Of a DNA stretch of 64,000 bases, positions 1-64,000 are shown in pieces (position 1 is the first letter of the stretch; each line of letters opens with the position of its first letter). Source of the stretch: Halobacillus kuroshimensis DSM 18393. Its GTDB lineage: Bacteria; Bacillota; Bacilli; Bacillales; Halobacillaceae. A model generated the notes under the pieces. It was not told the DNA's origin, searched no databases, and saw nothing but the letters and a program-made list of their open reading frames with translations. The stretch is from positions 434,001 through 498,000 of the forward strand of contig NZ_AUDY01000008.1 in the NCBI RefSeq assembly GCF_000425705.1, given 5' to 3'. Position numbers and translations under genes: made by a program.

Positions 1-23
1 AGACGCGGAGAGGAGTGAACACT

Positions 24-797
24 TTGAATTCCAGCATTGCTATTGTTACAGGAGTGGGGAGGGAAAAAGGCATCGGTACAGCGGTATGTCACGCACTGGC
101 ATCATCAGGTGCGGATATTTTCTTCACTTATTGGTCGGCTTATGACCGATCGATGCCTTTCTATGACAAAGATAAAGATGAAGGATGGCCGGAAAAACTG
201 GAAGCGCAGATTCAGAAATCCGGCGTCCGTTGTGCGTCACTGGAGCTGGATTTATCGAAAAAAGAAGCCCCGGAAAAATTGCTCGATGTGGTGGAAGAAC
301 GCCTTGGTAGTCCTTCCATTCTTATAAACAATGCGACGTATTCGGTTGACGTAGACGTTACATCTATGGATGCGGAAGTTCTTGATGCCCATTACGAGGT
401 GAATGTCAGAGGCACGCTTTTGTTAACGACGGCTTTTGCAAGAAGAATCAAAGGCAGACACGGAGGAAGAGTGATTCATATGGTTTCCGGACAAGACAAA
501 TCACCGGAACCGGGAAACCTTGCCTATGTAACTACGAAAGGTGCGGTCTCGGCTTTTACAAAGTCAGCAGCGATTGAATTGGCGTCACTGCATATCACTG
601 TTAATGCTGTCGATCCAGGGCCGACAAACACAGGGTGGATGACCCGGGAGCTGGAAGATGAACTGAAACCGAAATTTCCCATGGGACGGATCGGTGAACC
701 CGAGGACGCTGCCCGCCTGATCTGCTTTCTTGCGGGAGAAGACGCTGGGTGGGTGACGGGTCAGATCATCCATTCAGATGGAGGCTTCCTATCATAA
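24..797 (+). CDS. SDR family NAD(P)-dependent oxidoreductase
   Basis: Short-chain dehydrogenase/reductase of 257 aa, probably cytosolic; the substrate cannot be read from sequence. It has the N-terminal cofactor loop (VTGVGREKGIG, a TGxxxGxG motif with an insertion typical of a Bacillus subgroup), NNAT at the NNAG position, catalytic YVTTK (YxxxK) and the C-terminal VTGQIIHSDGG. I chose the TTG at 24 because AGGAG at 11-15 lies 8 nt before it; a GTG at 15 in the same frame would have only 4 nt of spacing. It converges with the LysR gene at 839-1738. No clear terminator lies in the 41-nt gap. Confidence 0.85.
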   Translation: MNSSIAIVTGVGREKGIGTAVCHALASSGADIFFTYWSAYDRSMPFYDKDKDEGWPEKLEAQIQKSGVRCASLELDLSKKEAPEKLLDVVEERLGSPSILINNATYSVDVDVTSMDAEVLDAHYEVNVRGTLLLTTAFARRIKGRHGGRVIHMVSGQDKSPEPGNLAYVTTKGAVSAFTKSAAIELASLHITVNAVDPGPTNTGWMTRELEDELKPKFPMGRIGEPEDAARLICFLAGEDAGWVTGQIIHSDGGFLS

Positions 798-838
798 AAA
801 AACTCCATGGCTATCTAATTGGGACTGTCGCTTCTTTT

Positions 839-1738
839 TTAAGAAAGAGGTACCGTTTCTTTTACATAATCCCGTGACATCGAAATGAACTCCCGGGCTG
901 AAAAGGCGAGGTACTTATTCTTTTTCCATACGAGCCCCAATTCCAGACGGAGGTTGGGATGGGAGAGAGGAAGAACAGCGATATTTTTATCAGCCGCTTC
1001 CCGAGCAATATGACTCGGAAGCAGAGCTGCGCCGACTTTTGCCTCCACCATCTCAATCATAAAGTCCCTGTGGGAGCTGTGGCAGACGATATTCGGGTGA
1101 AATCCTGATGCCCGGCACTCTTCAATGATGCGGTCGTGAAGGGTGAAATCCTCCCGGTATAGAATGAAAGATTCATCCCGGAGTTCACTGAGATGGACGG
1201 TTTTCTTATCAGCTGTAGCTGTATCTTTATGGACGAGAAGCATCAAGGGGTCATCCACCACCTTCAACGTATGAAATTGCGACGATTCGACAGGGAGATT
1301 GCATACAAGTCCAAAATCCAGAGAACCGTCTTCAACGCCCTGCTTGATCATCTTCGATCCGACTTCACTTAGGAGAATGTCCACTTCGGGATATTTGTCA
1401 CGGTAATAACGGATGATTTTTGAGAAGAAGGCAGCTCCGGTAATCGGAGGAATACCGATCCGGATCTTTCCTTTTTTTACGTTCGTAATATCATCAAGCT
1501 CTGCCGTTAAGTTATGAAAGGCATCCAGGACTTGGATCGCATTAGCGAGGACTGCTTCCCCGGCATCAGTCAGCTGCAGAACCTTGGACCTGTAAAACAG
1601 CGGCACACCAAGCTCTGTCTCCATCAGCTTGACCGTTTTGCTTAACGAAGGCTGAGACACGTGCAGGGTAGCAGCGGCTTTCGTAAAGCTCATTTGTTTA
1701 GCCACTTCAGCAAAGTATTCCAAATGGCGGATATCCAT
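839..1738 (-). CDS. LysR family transcriptional regulator (CidR/YwbI-like)
   Basis: LysR-type regulator of 299 aa. The N-terminal winged HTH (about residues 16-36, with FTKAAATLHVSQPSLSK) is followed by a LysR substrate-binding domain. The N-terminus resembles B. subtilis CidR/YwbI, but specificity is not assignable from that. ATG 1738 is preferred over ATG 1744: the G-rich Shine-Dalgarno abuts the first ATG and is 6 nt from the second. It is divergent from malate synthase G and shares a 199-nt intergenic region holding a LysR-like dyad. It is therefore the obvious candidate regulator of the glycolate/glyoxylate genes (inference). Confidence 0.88.
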   Translation of the reverse strand: MDIRHLEYFAEVAKQMSFTKAAATLHVSQPSLSKTVKLMETELGVPLFYRSKVLQLTDAGEAVLANAIQVLDAFHNLTAELDDITNVKKGKIRIGIPPITGAAFFSKIIRYYRDKYPEVDILLSEVGSKMIKQGVEDGSLDFGLVCNLPVESSQFHTLKVVDDPLMLLVHKDTATADKKTVHLSELRDESFILYREDFTLHDRIIEECRASGFHPNIVCHSSHRDFMIEMVEAKVGAALLPSHIAREAADKNIAVLPLSHPNLRLELGLVWKKNKYLAFSAREFISMSRDYVKETVPLS

Positions 1739-1791
1739 ATCCATCCCCCCTGTAAAAAAATAGGTGCTTCGAATGTCCTGGTATAACTAAA

Positions 1792-1810
1792 TGGAATAAT
1801 AGTGATTCCA
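1792..1810. promoter_or_regulatory. Candidate LysR-type operator dyad
   Basis: TGGAAT and ATTCCA form a perfect 6-bp inverted repeat separated by 7 nt, between the divergent LysR gene and glcB. The size and position, upstream of the candidate glcB -35, fit a LysR recognition site. No binding evidence is available. Confidence 0.5.
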
Positions 1811-1819
1811 AATATGTAT

Positions 1820-1848
1820 TTTAGATATGTTCATTTCTATTATATGAT
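1820..1848 (+). promoter_or_regulatory. Candidate sigma-A promoter of glcB
   Basis: TTTAGA (1820-1825), a 17-nt spacer and TATGAT (1843-1848). The -10 is good and the -35 weak, which suits an activator-dependent promoter just downstream of the LysR dyad. Confidence 0.45.
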
Positions 1849-1885
1849 AGAAAGCAACCAATAGATAGAAATTTCCGACAATTAT

Positions 1886-1899
1886 TGGAAGCGTTTTCC
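1886..1899. promoter_or_regulatory. Candidate CcpA cre site upstream of glcB
   Basis: TGGAAGCGTTTTCC fits the cre consensus TGWAANCGNTNWCA at 12 of 14 positions, including the AANCGNT core. It lies between the glcB promoter and its ribosome binding site, where CcpA would act as a roadblock repressor. Confidence 0.55.
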
Positions 1900-1937
1900 G
1901 TCGGATGTTCTTTCAATTTACGAAGGAGGAATAAAGA

Positions 1938-4112
1938 ATGCAGGATTATGTAAAAGTGGGGAACATTCAAGTCGCTCCTGTCCTTTATGAATTTATTAAT
2001 AAACAAGCGGTGCCGGACAGCGGCATCTCCAGTGATGACTTCTGGGCCGGCCTTGAAGCCATCCTGCACCATCTCGCTCCAAAAAATAAGCAGCTGCTCG
2101 AAATCCGTGATGAGATGCAGAAAAAAATTGATGATTGGCATCTCAACCATGATCTGTCCAACAAAGAAGCCTATACGTCGTTTTTAAAGGAATTGGATTA
2201 CATTGAACCGGAAGTCGAGGACTATTCTATTTCCACAGAAAATATTGATGATGAAATCTCCCGCCAGGCAGGTCCTCAGCTTGTTGTACCTGTGAACAAT
2301 GCCCGGTATGCCATCAATGCTGCCAATGCCCGGTGGGGAAGCTTGTATGATGCCTTATATGGGACGGATGTGATCAGTGAAGCAGATGGAGCCGAACCTA
2401 AAGGAGACTACAATCCCGTCCGCGGCGAAAAGGTCATCACTTATGCGAAATCGTTTCTTGACCGTACGTTCCCTCTTGCTGATGGCTCACATGAAGACGT
2501 GGAAGGCTACAGCATTTTTGACGGCCGCTTGAAAGTAAAAACGTCATCGGAGCCGACGGAGTTGAAATATCCGGAGCAGCTGGCCGGATTTACTGGAGGC
2601 CCTGATGCACCGGCGGGTGTTCTGCTTGTGAACAATGGTCTACATGTCGAGATACAAATCAACCGTAATGATCCGATCGGTCAGACGGACAAGGCTGGTG
2701 TAAAAGATGTGCTTGTCGAATCAGCAGTGACGACAATTATGGATTTTGAAGACTCTGTCACGGCCGTGGACGCGGACGATAAGGTCGAAGTTTATCAAAA
2801 TTACCTCGGTCTGTTAAAAGGAGATCTTTCTGTCACTTTTCAAAAAGGAGACCGTGAGATCAAGAGGGAACTGAACCCGGACCGGACGTATACGACTCCG
2901 GACGGAAGTTCCCTGATCCTATCCGGGCGCTCTCTTATGTTTGCTAGGAATGTCGGACATCTCATGACTACAGATGCGGTTCTTGATCAGAACGGGGAGG
3001 AAGTACCCGAGGGAATTCTGGATACCGTTGTCACCGGCCTGCTGGCAAAGCATGATCTGTTAAAAAATGGACCATATCAAAACTCGGCCAAGGGCTCTGT
3101 ATATATTGTGAAACCGAAGATGCATGGTTCCAAAGAAGTGGCCTTTGCCAACGAGTTATTCAACCGGACAGAACAGCTTCTCGGTTATGAAACGAACACA
3201 TTGAAAATCGGCGTTATGGATGAAGAACGCCGCACAACTTTGAATTTGAAGGCATGTATAAATGAAGTGAAAGAGCGCATCGCATTTATTAATACCGGAT
3301 TTCTTGACCGGACCGGCGATGAAATCCACACATCTATGGAAGCGGGGCCGGTCATCCGCAAAAATGATATGAAAGATTCCGCATGGCTTCAAGGTTATGA
3401 AAAATCGAACGTCCTTGTCGGTGTCCATGCCGGATTCCGCGGCCGGGCGCAGATTGGAAAAGGAATGTGGGCGATGCCGGATCGTATGGCAGAGATGATT
3501 GCTGTGAAGGACGGCCAGTTGAAGGCGGGGGCGAACACAGCTTGGGTCCCTTCCCCGACAGCGGCAACCCTTCATGCCCTTCACTACCATGAAGTGGATA
3601 CAGCTGATGTTCAAAAAGAAATTTCCGGAGACCCTTCCATTCTTCAGCAGGACATTTTGAAGGTCCCTGTAGCAAAAGACAGAGACTGGAGGGAAGAGGA
3701 TATCCAGCATGAACTGGATAACAATGCCCAGGGAATTCTCGGCTATGTCGTCCGCTGGGTGGAGCATGGTGTCGGCTGTTCTAAAGTCCCGAACATCGAC
3801 GACGTTGAATTGATGGAAGACCGGGCGACGCTCCGGATTTCGAGCCAGCATATGGCGAACTGGCTTCATCATGGTATCGTGCAGGAAGAGCAGGTGATGG
3901 AAACGTTGAAGCGGATGGCGAAGGTCGTGGATGAACAGAATGCAGACGATCCTGATTACAAAGCGATGTCTCAAAACTTTGAACAAAGTGTGGCTTTCCA
4001 GGCTGCCTGTGACCTTGTATTCAAAGGAAAAGAACAGCCGAACGGCTATACCGAACCGATTCTTCACAGGCGCCGGCGTGAAGCGAAACAGAAACAGTAT
4101 GCCAGCCATTAA
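1938..4112 (+). CDS. glcB: Malate synthase G
   Basis: Condenses glyoxylate with acetyl-CoA to give malate (EC 2.3.3.9). The 724-aa length is that of the monomeric G isoform, not the ~530-aa A form. Family signatures seen: [14 protein letters not shown] (around residue 455, carrying a catalytic Asp in the family), [17 protein letters not shown] and [23 protein letters not shown] lies about 9 nt before the ATG. It is followed by glycolate oxidase genes, so it most likely consumes glyoxylate made from glycolate. No isocitrate lyase is present. Expected control is by the divergent LysR protein and CcpA. Confidence 0.97.
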
Positions 4113-4118
4113 GGAAAG

Positions 4119-4138
4119 GGAGCCGGAATTCCGGCTCC
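4119..4138 (+). terminator. Hairpin between glcB and glcE
   Basis: A perfect 20-bp palindrome (8-bp GC-rich arms, AATT loop) directly after glcB, followed only by a weak T-rich stretch. Probably a leaky terminator or mRNA-end stabiliser between glcB and the glcEFD genes. Confidence 0.6.
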
Positions 4139-4186
4139 TGTTCTCTTTCTGGAAAGGCATGGGGGAAATCAGAAGGGAGGACCAAG

Positions 4187-5458
4187 ATGGATACACAGGA
4201 ACATGTAGAGCTTCATGATCTTTATGGGAATAGAGGCAGCGAATGGCACGAACCTGTCAGTGAAGAAGAAATCTGCGAACGGTTGAAGCGGGCCCATGAA
4301 GAAGGTCGGAAGGTTGCCATTGAATCGGGAGGGACAAAGCGCGGGTATGGTGGAGCGAGGGGAGAATACGACTGGACACTATCCTTGAAGAAGTATAAAG
4401 GAATTGTAGAACATAACGCCGGAGATATGACGATAACGGTGAAGCCCGGGACGACCATAGCTGAACTGCAGCGCTTTTTGCAGGAGTACGGCCAGCAGGT
4501 GTCGCTTGATCCGCACTGGCCGGAGCAGGCAACGATCGGCGGGGTGATTTCTGCCAATGAAAGTGGGCCGAAGCGGTTGGCTTACGGGTCTGCCCGTGAT
4601 CTCGTCATCGGCCTCCGTATCGTCTACCCCGATGGAAGGATCATCCGCACAGGCGGTAAGGTCGTAAAAAATGTTGCCGGGTATGACATGAATAAACTGT
4701 TTATTGGTGCAATGGGGACGCTGGGTGTGATCAGTGAAATTACGATGAAACTGCGCCCTGCTCCTAAATATGAAAGCCTCGCCCTCGTGTCTGTACCGGA
4801 GGGAGAGGAAGAAAAGCTCCGCCTTCTGGCCGTGGAAATCCAGGATGCCATGATCGAGCCCGTAACACTTGAAATCCTAACCCCGGCGTTGGCGGAAAAG
4901 CTTACAGGGACCCGGGCCTTTACCCTCCTTGTCGGTTATGAGGATGTGGAGTGTTCCGTGAAGGAGCAGGAGGGATGGATGATCCATCACAAACCGGAGA
5001 ATGCGGTTCTGGAGATCCTGCATGAGGAAGAAGCCCGGAAGTTCTGGGAGCGCTTTGCCGTCACCGTGCCTAACACTCACACAAAGGAAAAAGATCTGTG
5101 TGCCGTTTTGAAGGCAGGGACAAAGAATATGGATGTGTTCACGATGATGACCACGGCTCTTGACCTCGGTATCAGTCACCTTGTCGATATTGAAGCCCAT
5201 GGAGGTCTCGGTCATGGAATAAGTGAATATGTTGTCCGAGGTCAGCAAGATAATATAATCGCTGTCATTGAGGGGTTGAGAGCAGCGGCCGAACAAAAAG
5301 GGGGGTACATCGTCATTAAACAGCTGCCTTTTCATTTGAGGAAGAAGGTGGATGTTTGGGGGAGAAATCCGGGGCACTTTTCCTTGATGGAAGGAATTAA
5401 AAAAGCGGTCGATCCTTATGGTGTGTGTAATCTCCAGCGTTACATAGGAGGGATTTAA
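4187..5458 (+). CDS. glcE: Glycolate oxidase FAD-binding subunit GlcE-like
   Basis: FAD-linked oxidoreductase of 423 aa with a PCMH-type FAD domain in the N-terminal half (GGVISANESGP, then GSARDLVIGLRIVYPDG), as in GlcE of glycolate oxidase. E. coli GlcE is shorter, about 350 aa. GGGAGG precedes the ATG at good spacing. It is followed 1 nt later by the iron-sulfur subunit and then GlcD, giving the order E-F-D rather than the E. coli D-E-F. The complex should oxidise glycolate to glyoxylate and pass electrons to the membrane quinone pool. A lactate-type substrate cannot be excluded. Confidence 0.88.
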   Translation: MDTQEHVELHDLYGNRGSEWHEPVSEEEICERLKRAHEEGRKVAIESGGTKRGYGGARGEYDWTLSLKKYKGIVEHNAGDMTITVKPGTTIAELQRFLQEYGQQVSLDPHWPEQATIGGVISANESGPKRLAYGSARDLVIGLRIVYPDGRIIRTGGKVVKNVAGYDMNKLFIGAMGTLGVISEITMKLRPAPKYESLALVSVPEGEEEKLRLLAVEIQDAMIEPVTLEILTPALAEKLTGTRAFTLLVGYEDVECSVKEQEGWMIHHKPENAVLEILHEEEARKFWERFAVTVPNTHTKEKDLCAVLKAGTKNMDVFTMMTTALDLGISHLVDIEAHGGLGHGISEYVVRGQQDNIIAVIEGLRAAAEQKGGYIVIKQLPFHLRKKVDVWGRNPGHFSLMEGIKKAVDPYGVCNLQRYIGGI

Positions 5459-5459
5459 C

Positions 5460-6824
5460 TTGCTGAAAGAACTCATGAAAAAGAAAGACGCTTCTCTTCC
5501 CTGTGAAGAAAATACGCTCAGTAATTACTTTGCAAAAGACCATCCCGATGAAGCGAAGTGGGCGGATTGTGTGCACTGCGGGATGTGTCTGGAAGCCTGC
5601 CCGACGTATTTGGAAACAGGTCAGGAGCAGCATTCTCCCAGGGGACGTGTCCATTTAATCAAGTCTGTAGCAGAAGGGAAATTGAACGTGAACGAAGCTT
5701 TTGCTGATCCCGTTTTTCAATGTCTGGACTGCCGGGCATGCACGACAGCCTGTCCGGCTGATGTCGATGTCGGGGGGCTGATTGAGGAAGCACGGGGACA
5801 GGTGCGTCAGGCGATGCCGCTTCGTGGATGGAAAGGAGCAGCGGGAAGCTTTTTCCTAAAACGGCTGTTCCCCCATCCGAACCGTATGCAGACGGTGAGC
5901 GGATTGTTAAAGCTTTATCAGCAGAGTGGTCTGCAGAAGGTAATGCGCCGTTCCGGGGCGATGAAGGTGATGCCGGATCACCTGGCAGGAATGGAAGCGA
6001 TTATGCCGGAAATGAAAGCTTCTGTGCAGAAAACGTATAAAAACGTAGACCTCATTCCCGCTAAAGGGGCAGTCAAGGCAAGAGTGGCTATGCTGACCGG
6101 TTGTATCATGGATGTCATGTTCGGGGATATCAATGAATCGACCATCCATGTCCTTACTTACAATGGGAATGAAGTGACCCTTCCGAAACAACAGACGTGC
6201 TGCGGGGCACTCCACGTGCACGCCGGCGATCGTGATACGGGGCGGAAACTTGCCAAACAAAATATCGAAGCGTTCGAAGATGCCGGCAAAGTGATCGTCA
6301 ATGCCGCCGGGTGCGGGTGTGCCCTGAAAGAATACCCGGAGCTTTTCAAGGATGATCCGGAGTGGCGCGACCGGGCTGAAAAATTCGCGGCAAAAGTGGA
6401 GGACGTTTCCAAGTACTTATGTGACACAGGTTACGTGAAGCCGGAAAGTCGAATCCACAAAAGCATTACCTATCATGATGCCTGCCACCTGGCTCACGGG
6501 CAGGGTGTGCGCCACGAACCCAGGCAGATGCTGCAGGATATCCCCGGGGTTGAGTATAAAGAGATGAAAAATGCAGACACCTGTTGTGGAAGTGCCGGAA
6601 TTTATAACCTGACCAACCCGGAAATGGCGGGTGCCGTGCTCGATCGGAAAATGGCGGACGTCCCAGAAGATGTGGAGATGATTTCGATGGGAAATCCAGG
6701 CTGCATGCTGCAAATGGCGATGGGTGTTCAAAAATACGGACGGCGCAGTGAAATCGTCCATACGATCCAGCTGCTGGACTGGGCGTATCAAAAGGATGAG
6801 CAGGCGGCCGGAAAGAAAGGGTGA
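5460..6824 (+). CDS. glcF: Glycolate oxidase iron-sulfur subunit GlcF-like
   Basis: 454-aa (Fe-S)-binding protein. Two ferredoxin-like 4Fe-4S motifs sit near residues 40 and 87 (CVHCGMCLEACP, CLDCRACTTACP). Two CCG-type cysteine-rich domains follow (CCGALHVHAGD and CCGSAGIYN). This layout is that of GlcF and related 2-hydroxyacid oxidase subunits, which move electrons from the flavin subunits to the membrane. It starts at TTG 5460, one base after the glcE stop, with GGAGG overlapping the glcE end: tight translational coupling. Confidence 0.93.
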   Translation: MLKELMKKKDASLPCEENTLSNYFAKDHPDEAKWADCVHCGMCLEACPTYLETGQEQHSPRGRVHLIKSVAEGKLNVNEAFADPVFQCLDCRACTTACPADVDVGGLIEEARGQVRQAMPLRGWKGAAGSFFLKRLFPHPNRMQTVSGLLKLYQQSGLQKVMRRSGAMKVMPDHLAGMEAIMPEMKASVQKTYKNVDLIPAKGAVKARVAMLTGCIMDVMFGDINESTIHVLTYNGNEVTLPKQQTCCGALHVHAGDRDTGRKLAKQNIEAFEDAGKVIVNAAGCGCALKEYPELFKDDPEWRDRAEKFAAKVEDVSKYLCDTGYVKPESRIHKSITYHDACHLAHGQGVRHEPRQMLQDIPGVEYKEMKNADTCCGSAGIYNLTNPEMAGAVLDRKMADVPEDVEMISMGNPGCMLQMAMGVQKYGRRSEIVHTIQLLDWAYQKDEQAAGKKG

Positions 6825-6830
6825 GGACAA

Positions 6831-8294
6831 ATGTTGAAAAGAAAAAAGCAGAACAAAGTGGACCCTCATATCCGCAGCTTGACAAAAATTGTCGGGGAGA
6901 GTGAAATTCTTTATAAGCCTGAAGATTTGATTTCTTACGACTGTGATGGATTCACCGTTCATAAAGCTCTTCCAAAAGCGGTCGTGTTTCCGAAAAATAC
7001 AGAAGAAGTAGCGGCCCTCGTCCAGTACTGCCATATGAATCACCTGCCGTTCCTCGCCCGCGGCGCCGGGACCGGTTTGAGCGGCGGGGCCATTCCGCTG
7101 AATGAGGAGATCATTATCAGTCTCGTAAAGATGAAGCAGCTGTTATGTGTGGACTATGAAAACCGTCAGGCGGTTGTGCAGCCGGGCTACGTCAACTTAA
7201 AGCTCACCAATTCCATATCGGATAAGGGGTACTATTATGCCCCGGATCCTTCAAGTCAGTATGTGTGTACCATTGGAGGAAACGTAGCGGAAAATGCCGG
7301 CGGGGCTCATTGTCTGAAATACGGGGTGACCACCAACCATATTCTCGGACTGGAAGTCGTCCTGCCTCATGGAGAGGTCATCGAAATCGGCGGTGAGGGT
7401 GCTCCAGACAGTCCCGGCTATGATCTGATGGGGCTTTTGACCGGTTCTGAAGGTACACTTGGCATTGTTACGAAAATCACTGTCCGGATCCTTAAGAGTC
7501 CTCAGGGGAAAAAGACGGTTCTTGCTTATTTCGATGATGTAGAGGAGGGGAGCCGGGCGGTTTCGGATATTATCGCTGCCGGCATTGTCCCTGCAGCCCT
7601 TGAAATGATGGACAAAACAGCTATTGAAGGAGTGGAGGCAGGGACATTTCCCGTCGGTCACCCGCCGGATATAGAAGCTTTCCTTCTGATAGAGGTAGAT
7701 GGAATCATGGCCGGTTTAGAAGAGCAGATCGAACAGATTCTCGAAGTCTGTGAAAGCTGGAATGTACGGGAGGTGAAAGTAGCGAAAAGTGAAGAAGAAC
7801 GGTCCCGCTGGTGGGCCAACCGCAAAACCGGATTCGGAGCGATGGGGGCGATATCCCCGGATTACCTCGTCCAGGACGGGGTGATTCCTAGAAGCCGTCT
7901 TCCGGAGGTGCTGAAGGAAATTGAGAAAATCAGCCGCGAGTCAGGTCTGCGGATCGCTAACATTTTTCATGCTGGAGACGGCAATCTGCACCCGCTGATC
8001 CTGTTTGATTCCCGAGTCCCGGGAGAAACCGAAAAAGCCCTTCAGGCAGGAACCGCCTGCTTGAAAGCCTGCGCGGATGTGGGAGGTTCGATTACCGGGG
8101 AGCATGGAGTCGGGATTGAGAAAAAAGAAGAGATGCGCTTCATTTTTACAGAAGAAGAAATTGAAGCTCAGTTGGATATCCGTGATGTCTTCAACCCTTA
8201 TGATCTACTTAACCAGGGCAAGCTGTTCCCTAAGCCGAGCCGGTGTATGGATGTCAAAAAAATCGTCAAAGACACGGTGGCTGTTCAATCTTAA
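6831..8294 (+). CDS. glcD: Glycolate oxidase FAD subunit GlcD
   Basis: 487-aa FAD-linked oxidase, the catalytic subunit. N-terminal PCMH FAD domain (ARGAGTGLSGGAIP, GGNVAENAGGAHCLKYG) and C-terminal FAD-oxidase domain with HAGDGNLHPLI and TGEHGVGIEKK, the hallmarks of the GlcD/D-lactate dehydrogenase family. It begins 6 nt after glcF, behind a GGGTGAGG site. With GlcE and GlcF it would make the three-subunit glycolate oxidase. A D-lactate substrate is the main alternative; malate synthase G upstream argues for glycolate. Confidence 0.93.
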   Translation: MLKRKKQNKVDPHIRSLTKIVGESEILYKPEDLISYDCDGFTVHKALPKAVVFPKNTEEVAALVQYCHMNHLPFLARGAGTGLSGGAIPLNEEIIISLVKMKQLLCVDYENRQAVVQPGYVNLKLTNSISDKGYYYAPDPSSQYVCTIGGNVAENAGGAHCLKYGVTTNHILGLEVVLPHGEVIEIGGEGAPDSPGYDLMGLLTGSEGTLGIVTKITVRILKSPQGKKTVLAYFDDVEEGSRAVSDIIAAGIVPAALEMMDKTAIEGVEAGTFPVGHPPDIEAFLLIEVDGIMAGLEEQIEQILEVCESWNVREVKVAKSEEERSRWWANRKTGFGAMGAISPDYLVQDGVIPRSRLPEVLKEIEKISRESGLRIANIFHAGDGNLHPLILFDSRVPGETEKALQAGTACLKACADVGGSITGEHGVGIEKKEEMRFIFTEEEIEAQLDIRDVFNPYDLLNQGKLFPKPSRCMDVKKIVKDTVAVQS

Positions 8295-8310
8295 AAAGGA
8301 GGGTATCATA

Positions 8311-9087
8311 ATGAAATTTGTGCGCGTATCCTATGCGGGTCAGAATTATGAAGCAACCATACATGGAGATGATGTCAGTTTTATAGAAGGAGATAAATAT
8401 GGCAGCTGGCGATACACTGGTGAGGTGCGTCCGCTTGATCAAGTACGCCTGCTTGCTCCGGTGGAACCAAAGAAGGTGATCGGTATCGGGGCCAACTATG
8501 TAGCGGGAGTAGAAGAACGCCCGGAAAAAATCCCTGATCTTCCTGTTTTTTTTCTGAAGCCTTCTTCTTCTGTCATTGGTCCGGAGCAGGACATAGAAAT
8601 CCCTGAACCGATCGAAGAAGTGAAATTCGAGTCTGAACTGGCTGTTGTCATTGGGAAGGAAGCAAAGAATATAGCTGAGACGGATGTATATGATTACATT
8701 TTCGGCTATACAATCGGTAATGATGTGACCGCTCCACAGTTTTTTCATGAGGATGGACATTGGACCGTTGGAAAAGCTTTTGATACATTCACACCGCTTG
8801 GTCCGGTCGTGGAAACCGATATCCGACCCGAGGAAGTTTTCGTCAAAGCGGATATCAATGGGGTGGAGACGCAGAACAGTCCGACAAGCTTGATGATTGT
8901 CCCGCTTGCTCCAATGATCGCTTATTTATCAAAGGTGATGACGCTTCATCCCGGAGATGTCATTTTAACAGGAAGTCCGCTTGGAGCCCATTTCGTGAAG
9001 GACCAGGATATCATTGAGTGTAGAATCGATGATATAGGGGTGTTAAGAAATAAAGCTGTCCGATCTTCTGTTTCCATCGAATCATAG
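8311..9087 (+). CDS. Fumarylacetoacetate hydrolase family protein
   Basis: 258-aa FAH-fold enzyme. The conserved metal-binding acidic stretch is visible (EEVKFESELAVVIG, with the ExE pair), as are GYTIGNDVTA and GDVILTGSPLG. Family members hydrolyse or isomerise 2-oxo/acylpyruvate compounds; the substrate here is unknown. ATG 8311 follows AAGGAGGG at 8 nt; an open frame extends upstream into glcD but has no start signal. It closes the glc operon, so it may remove a keto-enol by-product such as enol-oxaloacetate (speculative). Confidence 0.9.
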   Translation: MKFVRVSYAGQNYEATIHGDDVSFIEGDKYGSWRYTGEVRPLDQVRLLAPVEPKKVIGIGANYVAGVEERPEKIPDLPVFFLKPSSSVIGPEQDIEIPEPIEEVKFESELAVVIGKEAKNIAETDVYDYIFGYTIGNDVTAPQFFHEDGHWTVGKAFDTFTPLGPVVETDIRPEEVFVKADINGVETQNSPTSLMIVPLAPMIAYLSKVMTLHPGDVILTGSPLGAHFVKDQDIIECRIDDIGVLRNKAVRSSVSIES

Positions 9088-9102
9088 AGGTGTATTTCTG
9101 GG

Positions 9103-9146
9103 ACCTGTCCTGTGAAAAAGAAACGGTATTCATAGGGCAGGTTTTG
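9103..9146 (+). terminator. Probable terminator after the FAH gene
   Basis: ACCTGTCCT pairs with AGGGCAGGT (one G-U pair) across a 22-nt loop, followed by TTTTGT. It separates the glc operon from the permease gene. Confidence 0.55.
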
Positions 9147-9184
9147 TCGTTATTTGTATATTTAACAAAATTTTCTAAATTTTA

Positions 9185-9213
9185 TTGAAACTATCATCAG
9201 GTGACCTTATAAT
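9185..9213 (+). promoter_or_regulatory. Sigma-A promoter of the lactate/glycolate permease
   Basis: TTGAAA (9185-9190), exactly 17 nt, then TATAAT (9208-9213). A near-consensus housekeeping promoter in front of the permease gene. Confidence 0.8.
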
Positions 9214-9219
9214 GTTTAA

Positions 9220-9233
9220 AGGAAGCGCTTACA
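9220..9233. promoter_or_regulatory. Candidate CcpA cre site at the permease transcription start
   Basis: AGGAAGCGCTTACA contains the cre core (AAGCGCTT) and fits the 14-nt consensus at 12 positions. It begins about 7 nt after the -10, so it covers the expected transcription start, a classic position for catabolite repression. Confidence 0.6.
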
Positions 9234-9283
9234 GCAAGGGGATTCAACAATGGAATAGGATTAAAAAAGATGGAGGGTGAACA

Positions 9284-11074
9284 ATGAACACCGGAATGTT
9301 AGCACTCTTATCACTGCTGCCGATTGTTGCTGTTGGAATATTTCTCGTTGGTCTCCGATGGCCGGCGAGCCGGGCCATGCCGATCTCGTACATAGTTGCT
9401 GTTCTGCTCGCTTTATTTGTTTGGAAAGTACCCGGTGCTGTCGTCGCCGCCGCTTCTGTCAATGGTCTTGTCGTCGCCGCTACACTGCTTTACATTATCT
9501 TTGGTGCCATCCTACTATTAAATACTCTGCAGGAAAGCGGCGGCTTGAAAACCATCCGGCAGGGGTTTGTCGACATTTCACCCGACCGTAGAATCCAGGT
9601 GATCATTATCGCGTGGCTGTTCGGGGCCTTTATCGAAGGATCGGCCGGATTCGGGACGCCGGCGGCTGTGGCCGTTCCGTTACTGGTAGGACTCGGCTTT
9701 CCAGCAATGGCTGCTGTTATCGCCGGGATGGTCATTCAAAGCACCCCGGTATCCTTCGGCGCTGTTGGAACGCCTATTCTTGTGGGCGTCCAGACCGGCT
9801 TATCTGCAGATGCCTCGATTTCATCCAACTTCCTTTCCATGGTTACGATGATCGGAGGTCGTGCAGCCATCCTTCATGCCGTTGTTGGTACGTTGATTCC
9901 TCTTTTTGTGGTCGCATTCATGACTCGGTTCTTTGGGGAAAATAAATCCTTCAGTGAAGGCATCCGTGTCTGGAAGTTTGCATTATTTGCTGCTTTTGCC
10001 ATGACCATTCCGTATACCATCGTTGCGAACCTTCTCGGACCTGAATTTCCTTCTATGATCGGCGGATTGGTTGGACTGGCCATTGTCGTTCCAGCTGCCA
10101 AAAAAGGATTTCTCATTCCTAAGGAAGAAAAGCATTGGGATTTCCCTGAAGCATCCAAATGGGATCCATCCTGGACGGGAAGAATTGAAATTAAGGACAT
10201 TGCGCATCAAAGTGGGCGGATTTCCATGATCAGGGCCTGGATGCCGTATATCCTAGTCGGTGCCTTTCTCGTACTGACACGTTTGAAATCCCTGCCGGTG
10301 CTGGACTGGGTGCAGTCATTGACAGTCACGTTCCCGAATTTATTAGGAACTGACATCTCCTCTAGTTTTCAACCTTTGTACCTGCCTGGAACAATATTCG
10401 TTCTTGTCTCTCTGATTACGTTTTTCATTCATCAAATGAATGGATCAGCCTATAAAAAGGCCTGGGCCCATTCGGGTAAAACGATGATCCCAGCATCAGC
10501 TGCCCTGCTGTTTACAGTCCCGATGGTACAAGTTTTCTTAAATTCAGGCGGTGGTGCTGCAGGGTTTGGAAGTATGCCGATAGAACTGGCGAACGGTGTG
10601 GCTGGTCTCGCCGGGGATTACTGGCCGCTGATGTCCTCTTTCGTTGGTGGTCTAGGGGCGTTTATAGCTGGAAGTAACACCATCAGTAACATGATGTTTT
10701 CGCTTTTCCAATACGATGTCGGCTCCCAGATCGGTGTTGATGCTTCCTGGATTGTGGCGCTGCAGGCCGTAGGGGGAGCCGCCGGAAATATGATCTGCGT
10801 TCACAACGTTGTCGCGGCCTGTGCGGTCGTCGGCCTGGTTGGTAAAGAAGGGGACATTATCAGAAAAACTATTTTTCCGTTCCTGTATTATGCAGCCTCT
10901 GCAGGAGCGCTCGGATATTCCATCGTCTGGACAGCTGAAAAAGGGGTCTTCAATCTCGGCTCTGTTTTAGCTGCCATAATTACGACCGCGGCCGTCTATG
11001 TGATCGCCACCAATCATAAACGGCTTCCGGACAGCCGGCTTCGTAACCAGAAAAACGTACGTGCAGCCAAATAA
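9284..11074 (+). CDS. L-lactate/glycolate permease (LctP/GlcA family)
   Basis: 596-aa membrane carrier with about 13-14 predicted hydrophobic segments. It has the family signature [25 protein letters not shown] split over two helices, and [23 protein letters not shown] near the C-terminus. LctP/GlcA proteins import L-lactate, D-lactate and glycolate with protons. ATG 9284 follows GGAGGG at 7 nt. Its position after the glc genes, and the shared cre control, suggest glycolate uptake for GlcDEF. Lactate uptake is equally possible biochemically. Confidence 0.92.
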
Positions 11075-11117
11075 AAACACGCTTGGGACGCAGCCTGCGT
11101 CCCAAGCGTGTTTTTTT
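11073..11117. terminator. Bidirectional terminator, permease / DUF456 gene
   Basis: A 17-bp GC-rich stem flanked by an A-tract and a T-tract, lying between convergent genes. It should stop transcription from both sides. Confidence 0.9.
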
Positions 11118-11592
11118 AAATATCGATGAAGAACCAAATGACCATGATTAATGTGATGACAATTTTAGCGGCGGTACCACTAAGGAAGCCGAATAAAGAG
11201 CCTATAGCGGCCTTGAACGCATCCTGGCTTTCCCTCTTTTGAACAAGTTCTACAATGATGACAAGAACAAAAGGGACCACCAAAATCCCGAATGGCGGGA
11301 TAATAAACGAACCGATAATGACTCCGATGGCCGCTGCCCGCTCACCCCATTTGCTTCCCCCATACCGTTTCACAAAATAACTATTGGCGATGATATCGGA
11401 TATGATAAGCAGAATCGTAAGCACAACCGCACCGATCCAGAAAAAGACCGACAGTTCGTTCCCATCTACAAAAAAGAAATAGATCAGGAAACCAATCCAT
11501 AAAACCAATGGTCCCGGAATGATCGGGAATATGACACTGGCAAAACTTGCCACGAAACTTGCAATAATGAATACCCATATTAAAATGTCCAT
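11116..11592 (-). CDS. DUF456 family membrane protein
   Basis: 158-aa integral membrane protein of four to five hydrophobic segments, with the DUF456 pattern: an N-terminal helix running into IIPGPLVLWIG, a middle segment with DIIANSYFVKRYGGSKWGERAA, then two further helices. The function of DUF456 proteins is not established. It starts at ATG 11592 with GGAGGA upstream. A single-gene unit convergent with the permease; no regulatory site was recognised. Confidence 0.88.
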   Translation of the reverse strand: MDILIWVFIIASFVASFASVIFPIIPGPLVLWIGFLIYFFFVDGNELSVFFWIGAVVLTILLIISDIIANSYFVKRYGGSKWGERAAAIGVIIGSFIIPPFGILVVPFVLVIIVELVQKRESQDAFKAAIGSLFGFLSGTAAKIVITLIMVIWFFIDI

Positions 11593-11773
11593 TGTTCCAT
11601 CCTCCTCATTTACACTACGCTTCTATTACGATTCACAACAAAAAAGGTTTCTAAACTTTTCTTTCTTCCTTAAATGCTTAGAGTTTGCATAAAAGAGAAA
11701 AATAGGCACTCGTCACCGTTCACAGATCATTTATTTTGTCCATTGGGGAACTGCCCCCCAATTTTATGTGCAG
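11593..11773. other. Gene-free stretch, DUF456 promoter side
   Basis: About 180 nt between the DUF456 start and the palindromic repeat. It should hold the DUF456 promoter. A small hairpin (TTGGGG / CCCCAA, around 11735-11762) is the only other structure I see. No credible gene. Confidence 0.5.
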
Positions 11774-11903
11774 GTCACGTTCCGCTTATCGGTGGATGCT
11801 TGCCGCGGGCACGGCCTAAGCTAACTTGGTCAAGAAGGTCACTTGACCAAGTGGATCTTCGGCTCGCGCTGTTCCCGCAGGCGTCACCACCGAACGCTCC
11901 ACG
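11774..11903 (+). repeat. 130-bp imperfect palindrome, copy A
   Basis: The outer arms match as CGGTGG...GCCGCGGGCACG on the left against CGCGCTGTTCCCGCAGGC...CCACCG on the right. The inner arms are ACTTGGTCAAG / CTTGACCAAGT around a short loop. Same length and order as copies B (32264-32393) and C (39723-39852). Confidence 0.85.
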
Positions 11904-12163
11904 ATACCTCCTCAAATAACTAACAAAAAGAGGGCACTCCTGGTTTCGAAGAAGTCTGTATTCTTCTAACAGCAGAATCCGCTGAGAGGATTGATTAATC
12001 ATTGAATTCCCGCCGATTTTTACGGATGTTTTCATTGGAAATGTTCTTTTGTTCATCGAAAGTGATGACCATAGACTGCGTCAATGTGGTTTTTGTAGGG
12101 AAGTTTGGAGCTCCAGCAGATATAAAAAGAGCTTGTAGAAAATAGAAACCTCTCTACAAGCTG
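11904..12163 (+). mobile_element. Degenerate IS1182-type relic, copy A (right part)
   Basis: The last ~33 nt (12131-12163) form a hairpin (GCTTGTAGA / TCTACAAGC) resembling the right end of relic C (39335-39380, reversed). It stops exactly where the terminator hairpin of the yhdN-like gene begins at 12164. The ~220 nt between the 130-bp palindrome and this end have no recognisable transposase remnant and no gene with a ribosome binding site. Assignment as the same element rests on the two shared end structures. Confidence 0.55.
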
Positions 12164-12193
12164 AAAAGCGAACCCTTTTGAGGGTCCGCTTTT
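12164..12193 (-). terminator. Terminator of the yhdN-like gene
   Basis: AAAAGCGGACCC / GGGTTCGCTTTT hairpin read on the minus strand just after the aldo/keto reductase stop. No further T-tract follows; the IS relic abuts it directly. Confidence 0.75.
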
Positions 12194-12200
12194 AGGGGTT

Positions 12201-13208
12201 TTATTTTAGTCCTAATTCCTGGCGGTCGGGTGGAGCCATGAATTCAGGACCAACCGGGTCGTTGACATGCTTCAATAGAATCTCATCAATATCATGCATC
12301 GTCTGCTCGTCAATCTGGAAGTCACTGATACCTTGGACAGGATTGAGCTGGTCCGGACGACGTCCGCCCATAAGAGCAATACCGGAGCCGGGCTGGTCAA
12401 GCACCCAGCGCACGGCAAGCTGAAGAACCGATTTCCCGAATCGTTTCTCAGCAAGCTGTTCCAGTTCCTGTACAGCGTTTAAATACTGCTTGAACCGCGG
12501 CTGGTTGAATTTCGGATCATTGTTTCTCAAATCATCGCCTTCAAATTCCCGATCGGTGGACATTTTCCCGGAAAGGAGTCCGCGGCAAAGGGAACCGTAG
12601 GAGATCGTTGTGATTTCATGGTCCTGCACGTATGGCAGTGTTTTGGATTCAATATCCCGTTCAAATAAATTATAAGGTGGCTGGAGCGTGTGAAGCGGTG
12701 CAGCTTCACGGAAAATATCCATCTGCTCCGGCGTGAAATTACTCACTCCGATCGCACGGATTTTTCCCTGCTTATGCAGGTAGGCAAGCGCTTCAGCGGT
12801 CTCATGGATCGGTGTGACCGGGTCCGGCCAGTGCACCTGATAAATATCGATGTAATCTGTCTGCAGGCGTCGGAGGGAATCTTCCACTTCCTGGTGGATC
12901 CGCTCTTTGCTCGCATTACGGAAGACCGTTTCTTCATCTTTCCAGTCCATAGCCACCTTCGTAGCTAAAAGAAGGTCTTCGCGGCGCCCATACTGGCGGA
13001 CAGCTTCTCCGACAATTTCCTCTGATTTACCAAACCCATATACAGGGGCTGTATCAATTAAGTTAATGCCTTGATCGAGAGCGGCATGAATCGTTTGGAT
13101 GGATTCCTTTTCATCTGTGCCGCCCCACATCCAGCCGCCGATGGCCCATGTGCCGAGGCCGATGCGGCTGGCTTCCATTGATGTATTACTAATTCTTACT
13201 TTTTCCAT
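12201..13208 (-). CDS. yhdN: Aldo/keto reductase, general stress protein 69-like
   Basis: 335-aa NADPH-dependent aldo/keto reductase, very close to my recollection of B. subtilis YhdN/GSP69 (AKR11B) along its length: IGLGTWAIGG at the N-terminus, IDTAPVYGFGKSEEIVG with the catalytic Tyr, ATKVAMDW with the Lys, YQVHWPDP with the His, and C-terminal VGPEFMAPP. It would reduce aldehydes in the cytosol. ATG 13208 follows GGAGGTG at about 9 nt. A sigma-B promoter lies just upstream, matching the general-stress status of the B. subtilis protein. Confidence 0.93.
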   Translation of the reverse strand: MEKVRISNTSMEASRIGLGTWAIGGWMWGGTDEKESIQTIHAALDQGINLIDTAPVYGFGKSEEIVGEAVRQYGRREDLLLATKVAMDWKDEETVFRNASKERIHQEVEDSLRRLQTDYIDIYQVHWPDPVTPIHETAEALAYLHKQGKIRAIGVSNFTPEQMDIFREAAPLHTLQPPYNLFERDIESKTLPYVQDHEITTISYGSLCRGLLSGKMSTDREFEGDDLRNNDPKFNQPRFKQYLNAVQELEQLAEKRFGKSVLQLAVRWVLDQPGSGIALMGGRRPDQLNPVQGISDFQIDEQTMHDIDEILLKHVNDPVGPEFMAPPDRQELGLK

Positions 13209-13245
13209 TATTTCTTCACCTCCACAATCAAACACATTATGGTCT

Positions 13246-13271
13246 GTACCCGGTTTTTGCAGAAGTTAACC
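13246..13271 (-). promoter_or_regulatory. Sigma-B promoter of the yhdN-like gene
   Basis: On the minus strand: GGTTAA (13271-13266), a 14-nt spacer and GGGTAC (13251-13246). This fits the sigma-B pattern GTTTAA-N12-15-GGGTAT closely and gives a leader of about 30 nt. Confidence 0.75.
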
Positions 13272-13358
13272 ACCCCCGTATGTAACTTTTCCAGACGAAC
13301 CTACCCACTTCCCAGATGGCAGGTTATAATAATGGTAATGACGAAAGGGGCTGGGGGA

Positions 13359-15725
13359 GTGGAAACAGCGGGAAAGTTTCATGCAGAAAAACAAAAGCAT
13401 CGGAAAAAATGGAAGAGGCCTGTATTTTGGACGCTTGGAATTACAATTTTTTTAATGGTTGCTGCAGTTGTTTTTGTAAACGCTTTCACTTTAAGGAGCC
13501 TTCCTGAAACAGAAGGCGAAATTCCGCTGCAGGGGTTAACCGGACAAGTTGAGGTGCTGCGTGATGAAAATGGTGTGCCTCATATTGAAGCTGAAAGCCT
13601 GGATGATTTATTCATGGCCCAGGGCTATGTTCAGGCGCAGGACCGGATGTTCCAGATGGAGCTGGCCCGCAGGCAGGCGTCCGGCCGGTTGAGTGAAGTG
13701 GTTGGGGAAGCAGCCCTTGAACAGGACCGGTATTTCCGGACATTAGGACTTAGACGGGCGGCGGAGAAATCGCTGGCTGTTTATCCAGAGGAGACGATGG
13801 AACTGTTGCAGGCTTTCGCAGACGGAGTGAACGCTTATATGGAATCAGAGCCGCTCTCACCTGAATTCGCCATGATGGCCATTGATCCTGAGCCCTGGAC
13901 ACCGCTCGATTCATTAACAATTGGAAAATACATGGCTTTTGACCTGGGCGGACACTGGGAACGCCAGGCGTTCAATTACTATATACTGGATAACTTTCCT
14001 GAAGAGGAAGCGTATGAATTGTTTCCCGCTTATCCGGAAGGAGCTCCGACCGTATTAGCGGATGCTGAAGGGCTTGACGTGGAAGAAAGTCTGGCTCATG
14101 CGGTTATTCCACACGAATTCAATGGCAGTAATAACTGGGTGGTCAGTGGCAGCCGGACGGCTTCCGGTTCGCCGATGCTGGCTGATGATCCCCATCTCGG
14201 GATGGCCACCCCGTCCATCTGGTATCAGATGGATTTGAGGGCGGGGGATTATCAGGTTTCCGGTGTCATTTTTGCCGGCATCCCGGGGATCATCCTCGGC
14301 CACAACAAATCGGCAGCCTGGGGGGTGACGAACGTCGGTCCGGATGTGCAGCAGTTGTACATGGAAAAAAGAAACCCGGATAATCCAGAGGAATTCTTAT
14401 ATGAAGGCCGGTGGGAGCAGGCGGATGTTATCGAAGAAACCATTGAGGTGAAAGATGGCAGCGATGTTCAGATGGATGTACTGGAGACAAGGCATGGTCC
14501 TGTAATCAGCGAGTTCAGTGAAGGAGCAGAGGGAGATACGGTCTTGTCGCTCCGGTGGACAGCTCTGGATGCAACGACAGAGCTTGATGCGATACTGGAA
14601 ATCAATCAAGCTGATGACTGGAAATCGTTCGAGAAAGGCCTGGAAAAATTTCTAGCTCCAGCACAGAATTTTGTTTTTGCCGGCAAGGACGGCACAATCG
14701 CCTATAAAGCGAACGGCCGTATTCCGATTTATGACAATCCGGAAGATGCACTGCTGCCATTAAGAGGATGGAAAGCAGAGGATGAGTGGCAGGGCTATAT
14801 TCCTTTTGACGAGCTGCCGACGGTCATCAATCCAGAGGAAGGGTATGTGGCAACAGCCAACAACAAAATCGTTTCCGATGATTACCCTTATCACATCAGT
14901 CATAACTGGGCTCAGCCTTACCGGTATACCAGAATTGCTGAGATGCTTGAAAATCATGAAGCGGTGACTTTAGCTGATATGCAGGACATGCAGATGGATG
15001 TCAAAAACCTGCAGGCTGAAGAATTTCTGCCTTACCTGTTGGAACATACGGAAGCTGAAGAGGACCTGGAAAAGCAGGCGCTTCTCATGTTGGAAGAATG
15101 GAATCTTGAAGATGATCGGAATCTCCCTCAGCCGCTTCTATTCCATCTCTGGATGGCCGGCATCGAAAACGAATTGTATGAATCATCCATTCCAAAGTCC
15201 ATTCAAAGTCTTTTCCGAGGTTCAGCTCAAACGACAGATGAGCTGTTGAGAATGGACAGGGACGGTGGAGATTCTTTATGGATGGAGAAAGCTGGAGGAA
15301 GCTCAAAGGTGATCACCACGGCTTTTGAAACCACTGTTCGGGAATTGGCTGAAGAATATGGTGAAGATCCTTCTACGTGGGAATGGGGAGAGTATCACGC
15401 CGTGGAATTTACTCATCCGTTATCCAGTATTGGTTTTCTGGACCGGTTCTTAAATCCAGGCGACCCGTACCCTGTCAGTGGAAGCCGGGTAACCGTCAGA
15501 GCAGCAGGTTTTAATGAAAACGGCCTCGTCAATCACGGCGCTTCCTGGCGCTTTGTCATCGATATGGCCGAATCACAGAAGGGATACCATGTCGTTGGTC
15601 CCGGTCAGTCCGGGCATTTCCGAAGTGCCTGGTACCATGATCAGCTGGAAGACTGGGTTGAAGGCGGCTATCATGTAACCAGCTTGGATGAACAGGAAGG
15701 CGGTGTGCTTACGCTTACCCCGTAA
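13359..15725 (+). CDS. Penicillin acylase family protein (Ntn hydrolase)
   Basis: 788-aa precursor of the penicillin acylase/acylhomoserine lactone acylase family. One N-terminal transmembrane helix (about residues 20-42) anchors or exports it. An alpha chain follows, then HEFNGSNNW, in which cleavage before Ser frees the N-terminal nucleophile of the beta chain; ADDPHLGM lies downstream as in the family. It hydrolyses amide-linked acyl groups outside the membrane; the true substrate is unknown. GTG 13359 is preferred: AAAGGGG lies 8 nt upstream, while a TATAAT at 13325-13330 puts the in-frame ATG at 13338 too near transcription start. Confidence 0.9.
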   Translation: METAGKFHAEKQKHRKKWKRPVFWTLGITIFLMVAAVVFVNAFTLRSLPETEGEIPLQGLTGQVEVLRDENGVPHIEAESLDDLFMAQGYVQAQDRMFQMELARRQASGRLSEVVGEAALEQDRYFRTLGLRRAAEKSLAVYPEETMELLQAFADGVNAYMESEPLSPEFAMMAIDPEPWTPLDSLTIGKYMAFDLGGHWERQAFNYYILDNFPEEEAYELFPAYPEGAPTVLADAEGLDVEESLAHAVIPHEFNGSNNWVVSGSRTASGSPMLADDPHLGMATPSIWYQMDLRAGDYQVSGVIFAGIPGIILGHNKSAAWGVTNVGPDVQQLYMEKRNPDNPEEFLYEGRWEQADVIEETIEVKDGSDVQMDVLETRHGPVISEFSEGAEGDTVLSLRWTALDATTELDAILEINQADDWKSFEKGLEKFLAPAQNFVFAGKDGTIAYKANGRIPIYDNPEDALLPLRGWKAEDEWQGYIPFDELPTVINPEEGYVATANNKIVSDDYPYHISHNWAQPYRYTRIAEMLENHEAVTLADMQDMQMDVKNLQAEEFLPYLLEHTEAEEDLEKQALLMLEEWNLEDDRNLPQPLLFHLWMAGIENELYESSIPKSIQSLFRGSAQTTDELLRMDRDGGDSLWMEKAGGSSKVITTAFETTVRELAEEYGEDPSTWEWGEYHAVEFTHPLSSIGFLDRFLNPGDPYPVSGSRVTVRAAGFNENGLVNHGASWRFVIDMAESQKGYHVVGPGQSGHFRSAWYHDQLEDWVEGGYHVTSLDEQEGGVLTLTP

Positions 15726-15797
15726 CATGAATGCTTAGTCCATCCGGGTTTGGGGAATGACTAAAGATGTCATTTTCTAAAAAGGGGGCGTCCTGTT

Positions 15798-17009
15798 GTG
15801 CATGGGTTTCATGATGTTTTCATCCAGATTTTAATTTTATTAGCGATTTCCATTACTGTCATCGCGATTGCCAAATTATTAAAGGAGCCGGATTCGATCG
15901 CGCTCGTCCTCGTCGGTCTTGTGCTGGGAATGACGGAACTTCCGGTCATCGAGGAAGCCGAACGGTACATCACCCAATCGGAAGTGTTCCAAGCGACGAT
16001 CATCTCTTTGTTTTTGCCGATTTTACTTGGTGATGCAACGTTGAAGCTGCCGTTTCATCATTTGTTTTCCGAAAAGAAAACCGTCATGGGGCTGGCCTTT
16101 ATGGGAACGTTCATTTCTGCCATATGCATCGGGACTGCCTCCTATTTCTTCCTGGACCTTCCTTTGGCTGTTGCTTTTACGTTTGCGGCACTGATGAGTG
16201 CGACAGATCCCATCAGTGTCCTCTCTATTTTTAAGTCGCTCGGAGTACCTCAAAAGATGTCGACGATTATGGAAGGCGAGTCCCTATTCAATGACGGGAT
16301 TGCGGTGGTATTATTCAAAATCGCGAGCATTTATCTTCTCACTTACATTGAAATGGGATGGACAGGTTTTGGCAGCGGAGTTTTCATGTTCCTGAAATTC
16401 GCCATTGGGGGAGCGCTTGTCGGTCTTGTTTTCGGGTTTTTCTTTTCACAAATCATTCGTTTCTTTGATGATTACCCGCTCGAGGTGGCCTTCAGTGCCC
16501 TCTTGTTTTTCGGAAGCTACTTCATTGCCGAACATTTCCATACATCCGGAGTCATCGCTGTCGTTGTAGCAGGGTTTGTTTTTGGGGATTACGGTGCGAA
16601 AGTCGGCATGTCCAAGCAGACAAAAACGAACATCAACACGTTCTGGGATTCGATCACACTACTTGCGAATGCGTTGATCTTCCTTATGGTCGGTCTGGAA
16701 ATCCGCAATATCAATCTATCGGAAAACTGGGCCTATATCGCAGGGGCTATCGTGATTGTACTGATCGGCCGCACGATCGCTCTCTATATCAGTACTGGTT
16801 GGATCAAGGAGCTGAATGCCAAGGAGCGTCTGCTGATCAACTGGGGTGGTCTGCGGGGGAGTTTATCTGTCGCTCTTGCGCTCAGTCTGCCGATGGATTT
16901 TTCCGGAAGGGACCAGGTGCTCCTGTTAACCTTCTCTGTCGTGCTGTTTTCATTGATTGTCCAAGGGCTGACGTTGAAGCCGCTGATCAAAAAGCTTGGT
17001 CTTGCCTGA
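15798..17009 (+). CDS. CPA1 family Na+/H+ antiporter
   Basis: 403-aa membrane protein with about 12 hydrophobic segments of the cation:proton antiporter 1 (NhaP-like) family. The ion-binding region ATDPISVLSIFKSLG and MEGESLFNDGIAVVLF carry the ND pair typical of electroneutral antiporters, and NWGGLRGSLSVALALSLP is the conserved Arg-containing helix. It has no long C-terminal regulatory tail. GTG 15798 follows AAGGGGG at about 9 nt. It would expel Na+ in exchange for protons, which suits a halophile. It may be cotranscribed with the acylase gene (72-nt gap, no terminator seen). Confidence 0.92.
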   Translation: MHGFHDVFIQILILLAISITVIAIAKLLKEPDSIALVLVGLVLGMTELPVIEEAERYITQSEVFQATIISLFLPILLGDATLKLPFHHLFSEKKTVMGLAFMGTFISAICIGTASYFFLDLPLAVAFTFAALMSATDPISVLSIFKSLGVPQKMSTIMEGESLFNDGIAVVLFKIASIYLLTYIEMGWTGFGSGVFMFLKFAIGGALVGLVFGFFFSQIIRFFDDYPLEVAFSALLFFGSYFIAEHFHTSGVIAVVVAGFVFGDYGAKVGMSKQTKTNINTFWDSITLLANALIFLMVGLEIRNINLSENWAYIAGAIVIVLIGRTIALYISTGWIKELNAKERLLINWGGLRGSLSVALALSLPMDFSGRDQVLLLTFSVVLFSLIVQGLTLKPLIKKLGLA

Positions 17010-17018
17010 GTCCTGAAC

Positions 17019-17046
17019 AAAGACGCCGCTTGCCGGCGTCTTTTTT
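17019..17046 (+). terminator. Terminator of the antiporter gene
   Basis: AAGACGCCG / CGGCGTCTT stem-loop followed by six T residues, 10 nt after the stop. Confidence 0.9.
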
Positions 17047-17105
17047 ATGTTCAAAAGTTATAACGCCATGTCAAATGGGCATTTCCGGAACTGGTCGAAC
17101 CGGCT

Positions 17106-17948
17106 TTATACTGAACCTGTACCAAACACATGTCTGAGTCGTTGAAAGGCAGAAGGAGAGGCTGCCGCAAGATACATGTCCCTGAAGAGCGGTCGTCCTT
17201 CAATGGGGAGAAAAGTAATGCCTCTGTATTCCATGTGTTTTGCCATCAATTCAGGGAAATAAGCGATCCCCATGCCCTGGGAAACAAAACCGGAGTGGGC
17301 ATGTTCATGCACCGCAGTGCTTTCGTAAGAGTATCCCATTTCTTCAGCGAGGGACTGGAAACGGCTTGTAAATTGCTGGTTTTCGGCAGAAAGAATCTGA
17401 TGCTCCTTCAAGCAATCCTCCAAGGAAACGGTCTCCAGATCAGCAAGAGAAGAGTCATTGGAAACCGCAGCGACAAAGTGGTCCCGGAATAGAAACGAAG
17501 CGTACAGCTCTTCCCATTCTGCGGGGCCTTCGACAATCGCAGCGTCAATGACGTGGTTTTTTAATAACGGTAGAAGCTCACGGCTGTTTTCCCTGACTGC
17601 TGTAACGAATATATCAATGGTATTTAATGACGGCATGTAGTCATTCATGTAATACGTACTGATGTAGGGGGTAGAGCCGAAACGGATGCGCCCATCCGTC
17701 TGGTAGTGCTCGATGATGTGACTGATCTGGGTAAAGAGAGGAGCCAGTTCCTCGTGGAGTGCTCTGGATTTCGCAGTCAATTCGATTCCTGAGCGTGATG
17801 TCAGGAATAAAGGAAAACCGAGCTCTTCTTCCAGCTTCTTCATCTGTCTGCTTAAGGCTGGCTGGGAGATGAGCAGGGACTGGGCTGCCTTTGTAAAGCT
17901 CTGATAACGGGCAATTTCAATGAATGATTGAAGCCGCTGCAAATGCAT
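17106..17948 (-). CDS. LysR family transcriptional regulator
   Basis: 280-aa LysR-type regulator, slightly short for the family (usually ~300). The N-terminal HTH holds FTKAAQSLLISQPALSRQMKKLEEELG; the rest is a substrate-binding domain. It is divergent from the YczE-like membrane gene with only ~56 nt between starts, and CCTCC in that gap is its own Shine-Dalgarno on the minus strand. The neighbouring membrane protein is the natural candidate target. The effector is unknown. Confidence 0.88.
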   Translation of the reverse strand: MHLQRLQSFIEIARYQSFTKAAQSLLISQPALSRQMKKLEEELGFPLFLTSRSGIELTAKSRALHEELAPLFTQISHIIEHYQTDGRIRFGSTPYISTYYMNDYMPSLNTIDIFVTAVRENSRELLPLLKNHVIDAAIVEGPAEWEELYASFLFRDHFVAAVSNDSSLADLETVSLEDCLKEHQILSAENQQFTSRFQSLAEEMGYSYESTAVHEHAHSGFVSQGMGIAYFPELMAKHMEYRGITFLPIEGRPLFRDMYLAAASPSAFQRLRHVFGTGSV

Positions 17949-18004
17949 GGTTGATAACCTCCTGTGATTGGAATAGCAGGGGATGAATGAAAGGGGTGGC
18001 AGGA

Positions 18005-18607
18005 ATGAAATGGAACAGGCTGGTTTATTATATCATGGGGATCTTTACGGTGTATTTCGGCACAGCGCTTGTCGTCAAAGCTTCTCTCGGTGCTGGGTTC
18101 TGGACGGCTTTGTTTGTCGGGTTCAGTGAACGCTTCGGTATGTCGGCAGGGTTTTGGTTCGGGATCACACAGGTGGTGGTTATTTTTGTCAACGCCCGTC
18201 TGAAGAAGACCCACCCGGATATCTTTGCGTTTATTCCTATTCTTCTGGAAAGTGTGATTCTGGATTTCTGGCTCCTCGTCGTGATGGGGGCATGGGATTT
18301 CAGTATGCTGCCTCTCTGGGTTAAAATGTTGATTTTTACCGGAGGGCTCCTCGCTGCTACTTTTGGGATATCCCTTTATATTCAAACAGGCTTCCCAAGG
18401 GCGCCGGCGGATGATCTATTCGTCTCGATCAGTGAACGGTTCCAAATGAGGCTCGGAAGTGCTCAAGTGGTAGTTGCCGTTATGGCTGCGGTGCTGGCTT
18501 ATGGGGTCGGCGGACCGGTGGGGATGGGGACGATCCTGTCTGTCCTCCTTGCCGGACCATGTATCGAACTCTGGTCCACCAAGACAGCCGTACTCCTATC
18601 TTCATAA
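18005..18607 (+). CDS. YczE/YyaS/YitT-family membrane protein
   Basis: 200-aa membrane protein with five hydrophobic segments of the YczE-like group. Visible: FGTALVVKASLGAGFWTAL near the N-terminus, IQTGFPRAPADDLFVSISERF in the middle and a GVGGPVGMGTILSVLLAGP helix at the end, all typical of the family. B. subtilis YczE affects surfactin and sporulation-killing phenotypes, but no general activity is known. ATG 18005 has AAGGGG at 8 nt; an upstream in-frame ATG at 17987 has a tighter site and is an alternative. Confidence 0.85.
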   Translation: MKWNRLVYYIMGIFTVYFGTALVVKASLGAGFWTALFVGFSERFGMSAGFWFGITQVVVIFVNARLKKTHPDIFAFIPILLESVILDFWLLVVMGAWDFSMLPLWVKMLIFTGGLLAATFGISLYIQTGFPRAPADDLFVSISERFQMRLGSAQVVVAVMAAVLAYGVGGPVGMGTILSVLLAGPCIELWSTKTAVLLSS

Positions 18608-18640
18608 AAAACGACCAGTGCAAACTGGTCGTTTTCTTTT
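18605..18640 (+). terminator. Terminator of the YczE-like gene
   Basis: AAAACGACCAG / CTGGTCGTTTT hairpin with a T-rich tail directly after the stop. Confidence 0.92.
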
Positions 18641-18721
18641 CTGCGTTATGCTCAGCAGGATGTATGATTAGGTTCTTTAAGGCAGGTCTTTTTGTTATGT
18701 GTATGGGCTGCTTTCACAAGG

Positions 18722-18762
18722 AGCTTATCGATGGTGACGACTGCGGGGGCATCCACCGATCC
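18722..18762. repeat. Degenerate fragment of the palindromic repeat (F)
   Basis: GCTTATCGATGGTG and CATCCACCGATCC retain the outer-arm sequences of the 130-bp element around a short centre. Part of it (GGGGGC / GCCCCC) can also form a hairpin downstream of the sirtuin gene on the minus strand. Weak match. Confidence 0.4.
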
Positions 18763-18775
18763 TCAGCCCCCCATT

Positions 18776-19504
18776 TTAAAGAAGCTCTTGAAGCTGTTGG
18801 ACAGCATGGGAAAGATCATCATGGAAAACGATATCAAACAAATCGTCCTTGTCCGTAGGTTCATTATTGATCAGGATCGACGATGTCCTGCCGTGTTCTC
18901 CTGCGTAATAAGGAAGAAGACAGAAAGGCGTAACCTGCAGGGAAGTTCCCATAACAAGAAGCAGGTCAGCTTCCTTGATGATCCGCTCGGCTTCGTCATG
19001 AGCTGTAATCAGGTCACCGAACAGCATGACGCCGGGTTTAAGCGTCGTCCCACAGTTACGGCATACAGGAACCATCGTCTCCATCACACTTTCCAGCGGA
19101 TAAGAGCGTCCGCAGTCCTGGCAGAACGAATGGTTCAATGATCCGTGATACTCCAGAACAGAAGAGCTGCCTGCGAGCTGGTGAAGACCGTCGACATTCT
19201 GGGTAATGACAGACACATTGCGGCGATCTGATTCAAGCTCGTGAATAAATTGATGGACGTTGTTTGGACGGTACTCCTGCAAAAGCTTTAAGCGGAAAAT
19301 GGCTTTGTACTTTTTCCAGAAGTCATCCGGATGCTTTTGGAAATAATCGTTCGACATGTAATATTCACGCGCATGATCTTCTGTCCACAACCCTTCACTG
19401 GAGCGGAAATCAGGTATTCCGCTTGCTGTTGATACACCCGCCCCTGTGAGAACGACGATCCGCTCTGCACGCTTTATCCGGCGGGCTGCTGATTCATAGG
19501 ACAT
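18776..19504 (-). CDS. cobB: Sir2-family NAD-dependent protein deacylase
   Basis: 242-aa sirtuin. NAD-binding and catalytic motifs in order: TGAGVSTASGIPDFR (about residues 20-34), TQNVDGLH, catalytic His in EYHGSLN, a zinc ribbon formed by CQDCG and CRNCG, then MGTSLQV. It removes acyl groups from lysine using NAD+, in the cytosol. ATG 19504 has GGAGAG upstream. It lies 12 nt downstream of a nitroreductase gene, so the two are probably cotranscribed. Confidence 0.95.
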   Translation of the reverse strand: MSYESAARRIKRAERIVVLTGAGVSTASGIPDFRSSEGLWTEDHAREYYMSNDYFQKHPDDFWKKYKAIFRLKLLQEYRPNNVHQFIHELESDRRNVSVITQNVDGLHQLAGSSSVLEYHGSLNHSFCQDCGRSYPLESVMETMVPVCRNCGTTLKPGVMLFGDLITAHDEAERIIKEADLLLVMGTSLQVTPFCLLPYYAGEHGRTSSILINNEPTDKDDLFDIVFHDDLSHAVQQLQELL

Positions 19505-19516
19505 GAGGATCTCTCC

Positions 19517-20257
19517 TTACTGTTTATTGAATCCTTTTCTCTTCACGATGCCGGTCACATCCATACGCATCGGTTTTGAGAAACGACGCCGCATCTGATC
19601 CGTCCATGAGTCGCTTCGGTTGTTCGTCTGCCGGGCCTCGTAATAAGAAGCAATTTCCTTGTCAAAAGCAGCAAGCTCCTCTTTGTGATCACGATTGTAG
19701 CTGTTTTCAAAGTAGACAGCCTGTTTTGGCAGGCGTGGTTTAAGATCGGGCTCATGATCCGGAACGCCGATGACCATGCCGAATAATGGCAGGACATGCT
19801 TAGGAAGGTGAAGGATTTCATCGACTTTATCCAGTTGATTCCGAAGGCTTCCAATATAACAGATGCCCAGTCCCATCGCTTCAGCGGCAATAGCGGCATT
19901 CTGGGACGCAAGCGCAGCATCGATGGCGGACACGAGGAAGTGTTCGCTGTTTTCCAGATTGGAAAGCATCTGCTCATACTCGGATGGTGTCGCGTACAAT
20001 GTATGGCGGTATAAATCCGCACAAAAAACCAACAGGTGTCCGTTGTTTTTTACATAATCCTGGCCCGAAATTTCGGCCAGCTGGGATTTCTTCTCCTCAT
20101 CCGTCACACCGATGATGCTGTAAGCCATCATGTAACTGGATGTGGAAGCCTGCTGGGCTGCTTCAATAATGGTGTTCAGCTGTTCGTCTGTCAGCTTTTC
20201 ATCTTTGAATTTACGGATGGAGCGGTGGTTCAACAAAGTCTCTATCGTCTGGTTCAT
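19517..20257 (-). CDS. Oxygen-insensitive NADPH nitroreductase (NfrA/NfsA family)
   Basis: 246-aa FMN flavoprotein of the NfsA/FRP group. Visible: LLNHRSIRKF at the N-terminus (FMN phosphate contact), QQASTSSYMMAYS, an AIAAEAMGLGICYIGSLRN helix and GMVIGVPDHEPDLKPRLP, the family's typical loop. It reduces nitroaromatics, quinones or flavins with NADPH. ATG 20257 with AGGAGG upstream. First gene of a two-gene unit with the sirtuin, both using pyridine nucleotides, though no functional tie is shown. Confidence 0.92.
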   Translation of the reverse strand: MNQTIETLLNHRSIRKFKDEKLTDEQLNTIIEAAQQASTSSYMMAYSIIGVTDEEKKSQLAEISGQDYVKNNGHLLVFCADLYRHTLYATPSEYEQMLSNLENSEHFLVSAIDAALASQNAAIAAEAMGLGICYIGSLRNQLDKVDEILHLPKHVLPLFGMVIGVPDHEPDLKPRLPKQAVYFENSYNRDHKEELAAFDKEIASYYEARQTNNRSDSWTDQMRRRFSKPMRMDVTGIVKRKGFNKQ

Positions 20258-20431
20258 TTTCCTGCCTCCTCAAAAGTGGTGCACATGGATATTTTTCATT
20301 TTCTTCCTTTAAGGTAACAAAATTGCCCGGAGATTGGTAATGATATGGCCGTTTTATTCTTACAGTGTTAGAAGGAATCCGTTAGAGGGGTGCAGAATCT
20401 TTACATATAGGAAAAAGACGAGGTGGTAAAA

Positions 20432-20776
20432 GTGGCGGAACTTTACAGCTTCCATTCTTTTAAAAAAAGAAAGGAAACAACAGAATTGATTCAGGATAAA
20501 AGGCTTCCGGTAGCTGTCTATCAGAGTGTGCTTTATTATATTCATCTGGATGTCACGGAACTTCAGCAGCCGGCATTTGAATACATATCCACCCAGGGCA
20601 GTCTGCAGGAAATTTATCATGATAACCGCCTGCTATTTCTGCATACCTTTCAATCTCTGCTTGTCCATTGGAAACTTCTCTATACACCGCATGTTCTTCC
20701 AGAAAATCCGTTTGCTTTTTTTGGGACCGTCGGAGATTTATGCGCATATATCGAAAAAAGGGTGAAAGCTCTATAA
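20432..20776 (+). CDS. Hypothetical protein, 114 aa
   Basis: I do not recognise this family. It is a soluble, mixed-charge protein without signal peptide or transmembrane segment, with a KKRKETTELIQ stretch near the N-terminus. GTG 20432 is chosen because GAGGTGG lies about 6 nt before it; an in-frame GTG at 20423 overlaps that site. The last codons form the left arm of a bidirectional terminator shared with the convergent membrane gene. Confidence 0.7.
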   Translation: MAELYSFHSFKKRKETTELIQDKRLPVAVYQSVLYYIHLDVTELQQPAFEYISTQGSLQEIYHDNRLLFLHTFQSLLVHWKLLYTPHVLPENPFAFFGTVGDLCAYIEKRVKAL

Positions 20777-20816
20777 GACGATGATTACTCATGTCTTACA
20801 GCTTTCACCCTTTTTA
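20754..20816. terminator. Bidirectional terminator built into two convergent coding ends
   Basis: AAAAAAGGGTGAAAGCT on the left pairs with AGCTTTCACCCTTTTT on the right, plus an inner TAAGAC / GTCTTA pair. The left arm lies inside the plus-strand gene and the right arm inside the minus-strand gene, so both proteins end in related peptides (KRVKAL and KRVKAVRHE). Confidence 0.85.
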
Positions 20817-21042
20817 CATTGACGACTCCCAAGTATATCTGGGTAAGTCCGACACCGAACAGGACAGGAGCGGCTCCAGTGACAAGGTAGGTGCTGATCA
20901 TTGTCTGGACGATCCCCATGCTCATCATAAGTAAATATTTCTCCTGTTTGAAACTGATATAGGTCCCGATGAGGGAAAGAATGGCTAATCCAACAAGCAG
21001 TGGTGCTGCCCATGGATAAAGATATAAGGCTTCCATAATCAT
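20785..21042 (-). CDS. Small membrane protein, 85 aa
   Basis: Two to three hydrophobic segments (residues ~8-28, 35-52 and 55-72) and a basic C-terminus. Family not recognised. AGGAGGT lies 5 nt before ATG 21042. It is convergent with the 114-aa hypothetical gene and shares its coding-end terminator. Confidence 0.75.
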   Translation of the reverse strand: MIMEALYLYPWAAPLLVGLAILSLIGTYISFKQEKYLLMMSMGIVQTMISTYLVTGAAPVLFGVGLTQIYLGVVNVKRVKAVRHE

Positions 21043-21186
21043 TTGTACCTCCTGATTGTTTTCTGAATTTTATAAAAGTTTATCATCTGAGTGTAAAGGC
21101 TTCAACAGTGAAAAACGTCTAGTTTTGACGCTTTTCTGTTGTTTGAGGTATGGATCAATATTCCCTGGCTGCTGTTTATTTAAACT

Positions 21187-21199
21187 TGTTCGTACGACA
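21187..21199. promoter_or_regulatory. Possible operator palindrome upstream of the ABC exporter
   Basis: TGTTCGTACGACA is a 13-bp near-palindrome about 30 nt before the ABC gene start. The size suits a dimeric repressor site, but no regulator is encoded next to it. Confidence 0.3.
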
Positions 21200-21228
21200 T
21201 TTTTTTACATGGAAAGGGTGTTGGAAGG

Positions 21229-22188
21229 ATGAATGGAAAAATAGTCGTTGATCATTTATCTAAAACGTTTAAAAAAGGCGGGGTGCAGGCGGTCAAGGAT
21301 GTTTCTTTTAAGGTGGAAGAGGGAGAGTTCTTCGCCTTTCTCGGCCCAAATGGAGCTGGGAAATCAACGATTGTGCAGATTTTGACTACCTTGATGAATG
21401 CTACGTCAGGAACAGCTTTTGTTGCAGGCTTTGACGTAATCAAGGAACCCGAAAAGGTGAGGCGCCACATAGGAGCAGCCCTTCAGGAGACAGGGGTGGA
21501 TCCGGATCTGACCGGCCGGGAAATGCTTGAGCTACAGGCATGGATTTTCGGGTTTGGTAAAAGGGAGGGGCGTCTTCGCGCAGAAGAGCTTCTGGATATT
21601 GTGCAGCTGACGGAAGCTGCTGAGCGAAGAATCGGGCGGTATTCCGGAGGCATGCGCCGGCGTCTTGATCTGGCGCTTACCCTTGTGCATGAACCTGCCG
21701 TCCTTTTTCTGGATGAGCCGACAACGGGGTTGGATCCATCCAACCGGATGGCCGTGTGGGAGGAGTTGAGGCGGTTGAATAAAGATAAGGGAACGACTAT
21801 TTTTTTAACCACTCAGTATTTGGAGGAAGCTGACAACCTGGCTGATCGGATCAGCATTATTAATGATGGAGAAATCGTGGCTTCCGGAACACCCAAAGAG
21901 CTTAAAGCACGAATCGGGAGCGACCTTATTGCTCTCACTCCTGTGGATGGAGGAGACGAAGACAGGACACTCCATCTGTTGAAATCCGGTCTGATGGATG
22001 CGGATGTTATTAGAAAACAGGAAAAGATTCTGATTTACGTTGAGGAAGGGACGAGACAGCTGTTGGAAGTGGCACGTATTCTCGATCGGGAAAATATTGA
22101 GGTCGAGGATATCCAATTATCTTCTCCGACCCTGGATGATATTTTCCTTAAGATTACAGGAGAGGGGAAGAGAAGCTATGAGCAGTAA
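21229..22188 (+). CDS. ABC transporter ATP-binding protein (DrrA-type)
   Basis: 319-aa ATPase with Walker A GPNGAGKST (about residues 43-51), Q-loop ALQETG, signature YSGGMRRRLD, Walker B LFLDEPTTGLD and H-loop region TTQYLEEAD. The C-terminal ~80 residues match the DrrA-type extension found in drug and lipid exporters. The permease gene overlaps its end by 11 nt, so the two form one exporter. No substrate can be named from sequence. Confidence 0.93.
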   Translation: MNGKIVVDHLSKTFKKGGVQAVKDVSFKVEEGEFFAFLGPNGAGKSTIVQILTTLMNATSGTAFVAGFDVIKEPEKVRRHIGAALQETGVDPDLTGREMLELQAWIFGFGKREGRLRAEELLDIVQLTEAAERRIGRYSGGMRRRLDLALTLVHEPAVLFLDEPTTGLDPSNRMAVWEELRRLNKDKGTTIFLTTQYLEEADNLADRISIINDGEIVASGTPKELKARIGSDLIALTPVDGGDEDRTLHLLKSGLMDADVIRKQEKILIYVEEGTRQLLEVARILDRENIEVEDIQLSSPTLDDIFLKITGEGKRSYEQ

Positions 22189-22957
22189 TGTTTGGAGAGA
22201 TACATGGCTGATGACGAGAAGAAACGTGAAAACGACATTAAGAAATCCGTTTTCTTTTATTCCCAATCTGATGATTTCTGCTTTTTTTCTATTGGTCTAT
22301 GAAGGAGGGTTGAGCGGAATCTCCCAGCTTCCGACGTTTGAGGGAGCCAACTACTTAGCTTTCATTCTGCCTGTATCCATCGTATCGGCGGCCATCGGTG
22401 GAGCCGGTGGGGCGGGGCAGAGTATTGTGAAGGACATTGAAAATGGGTTCTTTTCCCGGCTGCTGCTGACGCCTGCTTCGCGTCTTTCGATTGTGCTTGG
22501 TCCGATCATTGCGGGGATGCTCCAGCTTTTTGTGCAGACGCTGCTTATTATCGGGATAGCTTTTTTGCTGGGACTTGAAGTCCAGACAGGGATGGGAGGC
22601 GTACTGTTTGTTCTCCTGATCGCCATCGGATGGGGACTTGCCTTTGCCGGGTACTCCGCCGGTGTTGCTTTACGGACAGGGAACGCGCAGGCTGCTCAGG
22701 CTGGAACGTTTATCTTTTTTCCTCTTATATTTTTAAGCACCACATTCGTCCCCTATGAGCTCATTGATGCGCAGTGGCTTAAGATTGCTGCTGTTATCAA
22801 TCCGACCACCTATATTTTTGAGAGTATGCGGACTGTTTTGATTGACGGCTGGGTCTTCTGGGATATGATGCAGGGAGTGATCGCCATTACCATCGTCAGT
22901 ACACTGACCATTACTTTTGCGGCAGTCTCAGCAAAGCGGGCGGTTTCCCGTGGATAA
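22178..22957 (+). CDS. ABC-2 type permease (DrrB-type)
   Basis: 259-aa membrane subunit with six hydrophobic segments and the ABC-2 pattern (TRRNVKTTLRNP at the N-terminus, FFPLIFLSTTFVPYELI near segment five). ATG 22178 is chosen for its GAGGGGAAGAG site and because it overlaps the ATPase gene, as is usual for this pair. It forms the pore of the exporter with the preceding ATPase. Confidence 0.9.
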   Translation: MSSNVWRDTWLMTRRNVKTTLRNPFSFIPNLMISAFFLLVYEGGLSGISQLPTFEGANYLAFILPVSIVSAAIGGAGGAGQSIVKDIENGFFSRLLLTPASRLSIVLGPIIAGMLQLFVQTLLIIGIAFLLGLEVQTGMGGVLFVLLIAIGWGLAFAGYSAGVALRTGNAQAAQAGTFIFFPLIFLSTTFVPYELIDAQWLKIAAVINPTTYIFESMRTVLIDGWVFWDMMQGVIAITIVSTLTITFAAVSAKRAVSRG

Positions 22958-22986
22958 TTCCGGAAAAAGGAAGATTTTGGCCTTCC

Positions 22987-22995
22987 TGGTATGGT
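22987..22995 (+). promoter_or_regulatory. Candidate extended -10 for the rsgA leader
   Basis: TGGTATGGT (TGn plus TATGGT), without a good -35, about 35 nt before the leader ORF. Readthrough from the ABC genes is the alternative source of transcript. Confidence 0.35.
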
Positions 22996-23018
22996 AGACT
23001 AAGAATATTAATGAAGCA

Positions 23019-23120
23019 GGGAGTGGTGTTTATGTCAAAAAACAGACGATTTATAACCATTAATATCCAAAAAAACATAGGAGGACACCACTCGTAGCGT
23101 CCTCCACATACTCAGGAGGA
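23019..23120 (+). promoter_or_regulatory. Putative translational attenuator of rsgA
   Basis: Four segments can pair alternatively. Segment 1 GAGTGGTGT (23021-23029) is complementary to segment 2 ACACCACTC (23085-23093). GGAGGAC (23080-23086), overlapping segment 2, pairs with segment 3 GTCCTCC (23099-23105). Segment 3 also pairs with segment 4, GGAGGA (23115-23120), the rsgA Shine-Dalgarno. So 1:2 plus 3:4 hides the start site and 2:3 frees it. A 21-codon ORF runs through segment 2, the layout of erm/cat leader attenuators. Confidence 0.6.
23032..23097 (+). CDS. Leader peptide ORF upstream of rsgA, 21 aa
   Basis: ATG at 23032 with GGGAG (23019-23023) at 8-nt spacing and a TAG stop at 23095-23097. 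The peptide begins MSKNRRFITIN and ends GGHHS. Its Shine-Dalgarno lies in segment 1 of the leader structure and its last five codons in segment 2, so its translation would directly change the folding. I infer a regulatory peptide, not a functional protein product. Not recognised from any known leader. Confidence 0.55.
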   Translation: MSKNRRFITINIQKNIGGHHS

Positions 23121-23125
23121 ATGGA

Positions 23126-24154
23126 ATGAAACGGAAGGATTTTACAACCTATTTTAAAGAACAGCTGCAGGATGGAGAAAAGGCCGGCAGGGTGACGACA
23201 TCCACCCATGGCATTTACACAGTGGCAGACGATGAAACGGAACGCTTCGGTGAAGTGTCCGGACGCTTCCATTATCATACGGTTGAAGACAGCGGTTTTC
23301 CTGCTGTAGGGGACTGGGTTGTCATTGAGCCCTATGATGAAGGCAGACGTGTGAAAATTCAGCGAGTATTAAACAGGAATACGGTCTTCTCCCGTAGTGC
23401 ACCTGGGCAGTCCAACAAAGAGCAAGTGATAGCGGCCAATGTGGATGTTGTCTTTGTCGTCACAGCGTTGACTCAGGAAATGAACCCGAGAAGACTGGAA
23501 CGGTATATAGAGCAGGTGTATGAGAGCGGCGCTCGTCCAGTTATCGTTTGTACGAAGAAGGATTTATCTACGTCGCTTCATAAACAGCTGTTTCAAATTG
23601 AACAAGCAGCCCCCGGAGTCCCTGTGTATCCTGTAAACAGTCTTCATGGAGAAGGGCTGGAGTTATTGAAACATGAATTAACACCTGGACAGACCGTTTC
23701 TTTGGTCGGCTCTTCGGGTGTAGGGAAGTCCACATTAATGAACGCCCTGCTTGAAAAAGAAGTGCAGGAGACACAGGCGGTGAGAGAAGAAGATGATCGC
23801 GGGCGTCATACGACGACACATCGGGAGTTATTCAGCCTGCCTGACGGCTCCTATATGATGGATACGCCGGGAATGAGGGAGCTTCAGCTCTGGGGAAACG
23901 GTGAAGGGAATCTTGATTATACGTTTTCTGATATTGGAGCTTTAAGCGCCGGGTGCAGGTTTCGCGACTGCCGTCATGAAGAGGAACCAGGTTGTGCGGT
24001 CCAAGCGGCCATTCAAAGTGGAGAGATGGAAGTGAGCCGGTTGAAAAGCTACAACAAATTGAAGCGTGAACGGAGACGTCTGGAGTTGAAGGATAAGTAC
24101 GGAACTCATCGGACGAACCGTATGCTGCATGGTCCCAATGCTGTCAAAGAATAA
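23126..24154 (+). CDS. rsgA: Ribosome small subunit-dependent GTPase A (RsgA/YjeQ-type paralog)
   Basis: 342-aa circularly permuted GTPase: N-terminal OB fold, then G4 (CTKKD), G1 (GSSGVGKST), G3 (DTPGM), ending in a zinc knuckle with Cys-x4-Cys-x-His-x5-Cys (CRFRDCRHEEEPGC). Family members assist late 30S maturation and hydrolyse GTP on the small subunit. It stands alone rather than in the prpC-prkC cluster where B. subtilis RsgA sits, so it may be a second copy. AGGAGGA is 5 nt before ATG 23126 and is the site that the leader can mask. Confidence 0.93.
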   Translation: MKRKDFTTYFKEQLQDGEKAGRVTTSTHGIYTVADDETERFGEVSGRFHYHTVEDSGFPAVGDWVVIEPYDEGRRVKIQRVLNRNTVFSRSAPGQSNKEQVIAANVDVVFVVTALTQEMNPRRLERYIEQVYESGARPVIVCTKKDLSTSLHKQLFQIEQAAPGVPVYPVNSLHGEGLELLKHELTPGQTVSLVGSSGVGKSTLMNALLEKEVQETQAVREEDDRGRHTTTHRELFSLPDGSYMMDTPGMRELQLWGNGEGNLDYTFSDIGALSAGCRFRDCRHEEEPGCAVQAAIQSGEMEVSRLKSYNKLKRERRRLELKDKYGTHRTNRMLHGPNAVKE

Positions 24155-24170
24155 CGGCATCGGTATAAAC

Positions 24171-24218
24171 AAAACGCCCTCTGAGATCAACTCGCTGATC
24201 TCAGGGGGCGTTTGTTTG
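24171..24218 (+). terminator. Terminator of rsgA
   Basis: ACGCCCTCTGAGATCA / TGATCTCAGGGGGCGT stem-loop with a T-rich tail (TTTGTTTG). Confidence 0.9.
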
Positions 24219-24227
24219 ATAACGTAT

Positions 24228-24259
24228 AAAAAAGCATCTCCCGATAGGAGATGCTTTTT
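24228..24259 (-). terminator. Terminator of glnA
   Basis: AAAAAGCATCTCC / GGAGATGCTTTTT hairpin, symmetrical enough to act both ways, 8 nt past the glutamine synthetase stop. Confidence 0.88.
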
Positions 24260-24266
24260 GTCGTTC

Positions 24267-25577
24267 TTATTTGTTCATATACTTTTCGATTTCCCATTTG
24301 CTGACCTGCAGGGAATATTCTGTCCATTCTTTGCGCTTTTCTTCAATATAAGCACCGGATGTGTGCTCACCAAGGGCAGATAGAAGAAGATCGTCTTTCC
24401 CAAGGGCGCCAAGCGCTTCTTTCAAGTTTGTTGGTAGTGTTGGAACACTATCGTCTTCGACTTCATACAGGTTACGGCTTTCTGCTTCGCCGGCGTCCAT
24501 TTCTTTCTTGATTCCGTCAAGACCTGCCTGGATCAGTACGGCAAGCGTCAAGTAAGGGTTGGCGGTCGGGTCCGGGTTACGGACTTCGAAGCGCGTTCCT
24601 TTTCCGCGCGTTGTTGGTACTCGGACCATACAGCTGCGGTTGGAGTGGGACCACGCCACACTTACCGGCGCTTCATAACCTGGTACAAGGCGTTTGTAAG
24701 AGTTTACGTTCGGGTTCGTAATCGCAGCGATTCCGCTTGCGTGGTGAAGAATACCCGCAATGAACTGCTTCATTGTTTTGGAAATGCCGTCAGAAGCATC
24801 CTCATCATAGAAGGCGCTGTCTCCGTTTTGGAATAAGGATAGGTGACAGTGCATGCCAGAACCGTTTTCACCGGAAATCGGCTTCGGCATGAAGGTTGCA
24901 TGATAGTCATGGTTGGTGGCGATATCCTTTACAACGTTTTTGAATGTTTGGATGTTATCTGCTGTTTTCACCATGCTGTCAAAACGGAAGTTGATTTCGT
25001 GCTGTCCCATAGCCACTTCGTGGTGGGATGCTTCCATTTCGAATCCGTACTTCTTAAGGGTACGCACGATGTCACGGCGCACTTTGTCTCCTTTATCTTT
25101 AGGGGAAGCATCGAAGTATCCGCCACGGTCGTTCATTTCGCGGATCGGGTAGCCTGCACTGTCCAGTTTGAATAGGAAGAATTCCGGTTCAGGACCAACG
25201 TTAACGGTATAGCCCATATCTTCCGCTTCCTGCATTGCACGCTTAAGAATGAAGCGTGGATCGCCTTCAAACGGAGTACCGTCCGGCTTGTAAATGTCAC
25301 AGATAAAACGTGCACTGCGATCTTCGTCCACAAGGGATGGAAGCAGGAGGAAGGTGTCGAGATCAGGATAGAGATACATGTCACTTTCCTGAATATCCGA
25401 GAATCCGGAAATGGAGGAGCTGTCAAACATCGCTTCGTTCTCAAGAACCATTTCAAGCTCTTCAACTGGAAGTTCTACGTTTTTCGTATCCCCAAGCATG
25501 TCTGTGAATTCCAAGATAAGAAATTCAATTTTGTTTTCCTTTACTTCATGAATAATCTGTTCTTTGGTGTATCCCAT
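24267..25577 (-). CDS. glnA: Type I glutamine synthetase, stand-alone (GlnA2-like)
   Basis: 436-aa GSI enzyme making glutamine from glutamate, ammonia and ATP. Conserved blocks: GPEPEFFLFKLD, EASHHEVAMGQHEI, NGSGMHCHLSLF, NPNVNSYKRLVPGYEAPV and RVPTTRGKGTRFEVR. It diverges from B. subtilis GlnA, e.g. FDSSSISGF in place of FDGSSIEGF, and no glnR precedes it. This resembles the second, salt- and chloride-dependent glutamine synthetase (GlnA2) known from Halobacillus halophilus. ATG 25577 is chosen with GAGAGGG upstream. A perfect GlnR/TnrA box lies ~75 nt before the start. Confidence 0.93.
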   Translation of the reverse strand: MGYTKEQIIHEVKENKIEFLILEFTDMLGDTKNVELPVEELEMVLENEAMFDSSSISGFSDIQESDMYLYPDLDTFLLLPSLVDEDRSARFICDIYKPDGTPFEGDPRFILKRAMQEAEDMGYTVNVGPEPEFFLFKLDSAGYPIREMNDRGGYFDASPKDKGDKVRRDIVRTLKKYGFEMEASHHEVAMGQHEINFRFDSMVKTADNIQTFKNVVKDIATNHDYHATFMPKPISGENGSGMHCHLSLFQNGDSAFYDEDASDGISKTMKQFIAGILHHASGIAAITNPNVNSYKRLVPGYEAPVSVAWSHSNRSCMVRVPTTRGKGTRFEVRNPDPTANPYLTLAVLIQAGLDGIKKEMDAGEAESRNLYEVEDDSVPTLPTNLKEALGALGKDDLLLSALGEHTSGAYIEEKRKEWTEYSLQVSKWEIEKYMNK

Positions 25578-25651
25578 TGATTTACCCTCTCTCTTTATAA
25601 TTTGTAAGTTTTGTATCCATTTCACTTTGGATATGTAGCTCTTTTTCTTTA

Positions 25652-25668
25652 TGTAAGGAATTCTAACA
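25652..25668. promoter_or_regulatory. GlnR/TnrA box upstream of glnA
   Basis: TGTAA-GGAATTC-TAACA matches TGTNA-N7-TNACA at every defined position and sits within a longer TTA...TAA palindrome (25649-25671). It lies 75-91 nt upstream of the glnA start and indicates nitrogen control. Confidence 0.8.
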
Positions 25669-25789
25669 TAAAGTGTAGAGTAATCTCAAACCCTTTTAGA
25701 AAATTCCCCAAAAAAATATTCTGAAACTTGTGTAAAGCAAGAAAATAAGATGGGAATCATAAACATAAAGGGAAGGGGGATGGCCTGTC

Positions 25790-26206
25790 ATGATAAAATT
25801 CATCCATTTATGGAAGGTGTTTTTTTGTTTTTTATACTTGTTCCTGCTAAGCGGCATGCAGCCGTGGCTTCAGGAAACGGCATCCGAGGGGCACATTTAC
25901 AGGTATCTGCTTATTATGCAGACCGCCTATATTCCCGTGGGGATGATCCTTGCCCTTCCGGTGAATTTCTCTTCCTTTCATTTAACAAAGCCGTCCTTTA
26001 CTCTGCTTACCTTTTATGTCATACCCTGTTTTCTGTTTCTTTATGTACCTTTTTTATTTCCAAGGTTCATGATCTTTCCAGATGTTCTTCATGCTGACCC
26101 TTATGCAGGTATGATGGTGCAGGTGCTTCTTGGGTATGGGATGTTCTCCGTCTTGAAGGAGTGTGACCCGTCAAAAAATGGAGACCGTAATGGACGCGGG
26201 CGTTAA
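25790..26206 (+). CDS. Membrane protein, 138 aa, unknown
   Basis: Four hydrophobic segments (about residues 8-25, 38-58, 68-92 and 105-122) and a polar, charged C-terminus. I do not recognise the family. GAAGGGGG lies about 11 nt before ATG 25790, a little far. It is divergent from glnA across ~210 nt holding the GlnR/TnrA box, so nitrogen control of this gene is possible too. Confidence 0.65.
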   Translation: MIKFIHLWKVFFCFLYLFLLSGMQPWLQETASEGHIYRYLLIMQTAYIPVGMILALPVNFSSFHLTKPSFTLLTFYVIPCFLFLYVPFLFPRFMIFPDVLHADPYAGMMVQVLLGYGMFSVLKECDPSKNGDRNGRGR

Positions 26207-26219
26207 TCTATTTTATAAT
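26191..26219 (+). promoter_or_regulatory. Sigma-A promoter of ppaC
   Basis: TGGACG (26191-26196), 17 nt, TATAAT (26214-26219). The -35 overlaps the end of the preceding gene. Confidence 0.65.
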
Positions 26220-26260
26220 CGTATCGGACAAGCAAACTTACATAGAAAGGATGATTTTAA

Positions 26261-27187
26261 ATGAGTAAGACATTCATTTTCGGTCATAAAAACCCGGATA
26301 CCGATACGATTACGTCTGCGCTTGTGTATGCAGATCTGAAAAAGGCCCTTGGCGAGGACGTGGAACCTGTCCGACTTGGCGAAGTGAACGGGGAAACACA
26401 ATACGCACTGGATCAATTTGACGTAGAGGCGCCGCGTCTTGTCGAGCGTGTATCTGATGAAGTGGAACAAGTAATCCTTGTCGATCACAACGAGCGGCAG
26501 CAGAGTGCAGCAGACATTGACGATGTTACGGTTCTTGAAGTCATTGACCACCACCGTATTGCCAACTTCGAAACCAAAGGCCCGCTTTACTACCGTGCAG
26601 AACCGGTCGGTTGTACGGCAACGATTCTTCTTAAGCTTTATAAGGAGAAAGGGCAGGAGGTTTCCAAGCCGATGGCAGGGCTGATGCTTTCAGCTATCAT
26701 CTCGGATTCCCTTCTGTTTAAATCTCCTACATGCACAGGAGAAGACCGTCGTGCAGCGGAAGAGCTTGCTGAAATCGCCGGTGTCGATCCAGAAGAGTAC
26801 GGCTTGAAAATGTTGAAGGCCGGTGCGGATATCAGTGACAAAACAGCGGAAGAATTGATTTCCCTTGATGCCAAGGAATTCGATATGGGGGGCAGGAAAG
26901 TTGAGATCGCCCAGGTGAATACCGTCGATACGAATGATGTCCTTTCCCGTAAAGCAGAGCTTGAAGCAGCCATGGATAAAAACGTGTCTGAAAAAGGACT
27001 GGATTTATTCGTGCTTGTCGTTACGGATATTCTTGAAAGTGACTCCACCGTAGTTGCTGTCGGTAGTGAAACAGCAGCTGTCGCCGAAGCTTTTGAGACG
27101 TCCCTTGATGGAAACCAGGCGGTCCTGAGCGGCGTTGTTTCCCGTAAGAAACAGATTGTACCACCACTTAATACGTATTTTGGATAA
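26261..27187 (+). CDS. ppaC: Manganese-dependent inorganic pyrophosphatase (family II)
   Basis: 308-aa DHH-family pyrophosphatase splitting PPi into phosphate. Family motifs: [11 protein letters not shown] near the N-terminus, LVDHNERQQ (DHN), IDHHRIANF (DHH), and the C-terminal DHHA2 domain with [10 protein letters not shown]. Cytosolic, Mn2+-dependent. GAAAGGATG lies before ATG 26261, with its own promoter and a strong terminator: a single-gene unit. Confidence 0.96.
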
Positions 27188-27197
27188 GGAACACAGA

Positions 27198-27225
27198 ACT
27201 CCCCTTTCATAAGGGGAGTTTTTTT
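27198..27225 (+). terminator. Terminator of ppaC
   Basis: AACTCCCCTT / AAGGGGAGTT hairpin with a run of seven T residues. Confidence 0.93.
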
Positions 27226-27231
27226 ATGTCA

Positions 27232-27260
27232 TTGACAGCCTTTGGAGAAAACTCTATAAT
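27232..27260 (+). promoter_or_regulatory. Consensus sigma-A promoter of the acetyltransferase/esterase operon
   Basis: TTGACA (27232-27237), exactly 17 nt, TATAAT (27255-27260): a perfect consensus, with the Fur box starting 5 nt later. Confidence 0.9.
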
Positions 27261-27264
27261 TTGC

Positions 27265-27283
27265 GATAATGATAATCATTTTC
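27265..27283. promoter_or_regulatory. Fur box
   Basis: The 19-nt sequence (GATAATGATA followed by ATCATTTTC) matches the consensus GATAATGATAATCATTATC at 18 of 19 positions and covers the expected transcription start. Strong iron repression is expected. Confidence 0.92.
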
Positions 27284-27301
27284 AATAAGGGGATGAACAC
27301 G

Positions 27302-27937
27302 TTGACCAGCACGGAAATAGAAATTACCGAACAGGAAAAAACAGAAATCTTTACGTTCCGGCCCTTGAGTGAAAAGGATACCGATACGCTGTTTGAATGG
27401 ATGCATCAGAGGCACATTGCCCCTTTCTGGAAGCTCGATCTTCCGATGGAGACGTTTGAAGAGTGGGTGCGGGCATCCATCACCGCAGATCACAAAGACT
27501 GTTATCTCGTAGACTGGAATGGGGAGCCGGCGGGATATCTTATTGCTTACTGGGCGGGAGAGGATCCTGTGCATCGCCATTATGAGCACGAGGCGGGAGA
27601 CCTCGGCATGCATGTGCTTGTAGGTCCGGAGAAATTTTTGAACAAGCAGGCAGGACGGCAGCTGCTGCAGTCCATGATTCAGTTTTTGTTCTTTACCTAT
27701 CATACAGAACGAATCATAGGAGAACCGGATATCCGCAACCGGATCATTATTCCTATCATGAAGGGTCTTGGAGGGAAGGTTCTTCACCGGATTCAACTCC
27801 CTCATAAGCGGGCGGCTCTTATTGCAGGAGAGAGGCAGGCAGTTGAACAGGTCCGTAAAAGCCAGGGGATCCAAGTTACCTGCCGGATTACAGAAGAAAA
27901 GGAGGGTGTATATGGAAAAGACGCATCAAGTAGATGA
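27302..27937 (+). CDS. GNAT acetyltransferase, siderophore-biosynthesis type
   Basis: 211-aa acyltransferase resembling the IucB/RhbD/AlcB group that acetylates hydroxylated amines in hydroxamate siderophores. Visible: FTFRPLSEKDTDTLFEWMHQ at the N-terminus, PVHRHYEHEAGDLGMHVLVGP in the active-site region and IIGEPDIRN..IIPIMKGLGG near the end. TTG 27302 lies 9 nt after AAGGGG; ATG 27293 abuts that site. The Fur box and consensus promoter support an iron role. No NIS synthetase or hydroxylase is in this window, so the pathway is incomplete here. Confidence 0.82.
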   Translation: MTSTEIEITEQEKTEIFTFRPLSEKDTDTLFEWMHQRHIAPFWKLDLPMETFEEWVRASITADHKDCYLVDWNGEPAGYLIAYWAGEDPVHRHYEHEAGDLGMHVLVGPEKFLNKQAGRQLLQSMIQFLFFTYHTERIIGEPDIRNRIIIPIMKGLGGKVLHRIQLPHKRAALIAGERQAVEQVRKSQGIQVTCRITEEKEGVYGKDASSR

Positions 27938-28865
27938 ACAGGTGCTTGACTTATTACATAAAATCGGCCGGAAAATGGAACAACTCCAGCATCCGTCTTT
28001 AGATCTGTTGACGGCCCGCCAGTCGCGCGAGTACTACAAAGTCGCGCGTACGTATTTCCCTGATATCCCTGCACGGGTTGTGAAAACAAGGGAGGATACG
28101 GTCCTGTCTTCCGATGGCCATGACATTCCCGTCCGCATCTATACTCCTTCAGATAAAGAGGAACTCCCTGTACTTGTCTATTTCCACGGCGGGGGATGGG
28201 TGTTCGGGGATATCGACAGCGCTGATTCCGTCTGCCGTTATCTCTCCTCCCGTTCAGGAGTCATCATCGTTTCTGTCGGATACAGGCTTGCGCCGGAGCA
28301 CAAGTTCCCTGCAGCTTATAATGATGCATGCGTCTCTGTTTTATGGGCCCGCCGGCAATGGCCCAACGCTCCGATCTATTTAGGGGGAGAAAGTTCGGGC
28401 GGTAATCTGGCCGCAGCCACTTCTGGATATTTCAGGGACAATCACGAGGTTTCTATAGAAGGACAGCTGTTGATTACGCCGGTCCTTAATTACGATTTTT
28501 CGACGTTCAGCTATCAGGAAGACTTCCGCTATAACTTGACAACGGAAAAGATGAAGTGGTTTTTCAATCATTACTTAAATGTAGAGGAAGAGGGAGAAAA
28601 AGAAGAAGTTTCTCCACTCCGCCTGAAGAATAAACGGGGGCTGCCTGAAACCCTTCTGGTAACAGCCCATTTCGATCCCTTGCGTGAGGAGGCCGTTACC
28701 TATTACAGACAGCTGCAGGAATCCGGTGTGCCGGCCTCAAGGCTCCATTTCGAAGATCTCGTTCACAGTTTTATCAATATGGCGGGCGCAGTGGAGCGTG
28801 CACAAGAAGCCCTTGGAGACATAGCTGCGTCATTTACAACTATGGTTCATCAAAACGAATCATAA
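27912..28865 (+). CDS. Alpha/beta hydrolase (HSL-type esterase)
   Basis: 317-aa hydrolase of the hormone-sensitive-lipase group: oxyanion HGGGWVFGD (about residue 93), nucleophile elbow GGESSGGNLA (Ser near 167), Asp in TAHFDPLREE and His in DLVHSFINM. ATG 27912 follows GGAGGG by 5 nt and overlaps the acetyltransferase gene by 26 nt, so it is translated from the Fur-regulated message. It may hydrolyse an ester siderophore or a precursor (inference from context); simple acyl-ester hydrolysis is the neutral call. Confidence 0.88.
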   Translation: MEKTHQVDEQVLDLLHKIGRKMEQLQHPSLDLLTARQSREYYKVARTYFPDIPARVVKTREDTVLSSDGHDIPVRIYTPSDKEELPVLVYFHGGGWVFGDIDSADSVCRYLSSRSGVIIVSVGYRLAPEHKFPAAYNDACVSVLWARRQWPNAPIYLGGESSGGNLAAATSGYFRDNHEVSIEGQLLITPVLNYDFSTFSYQEDFRYNLTTEKMKWFFNHYLNVEEEGEKEEVSPLRLKNKRGLPETLLVTAHFDPLREEAVTYYRQLQESGVPASRLHFEDLVHSFINMAGAVERAQEALGDIAASFTTMVHQNES

Positions 28866-28943
28866 CAGGAAGGACTGGCGGTACGCGGCACTGTTTCGCA
28901 CAGCCCATGGAAGGGGCCTCTTTCGATGATCCGAATCGTTTAT

Positions 28944-28971
28944 TCATCACCGGCGGCTTTTTTCATACACT
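28944..28971 (+). promoter_or_regulatory. Candidate mother-cell (sigma-E-like) promoter of cwlJ
   Basis: CATACACT (28964-28971) fits the sigma-E -10 CATAYAMT; TCATCA (28944-28949) 14 nt upstream is a partial -35. CwlJ of B. subtilis is made in the mother cell. Confidence 0.45.
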
Positions 28972-28989
28972 AATAGTCGAGGTGAGGAT

Positions 28990-29433
28990 ATGCCGAGAAT
29001 TCAATATAATAATTCCGATGTTGACTTGATGGCCCGGATGATGCGGGCGGAAGCGGTAGGAGAAGGAAAACAGGGAATGTTGTATGTAGGGAATGTCATT
29101 GTAAACAGGGCCAAGGCAGATTGTCTGGATTTTAGAAATGTGCGGAATATCAATGACGTCATTTATCAGGTTCAAGGCGGGAACTTTTCGTTTGAAGCTG
29201 TTCAAAAAGGCAACATGTTCTATAACCGTGCACGTTCTACAGAGAAAAGGCTGGCGAAAAAGAATCTGGATTACTGGCGGCAGCATCCAGCTAAATATTC
29301 CCTCTGGTATTTCAACCCCTACGCCCCATGCCCTGACACATGGTACGGCCAGCCGTTTGCGGGGCAATACAAGCAGCACTGTTATTATGAGCCGGCTCCA
29401 GGGTCCTGTGACAGTGTGTATATCGGAAGTTGA
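28990..29433 (+). CDS. cwlJ: Spore cortex hydrolase CwlJ-like
   Basis: 147-aa Hydrolase_2/SleB-type domain protein, the size of B. subtilis CwlJ (~142 aa), without signal peptide or peptidoglycan-binding domain. Visible: DLMARMMRAEAVGEGKQGMLYVGNVIVNR, with the active-site Glu in RAEA, and a C-terminal Cys-rich stretch. CwlJ sits in the spore coat and degrades cortex during germination. GAGGTGAGG precedes the ATG. No gerQ follows, unlike in B. subtilis. Confidence 0.9.
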   Translation: MPRIQYNNSDVDLMARMMRAEAVGEGKQGMLYVGNVIVNRAKADCLDFRNVRNINDVIYQVQGGNFSFEAVQKGNMFYNRARSTEKRLAKKNLDYWRQHPAKYSLWYFNPYAPCPDTWYGQPFAGQYKQHCYYEPAPGSCDSVYIGS

Positions 29434-29446
29434 ACAGCAAGCATGC

Positions 29447-29475
29447 AGAGAGGCCCTTGAACGGGTCTCTTTTTT
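29447..29475 (+). terminator. Terminator of cwlJ
   Basis: AGAGAGGCCC / GGGTCTCT stem-loop and five or more T residues. Confidence 0.8.
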
Positions 29476-29718
29476 CTATATGAAAGAGGTGGATGGAATT
29501 GCCAGTCTCCGGTTTTTTTGAAACAATAGAAGCTGGGTGCAGCCTTACATATACCCTTTAGAGGTCATGATATCAATTGAAGCTGTGGTATTCCTTTTTA
29601 TTCCATTGTTGATGGATGTTTTATAAGGACTCATTTAGGAAAGACAATCGGAGTGCGCTTCTGCGGGCTTCCGGAATAGGAATCCGGCTTAGACCGTAAG
29701 AAACGAGGAGGGGAAGGA

Positions 29719-29913
29719 ATGAATACAATAGAGAGCTTGTACGAGTTTTCCATCGCAGTCCTGCTTCTATGCAGTCTGCTTTCCATCCTGCAGTTGAGAA
29801 AAACGAAAAAGCAGAGAAAGCTGTCTCTGTTAGAAACCGGTCTTTATGCGGCTATGCAGGGAGCCGCTGCCTTATGGATCGGAACCTTTCTTTATATCTA
29901 TTATATCGGGTAA
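29719..29913 (+). CDS. Small membrane protein, 64 aa
   Basis: Two hydrophobic helices (about residues 9-26 and 42-62) joined by a strongly basic loop (RKTKKQRK). Family not recognised. GAGGAGGGGAAGG lies just before ATG 29719, a very strong ribosome binding site. The ~240 nt before it hold no other gene. Confidence 0.7.
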   Translation: MNTIESLYEFSIAVLLLCSLLSILQLRKTKKQRKLSLLETGLYAAMQGAAALWIGTFLYIYYIG

Positions 29914-29961
29914 GGCCCGGGATCGTTTCGAAAATCTCAGCGCGCAGTTCATATGAAAACC

Positions 29962-29970
29962 TGCTATACT
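29962..29970 (+). promoter_or_regulatory. Extended -10 promoter of fbp
   Basis: TGCTATACT (TGn plus TATACT), no clear -35, about 52 nt before the fbp start. Confidence 0.5.
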
Positions 29971-30021
29971 TTTTATAAAAGATTTCGAACCTGCCAAACC
30001 GGCGGGAGAGGAGGAGCCATC

Positions 30022-31956
30022 GTGTTAAAGGATAAATACTTAGAACTGCTTGCCAAGGAATACGATAGTGAAGAAAAAGTGATTACCGAACTGATTAATC
30101 TGAAAGCTGTCCAGAACCTTCCCAAGGGAACGGAGCACTTCGTCAGTGATCTGCACGGCGAATACCAAGCCTTTCAGCACGTACTCCGGAACGGGTCAGG
30201 CAAGGTCCGTGAAAAAATCAGTGATTTGTACAAAGGCATTCTTTCTGAACAGGAATTGAATGAATTCGCTACGCTGATCTATTATCCCGAAGAAAAAATG
30301 CAGCGGATTAAAAACTCCTTCGACCGCAGGGAGGATCTTGAGCTGTGGTATGAGGTCATGATTGAGCGGATGATCAAGCTGATTTCGTATGCCTCTTCCA
30401 AGTACACCCGCTCCAAGCTCCGCAAAGCCCTTCCGGAGCCTTTTGTTTATATTGTGGAAGAACTGCTGTATAAAACCGAGGACTTTGCGAATAAGGAATC
30501 CTACTATAACAAAATCGTCCAGCAGCTGATCTCCCTCAATCAGGCTGATCAGCTGCTTATCGGGCTTTCGTATACAACACAGCGGCTCGTCGTTGATCAT
30601 CTGCACGTTGTCGGGGATATCTACGACCGTGGCCCTGAGCCGGATAAAATCATGGAAACGTTGATGGACTACCATTCCCTTGATATCCAGTGGGGGAACC
30701 ATGACGTTCTCTGGATCGGCGCTTATGCCGGCTCACAGGTATGTCTGGCGAACATCATCCGTATTTGTGCGCGCTATAATAACCTCGATATTATTGAAGA
30801 TATGTACGGCATCAATCTGCGTCCGCTGATGACGCTTGCCGAAAAGTACTATGATGATAATGTGCCTTTTCGACCGAAAATCCAATCCGGTTATCAGCCG
30901 TCGGAGGATGAAATTGTCCAAATTTCAAAAATCCATCAGGCCATTGCCATGATCCAGTTCAAACTCGAAAGTCCAATCATCAAACGACGCCCATATTTTA
31001 ACATGGATGAACGCCTTCTTCTGGAAAAAGTCGACTATGAGCGGCAGGAGATTACGCTAGAGGGAACCACGTATCCGTTGGAAAACACCTGCTTTGCGAC
31101 CATTGATCCGGAAAACCCGTCCCGGCTCCTTCCAGAAGAGCAGGAAGTCATTGACAAACTGTTATTTTCTGTCCAGCATTCCGAGAAGCTGGCGAGACAT
31201 ATGAAATTCTTAATGAAAAAAGGCAGTCTATATTTGAAATATAATGGCAACCTGCTTATCCACGGGTGTATACCTATCGATGAAGATGGAAATATGGAAG
31301 AGATGAAGATTGAAAACCAGACATACGCGGGAAGAGAACTTCTTGACCAATTTGAAAAATTCCTGCGTCAAGCCTTCGCAAATCCGAATACCATCGATGA
31401 CCTGGCTACAGACATGGTGTGGTATTTATGGACGGGAGAACATTCCTCCTTGTTCGGGAAACGGGCTATGACTACGTTTGAACGCTATTTCATCAGCGAC
31501 AAGACGACTCATAAAGAGAAGAAAAATCCTTATTATTACCTTCGTGAGGATGAAGAGATCTGCAGGAAAATTTTAAAAGAGTTTGATATGAACCCGGACC
31601 AGGGGCATATTATTAACGGCCATACACCAGTGAAGGAGATTGAAGGGGAAAATCCGATCAAGGCGAACGGGAAAATGGTCGTCATCGACGGTGGTTTTTC
31701 AAAAGCCTATCAGCCTAAAACCGGAATCGCCGGTTATACGCTCCTTTACAATTCTTACGGGATGCAGCTCGTCGCCCACCAGCACTTCAACTCGAAGGAA
31801 GAGGTCCTTCGTGACGGAACCGATGTATTATCCGTGAAACGCCTCGTAGACAAGGAACTGGAACGGAAAAAGGTGATGGAAACGAATGTAGGACAGGAGA
31901 TTCAGGAAGATATCGATAACCTGAAGCAGCTGTTGAAGGATCGTTATTTGAAGTAA
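30022..31956 (+). CDS. fbp: Fructose-1,6-bisphosphatase class III
   Basis: 644-aa Firmicute-type gluconeogenic phosphatase (B. subtilis Fbp ~670 aa). Metallophosphoesterase motifs in order: [33 protein letters not shown] and, near the C-terminus, INGHTPVKE with [12 protein letters not shown]. It hydrolyses fructose-1,6-bisphosphate to fructose-6-phosphate. GTG 30022 is chosen because GAGGAGGAG lies 7 nt upstream; the frame stays open further upstream, but that part overlaps the promoter. Confidence 0.95.
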
Positions 31957-31969
31957 GGGAGAAGATGCA

Positions 31970-32170
31970 ATGAGTGAAACAGGGGTACTCGGGGCAGGAA
32001 GTATTCTTATAGGAGACCTGCTTGTCCAGGGCTTGTTTTTTCTGATTCTCGCCGCTGCTGTCGTTGGTGTGGTTTCTTTTGTCATTACATCGAGGAAAAA
32101 GAAGGATAGGCTGGACAGGATAGAAGAAAAGCTGGATCTGCTCATCCGTGAATGGAATCACAAAGAATGA
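31970..32170 (+). CDS. DUF4083-like small membrane protein, 66 aa
   Basis: One transmembrane helix (about residues 19-42) followed by a charged coiled segment (RKKKDRLDRIEEKLDLLIRE), the layout of DUF4083 proteins of unknown function. GGGAGAAG precedes ATG 31970, 13 nt after fbp, so it is cotranscribed with it. Confidence 0.75.
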   Translation: MSETGVLGAGSILIGDLLVQGLFFLILAAAVVGVVSFVITSRKKKDRLDRIEEKLDLLIREWNHKE

Positions 32171-32176
32171 TAACCA

Positions 32177-32207
32177 AAGGAAGGCTGGTAAACAGCCTTC
32201 CTTTTTT
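32177..32207 (+). terminator. Terminator of fbp / DUF4083 unit
   Basis: AAGGAAGGCTG / CAGCCTTCC hairpin and six T residues. Relic B starts at its last bases. Confidence 0.93.
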
Positions 32208-32263
32208 GGCTGTAGAAAAAGTCTGTGGTAACCAGTTAGAGTTTTCCATTTGTCGTGTGAAGG

Positions 32264-32393
32264 GTCACTTTCCGCATATCGGTGGATGAATGCCGCGGGT
32301 ACGCCCTCAGCTGACTTGGTCAGGAAGGCCGCCTGCCCAAGTGGATCTTCGGCCCGTGCTGTTCCTGCAGGCATCACCACCGAACGCTCCTCG
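32264..32393 (+). repeat. 130-bp imperfect palindrome, copy B
   Basis: Same element as copies A and C: outer arms CGGTGG...CCACCG and inner ACTTGG / CCAAGT, followed directly by transposase-derived sequence. Confidence 0.88.
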
Positions 32394-32399
32394 TGCCGA

Positions 32400-32591
32400 C
32401 GTTGGAATATAGAGGAGAGACGCAGGTTCGCAGATTCAAAAGAACGGCTTGGGCTGCACTATGGCCGCTTACGTGGAAAAGAAAAAGAGAAAGAACAGGC
32501 GCTGATCACGGCTGCCTGCCGGAATATGAAAAAGATTGTCCTCCATCCAGCAACGATGAGCTGGGTGAAGGAGAGTCTTTTTCATTTTTAA
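32400..32591 (+). pseudogene. Truncated IS1182-family transposase, C-terminal fragment
   Basis: The frame encodes NIEERRRFADSKERLG, then HYGRLRG and LITAACRNMKKIV. This is the C-terminal DDE-domain signature of IS1182-type transposases (IER.FADAKE..G, Y...RG, ...AC.N.KK). About 63 codons remain in frame up to a stop at 32589-32591. There is no start codon with a ribosome binding site. Confidence 0.8.
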
Positions 32592-32677
32592 AGAACTTCC
32601 AAGGGGCTTTCGCTCCTGGCGGTAAGAAAGAAAAAAGCTTGTAGAAAAAGGACTTGTTTTATCGTGCAGCTTAGCCT

Positions 32678-32716
32678 TTTCGGTGGGTGCCTGTTGCGGG
32701 CGCGGCCTCTAACTTA
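32678..32716 (+). repeat. Left-half fragment of the palindromic repeat (E)
   Basis: TTCGGTGGGTGCCTGTTGCGGGCGCGG followed by CTAACTTAG resembles the left arm of copy A. It runs into the stop codon of the next minus-strand gene, so that stop may derive from the repeat. Confidence 0.6.
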
Positions 32717-33247
32717 GTAGTTTTCATTAAACTGCTGGATGATTGTGGTCAACTTGTCGAGCTGCGATGGATTTTGTATGGAAAAAGAAGGATCGTTCAC
32801 CAACGTTTCGATTTCTTCCTTCAGCGTTCGTAATGAGGACACAAATGCTCTGTTGTCTGCATCTGTCTTCTGTTCGAAGGAATGGTTGGTGATGATTCCA
32901 TTCAGAGTGAACAGGGCGTTGTTGTACTCGTTGAACCATCCCTTTTCAAGCAGGGCTGAACGTTCGGCCGTATTTAAGAGGCGCTGGTTTCCCGTCAACC
33001 GCTGCAGACTTTTGGTCAAAAGGGATGTCCTCGTTTGGGATCCAGCCTCTCCGGAGTCCTGGTTGTGGTAGGATTCAAAGCTGATCGCTACATCTTCCAA
33101 CATAAAGGGGAGTTCTTTAATGACGGATTCAGCGGCGGCTGCTGAAAATTCATCCACTTCATCCGCCCGGCTGAAATCAAATGCCAGATAGGAAGAGAGG
33201 AGTGTTGTGAAAAGGAGAACGGCACTGATCAGTTTCCATCGATTCAT
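32714..33247 (-). CDS. Membrane-anchored protein of unknown function, 177 aa
   Basis: An N-terminal hydrophobic helix (about residues 5-24) acts as uncleaved anchor or signal peptide; the rest is a polar, helix-rich extracytoplasmic domain. Family not recognised. ATG 33247 is preferred because it overlaps the upstream stop codon (ATGA), giving translational coupling to the acetyltransferase gene. The in-frame ATG at 33262 has a Shine-Dalgarno only 1 nt away. Its stop codon lies in a repeat fragment. Confidence 0.7.
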   Translation of the reverse strand: MNRWKLISAVLLFTTLLSSYLAFDFSRADEVDEFSAAAAESVIKELPFMLEDVAISFESYHNQDSGEAGSQTRTSLLTKSLQRLTGNQRLLNTAERSALLEKGWFNEYNNALFTLNGIITNHSFEQKTDADNRAFVSSLRTLKEEIETLVNDPSFSIQNPSQLDKLTTIIQQFNENY

Positions 33248-33819
33248 GTTTGGGGCTGCCATTCTTCCCGAAGAACTCCCATGCGGATAGAGTCATAATA
33301 GTCACCCTGATAGATACGGACTTTCCGCATTCTTCCTTCAATTTTCATCCCCAGCTTCTCCCCGACACGCATCATTCGTTCATTCCGCGACCACGTTGTA
33401 AGACCTACCCGGGCCAGTGGGAGGTTCTCGAATAAATGCCCAATCCAAAGCTTGAGCGCTTCTGATCCATAGCCGCCGTTCCAGTAGACAGGGTTGTATA
33501 TACCGATGCCGACCTCAAGCCACAGCGAAGGCTTGTGCTCCCAGTAATAGGAAACGGTGCCGATGATGACCCCGTTCACTTCAATGATCAATCTGGAATC
33601 GGGTTCATCGGGGGCGAGCCTGCGCTTTCTGGCGTACTCATGACTTCTATAGCTGTCCATTGTGTGGGGCTCCAGAGGGTAATAAGGAGCATCCCATTTT
33701 TTCCATTCCGCGTTTTTCCCATAAATTAAAGGGTAAAGAATGGGTATATCTTCTTCTTCAATACTTCGAAGTGTAACGAGCTGACTTGTCAGTTTCAGTG
33801 CCTTATTCAGTTTTGGCAA
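33244..33819 (-). CDS. GNAT acetyltransferase (RimJ/RimL type)
   Basis: 191-aa N-acetyltransferase: VTLRSIEEEDI at the N-terminus, a central VIIGTVSYYWEHKPSLWLEVGIGI and YGSEALKLWIGHLFE, then NERMMRVGEKLGMKIEGRMRK, the usual RimJ/RimL-like order. It transfers acetyl from CoA to an unknown amine or N-terminus. TTG 33819 follows GGAGGGGG at 7 nt. First gene of a two-gene unit with the anchored protein. Confidence 0.88.
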   Translation of the reverse strand: MPKLNKALKLTSQLVTLRSIEEEDIPILYPLIYGKNAEWKKWDAPYYPLEPHTMDSYRSHEYARKRRLAPDEPDSRLIIEVNGVIIGTVSYYWEHKPSLWLEVGIGIYNPVYWNGGYGSEALKLWIGHLFENLPLARVGLTTWSRNERMMRVGEKLGMKIEGRMRKVRIYQGDYYDSIRMGVLREEWQPQT

Positions 33820-33937
33820 GCGTATCCCCCTCCGATCACACTTTTTTCCATCGTACCATAATTGAAGAGAGTTGTTTGAAAAAATGGAAGTGTGGAATTA
33901 AAATAAGGAAACGTACATAAGCAGGGCAGGTGAGAAG

Positions 33938-34888
33938 ATGATTCATGTTATGGCCTATTCAAAAGAAAACGGCCTGAAGGAAGGGTTATCGGTGGATGAC
34001 CTACATCAACAGCAGTGGGATTGGTACTGGGTGGATTTTGAAGCCCCGACGGAAGATGAAGTGAAGCGTTTGGAAACAGATTTCCATTTTCATCCGCTCG
34101 CCGTGGAGGACTGCCTCCATGGATTGCAGCGGCCGAAGTTGGATTATTATGATGACCACACCTTTCTCGTCATCCATTCAGTCGACAGCACAACATTGGA
34201 ACGGAAGGAAGTGGATATCTTTCTCGGGGAATGTTCCATCGTCACCTTTCATAAGGAAAAGAACGGCCCCCTTGATCAAGCGCATAATATCGTAAAACGC
34301 ACGCGCGATTTCACCCAGGTGGATGAATATTATATCTTTCATCAGATTCTGGATAAAGTGGTCGACAACTATTTCCCGATCATTTACAGAATTGAGGATC
34401 ATATCAATGATATTGAGGACAACACGAAAAACCTGTCGATGGAAACACTGTTGGAGCAGTTGTTTGACAGGAGGGGGGAGCTGTTGACGTTAAGGCAGAC
34501 GGTTCACCCGATGCGTGATCTTTTGTACCGGATTTTGAACTCTCATCATTTGGACGGGGTGTTTGAGCGGAGGGAATACTTCGCGGATATCCATGACCAC
34601 CTGATCAAAGTGGCCGATATGATTTTGTCCAACAGGGAAATGACTCAGGATATCCGGGACAGCTATATGTCATTGAACTCCCATGAGACGAACCGGACGA
34701 TGCAGATCCTGACTGTCATCAGTGTCATCTTTATGCCTTTGACGTTCATTGTCGGTGTGTATGGCATGAATTTTCAACATATGCCGGAGCTTGGATTTCA
34801 ATACAGTTACCTGATCGTCTGGATTATTATGATCGGCGTTGCTGCAAGCATGTTCTTCTGGTTCAAAAATAAAGGCTGGTTTGATTAA
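33938..34888 (+). CDS. corA: CorA family magnesium transporter
   Basis: 316-aa CorA channel: a long acidic N-terminal cytoplasmic domain (HPLAVEDCLHGLQRPKLD is a family block), a helical stalk, then two C-terminal transmembrane helices. The first ends in the YGMNF signature and is followed by the MPEL loop. It forms pentamers that pass Mg2+ inward. ATG 33938 with GGTGAGAAG upstream. Single-gene unit with its own terminator. Confidence 0.95.
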   Translation: MIHVMAYSKENGLKEGLSVDDLHQQQWDWYWVDFEAPTEDEVKRLETDFHFHPLAVEDCLHGLQRPKLDYYDDHTFLVIHSVDSTTLERKEVDIFLGECSIVTFHKEKNGPLDQAHNIVKRTRDFTQVDEYYIFHQILDKVVDNYFPIIYRIEDHINDIEDNTKNLSMETLLEQLFDRRGELLTLRQTVHPMRDLLYRILNSHHLDGVFERREYFADIHDHLIKVADMILSNREMTQDIRDSYMSLNSHETNRTMQILTVISVIFMPLTFIVGVYGMNFQHMPELGFQYSYLIVWIIMIGVAASMFFWFKNKGWFD

Positions 34889-34921
34889 GAAAAAGGCGGA
34901 GGGTGAATCTCCGTCTTTTTT
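34889..34921 (+). terminator. Terminator of corA
   Basis: AAAAAGGCGGAG / CTCCGTCTTTTTT stem-loop (one G-U pair) with a T-tract. Confidence 0.88.
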
Positions 34922-34958
34922 CCGTCTTAAGGAGGAGAAAAGTTCACTCGTCCGGCCG

Positions 34959-34987
34959 TTAAGGAAATGATGGGGGCGTTCTATACT
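34959..34987 (+). promoter_or_regulatory. Candidate promoter of the 17-aa small ORF
   Basis: TTAAGG (34959-34964), 17 nt, TATACT (34982-34987). Good -10, weak -35. Confidence 0.5.
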
Positions 34988-35019
34988 GGAGATAACCACA
35001 AAACAAAGGAGATGAGAGC

Positions 35020-35073
35020 ATGTGGAACCCTTTGGAAATCTCCATTGATATGGAAGAACGCCGGCCTCGATAA
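35020..35073 (+). CDS. Small ORF, 17 aa
   Basis: MWNPLEISIDMEERRPR, with AAAGGAG (35006-35012) 7 nt before the ATG, its own candidate promoter and a strong terminator right after the stop. The whole unit is about 120 nt. It is either an expressed micropeptide or an incidental ORF in a small RNA. No homolog is known to me. Confidence 0.5.
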   Translation: MWNPLEISIDMEERRPR

Positions 35074-35076
35074 ACG

Positions 35077-35113
35077 AAAAAAAGCGCCTGGAGATAATCT
35101 CCAGGCGCTTTTG
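35077..35113. terminator. Bidirectional terminator, small ORF / SET gene
   Basis: AAAAGCGCCTGGAGAT / ATCTCCAGGCGCTTTT hairpin between convergent units. Confidence 0.9.
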
Positions 35114-35116
35114 TCT

Positions 35117-35497
35117 TTAATCTTCCTGATCGAACCAGAGCAGTTCGTCGTCGTCGACGAAACCGTTATAGTTAATAAAGATTTCTTCATCCGCTTTGAT
35201 ATCTGTATGAGCATAAAAGTCAAACGTATGCGTATCAAAATTAATAACATAATTCGCGTTCGGTTTATAAGAATGATTGAACATCATTCCGTATCCAAGG
35301 ACGAAAGCGGTATGGTTTTCTCCGTATTCAAAGGCATAATCGGCGAGCATCGTTTTTTCAATATGCTCGTGTTCTTCATTCGGGTAGGGGATAACCGGTG
35401 CCCTGTGGATCAATTCGTCCTTTTGAATGTTACGGACGGCAAACATTCCGCGTCCCAGTTCGTCGTCTTCCAGTGTGGAAGTCCGTACTTCGATCAT
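35117..35497 (-). CDS. SET domain-containing protein
   Basis: 126-aa single SET domain: GRGMFAVRNIQKDELI at the N-terminus (SAM-binding side), GYGMMFNHSYKPNANY (the NHS/pseudoknot motif) and ADEEIFINYNG (the YxG end motif). SET proteins are lysine methyltransferases; small stand-alone versions are common in Bacillaceae, with unknown targets. ATG 35497 is chosen, with GCAGGTG about 6 nt upstream; the frame remains open further upstream. Confidence 0.88.
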   Translation of the reverse strand: MIEVRTSTLEDDELGRGMFAVRNIQKDELIHRAPVIPYPNEEHEHIEKTMLADYAFEYGENHTAFVLGYGMMFNHSYKPNANYVINFDTHTFDFYAHTDIKADEEIFINYNGFVDDDELLWFDQED

Positions 35498-35646
35498 TTC
35501 GTTCACCTGCACTTTCTGTTGAGCGGTCTTCTTCCTTAGTCTGACAGGTCCAAGGGAAAAATACAACTTTCCCTTTTGAAAGAATAAGAAAATCAAGCGG
35601 TTGGATACTATGCGTGACTCATCAAATCAAGGGAGGAGCATTCCCG

Positions 35647-37170
35647 TTGCTGAAAAAATACAACATGGTGTTCAAAGTATCCGCTGCTATTATGCTTGTG
35701 CTGGTCGTGTTCGGAGTCATATGGCCGGACGCGCTTGAGCAGACGACCTCATCCATAAAAACACTCATTGCCGACACCCTCGGGTGGTATTACTTAATTG
35801 TTGTCACCTTGTTTCTTCTCGTCTGTCTATCTTTCTTAGTAACACCTCTGGGGAGGATCAAGCTCGGAAAGAGGGACGATAAGCCGGAATTTTCCCGTCC
35901 GACCTGGATTGCGATGCTGTTCAGTGCAGGGATGGGAATCGGGCTTGTATTCTGGGGGACTGCTGAGCCGATCAGTCATTATGCCGTCAGTTCGCCGACA
36001 GGAGAGACGGGAACCGAGCAGGCTATCAAGGATGCTATGCGCTTTACGTACTTTCACTGGGGCATCCATGCGTGGGCGATTTACGGCATCGTTGCTCTTG
36101 TCCTCGCTTATTTTAATTTCCGTCATGAACAGCCGGGGCTGATCAGTGCGACCCTAAAGCCGCTGATCGGCGAGAAAGCAGCGAAGGGGGCTTTCGGTCA
36201 GGTCATCGATATTCTGGCTGTCATCGCTACTGTAATCGGGGTTGCAACCACCCTTGGGTTTGGTGCCGTTCAGATAAACGGCGGTCTTTCGTATTTGTTT
36301 GATCTTCCATCCGGCATTCTTGTCCAATTCATCATTATTGCTGTCGTGACGGTCTTGTTCATGATTTCCGCCTGGTCAGGACTTGGAAAAGGAATTAAAA
36401 TTCTCAGTAATGCCAATATGGGACTGGCGAGTCTGTTGTTCCTGCTCGTCTTCATCCTTGGACCGACGATGTTTATTTTGAATTTATTTACGAACTCGAT
36501 TGGTACGTATGTGCAGAATCTGCCGATGATGAGCTTCCGGATTGCTCCTTTAAATGCCGAGACGAGAGACTGGATTGACGCGTGGACATTGTTCTACTGG
36601 GCCTGGTGGATCGCCTGGAGTCCGTTCGTCGGTGTATTCATCGCAAGGGTTTCCCGAGGCCGGACCATCCGGGAATTTGTTTTTACGGTCTTGATTGTTC
36701 CATCCATCATTGGGTTTCTTTGGTTTTCTACATTCGGAGGAACAGCCATTGATATGGAGCACAGCGGTCTTCGTATGATATCTGAACTGGCAGCTGAGGA
36801 GTCCTTGTTCGGAGTATTTGAAAATCTCCCGCTCAGCTGGATTGCTTCCATTACAGCCATGACGCTTGTGGCAACCTTTTTCATTACCTCTGCGGACTCC
36901 GGGACATTTGTACTCGGGATGATGACGACAGGGGGATCGGAGACACCGGGAACTTCCATCAAGCTGACGTGGGGCGTGCTTCTTTCCGCAACAGCGGTTG
37001 CTCTTCTATACACGGGAGGCCTGCAGGCTCTGCAGAACACGATGATCATTGCGGCTCTGCCGTTTTCCATAATTATGCTGCTGATGGTTATCAGCTTTAT
37101 CAAGGCGATTTATAAGGAGGGACGGGAACTGGGCGTCGGCCGGTTCAACCCGCCGCATAAAGATAAATAA
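35647..37170 (+). CDS. BCCT family compatible-solute transporter (OpuD/BetL type)
   Basis: 507-aa carrier with 12 expected helices of the betaine/carnitine/choline family, importing glycine betaine or a relative with Na+. Signatures: FSAGMGIGLVFWGTAEP, the Trp-rich YWAWWIAWSPFVGVFIARVSRGRT segment, and TSADSGTFVLGMMT. TTG 35647 is chosen because GGGAGGAG (35631-35638) lies 8 nt upstream. The C-terminal tail is short, so osmosensing by a long tail is unlikely. Expected role: osmoprotection at high salt. Confidence 0.95.
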   Translation: MLKKYNMVFKVSAAIMLVLVVFGVIWPDALEQTTSSIKTLIADTLGWYYLIVVTLFLLVCLSFLVTPLGRIKLGKRDDKPEFSRPTWIAMLFSAGMGIGLVFWGTAEPISHYAVSSPTGETGTEQAIKDAMRFTYFHWGIHAWAIYGIVALVLAYFNFRHEQPGLISATLKPLIGEKAAKGAFGQVIDILAVIATVIGVATTLGFGAVQINGGLSYLFDLPSGILVQFIIIAVVTVLFMISAWSGLGKGIKILSNANMGLASLLFLLVFILGPTMFILNLFTNSIGTYVQNLPMMSFRIAPLNAETRDWIDAWTLFYWAWWIAWSPFVGVFIARVSRGRTIREFVFTVLIVPSIIGFLWFSTFGGTAIDMEHSGLRMISELAAEESLFGVFENLPLSWIASITAMTLVATFFITSADSGTFVLGMMTTGGSETPGTSIKLTWGVLLSATAVALLYTGGLQALQNTMIIAALPFSIIMLLMVISFIKAIYKEGRELGVGRFNPPHKDK

Positions 37171-37172
37171 AA

Positions 37173-37205
37173 GAACCCCACGGCCGGTAAAGGGCTGTGG
37201 GGTTC
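37173..37205 (+). terminator. Terminator of the BCCT gene
   Basis: GAACCCCACGGCC / GGCTGTGGGGTTC hairpin; no T-tract but a stable stem between convergent genes. Confidence 0.75.
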
Positions 37206-37214
37206 CGTCTTTGT

Positions 37215-37781
37215 TCAGTTCTTTAGAATATCGTGATCGACATACCGTTTTCCGTTCAATTCGCTGATGATATTTACAGCTGTTTCTGCACCGTGGCCGG
37301 CCGTAATGATGGTGTGTACACTTTTTCCAGCAACTGTCCCCGCTGCCCATGCTTTCGGGAGGGACGTACGCCCGTGCTGGTCTGTTTCTATAATTTTAGC
37401 CACCCGTGGTTCGGTGCCATCCGTTGTTTTTATGCCAAGCTGTTCAGCCGCCTTCACGGACATTCCTGTAGCAAAAAGGATGTGTTCCGCCTGATAGCTG
37501 CCTTCCGAGGTTGTGATTTCATAATAAGCGCCATCCTTAAAGAAGAGATCAGTGACTTCTTCAGATTTCAACTCCGCTCCGAATTTTTTCAGCTGCTGAT
37601 GCCCTGTTTCAAGAAGGGCCGGACCCTCTATTGCGTCCACCCCATAATGATTCTCGACCCAGGCTTTTGCGGTTATGCTCTTTCCGTGGTCGAGGACGAG
37701 CGTTTTTTTACCTGCTTTCGCTGTAAATAGACCAGCTCCGGCCCCGGCCGGACCGGCACCAATGATCGCAATATCGTACAT
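37215..37781 (-). CDS. Short FAD-dependent oxidoreductase (TrxB-like half)
   Basis: 188-aa flavoprotein. The N-terminal Rossmann motif IAIIGAGPAGAGAGLF and the C-terminal ATGMSV...RVAKIIETDQHGRTSLPKAWAAGTV with a terminal FAD-contact segment resemble thioredoxin reductase. At about 60% of TrxB length it lacks the NADPH domain and a CxxC pair. ATG 37781 follows AAGGAGTG at ~6 nt. The electron donor and substrate are unknown; small proteins of this kind are widespread in Bacillaceae. Confidence 0.8.
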   Translation of the reverse strand: MYDIAIIGAGPAGAGAGLFTAKAGKKTLVLDHGKSITAKAWVENHYGVDAIEGPALLETGHQQLKKFGAELKSEEVTDLFFKDGAYYEITTSEGSYQAEHILFATGMSVKAAEQLGIKTTDGTEPRVAKIIETDQHGRTSLPKAWAAGTVAGKSVHTIITAGHGAETAVNIISELNGKRYVDHDILKN

Positions 37782-37903
37782 GCCTGTCACTCCTTTACAA
37801 GAAATTGGTAGACAATTCAATTATATCGGAATGATTGGAAAAAATAAATTTCATATTTTATGAGCAACCCCGTTGCTTTATCCATAGATGTCACGTATGA
37901 TTC

Positions 37904-37920
37904 ATTTCGGAATGCGAAAT
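37904..37920. promoter_or_regulatory. Possible operator upstream of the MFS gene
   Basis: ATTTCG-GAATG-CGAAAT, a 6-bp inverted repeat just before the ribosome binding site. Candidate repressor site or small mRNA hairpin. Confidence 0.35.
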
Positions 37921-37936
37921 AAAAGGAGGAGAGATC

Positions 37937-39322
37937 ATGAGTGAAGAACAAACGGTCCGCAATCCGAGGGGATTACTGATCTCTCTTTGTGCGGTCATGA
38001 TGATGTCTGTGATGAACGGGACAATGTTCAACATTGCCGTTCCGGATATCGCTAAAACGTACCAGCTGATGCCGTCAGAAGTCAGCTGGGTAATGACTGG
38101 ATATATTATGGTTTACGCTGTAGGGGCTCTTACTTACGGCAAACTTGCTGACTATTATCCGTACAGGACGCTGATTACGTTCGGACTTACGGTTTTTGCC
38201 GTAGGGTCTCTGTTCGGTTTCTTTTCCCAAAACTATGCCATGGTTCTCATGGCCCGTGTCATTCAAGCTCTTGGAGGTGCGATGATTCCGGCGCTTGTCT
38301 TTCTGGCTCCCATCCGATATTTTCCGAATGAACGCGGAAAAGTACTCGGGATTGTATCTTCGGTCATGGCTTTTGCATCGGGGATCGGTCCGATTGCCGG
38401 AGGATTTATCGCTGGCTTCCTTGATTGGCGCTATTTGTTCCTGACATCAGCGCTGATTATCATAACCCTGCCTTTCTTGAGGAAGAATCTGCCTCAGGAA
38501 GAAGCGAAGAAGGGATATATCGATTACGTGGGTGCTGGTTTGATCGGAGGTTTCATCTCTACCCTTCTTCTGGCGATTACGCTCGGAGTGACATGGCTTT
38601 TTGCTGTGTCCGCCCTGTTTTTTGCCTTGAACCTCTGGAGAATGAAGGCGATTGATGAACCGTTTATCCCGCCTCATCTGTTTAAGGATGTCAAATACAC
38701 AGCGACAATCGTTACGAGCTTTTTAGGTGTTGTCTGCTTGTTCGGTATGATGTTTATGCTTCCGATCATGTTCAGGGATGCCTACCAGATGGATACGATG
38801 ACGATCGGTCTGATTCTTTTCCCTGGTGCGGTCAGTGCGGCCCTGATGGGGCAGAAGGGCGGAAACCTTGTCGATTCCAAAGGGAATACCTTTGTCCTTT
38901 ATCTTGCCTTAACGCTGTTGATTACAGGCTTTACCGTTCTGTCTACACTTGTCGGTGCCCATCCGTATGTGTTGAGTGCCGCTATTATTATTTCATACAT
39001 GAGCTTCCCGCTCGTTCAGGCTTCCTCCGCCGATATTCTTGCCAACCTGCTTCATAAAAATGAAACAGGTGTCGGGATGGGTGTATTTAATCTCTTGAAC
39101 TTTGTCTCAGGAGCTTTAAGTGGAGCGGTCATCGGTAAAGCGTTGGATCTGTATGACCCTTTCCAGCCTATAAACGTGCTTGGATTTAACGGGAACACAG
39201 CTATTTACAGTAACGTCTTCTTAGTATTTGCTGTCATCATTGCCGTTGGGTTGATTCAATTCAGGTTGAATTACAACAAAACGAGAAAGCCGGCAGCACA
39301 AGAAGAACCCGCCTCCTTATAA
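37937..39322 (+). CDS. MFS transporter, DHA2/Tet(L)-like
   Basis: 461-aa drug:H+ antiporter-2 family pump with about 14 hydrophobic segments. Motif A-like GKLADYYPYRTLITFG follows segment 2, and the motif C region is SVMAFASGIGPIAGGFIAGFLDWRYLFL. Length and the C-terminal GVGMGVFNLLNFVSGALSGAVIG recall Tet(K)/Tet(L)-type exporters, which can also move Na+ or K+. Substrate not assignable. GGAGGAGAG precedes ATG 37937. Its last codons lie inside its terminator palindrome. Confidence 0.88.
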   Translation: MSEEQTVRNPRGLLISLCAVMMMSVMNGTMFNIAVPDIAKTYQLMPSEVSWVMTGYIMVYAVGALTYGKLADYYPYRTLITFGLTVFAVGSLFGFFSQNYAMVLMARVIQALGGAMIPALVFLAPIRYFPNERGKVLGIVSSVMAFASGIGPIAGGFIAGFLDWRYLFLTSALIIITLPFLRKNLPQEEAKKGYIDYVGAGLIGGFISTLLLAITLGVTWLFAVSALFFALNLWRMKAIDEPFIPPHLFKDVKYTATIVTSFLGVVCLFGMMFMLPIMFRDAYQMDTMTIGLILFPGAVSAALMGQKGGNLVDSKGNTFVLYLALTLLITGFTVLSTLVGAHPYVLSAAIIISYMSFPLVQASSADILANLLHKNETGVGMGVFNLLNFVSGALSGAVIGKALDLYDPFQPINVLGFNGNTAIYSNVFLVFAVIIAVGLIQFRLNYNKTRKPAAQEEPASL

Positions 39323-39334
39323 GGAGCGGGTTCT
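39303..39334 (+). terminator. Terminator palindrome of the MFS gene, left copy
   Basis: A 32-nt palindrome (AGAACCCGC and GCGGGTTCT arms) overlapping the stop codon. The T-tract expected after it is missing because relic C starts at 39335; an intact copy with T-tract lies at 39910-39946. Confidence 0.85.
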
Positions 39335-39382
39335 CAGCTTATAGAGAAACCTCTGTTTCTTTATAAGCTTTTTTCTTTCTTG

Positions 39383-39496
39383 CCGCCAGGAGCGAAAGCC
39401 CCCTCCCTTTCCGCGGACGAGCGCCCGAGCTTCCTCGCAAAACCCATGCTCGGCGATCTCGGACCACTCGTTCTTCCGCAGGAGTGGAAGGGGCAC
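39383..39496 (-). repeat. Second-type palindrome inside relic C
   Basis: A ~105-115 bp imperfect inverted repeat: the GAGCGAAAGCCCCCTCCC arm faces a GGAGTGGAAGGGGCACCGCTC arm. Relic B has only its outer GGCTTTCGCTC edge at the same point, suggesting a deletion in B or an insertion in C. Confidence 0.65.
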
Positions 39497-39513
39497 CGCT
39501 CCTTGGGAGTTCT

Positions 39514-39715
39514 TTAACATCGAAAAAGACTCTCCTTCACCCAGCTCACCCTTGCTGGACGGAGGACAATCTTTTTCATATTCCGGCTGGCAGCCGTCAT
39601 CAGCGTCTGTTCTTTCCCTTTTTCTTTCCACGCAAGCGTCCATAACGCCGCCCATGCTGCTCTTTTGAATCTGCGAACCTGCGTAAGGCACAATCTCTCT
39701 CCTCTATATTCTAAC
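39514..39715 (-). pseudogene. IS1182-family transposase fragment, frameshifted
   Basis: The same C-terminal region as in relic B (RRFADSKEQHGRRYGRLRG, then AASRNMKKIV). A 1-nt loss in an A-rich run (GGAAAGAAAAAGG against GGAAAAGAAAAAG in B) and a 12-nt insertion break the frame. Confidence 0.75.
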
Positions 39716-39722
39716 GTCGGCA

Positions 39723-39852
39723 CGAGGAGCGTTCGGTGGGGATGCCTGCGGGAACAGCACGGGCCGAAGATCCACTTGGGCAGGCGACCTTCCTGACCAA
39801 GTTAGCTGAGGGCGTGCCCGCGGCATTCATCCACCGATAAGCGGAAAGTGAC
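39723..39852 (-). repeat. 130-bp imperfect palindrome, copy C
   Basis: Reverse orientation, the same 130-bp length and nearly the same sequence as copy B. Confidence 0.88.
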
Positions 39853-39909
39853 CCTTCACACGACAAATGGAAAACTCTAACTGGTTACCACAGACTTTTT
39901 CTACAGCCA

Positions 39910-39946
39910 AAGAACCCGCCTCCTTATAAGGAGCGGGTTCTTTTTC
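39910..39946 (+). terminator. Terminator palindrome of the MFS gene, right copy
   Basis: Exact repeat of the 32 nt at 39303-39334 followed by TTTTT, the original complete terminator, now ~590 bp from the MFS stop. Confidence 0.85.
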
Positions 39947-39998
39947 AGTTTGTATGATAAAAAAAGTGATGATTGCATAATTCGGTAAGTATGCCTGT

Positions 39999-40331
39999 TT
40001 ACACAGGGATGGATGTTTCGTCTGTGACCATGGAAGAACTGTATTTCCTGCGGCAGACACTGTTTACGATGGTGTCGTCAAGAAATGTGGTGATTTCGTC
40101 GTACACATCTTCCACACAGCGGCCGTCGATGATCAGCACGAACGGGTCATCTATATTCATGAAAAGGAAAAAGGACAGCATTTTAGGAAGGTGTCCGGCA
40201 TCTGCAATCAATTGATTCTGATGAATGTATAAGTCGCATCCATGCTGTTTGACGGTGTGGTGCACCTTCATGATTTCATTCGTTTTCAAGGGACGGTTCA
40301 ACTGAATCTGGTAAGAAGACAGCTCATTCAC
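39999..40331 (-). CDS. HPr-like domain protein lacking the phospho-His
   Basis: 110 aa. Residues ~6-85 line up with HPr in length and pattern: YQIQLNRPLKTNEIMKVHHTVKQHGCDLYIHQ, then LPKMLSFFLFM and a VLIIDGRCVEDVYDEITTFL ending. The His15 (GIHARPA) and Ser46 (KSI) positions are replaced (RPLKTNE and GHLPKM), so it should not carry phosphate. Fold assignment is inference. GTG 40331 with GGAGGTG ~6 nt upstream is chosen over GTG 40340. Role unknown. Confidence 0.65.
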   Translation of the reverse strand: MNELSSYQIQLNRPLKTNEIMKVHHTVKQHGCDLYIHQNQLIADAGHLPKMLSFFLFMNIDDPFVLIIDGRCVEDVYDEITTFLDDTIVNSVCRRKYSSSMVTDETSIPV

Positions 40332-40401
40332 TGTCGTCACCTCCGTTTAGTTTGTTGATATAACGTTACCCTGGTGCTGTTTATACTAAACATCGACGCG
40401 T

Positions 40402-41142
40402 TTACTCTTCATATATCATTTTCCGTGTCATTCCACCATCTACCACAAGGTTTTCCCCATTCACAAAATCGTTCTCCGGATCGGTCAGGTAAAAGCAGGC
40501 TTTCGCCACATCCATCGTCCGGCCAACGCGATTGGATAAATGCTGGAGGTGGTCCGCTTCTGTCAGCTCCTCCCGGCCGGTGTGGATCCAGCCAGGGCTG
40601 ATGCAGTTGACCCGGATGGACCACGGTGACAGGGAAGAGGCCATGGCATGAGTCAGTGCTGTAATGCCGCCTTTGCTGGCTGCATAGGCTTCTGAGTCCG
40701 GTTCACTCATCAAAGCTCTCGTGGAAGCCATATTTACGATTCTTCCTTTCGTCCCATTCTTTTTCCAAAGAGCTGCAGCGAGCTTGGAAAAGAGAAATAC
40801 GCTGCGGAGGTTGGTATTCAGTATCCGGTCCCAATCGTCCACAGACAACTCGAACATGGATGTGAAAGTGCTTTCCCCAGCATTATTGATAAGGATCGAA
40901 AAGGAACGGCTGTCTTCATTCAACTGTTGAAAAAGCTCCGCTGTACTATCCGGGTCACTGACATCACAATAGTAAAAAGCGCCTCTTCCGCCCGGGAGAT
41001 TTTCGAGTGCTTCTTTTCCTTTTTCCCGGTCCTTATCCACCCCGATGACCTGAAAGCCTTTTTCTGCATAAAATCTTGCTGTTCCAAAACCAATACCATC
41101 TGCCGCACCTGTGATCAGGACGGTTTCATTCCGTTCGCTCAT
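40402..41142 (-). CDS. SDR family oxidoreductase
   Basis: 246-aa classical short-chain dehydrogenase: VLITGAADGIGFGTARF (TGxxxGIG), YYCDVSD, ILINNAGES (NNAG), NMASTRALMSEPDSEAYAASKGG with the YxxxK pair, and a C-terminal NGENLVVDGGMTRKM. ATG 41142 follows AAAGGTGG at 7 nt. Probably NAD(H)- or NADP(H)-dependent; substrate unknown. Divergent from the HD-domain gene. Confidence 0.9.
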   Translation of the reverse strand: MSERNETVLITGAADGIGFGTARFYAEKGFQVIGVDKDREKGKEALENLPGGRGAFYYCDVSDPDSTAELFQQLNEDSRSFSILINNAGESTFTSMFELSVDDWDRILNTNLRSVFLFSKLAAALWKKNGTKGRIVNMASTRALMSEPDSEAYAASKGGITALTHAMASSLSPWSIRVNCISPGWIHTGREELTEADHLQHLSNRVGRTMDVAKACFYLTDPENDFVNGENLVVDGGMTRKMIYEE

Positions 41143-41296
41143 GGGTTGTCCACCTTTTTCTCTAGATTGGAATAGCTTTTCAGCCTTGTTCAAAAGCAAG
41201 CCTCATGATAAGCTTTTTTTTAACAAAAGAATGCACGTTCTCTCCCGTATAGCCCACCCCATCAGGGAGAGACTGGAAATTGACGGAGGTGATCGT

Positions 41297-41833
41297 ATGA
41301 CTCGTGTTACCCTTGTAGATGTATTTAAGCACAGAATAACACAAAAGTATCTTCAACGCTCAGGCATCCATCACGCGGTCACCGTGGCAGGTTATGCGTT
41401 TGATATGGCAGTTGAAAAAGGGGTAGATCCAGATCTTGCAGCGAAATCAGCCCTGCTTCATGATATGGGGCACTATGAATGGTACAGGGATGGGAAATGG
41501 GATTATGATGAATACCGCCGCCATGACATCCATGCCATAAAAGGTGCAGAGAGAGCTCATAAACTGCTGATCCGGCTTGGAGAAGACCGGCTTACCGCGA
41601 AGGAAGTATCCGTCGCTGTTCTTCTGCATACGGACAGCTACCTTCCGTTTGGACTGGATGAAAAAAGAACCTCGCTCCAGCAGGTGGTCGCAAAGGCCGA
41701 TGAAAAAGATGAACAGCCGATGGGGCTGCATCATTATAAGGAAATGGATAAAAGTGAAGCATTGAAACGCCTGCACGAACTGGACCAGAAAATCGAAGCC
41801 TTTTTCGATGAGAGGGATCCTGAATCTGTATAA
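41297..41833 (+). CDS. HD domain-containing protein
   Basis: 178-aa HD-superfamily phosphohydrolase: IHHAVTVAGYAFDMAVEKG, then LLHDMGHYEW carrying the metal-binding HD pair, and a later VLLHTDSY with His/Asp. Likely a metal-dependent phosphomonoesterase or phosphodiesterase on a nucleotide; no synthetase domain. ATG 41297 follows GGAGGTGAT at 7 nt. Confidence 0.87.
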   Translation: MTRVTLVDVFKHRITQKYLQRSGIHHAVTVAGYAFDMAVEKGVDPDLAAKSALLHDMGHYEWYRDGKWDYDEYRRHDIHAIKGAERAHKLLIRLGEDRLTAKEVSVAVLLHTDSYLPFGLDEKRTSLQQVVAKADEKDEQPMGLHHYKEMDKSEALKRLHELDQKIEAFFDERDPESV

Positions 41834-41872
41834 AGCATTTCAGAAAAGTCAAATGATTTACGCAAAAAAAGG

Positions 41873-41901
41873 TTTACAATTGGAAAAAGGTCCTATATAC
41901 T
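41873..41901 (+). promoter_or_regulatory. Sigma-A promoter of the small-ORF cluster
   Basis: TTTACA (41873-41878), 17 nt, TATACT (41896-41901). Confidence 0.75.
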
Positions 41902-41944
41902 TTCCATTGTAAGAAAAAATTCTCAGAAAGCGAGGTCGGAAATC

Positions 41945-42013
41945 ATGAAAAACACAATGACGGTTTACCTGAATAATTTCATACCATCGACCTGCGCTCG
42001 GAATCATATCTGA
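41945..42013 (+). CDS. Small ORF / leader peptide, 22 aa
   Basis: MKNTMTVYLNNFIPSTCARN plus HI, with GAGGTCGG upstream of ATG 41945 and a clear promoter. Two terminator-like hairpins follow within 40-120 nt. It is the first of four short ORFs. It may be a leader peptide whose translation affects those hairpins, or an independent micropeptide. Confidence 0.5.
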   Translation: MKNTMTVYLNNFIPSTCARNHI

Positions 42014-42048
42014 GACCAACGACTATTTTACCTACAATGAATCATGAT

Positions 42049-42133
42049 AGCCGCAGGAGGTGCATATTGTATTCCTGTGGCTTTTTTAATGGATTTGAAT
42101 GTTGAAAAGCCGCAGCCCTCCTGCGGCTTTTTC
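42049..42133 (+). terminator. Tandem terminators with alternative pairing
   Basis: Hairpin 1: AGCCGCAGGA (42049-42058) with TCCTGTGGCT (42073-42082), then TTTTT. Hairpin 2: AAAAGCCGCAG (42105-42115) with CTGCGGCTTTTT (42121-42132). In addition, AGCCGCAGGAGG (42049-42060) is perfectly complementary to CCTCCTGCGGCT (42117-42128), a third fold excluding both. Confidence 0.7.
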
Positions 42134-42143
42134 TTATGCTGTC

Positions 42144-42163
42144 AAAGAGTAATTTTACTCTTT
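42144..42163. promoter_or_regulatory. Perfect 20-bp palindrome before the YrzI-like ORFs
   Basis: AAAGAGTAA and TTACTCTTT, 9-bp arms around TT, in an AT-rich region upstream of the first YrzI-like ORF. Candidate operator. Confidence 0.45.
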
Positions 42164-42204
42164 TGATATAAAATTACACTATATTTATGAAGGAGTTGAA
42201 AACT

Positions 42205-42345
42205 ATGACGATTCATTTTTTTCTGTTTACGATTCATGTAACCAAAAAGACACAGCAGCGGCTGCAGCCGCTTCCCGGGTACCACCCCACAGTCAAAGAC
42301 GAATGGCTCGACCGTAAATCATCCGCTTTTAACCGCTACGTGTAA
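42205..42345 (+). CDS. yrzI: YrzI family small protein, 46 aa
   Basis: The start MTIHFFLFTIHVTKK follows the YrzI pattern (short hydrophobic N-terminus with F-T-I, then basic residues). The protein ends in a charged segment with RKSSAFNRY, like the Bac_small_YrzI family. GAAGGAG lies about 8 nt before ATG 42205. B. subtilis yrzI sits in an operon of very small ORFs that is a target of the ribosome-dependent RNase Rae1; the present arrangement looks alike. Confidence 0.7.
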   Translation: MTIHFFLFTIHVTKKTQQRLQPLPGYHPTVKDEWLDRKSSAFNRYV

Positions 42346-42369
42346 AAACAAGAAGGAGGAGAATAAACA

Positions 42370-42432
42370 ATGACACAAACATTCAAGATGGTCTTCATGA
42401 GCTGGTTCAATGCGGAGAAGGATACGGATTAG
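42370..42432 (+). CDS. Small ORF between YrzI paralogs, 20 aa
   Basis: MTQTFKMVFMSWFNAEKDTD, with GGAGGAG about 8 nt before ATG 42370, lying between two YrzI-family ORFs. The strong ribosome binding site argues that it is translated. By position it may correspond to the short ORFs adjoining B. subtilis yrzI, where Rae1 cuts; I cannot confirm sequence similarity. Confidence 0.6.
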   Translation: MTQTFKMVFMSWFNAEKDTD

Positions 42433-42458
42433 CCTCATTACAAAGAGGAGGTAGAACG

Positions 42459-42590
42459 ATGAGATTAAATATGCTGATGTTTACGATTGTTATTGAACGG
42501 ACCAGTCGTAAAAACGTTGATCATTCCATCCAACGTGCCCGCACGATTGGGAAGAAGATCAATGATGTGAAATCCAAATACCACATATAA
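42459..42590 (+). CDS. YrzI family small protein, 43 aa
   Basis: MRLNMLMFTIVIERTSRKN at the start, the YrzI-type hydrophobic FTI segment followed by basic residues, then a helical polar part ending KSKYHI. GAGGAGG lies ~6 nt before ATG 42459. It appears to be a diverged tandem copy of the 46-aa protein at 42205. Confidence 0.65.
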   Translation: MRLNMLMFTIVIERTSRKNVDHSIQRARTIGKKINDVKSKYHI

Positions 42591-42594
42591 TATA

Positions 42595-42619
42595 AACCCC
42601 TGCACAGCAGGGGTTTTTT
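42595..42619 (+). terminator. Terminator of the YrzI-like cluster
   Basis: AACCCCTGC / GCAGGGGTT hairpin with a TTTTTT tail. Confidence 0.93.
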
Positions 42620-42707
42620 CTATAGTGTGCCTGGCAGTGAATCCTGATTTTAACATCATATTGAAGTGTAGTGCGGTGAAGAATAAGGACGATGGGAGGG
42701 AGTCGAG

Positions 42708-42836
42708 ATGGCTTCAGGGAATAAGAAACTTGCTGAAACAGGCAAAAAGAAACAGGCAGAACGTAAACGAGGACGTGGTAAAGACCAGGGTGAAACAGCC
42801 GTGAACCACGTAGTCAATGTCTATGACCCCATCTAA
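42708..42836 (+). CDS. Small basic protein, 42 aa
   Basis: Highly basic N-terminal two-thirds (KKLAETGKKKQAERKRGRG) and a hydrophobic C-terminal NHVVNVYDPI. GGGAGGGAG lies ~5 nt before ATG 42708 and a strong terminator follows. The size and composition would suit a minor spore or nucleic-acid-binding protein, but I do not recognise a family. Confidence 0.65.
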   Translation: MASGNKKLAETGKKKQAERKRGRGKDQGETAVNHVVNVYDPI

Positions 42837-42864
42837 CTGAAAAATGACAGCAAAAGCTGTCCGG

Positions 42865-42896
42865 AGGAAGTCGGGAAATTTCCCGACTTCCTTTTT
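42865..42896 (+). terminator. Terminator of the 42-aa gene
   Basis: GGAAGTCGGGA / TCCCGACTTCC hairpin with TTTTT. Confidence 0.93.
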
Positions 42897-42916
42897 CTTA
42901 TGGATAAACAATAAAA

Positions 42917-42955
42917 ACAAGGCTGTCGAGAAAGTCTCGACAGCCTTGTTTTTTT
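42917..42955. terminator. Second strong hairpin after the 42-aa gene
   Basis: AACAAGGCTGTCGAGA / TCTCGACAGCCTTGTT stem with T-run, only 21 nt after the previous terminator. Confidence 0.85.
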
Positions 42956-43296
42956 CTGATTTCTTTTATTTTTCACCTTGTTCATTTGATATCCTAAAAA
43001 TTAGAATCTGTATAGGCGATGATTTTTTGTTTCAGTCAAGGCTGGACAGGCGTGCCTCATCGTACACGTTATTGATGATCTCTTTGAATTTTTATAGGTG
43101 ACGGGTAATCCTTTATGGAACACCTTTCACCGTATCCTGTCCGGGGGGCTTATCGGTGGATACATCCGCAGCAGGCCCGTCACTCCAAAACGCTTCCATA
43201 TTCGATTCTTTACGTAACGTCCATGAGAAGAACATGAGCTGTCTTTATGTTTCAGAGTCGTCTGTAAAGGGAAAAAATGATTACATTCGACAATCT
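42956..43296. other. Gene-free stretch before moeA
   Basis: About 340 nt without a supportable gene. It contains a degenerate piece of the palindromic repeat (43148-43193) and ends at the moeA promoter. No other structure was recognised. Confidence 0.5.
43148..43193. repeat. Degenerate fragment of the palindromic repeat (D)
   Basis: GCTTATCGGTGGAT, then ATCCGCAGCAGGCCCG and CGCTTCC, echoing the left arm of the 130-bp element (GCTTATCGGTGGATG..GCCGCGGGC). Confidence 0.5.
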
Positions 43297-43325
43297 TTGA
43301 AAAAGTTGGAAAAATGCTTTATGTT
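43297..43325 (+). promoter_or_regulatory. Sigma-A promoter of moeA
   Basis: TTGAAA (43297-43302), 17 nt, TATGTT (43320-43325). Confidence 0.65.
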
Positions 43326-43373
43326 CTAAGGAGAGTATCCATTTTACTGGGTGACAGAAAGGAAAGAAAACAT

Positions 43374-44642
43374 ATGGCACATTTACATAGAACACCTCTT
43401 CCCGTCCCTGAAGCAGTGGAAAGAGTAATGCAGTACAAACGGAAGGGCGGAGTAGAAAGGAAACACCTTCATGAAAGTGGTGGACGAGTGCTGGCAGAAG
43501 ATGTATCTGCCACTCATGCCGTACCTCCTTTTCATAAATCCCCTTACGACGGATTTGCCTTGTGCTCAGCGGATACAAAAGACCTGTCCCGTGAAAATCC
43601 GGGAACGTTCCGGGTTATTGAAACGGTGGCTGCAGGACACCGGGCTTCAAGGGAACTGCGGCCGGGGGAGGCCGTCAGAATTATGACAGGTGCTGAAATC
43701 CCACAGGGGGCGGACTGCGTAGCTATGTTCGAAATCTGCACCACTGGGGAGGATCAAACAGGGCACCCGGTTATGACGCTCAAGAGGAGGATGGATGCAT
43801 GGCAGAATGTGATCCAGAAGGGTTCCGAAACAGAGCAGGGAGAAGTGCTCGTACCGGAAGGATCTAAAATTAACCCGGGTGTGCGAGCCCTGCTGGCGAC
43901 GTTCGGCTATTCTGAAATCAGCGTATATAAGAAACCCTTGGTAGGTGTTTTTGCCACAGGTACAGAACTCCTTGAAGTGGATGAACCTATGGAACCTGGG
44001 AAAATCCGCAATTCCAATGCATCTATGATTCAGGCCCAGCTGGAGAGGTCCGGAGCAGCTTGTACATACTTAGGAAAACTGGATGATGATTTTGACTCGT
44101 GCTATGAAGCGGTATCCAGCGCTCTTGGAGATTACGATGTATTGATTACAACGGGGGGCGTCTCTGTCGGGGATTATGATCTGATGCCGGACATATACGA
44201 AAAACTGGGTGCGGAAGTTCTATTCAATAAGGTGGCGATGAGACCAGGGAGTGTCACAACTGTCGCTGAGCATCACGGAAAAGTGCTGTATGGACTGAGT
44301 GGAAATCCTTCAGCCTGCTATGTCGGGTATGAATTATTTGCCCATCCGATCCTTCAGCATTTTATGGGGAACACACGTCCTTATCACACCCGGGTGCAGG
44401 CAGTTCTTGGTCAGGATTTCAAGAAAGCCAATCCATTTATGAGGTTCGTCCGTGGGAAACTGCACTACGAAGAGGGAAAGGTCGTCGTTTATCCCGCCGG
44501 CATGGATAAATCAGCCGTTGTGACCTCACTGGCCCATACCGATGTGTTCATCGTCTTAAGAGGCGGTACAAGGGGGTACAGCAAAGGGGACATGGTGGAA
44601 GCCGTCCTTTTGGAAGACCAGACGGGTCAAACACAATTTTAA
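43374..44642 (+). CDS. moeA: Molybdopterin molybdotransferase
   Basis: 422-aa MoeA, inserting molybdate into adenylated molybdopterin. Visible: PPFHKSPYDGFAL in domain I, IMTGAEIPQGADCVAMFE, and in the MoeA/MogA-like domain GKIRNSNASM, TTGGVSVGDYD and GLSGNPSACYVGYE. ATG 43374 is preferred over the upstream in-frame ATG 43314, which lies within the promoter; GAAAGGAAAG lies about 10 nt upstream. Followed at once by moaA. No other moa/mob genes are here. Confidence 0.95.
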   Translation: MAHLHRTPLPVPEAVERVMQYKRKGGVERKHLHESGGRVLAEDVSATHAVPPFHKSPYDGFALCSADTKDLSRENPGTFRVIETVAAGHRASRELRPGEAVRIMTGAEIPQGADCVAMFEICTTGEDQTGHPVMTLKRRMDAWQNVIQKGSETEQGEVLVPEGSKINPGVRALLATFGYSEISVYKKPLVGVFATGTELLEVDEPMEPGKIRNSNASMIQAQLERSGAACTYLGKLDDDFDSCYEAVSSALGDYDVLITTGGVSVGDYDLMPDIYEKLGAEVLFNKVAMRPGSVTTVAEHHGKVLYGLSGNPSACYVGYELFAHPILQHFMGNTRPYHTRVQAVLGQDFKKANPFMRFVRGKLHYEEGKVVVYPAGMDKSAVVTSLAHTDVFIVLRGGTRGYSKGDMVEAVLLEDQTGQTQF

Positions 44643-44654
44643 AGGGGTGATCCT

Positions 44655-45668
44655 ATCGATTCCCGTATCATAGACCGACTAGGAAGGCCGATTAAAGATC
44701 TGCGGATATCTGTTATTGATAAATGCAATTTCCGCTGCAGCTATTGTATGCCTGCCGAGATTTTTGGACCGGATTATCTATTTATGCCGGAAAAAGAGCG
44801 GCTTAGCTTTGATGAGATCATACGTCTTGTACACATCTTTGCCCAATTCGGTGTCGAAAAGATCCGCCTGACCGGAGGGGAACCTCTGCTCAGAAAGGAT
44901 TTGGATGTACTCATCCGCCGTATCCGGGAAATTGACGGAATCAAAGATATCGCCTTGACGACGAATGCGGTTATGCTTGTGAAACAGGCAGAAAAATTGA
45001 AGGCGTCAGGACTTGACCGGGTAAATATCAGTCTTGACGCCATTGAAGATGAAGTGTTCAAGAAAACCAACGGCAGAGGGGTTCATACGGATCCGGTCCT
45101 GCGTGGAATTGAAGCTGCGAGAAAGGCTGGACTGGGAATTAAAATAAACATGGTCGTAAAAAAAGGAATGAATGAAGATCAGATTCTTCCGATGGCCCGC
45201 TACTTTAAAAAGACAGGGGACAACCTTCGATTCATTGAATTCATGGAAGTCGGAAACCATAATGGATGGAATATGGATGCCGTCGTATCAAAAAAAGCAA
45301 TCGTGGATGCTATTCATGAGGAGATGCCGTTAATTCCGGCAGAAGCTAATTATTACGGAGAAGTGGCCTCCCGTTATCAATATGAGGATGGAGCAGGAGA
45401 AATCGGCATCATTTCATCGGTTACTGAAGCATTCTGCTCCAGCTGCACGAGAGCCCGTTTGTCAGCAGACGGGCAGTTGTACACCTGCCTGTTTGCGGAT
45501 TCAGGATACGATCTGCGTGGACGGCTGCGGGAGGATTGGAGTGACGAGGACCTGACCGATTATTTGATGGCTGTATGGGAAGGACGTGCCGATCAATACT
45601 CGGCCGACAGGGCCCGGGGAAAACCGATGAAAGAGCGGAAAATTGAAATGTCCTACATCGGCGGATAG
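44655..45668 (+). CDS. moaA: GTP 3',8-cyclase MoaA, apparent ATC start
   Basis: 337-aa radical SAM enzyme, first step of molybdenum cofactor synthesis. The cluster motif CNFRCSYC lies at about residues 24-31, preceded by DSRIIDRLGRPIKDLRISV as in other MoaA proteins. RLTGGEPLLRKD follows, and CSSCTRARLSADGQLYTCLF is the C-terminal second cluster. The frame closes upstream at 44640. No ATG, GTG or TTG occurs before the cysteine motif; the first ATG (44748) is after it. The ATC at 44655, 7 nt after GGGG, stands where MoaA's usual initiating Met would be. Confidence 0.88.
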   Translation: MDSRIIDRLGRPIKDLRISVIDKCNFRCSYCMPAEIFGPDYLFMPEKERLSFDEIIRLVHIFAQFGVEKIRLTGGEPLLRKDLDVLIRRIREIDGIKDIALTTNAVMLVKQAEKLKASGLDRVNISLDAIEDEVFKKTNGRGVHTDPVLRGIEAARKAGLGIKINMVVKKGMNEDQILPMARYFKKTGDNLRFIEFMEVGNHNGWNMDAVVSKKAIVDAIHEEMPLIPAEANYYGEVASRYQYEDGAGEIGIISSVTEAFCSSCTRARLSADGQLYTCLFADSGYDLRGRLREDWSDEDLTDYLMAVWEGRADQYSADRARGKPMKERKIEMSYIGG

Positions 45669-45750
45669 AAAAAAGTAAAATTCAGGCTTTTCTCCCCCCC
45701 TGTTTTTCCTCTATAATGAGTTATAATGATGAATCCCGGAGGTCATTCGG

Positions 45751-46176
45751 ATGAAAACCTTTAAATTGATTTCATTGGACATTGTCGAAGAGAAGAACGA
45801 AGACATTACGCAGCGGAGAATCAAGCTGCAGGATGGTTTAATTATCAACCGTGAAGATGATCACGGGCGCTGGGTGATTGAAGCCTATATGGATAGCAGC
45901 TACCGTTCCTTTTTTGAGGATATGTACCGGAACGGGGATGAGATTATTATCCAGGCGAAGATTACGAAACAGACGAACCGTCCCGCTACGTTTATGGTCA
46001 AACCGATTGATTTTAATGAAATTGGTGGTTCAATGAATGTCATTTTCATGGGAACGATGATGGACCGTCAACAGGAACAGGTTGAAAAAGTGCTCAAACA
46101 GCTGCTTGATGAAGGGTATCAAGGGGATGATCTGTTGGAGCAGTTCAAGCAGAAAGGCAGCGAATCGAAAGCTTAA
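45751..46176 (+). CDS. ywpF: YwpF-like family protein
   Basis: 141-aa soluble protein matching the YwpF-like family of Bacillaceae: MKTFKLISLDIVEE start, DGLIINREDDHGRWVIEAY and FEDMYRNGDEIIIQAKITKQTNRPA, with a charged helical C-terminus. Function not established. GGAGGTC precedes ATG 45751. Own terminator. Confidence 0.85.
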   Translation: MKTFKLISLDIVEEKNEDITQRRIKLQDGLIINREDDHGRWVIEAYMDSSYRSFFEDMYRNGDEIIIQAKITKQTNRPATFMVKPIDFNEIGGSMNVIFMGTMMDRQQEQVEKVLKQLLDEGYQGDDLLEQFKQKGSESKA

Positions 46177-46188
46177 TTGAACGGACAG

Positions 46189-46217
46189 AGGCGTCTGGGA
46201 TCCCCCAGACGCCTTCT
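46189..46217 (+). terminator. Terminator of ywpF
   Basis: AGGCGTCTGGG / CCCAGACGCCT hairpin with a short T-rich end. Confidence 0.8.
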
Positions 46218-46279
46218 ATGTGCTCCTTTTATCAGCTTTTGTAAATTCATAAATCAACGAAGTATTATGTCGATTATCC

Positions 46280-46288
46280 TGCTATACT
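46280..46288 (+). promoter_or_regulatory. Extended -10 promoter of ktrB
   Basis: TGCTATACT, about 52 nt before the chosen ATG. The in-frame ATG at 46293 would lie next to the -10 and cannot be the start of this transcript. Confidence 0.55.
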
Positions 46289-46340
46289 ATGAATGATGGT
46301 CATCATCGAACAGAAAAGCAGCATCAAAAGGAGTTTTAGT

Positions 46341-47699
46341 ATGTGGGTGAGAAGAAAAGGCCTGCGATGGCTTAACGATTTAACACCATTTCAGTTGATT
46401 GCAGTGTATTACCTGCTCGCTGTGACCATATCTTCCATCTTAATCGCTCTGCCTGTAGCTCACCAGGACGGCGTGAAGTTGGATTTTATTGATATATTAT
46501 TTACAGCTGTCAGTGCTGTCAGCGTAACAGGGTTGACGACAGTTCCTACAGCCGAGACATTCAGTACACCGGGCATTTTCATCCTCGCAATCGTCCTGCA
46601 GCTTGGCGGGATCGGAGTCATGACGCTTGGAACACTGATCTGGCTTGTTCTCGGGAAGAAGATCGGCCTGAAGGAACGGCGTTTGATCATGACCGATCAG
46701 AATCAGACGTCCTTCCAGGGAATGGTACGGCTTGTGAAGGAAATTGTCCTCGTTGTGCTTTTAATCGAATTGATTGGATTTTTAGTGCTGGGGACGTACT
46801 ACCTCCAGTATTTCGATCCCGGGGAAGCTTATCTTCAAGGATTTTTCGGGACGATCAGTGCCATGACCAACGGTGGTTTTGACATTACAGGGCAGTCACT
46901 CGTTCTCTTCAAGGACGACTACTTTGTCCAGTTCATTAATATGATTTTAATTATAGCAGGGGCGATCGGCTTTCCTGTCTTAATTGAAGTAAAGCAGTAC
47001 CTCCTCCAAAACCAGGAGGAGAAAACGATTCGTTTTTCCTTGTTTGCCAAGCTTACAACCCTGACATTTTTTGTCCTGGTTGTGTTCGGAACAATCATGA
47101 TTGTCCTGCTTGAATTCAATCATTTCTTTGCTGGTAAGACATGGCATGAAATATTCTTTTATGCGCTCTTTCAATCCGTCACCACACGGAGCGGTGGCTT
47201 ATCCACGCTGGATATCAACCAGTTTACAGAGCAGACCCAGTTGTTCATGTCCTCGCTGATGTTTATAGGTGCGTCTCCAAGCAGTGTCGGAGGCGGGATT
47301 CGAACGACGACCTTTGCACTCGTAGTCATTTTTGTGCTCACGTTTGCCCGCGGAGGAAATAACATCCGTATTTTCCGTCGTGAGGTTCATCCAGCAGACT
47401 TGAATAAAGCTGTAGTCGTTTTGATTGTTGCTTTATTTGTCTGTCTGAGCGCTGTGATTACACTAACGATTACAGAACCATTTACTCTGAATGAACTTGT
47501 GTTTGAAGTAACATCGGCATTCGGAACAGTCGGGTTGTCCCTAGGGATCACCCCTGGAATGACAACATTTGGAAAGTGTGTGTTAATGCTCCTCATGTTC
47601 TTAGGAAGAATAGGTCTGTTGACATTCTTATTTACGTTCCAGAAAAATGATGCCAGGGGAAATTACCATTATCCGAGAGAAAGAATCATCATTGGATAA
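46341..47699 (+). CDS. ktrB: TrkH-family K+ uptake channel KtrB/KtrD
   Basis: 452-aa membrane subunit of Na+-dependent Ktr K+ uptake. It shows four pore-loop repeats typical of TrkH/KtrB: AVSVTGLTTV, AMTNGGFD, VTTRSGGLST and AFGTVGLSLG. ATG 46341 is chosen with AAAAGGAG 7 nt upstream. No KtrA/KtrC regulatory subunit is adjacent, as for ktrB-like genes elsewhere that share a distant partner. K+ uptake is central to osmotic balance in a halophile. Confidence 0.94.
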   Translation: MWVRRKGLRWLNDLTPFQLIAVYYLLAVTISSILIALPVAHQDGVKLDFIDILFTAVSAVSVTGLTTVPTAETFSTPGIFILAIVLQLGGIGVMTLGTLIWLVLGKKIGLKERRLIMTDQNQTSFQGMVRLVKEIVLVVLLIELIGFLVLGTYYLQYFDPGEAYLQGFFGTISAMTNGGFDITGQSLVLFKDDYFVQFINMILIIAGAIGFPVLIEVKQYLLQNQEEKTIRFSLFAKLTTLTFFVLVVFGTIMIVLLEFNHFFAGKTWHEIFFYALFQSVTTRSGGLSTLDINQFTEQTQLFMSSLMFIGASPSSVGGGIRTTTFALVVIFVLTFARGGNNIRIFRREVHPADLNKAVVVLIVALFVCLSAVITLTITEPFTLNELVFEVTSAFGTVGLSLGITPGMTTFGKCVLMLLMFLGRIGLLTFLFTFQKNDARGNYHYPRERIIIG

Positions 47700-47911
47700 A
47701 AAAATATGAGTATGGCTGGGGCATTCAAATTCATCGTGCCCGGTGGAAGAACAGGTTCAAAGCCGGATTCAAGCTCTACTCCTGTTCTTTATGGAAACCG
47801 TGGAAATCGTCCACGGCACCGATCATGCAGCAGGAAGCTGTTCCCAACGAACACGGTTTTGATGCTGCAGAAAATGACAAAGAACACAGCGCGTGGGCTG
47901 TGTTCTTTTTT
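47700..47911 (+). other. Structured 3' region or possible small RNA after ktrB
   Basis: A ~210-nt gene-free stretch with successive short hairpins: AGAACAGG / CCTGTTCT (around 47746-47785), CCGTGGA / TCCACGG (around 47799-47818), GCAGCA / TGCTGC (around 47827-47869), ending in a strong terminator at 47879-47911. It may be a long 3'UTR of ktrB or an independent RNA. No promoter recognised. Confidence 0.35.
47879..47911 (+). terminator. Terminator after ktrB
   Basis: AAAGAACACAGC / GCTGTGTTCTTT hairpin with a T-run. Confidence 0.92.
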
Positions 47912-48034
47912 AATAAGGTATAGGATGAGTCTGGAGAAAGGGGACAGGGAGATGACGTACCCTCCTGTTCCCGAACTTTCTTTTCAGACCGGCCAGCCCG
48001 CCTGATCTCACTCCGGCAGTTTATGACCAACCCA

Positions 48035-48157
48035 TCAGCAGTAAAACGCTGCACCTACAATAATAAGCAGGATGAACAATACGACGATTAAAGCAAAGTT
48101 GTTGCGGTAGCAAGGTCTGTGGCATTGTCTTCCTCCGTAAGGATAGCCTCCGTACAT
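48035..48157 (-). CDS. yjcZ: YjcZ family sporulation protein, 40 aa
   Basis: A tiny protein with a Gly/Tyr/Cys-rich N-terminus ([20 protein letters not shown]) and a C-terminal helix [18 protein letters not shown], the hallmark of the YjcZ/SscA family of small sporulation membrane proteins. AGGAGGTGAG precedes ATG 48157. Supports a spore-forming host. Not in an operon. Confidence 0.9.
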
Positions 48158-48232
48158 AAGCTCACCTCCTGTTGTTACATTCGTAGCCTATGCAGAGGAA
48201 GGCTCTTGTGTATGGTCATTCACCCAGAAAGG

Positions 48233-48436
48233 TCAGTTCATAAATGTCGGTGGAGATAACTTCGTAATGCTGCTCCTTTGATGAAGGGCATCAGCCTGCT
48301 GCGTCTGCTGATGGCTGCATTGGTCGAGTTCTTCGCACCAGTGGTTTATCTGTTCATTGTTATACTGGTTATGGGGCGGATGCTGAGTCGAATGAGAAGG
48401 GTAATAAGGTCCCGAAATTCTTTGGTTTGCATACAT
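48233..48436 (-). CDS. Small His/Gln/Asn-rich protein, 67 aa
   Basis: ATG 48436 is preceded by AAGGAGG at 7 nt. The protein is rich in His, Gln, Asn and Pro (e.g. HSTQHPPHNQYNNEQ, CSHQQTQQ) with two Cys, like many small spore-coat proteins, but I recognise no family. It is divergent from the crt operon and close to yjcZ, so a sporulation role is possible. Confidence 0.6.
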   Translation of the reverse strand: MYANQRISGPYYPSHSTQHPPHNQYNNEQINHWCEELDQCSHQQTQQADALHQRSSITKLSPPTFMN

Positions 48437-48515
48437 AGACAGTCCTCCTTCGGCTGTATTTTTCCCATAACTCATGATTTTATCCAGTTTAAATCGGTTG
48501 AGGAGAAGGTTTTTT

Positions 48516-48527
48516 GACACATGTGTC
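48516..48527. promoter_or_regulatory. Palindrome between the small gene and the crt operon
   Basis: GACACATGTGTC, a perfect 12-bp palindrome overlapping a TTGACA that has TAAGGT 17 nt downstream. Candidate operator/promoter for the carotenoid genes. Confidence 0.4.
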
Positions 48528-48600
48528 GAAAATTATTAAGGTGAATGCTCTTATGTAGGTTATAGAACAACGAAGAAGGGTACATCATGTGTATAGGAAA

Positions 48601-48642
48601 AAAGGCCGGCACATTGAAGAAGTGCAATGAATAGCCGGCTTT
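48601..48642 (+). promoter_or_regulatory. Leader hairpin before the crt operon
   Basis: AAAGGCCGGC / GCCGGCTTT outer stem plus CATTG / CAATG inner stem, followed by a T-rich stretch, about 60 nt before the first crt gene. Could be a terminator of an upstream start or an attenuator. A TATAAT at 48655-48660 follows it. Confidence 0.45.
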
Positions 48643-48699
48643 GTACATATTTTGTATAATGATTGCACAACAGATGTCACATAAGAGAAGGTGAACGTA

Positions 48700-50184
48700 A
48701 TGAAAAAGATCGCTGTGATTGGTGCAGGGCCCGGAGGGCTTGCATCGGCTATGATCTTAGCCGCAAAAGGGTACGACGTAAACGTTTATGAAAAACAGCC
48801 GTTTGTAGGAGGAAGAAACGGTCATTTTTCTTTAGGAGAATATACGTTTGATATAGGACCGACATTTTTAAGTATGCCGCAGATCATGGAGGAGATCTTT
48901 GATATGTCAGGGAGGAACGTCCATGATTATCTCGATTTAAAAGAACTGGCACCAATGTATGAACTGCAGTTTGATGGGAAACGCATCCCGATGTATCGCG
49001 ATCGGAAGAAGATGATCGAGGTCATCCAGAAACATTTCCCTGGAAATGAACACGGGTATGAGCGGTTTATGGAGGAGACAGGGGAGAAGATGCAGGCGCT
49101 GATGCCGCTGCTGCAGACGAAGCATAACCGTCTGACGGACTATGTTTCCAAACGGGCGCTGAAAGCCCTGCCGAAGTTGTCACTGGGAAAATCGGTGTAC
49201 GATGTCCTCTCCGACTACTTTACGGATGAAAAGTTGAAAATAGCTTTCACATTCCAGGCGAAATATCTCGGCATGTCTCCGTGGGAATGCCCTGGAGCTT
49301 TTTCCATTCTATCGTACATGGAACACGAATGGGGCGTTTATCATCCCATTGGAGGCGTGAACCAGCTGTCGAAAGCGATGGCCGCAGTTACAGAAGAACA
49401 CGGTGGGAAAATCCATTTGAACAGTGGAGTAAAACGCATCCATACAGACCATAACTCCATTTCGAGCCTGGAACTGGATTCCGGAGAAATTGTTAAGGCG
49501 GACGAATACATCATCAACGCCGATTTTGCCGAAGCAATGACGAAACTCGTTGATGACGGCGTCCTCCGCAAGCATTCGAAGAAGAAGCTTGAGAACAAAA
49601 AATTCTCCTGTTCCACTTTTATGATCTATGTCGGACTGGACAAAAAGTATGAAATGCCCCATCACACGATTCTGTTCGCCGAAGATTACAAGAAGAATGT
49701 GGAGGAAATGACCAAAGACCTCGTTTTATCCGATGAACCGTCCATCTATATTCATAACGCCAGTGTCACGGATGATACACTGGCTCCTGAAGGTCATTCG
49801 GCTGTTTACATTCTGGCCCCAGTACCGAACAATTATTCTGAAATCGACTGGGAGGATAAGGAAGATACCTTTAAACAGTTGGTCTTTGACGAAATAGAAG
49901 CGAAAACCGGTTTCTCAGATATTCGGGATCATATCGTCGTGGAAAAAGTTCTGACACCGAAACAATGGGAAACAGACCATTTTGTTCATCAGGGAGCTAC
50001 GTTCAGCCTTGGTCACCAACTGTCGCAGATGATGTACTTCCGCCCTCACAACCGATTCCAGGAGCTGGATCACTGCTGGCTTGTGGGAGGAGGAACGCAC
50101 CCGGGAAGCGGTCTTCCTACGATTTTGGAATCGGCACGAATCACCACCGGATGGATTACAGAGAAAGAGGTGGAGCCGGTATGA
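48700..50184 (+). CDS. CrtN-family carotenoid desaturase/oxidase (first paralog)
   Basis: 494-aa FAD enzyme of the phytoene desaturase family. Rossmann motif IAVIGAGPGGLASAM at the N-terminus, FDIGPTFLSMP, FQAKYLGMSPWECPG, and the C-terminal FAD motif GGGTHPGSGLPTILESARI. It is probably the 4,4'-diapolycopene oxidase or second desaturase (CrtN-b/c type) of a C30 pathway, as the next paralog is closer to CrtN. ATG 48700 has GAGAAGGTG upstream. First gene of a three-gene translationally coupled operon. Confidence 0.85.
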   Translation: MKKIAVIGAGPGGLASAMILAAKGYDVNVYEKQPFVGGRNGHFSLGEYTFDIGPTFLSMPQIMEEIFDMSGRNVHDYLDLKELAPMYELQFDGKRIPMYRDRKKMIEVIQKHFPGNEHGYERFMEETGEKMQALMPLLQTKHNRLTDYVSKRALKALPKLSLGKSVYDVLSDYFTDEKLKIAFTFQAKYLGMSPWECPGAFSILSYMEHEWGVYHPIGGVNQLSKAMAAVTEEHGGKIHLNSGVKRIHTDHNSISSLELDSGEIVKADEYIINADFAEAMTKLVDDGVLRKHSKKKLENKKFSCSTFMIYVGLDKKYEMPHHTILFAEDYKKNVEEMTKDLVLSDEPSIYIHNASVTDDTLAPEGHSAVYILAPVPNNYSEIDWEDKEDTFKQLVFDEIEAKTGFSDIRDHIVVEKVLTPKQWETDHFVHQGATFSLGHQLSQMMYFRPHNRFQELDHCWLVGGGTHPGSGLPTILESARITTGWITEKEVEPV

Positions 50185-51656
50185 GACGTACAGCCATTGT
50201 CGGAGGAGGAATAGGCGGACTTGTGACCGCTTTATACTTGTCCAAACAGGAAGAGCGGCACGTGTCGATTTTTGAGAAAAACGATTTTCTAGGCGGCCGT
50301 TTAACTTATGAGCGCCATGGCAGTTTCAAGATTGACCAGGGCCCAACCATCGTCCTTCTGCCCGAAATGCTGCTCACTATTATGGAGGAGGCGGGAATTC
50401 CGAGAGAGGAAATTCCTATGGAACCGTGTGATCCGTTATATCATATTCACTTTAAAGATGGGTCCACCTATACGAAACATAGAGATCCAGCTCTTCAGAA
50501 GGAAGAACTGGAAGCGAAATTTCCAGGCAATGAACAGCATTTCGACCGGTTCCTGCAGGACATGAAAACAAGGTTCCTCCAGGGAAAAGCACAGTTTCTT
50601 GAAAAGTCTTTTGTTGAGAAACGGACGTTCTTTTCACGGAAGAACATCAAAACGCTGATGAAGCTGAAAGCTTATCAAAATGTAAAGAAGATGATGCGGA
50701 CGTATTTCGACGATGAACGTCTTGTAGAAGCCTACACACTCCAGACGCTGTACATCGGCGGTCATCCCGAGCAGTCTCCTGCAATGTATTCGCTCGTTTC
50801 CTACAGTGAGCATGAACATGGGATCTGGTATGTCAAAGGAGGGTACGCCCACCTTGTGGAAATCATTCAGAAGGAATTGGAACGCCGCGGTGTTTCGATA
50901 CACACGAATGCAGAAGTGAGCCATGTGGAGGTGGAGGGAGGAGAAGCTTCTTCCATTACCGTCAATGGAGAAACACGTTCTTTTGATGAATATATCCTGA
51001 ATGGTGATTTTCCATTAATGGATAAACTGATGCCGGAGAAGAAGCGTCTGAATAGAAAATATACGGCTTCATCCGGATGTCTCCTCCTCTATATGGGTCT
51101 TGACCGGATTTATGAAAACAACACGATGCACCAGTTTTTTATGACGTCCGATTTCGACCATCATATGAAACAGGTATTTATGGATAAAGTGCTGCCTGAC
51201 GAACCATCCTTTTATACGTTCCACCCTTCCATTATCGACGGCTCCCTGGCTCCGGAAGGAAAAGGGGTATTGTATACGCTGATTCCAGTACCGGCTGGAA
51301 AGGACGTGGACTGGAACGGAAAAGAAGCATTGATCGAGCACGTGCTGGATGAAATGGAGGCTCGTGGTTTCCCTGAACTTCGAAACCATATCGAATGGAT
51401 GCGTGTCCGTTCTCCGGAGGAAGCGGCAAGAGACGGTTTGTTTGAAGGCGGCAGTTTCGGGATTGCCCCTACCCTGTTCCAATCCGGCGTATTCCGACCA
51501 CAACTTCAGCCTTATCCGGTCAGGAATGTATATGCCGTCGGAGCGTCTGTCCACCCCGGCGGTGGTGTCCCTATTGTCATGCAGGGAGCAAAATTATTGG
51601 CAGATTATTTGCAATATGGGTCCAAAAAAAGGCATAATTACAAGCGAGGTGTTTAA
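50181..51656 (+). CDS. crtN: 4,4'-diapophytoene desaturase (CrtN-like)
   Basis: 491-aa FAD-dependent desaturase: [29 protein letters not shown] (as in S. aureus CrtN, DMGPTIVMMP), [34 protein letters not shown] and [18 protein letters not shown]. It would introduce double bases of conjugation into dehydrosqualene to give 4,4'-diapolycopene or neurosporene-type pigments. Its ATG overlaps the previous stop (ATGA at 50181-50184). Membrane-associated, although without true helices. Confidence 0.85.
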
Positions 51657-52495
51657 TGATGACGGATTTGAATCAAGCATACCATCATTGTCGAAGGATT
51701 ATTGAAGAACATTCCAAGACATTTTCCAAAGCATTCGCTATGCTGCCCAGGCAGCAGAAAAAGGCTGTCTGGGCCATTTATGCTTTCTGCCGGCGTGTAG
51801 ATGATATTGTTGATGAAGGGACGAACCCGAAAGCGGAGCTGGAGGCGTTCGCCTTTGAATTTGACCAATTCCTTGAGGGAAAGCTTGAGCTGAATGATCC
51901 GTGCTGGCTCGCTCTGGACGACGTTTTCCGACGTTTCTCTATAGATCCCGACCCATACTACGATATGATCAAGGGCCAACGGATGGACCTGTATCCGACC
52001 TTAATTGAGACGAAGGAAGATCTTCTTGATTACTGCTATCATGTAGCGAGTACGGTTGGTCTGATGCTTCTGCCTGTTATTGCTCCCGGGCGTACAGCTT
52101 CTTTAAGGCAGGGGGCTGTTGAACTCGGTTATGCGATGCAGTTGACCAACATCCTGCGGGATATAGGAGAAGATGTGGAAATTGACCGCGTATACTTACC
52201 AACACAAGTCATGGAATCCTATGGCTATACCTCTCTGGACCTGGAGAATGGAAGGGTGAATGACGCTTTCATACAAATGTGGGAGGACCTGGCTCATGAT
52301 GCAGAAACCTATTATGAGAGGGCTTTGAAAACCATCCCGGATTATCCGGTTTATTCCAGAGCTCCTGTCGGGGGAGCGGCGAAGATGTATCGTGCGATCC
52401 TTCCCACCGTTCGAAAAAATGATTACCAAGTGTTCGGCCGCCGGAATTACGTTTCGGACAAGCAGAAGAAGCAGATCATTGCAGAAATGCAGTGA
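51656..52495 (+). CDS. crtM: Dehydrosqualene/phytoene synthase (CrtM-like)
   Basis: 279-aa squalene/phytoene synthase family enzyme. The two Asp-rich substrate sites are seen: [10 protein letters not shown] (about residue 45) and [20 protein letters not shown] (about residue 165). It condenses two prenyl diphosphates; the pairing with CrtN paralogs in a Bacillaceae context suggests farnesyl diphosphate and a C30 product. The ATG overlaps the crtN stop (TAATG). Alternative: C40 phytoene synthase. Confidence 0.9.
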
Positions 52496-52563
52496 TGCTG
52501 CTTCTTTTTTTATGTAGGAAAGGATCTTCGTATGCCCGCATAAGCTGATAGAGGGGAATCCGA

Positions 52564-52968
52564 GTGAGAATATTATCGATAGTCAGTGCCCTGCTTCTCA
52601 TTTGCTGGGGAATCAGTTTCTGGATGCAGAAAAAACAGGATGGGCACAAAAAGAAAAGCCGCGGTCTGCGGTGGTTGGAGAAAGTCCGTCTGATGGAACA
52701 GTTGTGGGAACCGGTCAAGGAAATTAAAGGGATATCCGTTGCACCGCCTTTAAGAATTGTTGCCGTACACACCCGCCTTACTGACGCTGAAGCTATCCGA
52801 AGGCTGAAAACAGCATGGCTGATGGACTGGCGGTATGAAGGAAAAGGTCTGGTGACAGAGTCAAACTCTGTGCTTTTTTACTATGAAGATGGACGTCCGT
52901 ACTGGGCCTTTCATGAGCTGTGGGGAAATTCTGGAACTGGTAATACAGTAGAAGGCTGTCGTGATTAG
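52564..52968 (+). CDS. Hypothetical membrane-anchored protein, 134 aa
   Basis: One N-terminal transmembrane helix (residues ~3-21), a basic stretch (KKQDGHKKKSRG) and a small soluble domain with a C-terminal YYEDGRPYWAFHELWG. Family not recognised. GTG 52564 with AGAGGGGAA upstream. It follows crtM by 68 nt and may be cotranscribed; no carotenoid role can be inferred. Confidence 0.65.
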   Translation: MRILSIVSALLLICWGISFWMQKKQDGHKKKSRGLRWLEKVRLMEQLWEPVKEIKGISVAPPLRIVAVHTRLTDAEAIRRLKTAWLMDWRYEGKGLVTESNSVLFYYEDGRPYWAFHELWGNSGTGNTVEGCRD

Positions 52969-53000
52969 CAGCGGGAAAAGGAATGACCGCTGCTTTTTTT
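52967..53000 (+). terminator. Terminator after the 134-aa gene
   Basis: AGCAGCGG / CCGCTGCT hairpin with a long T-run, overlapping the stop codon. Confidence 0.88.
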
Positions 53001-53040
53001 ATAGGACAAGACTGGATTGACATAGAAAAGGGGGATCTAT

Positions 53041-53289
53041 ATGATGGTTGTGTTATGGATAGCAGGAGGCTTATTCGTGTCAGGACTATGCTTACATAAG
53101 ATATTGAAGAATCTTCTTGTTTTATGGATCTCTGCTATCATAATCGGCTTAGCATGCGGGGCCGTTGCTTCTGCCGGTATTCCGGGACCGCTTCTGTTGG
53201 CCTCCTATGGGATGATCTTTCTTACCGGCGCAGGGGTGTCAGGCGGCATCCGTTCTGCGGTCGATTGGACAAAAAGGGAAAGCGGATGA
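53041..53289 (+). CDS. Small membrane protein, 82 aa
   Basis: Three hydrophobic segments (about residues 2-18, 25-44 and 48-68) and a polar tail. Family unknown. AAAAGGGGG lies ~7 nt before ATG 53041. Confidence 0.7.
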   Translation: MMVVLWIAGGLFVSGLCLHKILKNLLVLWISAIIIGLACGAVASAGIPGPLLLASYGMIFLTGAGVSGGIRSAVDWTKRESG

Positions 53290-53380
53290 TTCATCCGCCG
53301 GGGCGTCCGCAGGTATAGTTTTCTATAATATAGCAGATACTTGTAACTATGATCTGTTGTTTATAGAAAGGAGCGTCCTG

Positions 53381-53527
53381 ATGCAGGAGAAGTATTTGAT
53401 CTACTATCAGGCAAAGTCTGGTGTAGTCAAACGTGTTCCCGTATTTGCTGCTCACCGGGAACAAGCCCGGGAAAGCCATTTAAGAAAGTTTCCTGAAACT
53501 AAAATTACACACATCCGATTACTTTAG
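53381..53527 (+). CDS. Small cytosolic protein, 48 aa
   Basis: Basic 48-aa protein (MQEKYLIYYQAKSGVVKRVP...KITHIRLL). GAAAGGAGCG lies 7 nt before ATG 53381 and a good terminator follows, so it is a real gene. The alternating pattern suggests a small beta-alpha fold. Family not recognised. Confidence 0.7.
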   Translation: MQEKYLIYYQAKSGVVKRVPVFAAHREQARESHLRKFPETKITHIRLL

Positions 53528-53560
53528 AAAAGAGACGAAAACCATACGTCTCTTTTTTTT
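53528..53560 (+). terminator. Terminator of the 48-aa gene
   Basis: AAAAGAGACG / CGTCTCTTTT stem with a TTTTTTTT end. Confidence 0.92.
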
Positions 53561-53629
53561 AATGGGTGGTGAAGGGCATGAAAGGGAACACCTGAAGGGA
53601 TAAAAGGACTAGACAGGAGGAATTGGAAA

Positions 53630-54070
53630 ATGACAAAAGATGAAGAGTTGATTCAGCGGGCGCTTATAATAGCCGTCCGTTCTAAAAAACAAGGAAATGC
53701 GCCGTTTGGTGCCCTTCTAGCGAAAGAGGGTACTGTTATTATGGAGGAAGGAAACCAGGTGCATACAAACACTGATCCCACCCATCATGCCGAGCTTGCC
53801 TTAATCCGGCGGTTCTGCCGCGAAACAGGGGTGACAGACTTGAGTGAGTATACCTTGTACTCAAGCTGTGAGCCGTGCGCCATGTGCGCTGGTGCCATCG
53901 TGTTTGCCGGCGTCCGCCGGGTGGTATACAGCGCTTCAAATAAGCAGATGGCTGAGAAGACAGGCGGGGGAATCATGGTGCCCTGTCAAGACGTTTTCAA
54001 AAAGAGCCCCCATCATCCATCGGTGAAAGGGAACGTGTTGAATCGAGAAGGAATAGAGCTTTTTGATTAA
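53630..54070 (+). CDS. Nucleoside/nucleobase deaminase (CDA superfamily)
   Basis: 146-aa zinc deaminase. Active-site motifs: HHAELALI (HAE) and SCEPCAMCAGAI (PCxxC). Size and layout resemble guanine deaminase or TadA-like proteins of Bacillus, but tRNA-specific residues cannot be judged here, so the substrate is left open. AGGAGG precedes ATG 53630. Single-gene unit. Confidence 0.88.
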   Translation: MTKDEELIQRALIIAVRSKKQGNAPFGALLAKEGTVIMEEGNQVHTNTDPTHHAELALIRRFCRETGVTDLSEYTLYSSCEPCAMCAGAIVFAGVRRVVYSASNKQMAEKTGGGIMVPCQDVFKKSPHHPSVKGNVLNREGIELFD

Positions 54071-54102
54071 AAACCGTCGGAAAATCCGGCGGTTTTTTTT
54101 TC
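54070..54102 (+). terminator. Terminator of the deaminase gene
   Basis: AAAACCGTCGG / CCGGCGGTTTT hairpin (one mismatch or wobble) with a long T-run. Confidence 0.9.
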
Positions 54103-54189
54103 ATCCCTTTTTGTCGAACACCGGCTGTTTTGCCATGGATTCGACGTATTCTGCGGTTTGAAATATTATTTCATAGTTCGTTTTCCATC

Positions 54190-54218
54190 TTGAAATTTTC
54201 CCTTTTTATTGGTAAAGT
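54190..54218 (+). promoter_or_regulatory. Candidate promoter of the dpp-ykf operon
   Basis: TTGAAA (54190-54195), 17 nt, TAAAGT (54213-54218). Confidence 0.6.
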
Positions 54219-54230
54219 TATGAGAAAATT
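54216..54230. promoter_or_regulatory. Candidate CodY box
   Basis: AGTTATGAGAAAATT differs from AATTTTCWGAAAATT at three positions and overlaps the -10/+1 region of the dpp promoter. CodY represses dpp in B. subtilis. Confidence 0.5.
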
Positions 54231-54270
54231 AGAAATATTAACACATAATGACTGAGGAGGAAAGAACTGT

Positions 54271-55095
54271 ATGAAGCTGTATCTTTCTGTCGACATGGAG
54301 GGAATTACAGGGGTTCCCGATCACACCTTTGTCGATTCGTCCAAACACAATTATGAACGCGCCAGGAAAATCATGACACAGGAAACGAATCATGTGATTG
54401 AAGAAGCGTTTCGAAAGGGGGCCACAGAGATTCTCGTCAACGACAGTCATTCGAAAATGAATAACCTGCTCATTGATGAAATCCATCCGGATGTGTCGCT
54501 TATTACAGGAAGCGTGAAACCTTATTCCATGGTTCAGGGACTTGATGCGGGCTTCGATGGCGCGATATTTATCGGCTATCACGCAAGAGCTGCTCAAAAA
54601 GGGGTGCTTTCCCATTCCATGACGTTTGGTGTGCGGAACTTTTTCATTAACGACAATCCCGTAGGGGAACTGGGCCTTAATGCTTTGATGGCCGGCTACT
54701 ACGGCGTGCCCGTCTTGATGGTGGCTGGTGATGATTGTGCAGCAGCTGAAGCGGAAGACCTGGTTCCGAACATCGTGACCGCACCTGTGAAAGAAACCAT
54801 CTCCCGTACAGCTGTGAAAAGCCTCACACCGAAAAAAGCCGGTGAGCTGCTCCGGGATCGGACTGCTCTGGCCATAGACAAACGGGCGGAAATTAAGCCG
54901 CTCCCATCACCGGACACCCCTGAATTGAAAATTGAATTCATGAACTATGGACAGGCAGAATGGGCCCATTTGATGCCGGGAACCAAGCTTGAATCAGATT
55001 CAACAACGGTCCGTTTCAAGGCAGCCCACCTATTGGAAGCCTACCAGGCGATGCTCGTCATGACAGAACTTGCGATGCAGGCGACATCAAGCTGA
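54271..55095 (+). CDS. dppA: D-aminopeptidase DppA (M55 family)
   Basis: 274-aa zinc D-aminopeptidase, cytosolic, releasing D-Ala from D-Ala-containing dipeptides. Metal-binding motifs of M55: SVDMEGITG at the N-terminus, NDSHSKMNN (His) and FIGYHARA (His). GAGGAGGAAAG precedes ATG 54271. First gene of the dppABCDE-ykfABCD operon; length equals B. subtilis DppA. Confidence 0.96.
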   Translation: MKLYLSVDMEGITGVPDHTFVDSSKHNYERARKIMTQETNHVIEEAFRKGATEILVNDSHSKMNNLLIDEIHPDVSLITGSVKPYSMVQGLDAGFDGAIFIGYHARAAQKGVLSHSMTFGVRNFFINDNPVGELGLNALMAGYYGVPVLMVAGDDCAAAEAEDLVPNIVTAPVKETISRTAVKSLTPKKAGELLRDRTALAIDKRAEIKPLPSPDTPELKIEFMNYGQAEWAHLMPGTKLESDSTTVRFKAAHLLEAYQAMLVMTELAMQATSS

Positions 55096-55110
55096 GGGGA
55101 GGAAAAACGC

Positions 55111-56046
55111 GTGGTTACATACATATTGAAACGTTTGGTTTACATGATTGTTACCGTTTTCATTATCGCTACGTTAACATTCTTTCTCATGAACCTGATT
55201 CCAGGATCACCGTTTAACGAGGAAAGGACCACTAATGCAGCGGTACAGCAGAATTTGGAGGAGCATTACCATCTAAATGAGCCGCTCGCTGTTCAGTACA
55301 TTCTCTATTTAAAATCCATCATCACTCTTGATTTTGGTCCTTCGATCAAGCAGCCGACCGAAACAGTGAATTCACTGCTTGGCCGGGGTTTTCCTATCTC
55401 GGCTGAACTCGGAATCTGGACGGTTCTGATCGCGCTGGTATCCGGGGTGGCTCTCGGAGTGTTTGCAGCTTTAAAACATAACCATCTCATTGATTACATG
55501 GCAATGACCATCGCTGTTCTCGGCATCTCCATTCCAAACTTTGTTCTGGCTACCATGCTGATCCAGCAGCTGGCTGTACAGCTGGAATGGCTGCCGGCAG
55601 CGACCTGGAGTTCTCCTGCTCATATGGTTCTCCCTGTACTCGCTCTTGCAACAGGGCCGATGGCGATTATCGCCAGGCTGACTCGATCGAGCATGTTGGA
55701 AACCCTGACCCAGGACTACATAAAAACAGCCCGTGCCAAAGGGCTTTCTCCCTACAAGGTCGTTGTAAAACATGCATTGAAAAATGCGTTAATGCCGGTC
55801 GTGACCATTATGGGGACCCTCCTTGCAGGAATTTTAACAGGCACTTTTGTTATCGAAAAGATCTTTGCTATTCCGGGCATGGGCAAATATTTCGTAGAAG
55901 GGATCAACCAGAGGGACTATCCGGTCATTATGGGAACGACCGTATTTTACAGCGCTTTTCTCGTATTCATGCTGTTCCTTGTTGATATTGCCTATGGCTT
56001 TTTAGACCCGCGTATCAAACTTCATAAGGAAGGAGGGAGCAGTTGA
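55111..56046 (+). CDS. dppB: Dipeptide ABC transporter permease DppB
   Basis: 311-aa inner-membrane permease of the OppB/DppB type with six helices: an N-terminal VTYILKRLVYMIVT helix, FFLMNLIPGSPF, and the EAA-loop YIKTARAKGLSPYKVVVKHALKNALMPV that contacts the ATPase. GTG 55111 with GAGGGGAGG upstream, 15 nt after dppA. Confidence 0.95.
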   Translation: MVTYILKRLVYMIVTVFIIATLTFFLMNLIPGSPFNEERTTNAAVQQNLEEHYHLNEPLAVQYILYLKSIITLDFGPSIKQPTETVNSLLGRGFPISAELGIWTVLIALVSGVALGVFAALKHNHLIDYMAMTIAVLGISIPNFVLATMLIQQLAVQLEWLPAATWSSPAHMVLPVLALATGPMAIIARLTRSSMLETLTQDYIKTARAKGLSPYKVVVKHALKNALMPVVTIMGTLLAGILTGTFVIEKIFAIPGMGKYFVEGINQRDYPVIMGTTVFYSAFLVFMLFLVDIAYGFLDPRIKLHKEGGSS

Positions 56047-56047
56047 T

Positions 56048-57004
56048 ATGTCTGCTTTAAAAGAAAAGCAACGGGATGATTCCCATTCATCGATTCCGGA
56101 TGAGTGGTTCCGGCCAAAAGAGAAAAACATCGATGAGGCTGAGTCTGTTGTCCGTCCTTCCCTTTCGTACTGGGAAGATGCCTGGCGCAGGCTCAGACAG
56201 AACAAATTGGCAATGGCAGGGTTTGTTTTTCTCATTCTGCTTGCCGTCATGGCGGTGATCGGCCCATGGATTTCTCCGTATACCGTGTCAGAAGCTTCCC
56301 TGGCTGATCAAAATCAGCCCCCATCTCTCAATCACTGGTTCGGGACGGATGAACTCGGCCGTGATGTGTTCACGAGAACGTGGTATGGAGCGAGAATTTC
56401 TTTGTTTGTCGGTTTGATGGCCGCCCTGATTGATTTTTTTATCGGAGTCGTTTATGGAGGGATCTCCGGTTATAAAGGCGGCCGTACGGACAACGTGTTG
56501 ATGCGGATCATTGAAATTTTGTACGGCCTTCCTTACCTGCTCGTTGTCATTCTTCTGTTAGTCGTTATGGGTCCGAGCCTTTTGACCATCATTATTGCTC
56601 TTACAGTAACCGGATGGGTGGGGATGGCAAGGATTGTCCGTGGGCAGGTGCTGCAGTTGAAGCACAACGAATTTGTAATGGCTTCCCAGTCCTTTGGTGC
56701 TAAAACGAAACGGATCATCCGGAAAAATCTGCTGCCTAATACGATGGGCCCCATCATTGTACAAATGACGCTGACCGTTCCGACAGCGATTTTCGCAGAA
56801 GCCTTTTTAAGTTTTCTCGGCCTCGGCATCCAGTCTCCCTACGCCAGCTGGGGAGTCATGGCCAACGATGCTCTCGGTGTCATTTTGTCGGGAGACTGGT
56901 GGCGGTTATTTTTCCCGGCCTTCTTTATTTCAGCGACGATGTTTGCATTTAATGTGCTTGGGGACGGGCTGCAGGATGCGCTCGATCCACGTTTAAGGAG
57001 GTGA
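56048..57004 (+). CDS. dppC: Dipeptide ABC transporter permease DppC
   Basis: 318-aa permease partner of DppB. A polar N-terminal ~50 residues, then six helices, with FGTDELGRDVFTRTWYGARISL and the EAA-loop SQSFGAKTKRIIRKNLLPNT. It begins one base after dppB with GGAGGGAG upstream, so the pair is coupled. Confidence 0.95.
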   Translation: MSALKEKQRDDSHSSIPDEWFRPKEKNIDEAESVVRPSLSYWEDAWRRLRQNKLAMAGFVFLILLAVMAVIGPWISPYTVSEASLADQNQPPSLNHWFGTDELGRDVFTRTWYGARISLFVGLMAALIDFFIGVVYGGISGYKGGRTDNVLMRIIEILYGLPYLLVVILLLVVMGPSLLTIIIALTVTGWVGMARIVRGQVLQLKHNEFVMASQSFGAKTKRIIRKNLLPNTMGPIIVQMTLTVPTAIFAEAFLSFLGLGIQSPYASWGVMANDALGVILSGDWWRLFFPAFFISATMFAFNVLGDGLQDALDPRLRR

Positions 57005-57006
57005 GG

Positions 57007-58011
57007 ATGTTGAACAAAATTCTTGAGATTCATAATTTGCACATTTCCTTTAAGACGTTCGGAGGAGAAGTGCAGGCGGTACGAGGAGTCAATCTCGACT
57101 TGTATGAAGGGGAGACGCTTGCAATTGTCGGAGAATCCGGCTGTGGAAAAAGTGTCACAGCCTCAAGCATTATGCGCTTAATCCCGACACCTCCGGGACA
57201 GATCAAAGAGGGAAGCATTCTTTTTAAGGGACAGGACATGACGAAATGTTCCGACAAAAAAATGAGAGGTATCCGCGGTGTCGACATATCGATGATCTTT
57301 CAGGATCCAATGACAGCCTTGAACCCGACGTTGACCGTCGGTGATCAGCTTACAGAAGGGCTCAGACAGCACCGGCGTGTGACGAAAAAAGAAGCGGATG
57401 CCCAGGCTGTGGACATGTTGAACCTCGTCGGCATTCCAAATCCTGATGAACGGATGAAGCAGTATCCGTACCAGTTTTCCGGCGGAATGCGGCAGCGGAT
57501 TGTTATCGCCATGGCTCTTATCTGTGAACCGGAGCTTTTGATAGCCGATGAACCGACAACAGCCCTTGATGTAACGATTCAGGCGCAGATTCTCCAGCTG
57601 TTTAACAAAATTCAAAAGGAAACCGGCGTCTCGATCATCCTGATCACACACGATTTGGGTGTGGTTGCGAAAGTGGCGGACCGAATCGCGGTCATGTATG
57701 CAGGTAAAGTCGTCGAAACAGGTACAAGGCGGGAGATTTTTTATGAGCCACAGCATCCCTATACAAAAGGGCTTCTGCATTCCGTTCCCCGTCTGGATCA
57801 AAAAGGAGAAAAGCTGATTCCGATTGACGGTACGCCTCCGGATTTGTTTTCACCACCGGAAGGCTGTCCATTTACCGCCCGTTGTCCGGCTGCTATGGAA
57901 GTTTGCAGCAGGATTTATCCATATTCAACGGTCCGCAGCGAAACCCATGAGGTGGACTGCTGGCTTCAAGATGAGCGGGCGGAGAAATACTCAGCAACCA
58001 TTCAATCATAA
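57007..58011 (+). CDS. dppD: Dipeptide ABC transporter ATP-binding protein DppD
   Basis: 334-aa ATPase: Walker [11 protein letters not shown]-loop IFQDPM, signature FSGGMRQRI, Walker [13 protein letters not shown], and the C-terminal oligopeptide-type extension with [15 protein letters not shown] (the Cys-rich segment that holds an iron-sulfur cluster in some members). ATG 57007 follows GGAGG by 5 nt; a GTG at 57001 in frame overlaps that site. Confidence 0.95.
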
Positions 58012-58031
58012 TCAAGGAGAGGGGTAGTACG

Positions 58032-59657
58032 ATGAAAAAGTGGCTGCATGTTTTATGGGGGATTGCAATTATTACTGTGCTGGCGGCCTGTACAGCCAAC
58101 AGTTCCAGTGAAGAGGACAATGCTGAAGGTGACCAGGCAGAATCAGGAGACACCAAAACATTACTGCTCAATAATGGGGAAGAGCCGACGTCCTTTGACC
58201 CTCCGATGGGATTTGATTCCGTTTCGTGGAACGCTTTGAACAATCTGATGGAAGGAATGACCCGGCTCGGGAAGGATCACCAGCCCGAGCCTGCTGCGGC
58301 AGAGAAGTGGGAGATTTCTGACGATGGGACCGTCTACACATTTATGATTCGTGAGGATGCCAAATGGTCCAATGGCGACGATTTAACAGCAGGAGATTTC
58401 GAATTTGCCTGGAAACGTCTTTTAGATCCTGAAACGGCCTCACCGGCTGCGTTTCTCGGCTATTTCATTGAAGGTGGAGAAGCGTTTAACAATGGAGATG
58501 GATCAAAAGAAGATGTGATGGTGGAGGCCGTAAGCGACAAGGAACTGAAAGTGACCCTCTCCTCACCAACCGGTTACTTCCTGAATATTATCTCCAACCC
58601 GGCGTTCTTCCCGATTAATGAAAGTGTGGCGGAAGAAAATGCCGAATGGTATGCGGAAGCGGACAGCTTTGTAGGAAACGGACCGTTTACGTTGGATGAG
58701 TGGAAGCATGACAGTGAAATGACCTTCAAGAAAAATGAAAATTACTGGGACAAGGATACAGTCAAGCTTGATGAAGTTCACTGGGCCATGGTCAATGATA
58801 CCAACACAGAATATCAGATGTATGAAAGTGGGGAACTGGATACGACGAACATCCCGGCCGATATGTCTGAAGAGCTGATGGAAAGTGATCAGCTGAAGGT
58901 TCAGGATCAGGCGGGCACCTACTTTTATCGTTTTAATGTAAACGAAGAGCCGTTCCAGAACAAGAAAATCAGACAGGCGCTTGCGATGGCTGTCAATCAG
59001 CAGGACATCGTCGATTATGTAACGAAAAACAAAGAAGAACCTGCTTACGGATTCGTTTCCTACGGATTTGAAGGCCCCTCCGGTGAAGATTTCCGTGAAC
59101 AGAATGGAAACCTTGTAGAGTTCAACGCTGAAGAGGCGGAAAAGCTGCTGGAGGAAGGGATGAAGGAAGAAGGCTATGAAGAACTGCCTCCAATCACTCT
59201 TTCCTATAATACAAGTGAGTCACATAAGAAGGTTGCAGAAACAATCCAGCAGATGTTCAAGGAACACCTGGATGTTGACGTCACCCTTGAAAATGCAGAG
59301 TGGAACGTATTTCTCCAGAATCAAAAAGACTTGAAGCATCAGCTGTCACGGAGCTCCTTTATTGCCGACTATGCCGACCCAATTAACTTCCTGGAAAGTT
59401 TCGTCACCGATTCATCCATGAACCGGACGGGCTGGTCCAATGACGAGTATGATCAATTCATTGAAAAAGCGAAAAATGAAACCGATGAAACGAAGCGGTG
59501 GGAGCATATGTATGAAGCAGAGAAGATTTTATTTGAAGAGATGCCGATCTTCCCGATCCATTTCTACAACTTCGTTCTGCTCGAAAAAGAAGGCGTATCG
59601 GATGTCATCCGTCACCCTGTCGGCTATCTTGAATTGAAATGGGCAGATAAGGAGTAA
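58032..59657 (+). CDS. dppE: Peptide-binding lipoprotein DppE
   Basis: 541-aa extracellular substrate-binding protein (SBP family 5, OppA-like). Lipobox LAAC gives an acylated Cys at about residue 20, after a short signal peptide; GEEPTSFDPPM, MIREDAKWSNGD and NVNEEPFQNKKIRQALAMAVN are family blocks. Strongly acidic surface (many Asp/Glu), as expected for an exported protein of a halophile. It delivers murein tripeptide or other peptides to DppBC. Confidence 0.95.
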   Translation: MKKWLHVLWGIAIITVLAACTANSSSEEDNAEGDQAESGDTKTLLLNNGEEPTSFDPPMGFDSVSWNALNNLMEGMTRLGKDHQPEPAAAEKWEISDDGTVYTFMIREDAKWSNGDDLTAGDFEFAWKRLLDPETASPAAFLGYFIEGGEAFNNGDGSKEDVMVEAVSDKELKVTLSSPTGYFLNIISNPAFFPINESVAEENAEWYAEADSFVGNGPFTLDEWKHDSEMTFKKNENYWDKDTVKLDEVHWAMVNDTNTEYQMYESGELDTTNIPADMSEELMESDQLKVQDQAGTYFYRFNVNEEPFQNKKIRQALAMAVNQQDIVDYVTKNKEEPAYGFVSYGFEGPSGEDFREQNGNLVEFNAEEAEKLLEEGMKEEGYEELPPITLSYNTSESHKKVAETIQQMFKEHLDVDVTLENAEWNVFLQNQKDLKHQLSRSSFIADYADPINFLESFVTDSSMNRTGWSNDEYDQFIEKAKNETDETKRWEHMYEAEKILFEEMPIFPIHFYNFVLLEKEGVSDVIRHPVGYLELKWADKE

Positions 59658-59665
59658 CAACTAAA

Positions 59666-59694
59666 GGGGCACCCGGCTGAGCCGGGCTTGCCTC
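59666..59694 (+). terminator. Hairpin between dppE and ykfA
   Basis: A GGCACCCGGC / GCCGGGCTTGCC hairpin without a T-run, likely a partial terminator or stabiliser that lets dppE be made in excess of the ykf genes. Confidence 0.55.
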
Positions 59695-59712
59695 TTCTCT
59701 ATGGAGGAGTCT

Positions 59713-60633
59713 ATGCAGAAACCAAAACGATTACAAAAAGGAGATACGGTCGGGGTGATTGCTCCAGCCAGCCCTCCGGATCTAACGAATTTATCCAATG
59801 CGCTGCCATTCCTGCATTCGCTGGGGTTGAACGTCATGATCGGACCAAACGTTAAACGGACATACGGTTATCTGGCGGGCACAGACCGTGAACGTGTGAA
59901 CGACCTGCATCAGATGTTCAGAGATCCAGCCATTAAAGGGATTTTCTGTGCCGGAGGAGGGTATGGGACCAGTCGTCTGGCGGCTTCCATTGATTACAAC
60001 ATGATCCGCAGAAACCCCAAAGTATTCTGGGGCTACAGCGATATTACTTTTTTACATACCGCCATCCAGCGTCAGGCAGATCTTGTCACATTTCACGGAC
60101 CGATGTTGAGCTCGGATGTTGGGAAGCCTGACTTTGATGATCGTTCAAAACAGCGGTTTACCCAGCTGTTTCATCCGGAGACATTTACGTATACCAATGA
60201 GACATCACCGTTACAAGTGATCTCTAGAGGGACAGCTTCAGGCAGACTTGTGGGTGGAAATCTTTCCCTCCTTGTCAACTCCATCGGATCTCCTTATGAA
60301 ATCGATACAAAGAACCGGCTTTTGTTGATTGAGGATGTCGGTGAGGAACCATACCGGATTGATTCTTTCTTAAGTCAATTAAAGCTTGCAGGTAAACTCG
60401 ACGAGGCCTCCGGAATCGTCGTAGGTGATTTCAGTGAGACCGAACCTAAAAAGAAAAAAGAGACGATTGAACTTCAGGAAGTGTTTCGTCATTACTTTGC
60501 TGATCTTCAAAAACCGGTCCTCTCAGGATTTAGAATCGGTCACTGCCTGCCTCACTATGCTGTGCCTCTCGGGGTGGAGGCGGAGCTGTGCAGCAGCGCG
60601 AAATATTTGAGAATTGCCGCAGGTGTTCAATAA
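59713..60633 (+). CDS. ykfA: LD-carboxypeptidase (S66 family) YkfA
   Basis: 306-aa serine peptidase of the LdcA/MccF family: GDTVGVIAPASPP at the N-terminus, FCAGGGYGTSRL and GRLVGGNLSLL, the family's nucleophile and oxyanion regions, with C-terminal GFRIGHCLPHYAVPLG. It trims D-Ala from murein tetrapeptides in the cytosol. ATG 59713 follows GGAGGAG; the ATG at 59701 is part of the leader. Confidence 0.93.
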   Translation: MQKPKRLQKGDTVGVIAPASPPDLTNLSNALPFLHSLGLNVMIGPNVKRTYGYLAGTDRERVNDLHQMFRDPAIKGIFCAGGGYGTSRLAASIDYNMIRRNPKVFWGYSDITFLHTAIQRQADLVTFHGPMLSSDVGKPDFDDRSKQRFTQLFHPETFTYTNETSPLQVISRGTASGRLVGGNLSLLVNSIGSPYEIDTKNRLLLIEDVGEEPYRIDSFLSQLKLAGKLDEASGIVVGDFSETEPKKKKETIELQEVFRHYFADLQKPVLSGFRIGHCLPHYAVPLGVEAELCSSAKYLRIAAGVQ

Positions 60634-60650
60634 CGAAAGGAGGGAAAGCG

Positions 60651-61748
60651 ATGAAAATCCAGTCCGTGGAAACAATGAGGGCGGCCGTTCCATTACACAA
60701 ACCATTTATAACCGCTCTTCGTACGGTGACCGTCGCCGAATCCATCTATGTGAGAATTGAATTTGATAACGGCCTGACAGGCTGCGGGGAAGCCCCGCCC
60801 ACCCATGTCATCACAGGGGAATCGCTCGGAGGTATTGAGAACACGATCAAGGAGATATTGACGCCGGTGCTAATAGGCTCCGACATATTGCAGAGAGAAG
60901 CCGTGTTTGAGTCTCTCCATAGGAGCTGTGTAGGAAATACCAGTGCCAAAGCAGCCGTCGATATGGCATTATATGATGGGCTTTCTCAAGCTGCCGGACT
61001 TCCTCTCTATCAATTTCTTGGAGGATGGACGGACCAATTGGAAACGGATTATACCGTAAGTGTTAATACTCCAGAGGAAATGGCGGAGGACGCTGACGCC
61101 TATGTCCAGCAAGGATTCCGCGTCCTGAAAGTGAAAGTCGGTAAAGACAGTATCCACCATGATATTGAACGCATACAAGCTATTCATCAAAGGATAGGGA
61201 AAGACGCTGCCATACGTCTCGATGCTAATCAAGCGTGGACGGCTAAAGAAGCTGTTTACGCCATCCGTGAGATGGAAAACAGGAAGCTTCCGATCGAACT
61301 GGTGGAGCAGCCGGTTAAAGCGGGAGACATTGATGGACTTAAGATAGTGACGGATGCTGTAAGTACGGTGATTATGGCTGATGAGAGTGTGTTTTCTCCT
61401 GAAGATGCCATACGCATCTTAAAAACAGGAAGCGCAGATATGATCAATATTAAATTAATGAAAAGCGGAGGCATCCATAAGGCCCTGAAAATTAATGCGG
61501 CTGCTGAAAGCTTCGGCGTCCCTTGCATGGTGGGGAGTATGATTGAAACGAAACTCGGCATTACCGCAGCTGCCCATTTTGCTGCCAGTCAGAAGAACGT
61601 AACGAAAGTAGATTTCGATGCTCCACTCATGCTTACAGCAGACCCCGTTGAAGGAGGCGTGCATTACAATCAGTCGGTTATGACTCTGCCAAAAACGCCG
61701 GGTCTCGGCATTTCCCGGCTCTCTATGAAGAATACCTGGATTTCATAA
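60651..61748 (+). CDS. ykfB: L-Ala-D/L-Glu epimerase YkfB
   Basis: 365-aa enolase-superfamily epimerase converting L-Ala-D-Glu to L-Ala-L-Glu. Visible: KVKVGKDS with the KxK acid/base pair, RLDANQAW (Asp ligand), ELVEQPVKAGD (Glu ligand) and MADESVFSPEDA (Asp). ATG 60651 follows AAAGGAGGG. Same place in the operon as in B. subtilis. Confidence 0.95.
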   Translation: MKIQSVETMRAAVPLHKPFITALRTVTVAESIYVRIEFDNGLTGCGEAPPTHVITGESLGGIENTIKEILTPVLIGSDILQREAVFESLHRSCVGNTSAKAAVDMALYDGLSQAAGLPLYQFLGGWTDQLETDYTVSVNTPEEMAEDADAYVQQGFRVLKVKVGKDSIHHDIERIQAIHQRIGKDAAIRLDANQAWTAKEAVYAIREMENRKLPIELVEQPVKAGDIDGLKIVTDAVSTVIMADESVFSPEDAIRILKTGSADMINIKLMKSGGIHKALKINAAAESFGVPCMVGSMIETKLGITAAAHFAASQKNVTKVDFDAPLMLTADPVEGGVHYNQSVMTLPKTPGLGISRLSMKNTWIS

Positions 61749-61761
61749 AAGGAGGAAGACC

Positions 61762-62709
61762 ATGGCAAAGACACCAGCAATTGAAACAGTCTGGGTGGTG
61801 GCCGTCCCAGTAGCGACCGTCTGGACGGCACCAGACTCCCCGAGGGACTGTGATGAAGCAGGCCTATCATCTGTCAGTTCGATGCCCGAATGGCTGAACA
61901 AGCTCGATCATAAACAGAAACTGGCGCTCTGCGATGACAATCTCGTTCAATCCCAGCTTTTATACGGCGAAGAAGTGATCGTCGAAGACATGAAGGACGG
62001 GTGGGCACGCATTATTATTCCACATCAGGCTTCGAAAAAAGATGCCCGGGGGTATCCTGGCTACATCCCTGAAAGGCAGCTTAGTGCTCTGGCGGATTCC
62101 AAATGGAAGGGAAATGGCATGCTTGTTGTCCATGATAAGCAGGCGATGCTTCTGGATGAAAAACGCCAGCCGTTCCTGGAACTCAGTTACCTGACTTCTC
62201 TTCCCGTCATTCAAGAGGAGGGCGTGCTGATCAAGGCCCGCACCCCTCATGGGAAAGGCTATGTATCTGCAGAGGCAGTCACGGTTTACCCTTCTGGTGA
62301 AGCGGTCCCGAAAGGCAGTGGAGCTGCCATTATAGAATCAGCAGAAACCTTCCTTGATCTGCCTTATTTCTGGGGAGGGATGAGTGCATATGGGTTTGAC
62401 TGCTCAGGTTTCGCTTATGCGCTGCACAAAGCTCATGGCTACATCATTCCGCGTGACGCCACTGACCAAGTGACCAAAGGAGTGGAAGTACCGATCGATC
62501 AAAAGCAGCCTGGCGATCTGCTGTTTTTTGCCTATGACCAAGGTCAGGGACGTGTCCACCATGTCGGGTTCTATTATGGAGACGGAAAAATGCTTCACTC
62601 TCCGAATATAGGGAAGAGCATTGAAATCATTGAGCTGAAGGATACAATTTATGAAAAAGAACTGTGTGCGGTACGAAGATACTGGGAGGAAGCGGAGGAG
62701 GCAGGATGA
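61762..62709 (+). CDS. ykfC: Gamma-D-glutamyl-L-diamino acid endopeptidase YkfC (NlpC/P60)
   Basis: 315 aa with two N-terminal SH3-type regions and a C-terminal NlpC/P60 domain: PYFWGGMSAYGFDCSGFAYALH with the catalytic Cys, VHHVGFYYGDG with the His. No signal peptide, so it acts in the cytosol on imported murein peptides, cutting gamma-D-Glu-diamino acid bonds. AGGAGGAAG before ATG 61762. Confidence 0.94.
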   Translation: MAKTPAIETVWVVAVPVATVWTAPDSPRDCDEAGLSSVSSMPEWLNKLDHKQKLALCDDNLVQSQLLYGEEVIVEDMKDGWARIIIPHQASKKDARGYPGYIPERQLSALADSKWKGNGMLVVHDKQAMLLDEKRQPFLELSYLTSLPVIQEEGVLIKARTPHGKGYVSAEAVTVYPSGEAVPKGSGAAIIESAETFLDLPYFWGGMSAYGFDCSGFAYALHKAHGYIIPRDATDQVTKGVEVPIDQKQPGDLLFFAYDQGQGRVHHVGFYYGDGKMLHSPNIGKSIEIIELKDTIYEKELCAVRRYWEEAEEAG

Positions 62710-63719
62710 CGATGGAAAAAGTATTGGAAGTCAAACAATTGAAAAAGCACTTTGACATCGGCAGAAACAAATCGTTGAAAGCTGTGGACGGCATTAGCTT
62801 TGATGTATATGAAGGGGAAACGTTCGGCCTTGTCGGGGAGTCCGGGTGCGGCAAATCGACCACAGGCCGTACGATGATGAATCTGTATTCCGCCACAGCT
62901 GGAGAGGTTCTATATAAAGGGAAAAGTGTTCATAACCGTAGTGAACAGGAGCAGTTCCACTTGAAAAGAGAGATGCAGATGATCTTTCAGGATCCTTATG
63001 CTTCTTTAAACCCAAGATCCACAGTAGCGGAAATTATTGCGGAACCCATGGAAATTCACAAGCTCTTCCGAACAAAGCGGGAGCGGATGGAACGGGTGTA
63101 TGAACTGCTTGAAGAAGTCGGGCTCAATCGTGATCATGCCAATCGATATCCACACGAATTCAGCGGCGGGCAGCGGCAGCGGATCGGGATTGCCCGCGCT
63201 CTTGCTCTTGATCCATCCGTCATTATTGCTGACGAACCTATTTCTGCGCTCGACGTTTCTGTTCAGGCTCAGGTGGTCAACCTGTTGGAGAGGCTGCAGG
63301 AGGAGAAGGGGCTCACTTATTTGTTTATTGCCCACGACTTGTCTATGGTGCAGCATATATCCGACCGCATCGGGGTGATGTATTTAGGTCACCTCGTCGA
63401 GCTGACAACCAGTGACCAGCTTTATAAAAAACCCCTCCATCCTTATACAAAAGCGCTGTTGTCTGCGATTCCAATTCCTGACCCGGATTTGGAAGATGAG
63501 CGCGAACAAATGATTATTGAAGGGGAAATTCCCAGTCCGATTGATCCTCCGAGCGGGTGTGTGTTCCGGACAAGGTGCCCGGCAGCAATGGACCGTTGCG
63601 CAAAGGAAGTACCAAAATGGCAGGAGGTTGAAGGTGGACACCATGTAGCCTGTCACTTGTATAACGAAGACGATAGGTCAGGGAAGGATTTACGGAGCCG
63701 ATCTATATCCCTTTCCTGA
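62706..63719 (+). CDS. ykfD: Peptide ABC transporter ATP-binding protein YkfD (DppF-like)
   Basis: 337-aa second ATPase of the transporter: Walker [11 protein letters not shown]-loop IFQDPYASLNP, signature FSGGQRQRI, Walker B VIIADEPISALD, C-terminal Cys-containing PPSGCVFRTRCPAAMDRC. The ATG overlaps the ykfC stop (ATGA). It completes the heterodimeric ATPase with DppD. Confidence 0.95.
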   Translation: MTMEKVLEVKQLKKHFDIGRNKSLKAVDGISFDVYEGETFGLVGESGCGKSTTGRTMMNLYSATAGEVLYKGKSVHNRSEQEQFHLKREMQMIFQDPYASLNPRSTVAEIIAEPMEIHKLFRTKRERMERVYELLEEVGLNRDHANRYPHEFSGGQRQRIGIARALALDPSVIIADEPISALDVSVQAQVVNLLERLQEEKGLTYLFIAHDLSMVQHISDRIGVMYLGHLVELTTSDQLYKKPLHPYTKALLSAIPIPDPDLEDEREQMIIEGEIPSPIDPPSGCVFRTRCPAAMDRCAKEVPKWQEVEGGHHVACHLYNEDDRSGKDLRSRSISLS

Positions 63720-63786
63720 TGCATTTCTTATTTTTTTGAAACGATTGGCTGCTTGTTTCGTATGGACAGAAGAAGGAGGCAGCCTG

Positions 63787-63987
63787 GTGAAAAAATATCT
63801 GATTTTTATAAGTAGTTTTATCGTACTCTATTTTTCCTATCAATATCTCTCTGGTATGATTTTGACGATCCAATATGATCCTGAGACAGGCGGAGCAGGA
63901 AGTGGTCCATCCCATCTGTTGATCCTTGTCGTGATGGCCACCGTATCCTATTTCCTGTCTTGTCTGCCAAAAAGAAAACAGGCATAA
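63787..63987 (+). CDS. Small membrane protein, 66 aa
   Basis: Two hydrophobic helices (about residues 4-24 and 41-59) joined by a polar loop with DPETGGAGSGP. GTG 63787 is chosen because AAGGAGG lies 6 nt upstream. Family not recognised. It follows ykfD by 67 nt without a visible terminator, at the end of the window. Confidence 0.65.
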   Translation: MKKYLIFISSFIVLYFSYQYLSGMILTIQYDPETGGAGSGPSHLLILVVMATVSYFLSCLPKRKQA

Positions 63988-64000
63988 ACTTACATAATAA

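Follow-up and report, generated by a model that had tools for sequence, protein, structure and literature searches.

A candidate ribosome-operated translational attenuator in front of a second rsgA gene in Halobacillus kuroshimensis and its relatives

Work on RsgA has treated it as a housekeeping factor of 30S assembly. The genome of Halobacillus kuroshimensis DSM 18393 encodes a canonical RsgA (C1:646819-647697) and, in addition, a paralog with 33% identity to it over the matched part. The paralog, labelled rsgA2 here, lies in the window, that is, the whole stretch of 64,000 nt that was analyzed (C1:434001-498000 of genome G000). An earlier note had claimed that a short ORF and four pairing segments form an Erm/cat-like translational attenuator upstream of this gene. 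The elements concerned are as follows.

22987..22995, plus strand: extended -10-like promoter element TGGTATGGT, 36 nt 5′ of the leader ATG
23016..23031, plus strand: segment 1, the ribosome binding site of the leader ORF, with a perfect core at 23021-23029
23032..23097, plus strand: leader ORF, from ATG 23032 to TAG 23097, 21 codons, MSKNRRFITINIQKNIGGHHS
23080..23098, plus strand: segment 2, of which 23080-23086 pairs with segment 3 and 23083-23098 with segment 1
23099..23105, plus strand: segment 3, GTCCTCC, anti-SD-like, with 23080-23086 or 23115-23120 as partner
23114..23120, plus strand: segment 4, AGGAGGA, the Shine-Dalgarno (SD) motif of rsgA2
23126..24154, plus strand: rsgA2, a paralog of the RsgA family of circularly permuted GTPases, 342 aa

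The membership of RsgA2 in the RsgA GTPase family was evident from its matches to Pfam RsgA_GTPase (E 1.3e-50) and TIGR00157 (162.7 bits, cut-off 100), and from a GTPase domain with P-loop, switch, and a C-x4-C-x-H-x5-C zinc motif. In an alignment, GSSGVGKST, GRHTTTH, DTPGM, and CRFRDCRHEEEPGC lined up with the RsgA chain 2ykr_W. The one named relative found was Halobacillus litoralis, whose protein has 79% identity. A DrrA/DrrB-like ABC exporter pair lies just 5′ of rsgA2, at 21229-22957 of the window, and the permease end of the exporter is also found upstream of rsgA2 in several relatives.

Reading of the sequence bore out the short ORF with a good ribosome binding site: the SD motif GGGAG stands directly 5′ of ATG 23032, and the gap between the leader stop codon and the rsgA2 start codon, ATG 23126, is 28 nt. 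The three perfect pairings of the earlier note could likewise be read directly, namely 9 bp between the segment 1 core GAGTGGTGT (23021-23029) and ACACCACTC (23085-23093), 7 bp between GGAGGAC of segment 2 (23080-23086) and GTCCTCC (23099-23105), and 6 bp between TCCTCC (23100-23105) and GGAGGA (23115-23120), which holds the rsgA2 SD. The 1:2 duplex turned out to be longer than first described, with 14 pairs between 23016-23031 and 23083-23098; it spans the leader stop codon and reaches the GGAC of segment 2, so that 1:2 and 2:3 compete directly. A pseudoknot of 1:2 and 2:3 was rejected, because the extended 1:2 overlaps segment 2 and there is no spacer before segment 3. Transcription of the leader would be expected to start near 23002, judging from the -10-like box; a good -35 was not seen at this promoter.

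The minimum-energy fold predicted for 22960-23140 includes both 1:2 and 3:4 (z -1.98), and the folding z of the 108-nt leader was -4.61. When the 3′ region of the ORF was shuffled, 23 of 5,000 versions formed a perfect 9-bp helix with the 18 nt that precede the leader ATG, and the duplex energy of 1:2 had a z of -3.5. The GGAGG..CCTCC..GGAGG part alone is common: it occurs at 14 places in the genome, equal to the reversed control, and in 8 of 100 window shuffles. None of 100 shuffles contained the window motif, but the query was the exact sequence, making this a weak control. Inspection by eye of 7 of the 13 other genomic places revealed no arrangement of a leader plus a gene. As the motif of segments 2 to 4 is common on its own, the case depends on the full arrangement and its conservation.

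The conservation was analyzed in 44 genomes of the family (Halobacillaceae). rsgA2 was present in 37 of them (E <= 1e-60) and canonical rsgA in 43, including all 37 with rsgA2. The upstream regions of all 37 rsgA2 genes were read, and 35 leaders were tabulated, with L004 (a duplicate of the named copy L003), L033 (missed by the SD pattern), and L039 (excluded as too divergent, with about 42% identity) left out. The four-segment layout in front of the paralog was kept throughout: all 35 have an ORF of 20–25 codons led by an SD motif, its 3′ end holds a GG-rich segment 2, and segment 1, segment 3 (CCTCC), and the rsgA2 SD are in place as well. The spacing between the stop codon and segment 3 is variable. 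Within the ORF body, in-frame stops were found in 0/35 leaders versus 22/35 in each of the other frames. A -10-like box (TATAAT, TATACT, or TATGGT, the last being derived from the window itself) was present 31–36 nt 5′ of the leader ATG in 35/35, with a TG extension in 28, and a transcription start downstream of 23060 is thus not indicated by the sequence. Segment 4 was identical across the alignment except in L020; few columns are conserved other than those of the start region, codons 2–3, and the arms of the pairings. The mean folding z over the 35 leaders was -2.96 (best -5.0, weakest -0.4), and 27 leaders were below -2.

Within the family, the arrangement is also specific for rsgA2. The GGAGG/CCTCC/GGAGG motif was found in 32 of 35 rsgA2 upstream regions versus none of 30 canonical ones, the latter being 30 of the 43 family matches, all from rsgA2-bearing genomes. 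A long ORF, in the window's genome a kinase-like one, adjoins all 30 canonical upstream regions, and in 8 of these regions an SD-led ORF occurred sporadically, which shows that the ORF criterion alone is lax. A covariance model built from the family leaders and scanned with stricter filters (87 candidates scored per genome) gave a single match in each of 36 genomes out of 44, always adjoining rsgA2, and no match in any of the 7 genomes without rsgA2; the rsgA2 genome G037 also lacked a match. Matches in training genomes are expected by construction, and the result consists of the single-match pattern and the absences. That the pairings arose by chance around a spurious ORF has a practically negligible probability: the frequency of the GGAGG/CCTCC/GGAGG part in the genome speaks for it, but the conservation in 35 leaders already refutes it, as do the covariation described below, the model matches, the retained frame, the folding z values, and the shuffles.

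Another reading is that the leader binds a protein or ligand, for example in a feedback by RsgA2 or a 30S protein, and that the ORF is incidental. In its favour, the target belongs by family to the 30S factors, and segment 3 resembles the 16S anti-SD. We regard this reading as very unlikely, because the ORF is held in frame (stops in 0/35 versus 22/35) and column conservation outside the paired arms and the beginning of the ORF (start region and codons 2–3) is small. In addition, comparison of the window with Rfam yielded no family at gathering score, and comparison of 20 loci yielded only unrelated matches below that score.

Next to conservation, covariation of the pairings was quantified. 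For 1:2, the duplex energy was -14.8 kcal/mol for cognate versus -11.2 kcal/mol for non-cognate arms, and none of 20,000 partner permutations was as good (n=35). For 2:3 and 3:4, 1,625 and 17,780 of 20,000 permutations were as good; these two pairings are nearly invariant in the family and therefore not testable by covariation there. Of the covariation sought by the earlier note in related leaders, the part concerning 1:2 was thus found, while 2:3 and 3:4 vary too little. In a per-leader pair table of 40 leaders (the 35 plus L033, L040-L042, and L087), the 1:2 helix comprised 12–18 pairs in 38, with bulges in some, several positions exhibited at least three types of pair, and the types at positions -12, -11, -10, and -5 included swaps such as GC/TA/CG and TA/AT/GC. 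This table was fitted leader by leader and leans towards pairing, whereas the permutation test treats cognate and non-cognate arms alike. RNAalifold on a MAFFT alignment reported 2:3 alone, with one pair showing a compensatory change; 1:2 is missing there, we think, because MAFFT shifts the 1:2 arms by one base in two subgroups, and 1:2 was assessed instead by the alignment-free duplex tests and the pair table. Two leaders of genus g6 have a weak 1:2 (-3.3 and -5.7).

The computed energies have the same order in all 35 family leaders: 2:3 is stronger than 3:4, and 1:2 plus 3:4 is stronger than 2:3. This predicted order is the one required of a switch, and together with the minimum-energy fold it agrees with the proposal that 1:2 plus 3:4 would mask the rsgA2 SD and 2:3 would free it. 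The effect of a ribosome on the leader was modelled in two ways, with an assumed value for the footprint size in both. In the first, looser model, hairpins may close around the ribosome; in the main model, they are barred from spanning it. In the main model, the mean openness of the rsgA2 SD over 35 leaders was 0.17 in free RNA. It was 0.35–0.49 while the leading edge of the ribosome had not reached segment 2 and was at most 12 codons away from it (bins holding ten or more leaders), 0.13–0.21 during passage over segment 2, and 0.44–0.68 with the ribosome further on, near the leader stop. The early gain was at least 0.1 in 25/35 leaders, at least 0.2 in 19, and under 0.1 in 10; openness fell over segment 2 in 34/35. 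For the window, the values by P-site codon (start codon = 0) were 0.36–0.50 at codons 0–10, 0.17–0.18 at codons 11–17, and 0.80–0.89 at codons 19–21. In the looser model, the window opened exclusively at codons 0–3 or at the stop end, and 25/35 leaders gained at least 0.1 at codons 0–3. Under either model, a ribosome dwelling by the leader start is thus predicted to favour the ON state in most leaders, and the models support the claimed logic by which a ribosome on the first half of the leader would free rsgA2.

The opening near the leader stop would also be expected from plain translational coupling, in which ribosomes at the end of the leader would shield segment 3 or initiate anew 28 nt on, so that the RsgA2 level would just reflect translation of the leader, no stalling being sensed. 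The short gap in the window fits this alternative too. Nevertheless, we consider it unlikely: coupling does not need the 1:2 lock, which covaries over helices of 12–18 pairs in 38/40 leaders, and the spacing between stop and segment 3 is not constant. Furthermore, at 40 loci elsewhere, described below, the leader stop is at least 100 nt from rsgA2, with a terminator-like hairpin in between.

The architecture, its conservation, the covariation of 1:2, the energy order, and the restriction to rsgA2 within the family have been shown by computation. The best explanation, and in our opinion a probable one, is that rsgA2 is controlled by a ribosome-operated translational attenuator, in which slow or parked early ribosomes would raise the RsgA2 level. 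In free RNA, both start sites would be locked, that of the leader by pairing of segment 1, its SD region, with the ORF 3′ end, and that of rsgA2 by pairing of its SD with segment 3. As segment 1 is the ribosome binding site of the leader, the OFF fold should limit initiation at the leader, too. We infer that ribosomes load on nascent RNA, before segment 2 has been made. A ribosome dwelling on the first ten or so codons would keep segment 1 off segment 2, the freed segment 2 would capture segment 3, for which it is the stronger partner, and the rsgA2 SD would be exposed. A fast-moving ribosome would cover segment 2, 3:4 would re-form, and rsgA2 expression would stay low. RsgA2 would accordingly be induced by slow elongation over the early codons or by ribosomes that sit at the start of the leader. 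Presumably, the leader is translated and dwelling ribosomes are the natural signal; translation inhibitors would be the cause of the dwelling, and RsgA2 would help the ribosome under that stress.

What could be sensed was addressed by analysis of the leader peptides. The leader body is nearly neutral (pN/pS 0.74 for 22 close pairs of the family). The macrolide arrest motifs RLR, IFVI, and IAVV were found in 0/35 family peptides, and in none of these does one residue occur three or more times in succession; such runs were also lacking in 39 of 40 peptides of the terminator-type leaders described below. With a near-neutral body and no known macrolide motif, no dedicated arrest peptide is apparent, and no stall site is pinpointed. 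Codon 2 encodes Ala, Ser, or Thr in 28/35 family leaders. These residues are favourable contexts for chloramphenicol and linezolid, and the observation is taken as a lead and nothing more.

These results bear on the kinship with known attenuators. In ermC and cat, a leader ORF is followed by 1:2 plus 3:4 against 2:3, with the target SD in 3:4, and segment 1 lies inside the leader coding region. The rsgA2 leader appears to share the short leader with its own SD and retained frame (35/35) and, in terms of pairing and energy, the mutually exclusive folds with the target SD in 3:4. In contrast, its segment 1 precedes the ATG (23016-23031) and does not consist of leader codons, a conserved arrest peptide is lacking (pN/pS 0.74, motifs 0/35), and the target is a GTPase. 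The description as Erm/cat-like therefore holds for the logic alone, and the rsgA2 leader is not a member of the Erm/cat group. Attenuators of the trp/his type also operate by the logic of 1:2, 2:3, and 3:4, and this likeness in pairing is nearest in the terminator-type rsgA2 leaders; unlike trp/his, the family leaders have no run of control codons (0/35), and the target is not biosynthetic.

Outside the family, 220 of 397 order-level genomes (E <= 1e-50) and 134 of 299 class-level genomes (E <= 1e-45) carried rsgA2-like genes. Two such genes per genome (E <= 1e-50) were observed in G066, G096, G108, G109, G141, G148, G191, G235, G302, and G349. The order sample comprised 60 upstream regions hand-chosen across many families and 17 loci returned by searches (two repeats). 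At least one SD-led ORF was present in 108 of 112 upstream regions (37 family, 75 order) by a rule that is mechanical and lax. Two groups of leaders were sorted by reading. Group A has the SD lock, with arms that are sometimes altered, e.g., GAGCGATG with CATCGCTC in L087; outside the family, the SD region of many group A leaders paired with the ORF end no better than in shuffles. The leaders of group B combine an ORF with a segment 2 resembling ACAGCCC, a segment 3 resembling GGGCTGT, and hairpins that look like terminators. A few upstream regions, e.g., L062, L066, L082, L089, and L092, belong to neither group.

Both pairings of group B stood out in the permutation test: -27.3 for cognate arms versus -21.8 for 2:3 and -13.9 versus -11.4 for 1:2, with 0/20,000 permutations as good in either case (n=40). 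The 40 loci are what remained of 61 after removal of 21 rows with a wrong automatic choice of the ORF (17 up to L044, and L063, L088, L103, and L113, judged not to be group B); with all 61 rows kept, the result was likewise 0/20,000 for both pairings. A terminator-like hairpin was present in 40/40, at least one such hairpin overlapped the predicted segment 3 in 32, and the best-scoring one did so in 28. In these 40 loci, the leader stop is at least 100 nt before rsgA2, and the terminator-like hairpin lies in between. None of 16 group B loci compared with Rfam reached a gathering score. Judged by these sequence features, the putative terminator-type leaders are a distinct, widespread leader class. 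Members are L057-L061, L064, L067, L069-L078, L081, L083-L086, L090, L091, L095, L097-L101, L104-L112, and L114, and they often carry CCATGGGC..CCATGGTTTTT.

The existence of related leaders that finish in terminator-like hairpins could suggest transcription attenuation at the window locus itself. However, there is no T-run after either hairpin from 23097 to 23126, and we hold this alternative to be extremely unlikely; for the window, translational attenuation remains the preferred reading.

Gln-Leu-Asn stands exactly at codons 11–13, just before segment 2, in 6/6 group B leaders that have it (L060, L061, L070, L071, L077, and L078), with synonymous changes and in four families. The pattern was first noticed and then counted, and it hints at a nascent-chain signal. 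Asn-Phe-Ile precedes segment 2 in L057, L059, L067, L069, L081, L091, L101, L104, L107, and L112; it is encoded by the same codons, AAT TTC ATA (ATC in L101), an unexplained conservation at the nucleotide level.

In the class sample, an SD-led ORF was found in 35 of 45 placed upstream regions, 3 of 48 not being placeable. A third kind of leader, mostly from family f68, has GGAATCCTCC / GAGGATTC arms or close variants and a AGGAATCC-like sequence at the rsgA2 SD; it was seen in L131-L133, L136-L144, L146, L147, L149, L150, L152, and L159. In L145, L148, and L158, from a family with large genomes, rsgA2 follows a terminator-like GC-rich hairpin with a T-run, and no clear leader ORF is visible. 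A leader ORF was also present in two named records, Brevibacillus marinus (L261), whose leader peptide is identical to that of the f68 genome L154, and Listeria monocytogenes (L260:589-695), where an ORF of 18 codons, MAIVKMENLIINTGVFYL, precedes an rsgA-like gene and the arms are GGGGGTATT / AATGCTCCC / GGAGC. Four records of the plasmid collection were read. The Lysinibacillus and Streptomyces plasmid copies had no convincing leader ORF, and RsgA relatives on plasmids and phages all had less than 60% identity. On the Lysinibacillus fusiformis plasmid (L262:574-2096), the rsgA-like gene lies immediately 5′ of the fosfomycin resistance gene fosM.

In a tree of 82 proteins, RsgA2 was split from six canonical RsgA proteins with a support of 100/100, and RsgA2 did not group with the canonical genes of the same genomes, in disagreement with canonical orthology. 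RsgA2 is less conserved than the canonical RsgA of the same genomes, e.g., 79% versus 95% in G011. Leader kinds A, B, C, and canonical, assigned by reading of the leaders, require six changes on this tree versus a minimum of three; with well-supported branches alone, two changes are forced for A and two for B.

The closest precedent for the rsgA2 leader is hflXr. According to two papers, hflXr (lmo0762) of Listeria monocytogenes, encoding an HflX-type GTPase, is preceded by the rli80 attenuator with a leader ORF and alternative folds, and a motif named uORFC-6-1 precedes hflX in Bacillales (PMC6310831; PMC8632094). The systems are alike in that a gene for a ribosome-associated GTPase follows a leader ORF and alternative RNA folds are read by ribosomes, while hflXr has HflX as its target, an RLR stalling motif, and a terminator as output. 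The rsgA2 leader differs by the SD lock, by the absence of RLR (0/35), and by the use of the leader SD as segment 1. Because of the hflX precedents, the rsgA2 leader is not a new kind of device. The VmlR leader of Bacillus subtilis is described as combining attenuation of transcription and of translation upstream of a factor that acts on the ribosome (PMC9226507); it can be likened to the rsgA2 leader by this description, but its target is an ABC-F protein. In the open-access literature, no attenuator or leader peptide before rsgA was found among the matches listed, in agreement with the earlier statement that no such control had been described for RsgA.

Three reports concern RsgA or CpgA. 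In E. coli, the gentamicin MIC dropped 2- or 4-fold upon deletion of rsgA, as it did for three other genes (PMC10295648). In B. subtilis, the mRNA of the canonical cpgA rose briefly and then fell under chloramphenicol at the MIC (PMC10100781), and we infer that an inducible spare copy would be useful. CpgA of B. subtilis also has a role in metabolite proofreading (PMC6449344), and by analogy RsgA2 may have a non-ribosomal role.

A wider reading is put forward tentatively, and we give it somewhat less than an even chance: RsgA2 would be an unrecognised family of translation-stress-induced ribosome GTPases in the class Bacilli, the small-subunit counterpart of HflXr, and its ribosome-read leaders would have switched their output between SD lock and terminator more than once while the input was kept. 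As segment 1 of the Halobacillus-type leader is the leader ribosome binding site, this type would, on the same reading, sense ribosomes parked at or just after the start codon. If true, that is the stage hit by 30S defects and by initiation-stage drugs, and the second, faster-evolving RsgA of many Bacilli would be a 30S factor made on demand, as HflXr is. The leaders would form a natural series in which one input has been rewired between translational and transcriptional output, and they would offer a direct test of whether cells sense small-subunit trouble or early-elongation trouble. RsgA2 itself is a possible, hitherto undescribed factor of intrinsic drug tolerance.
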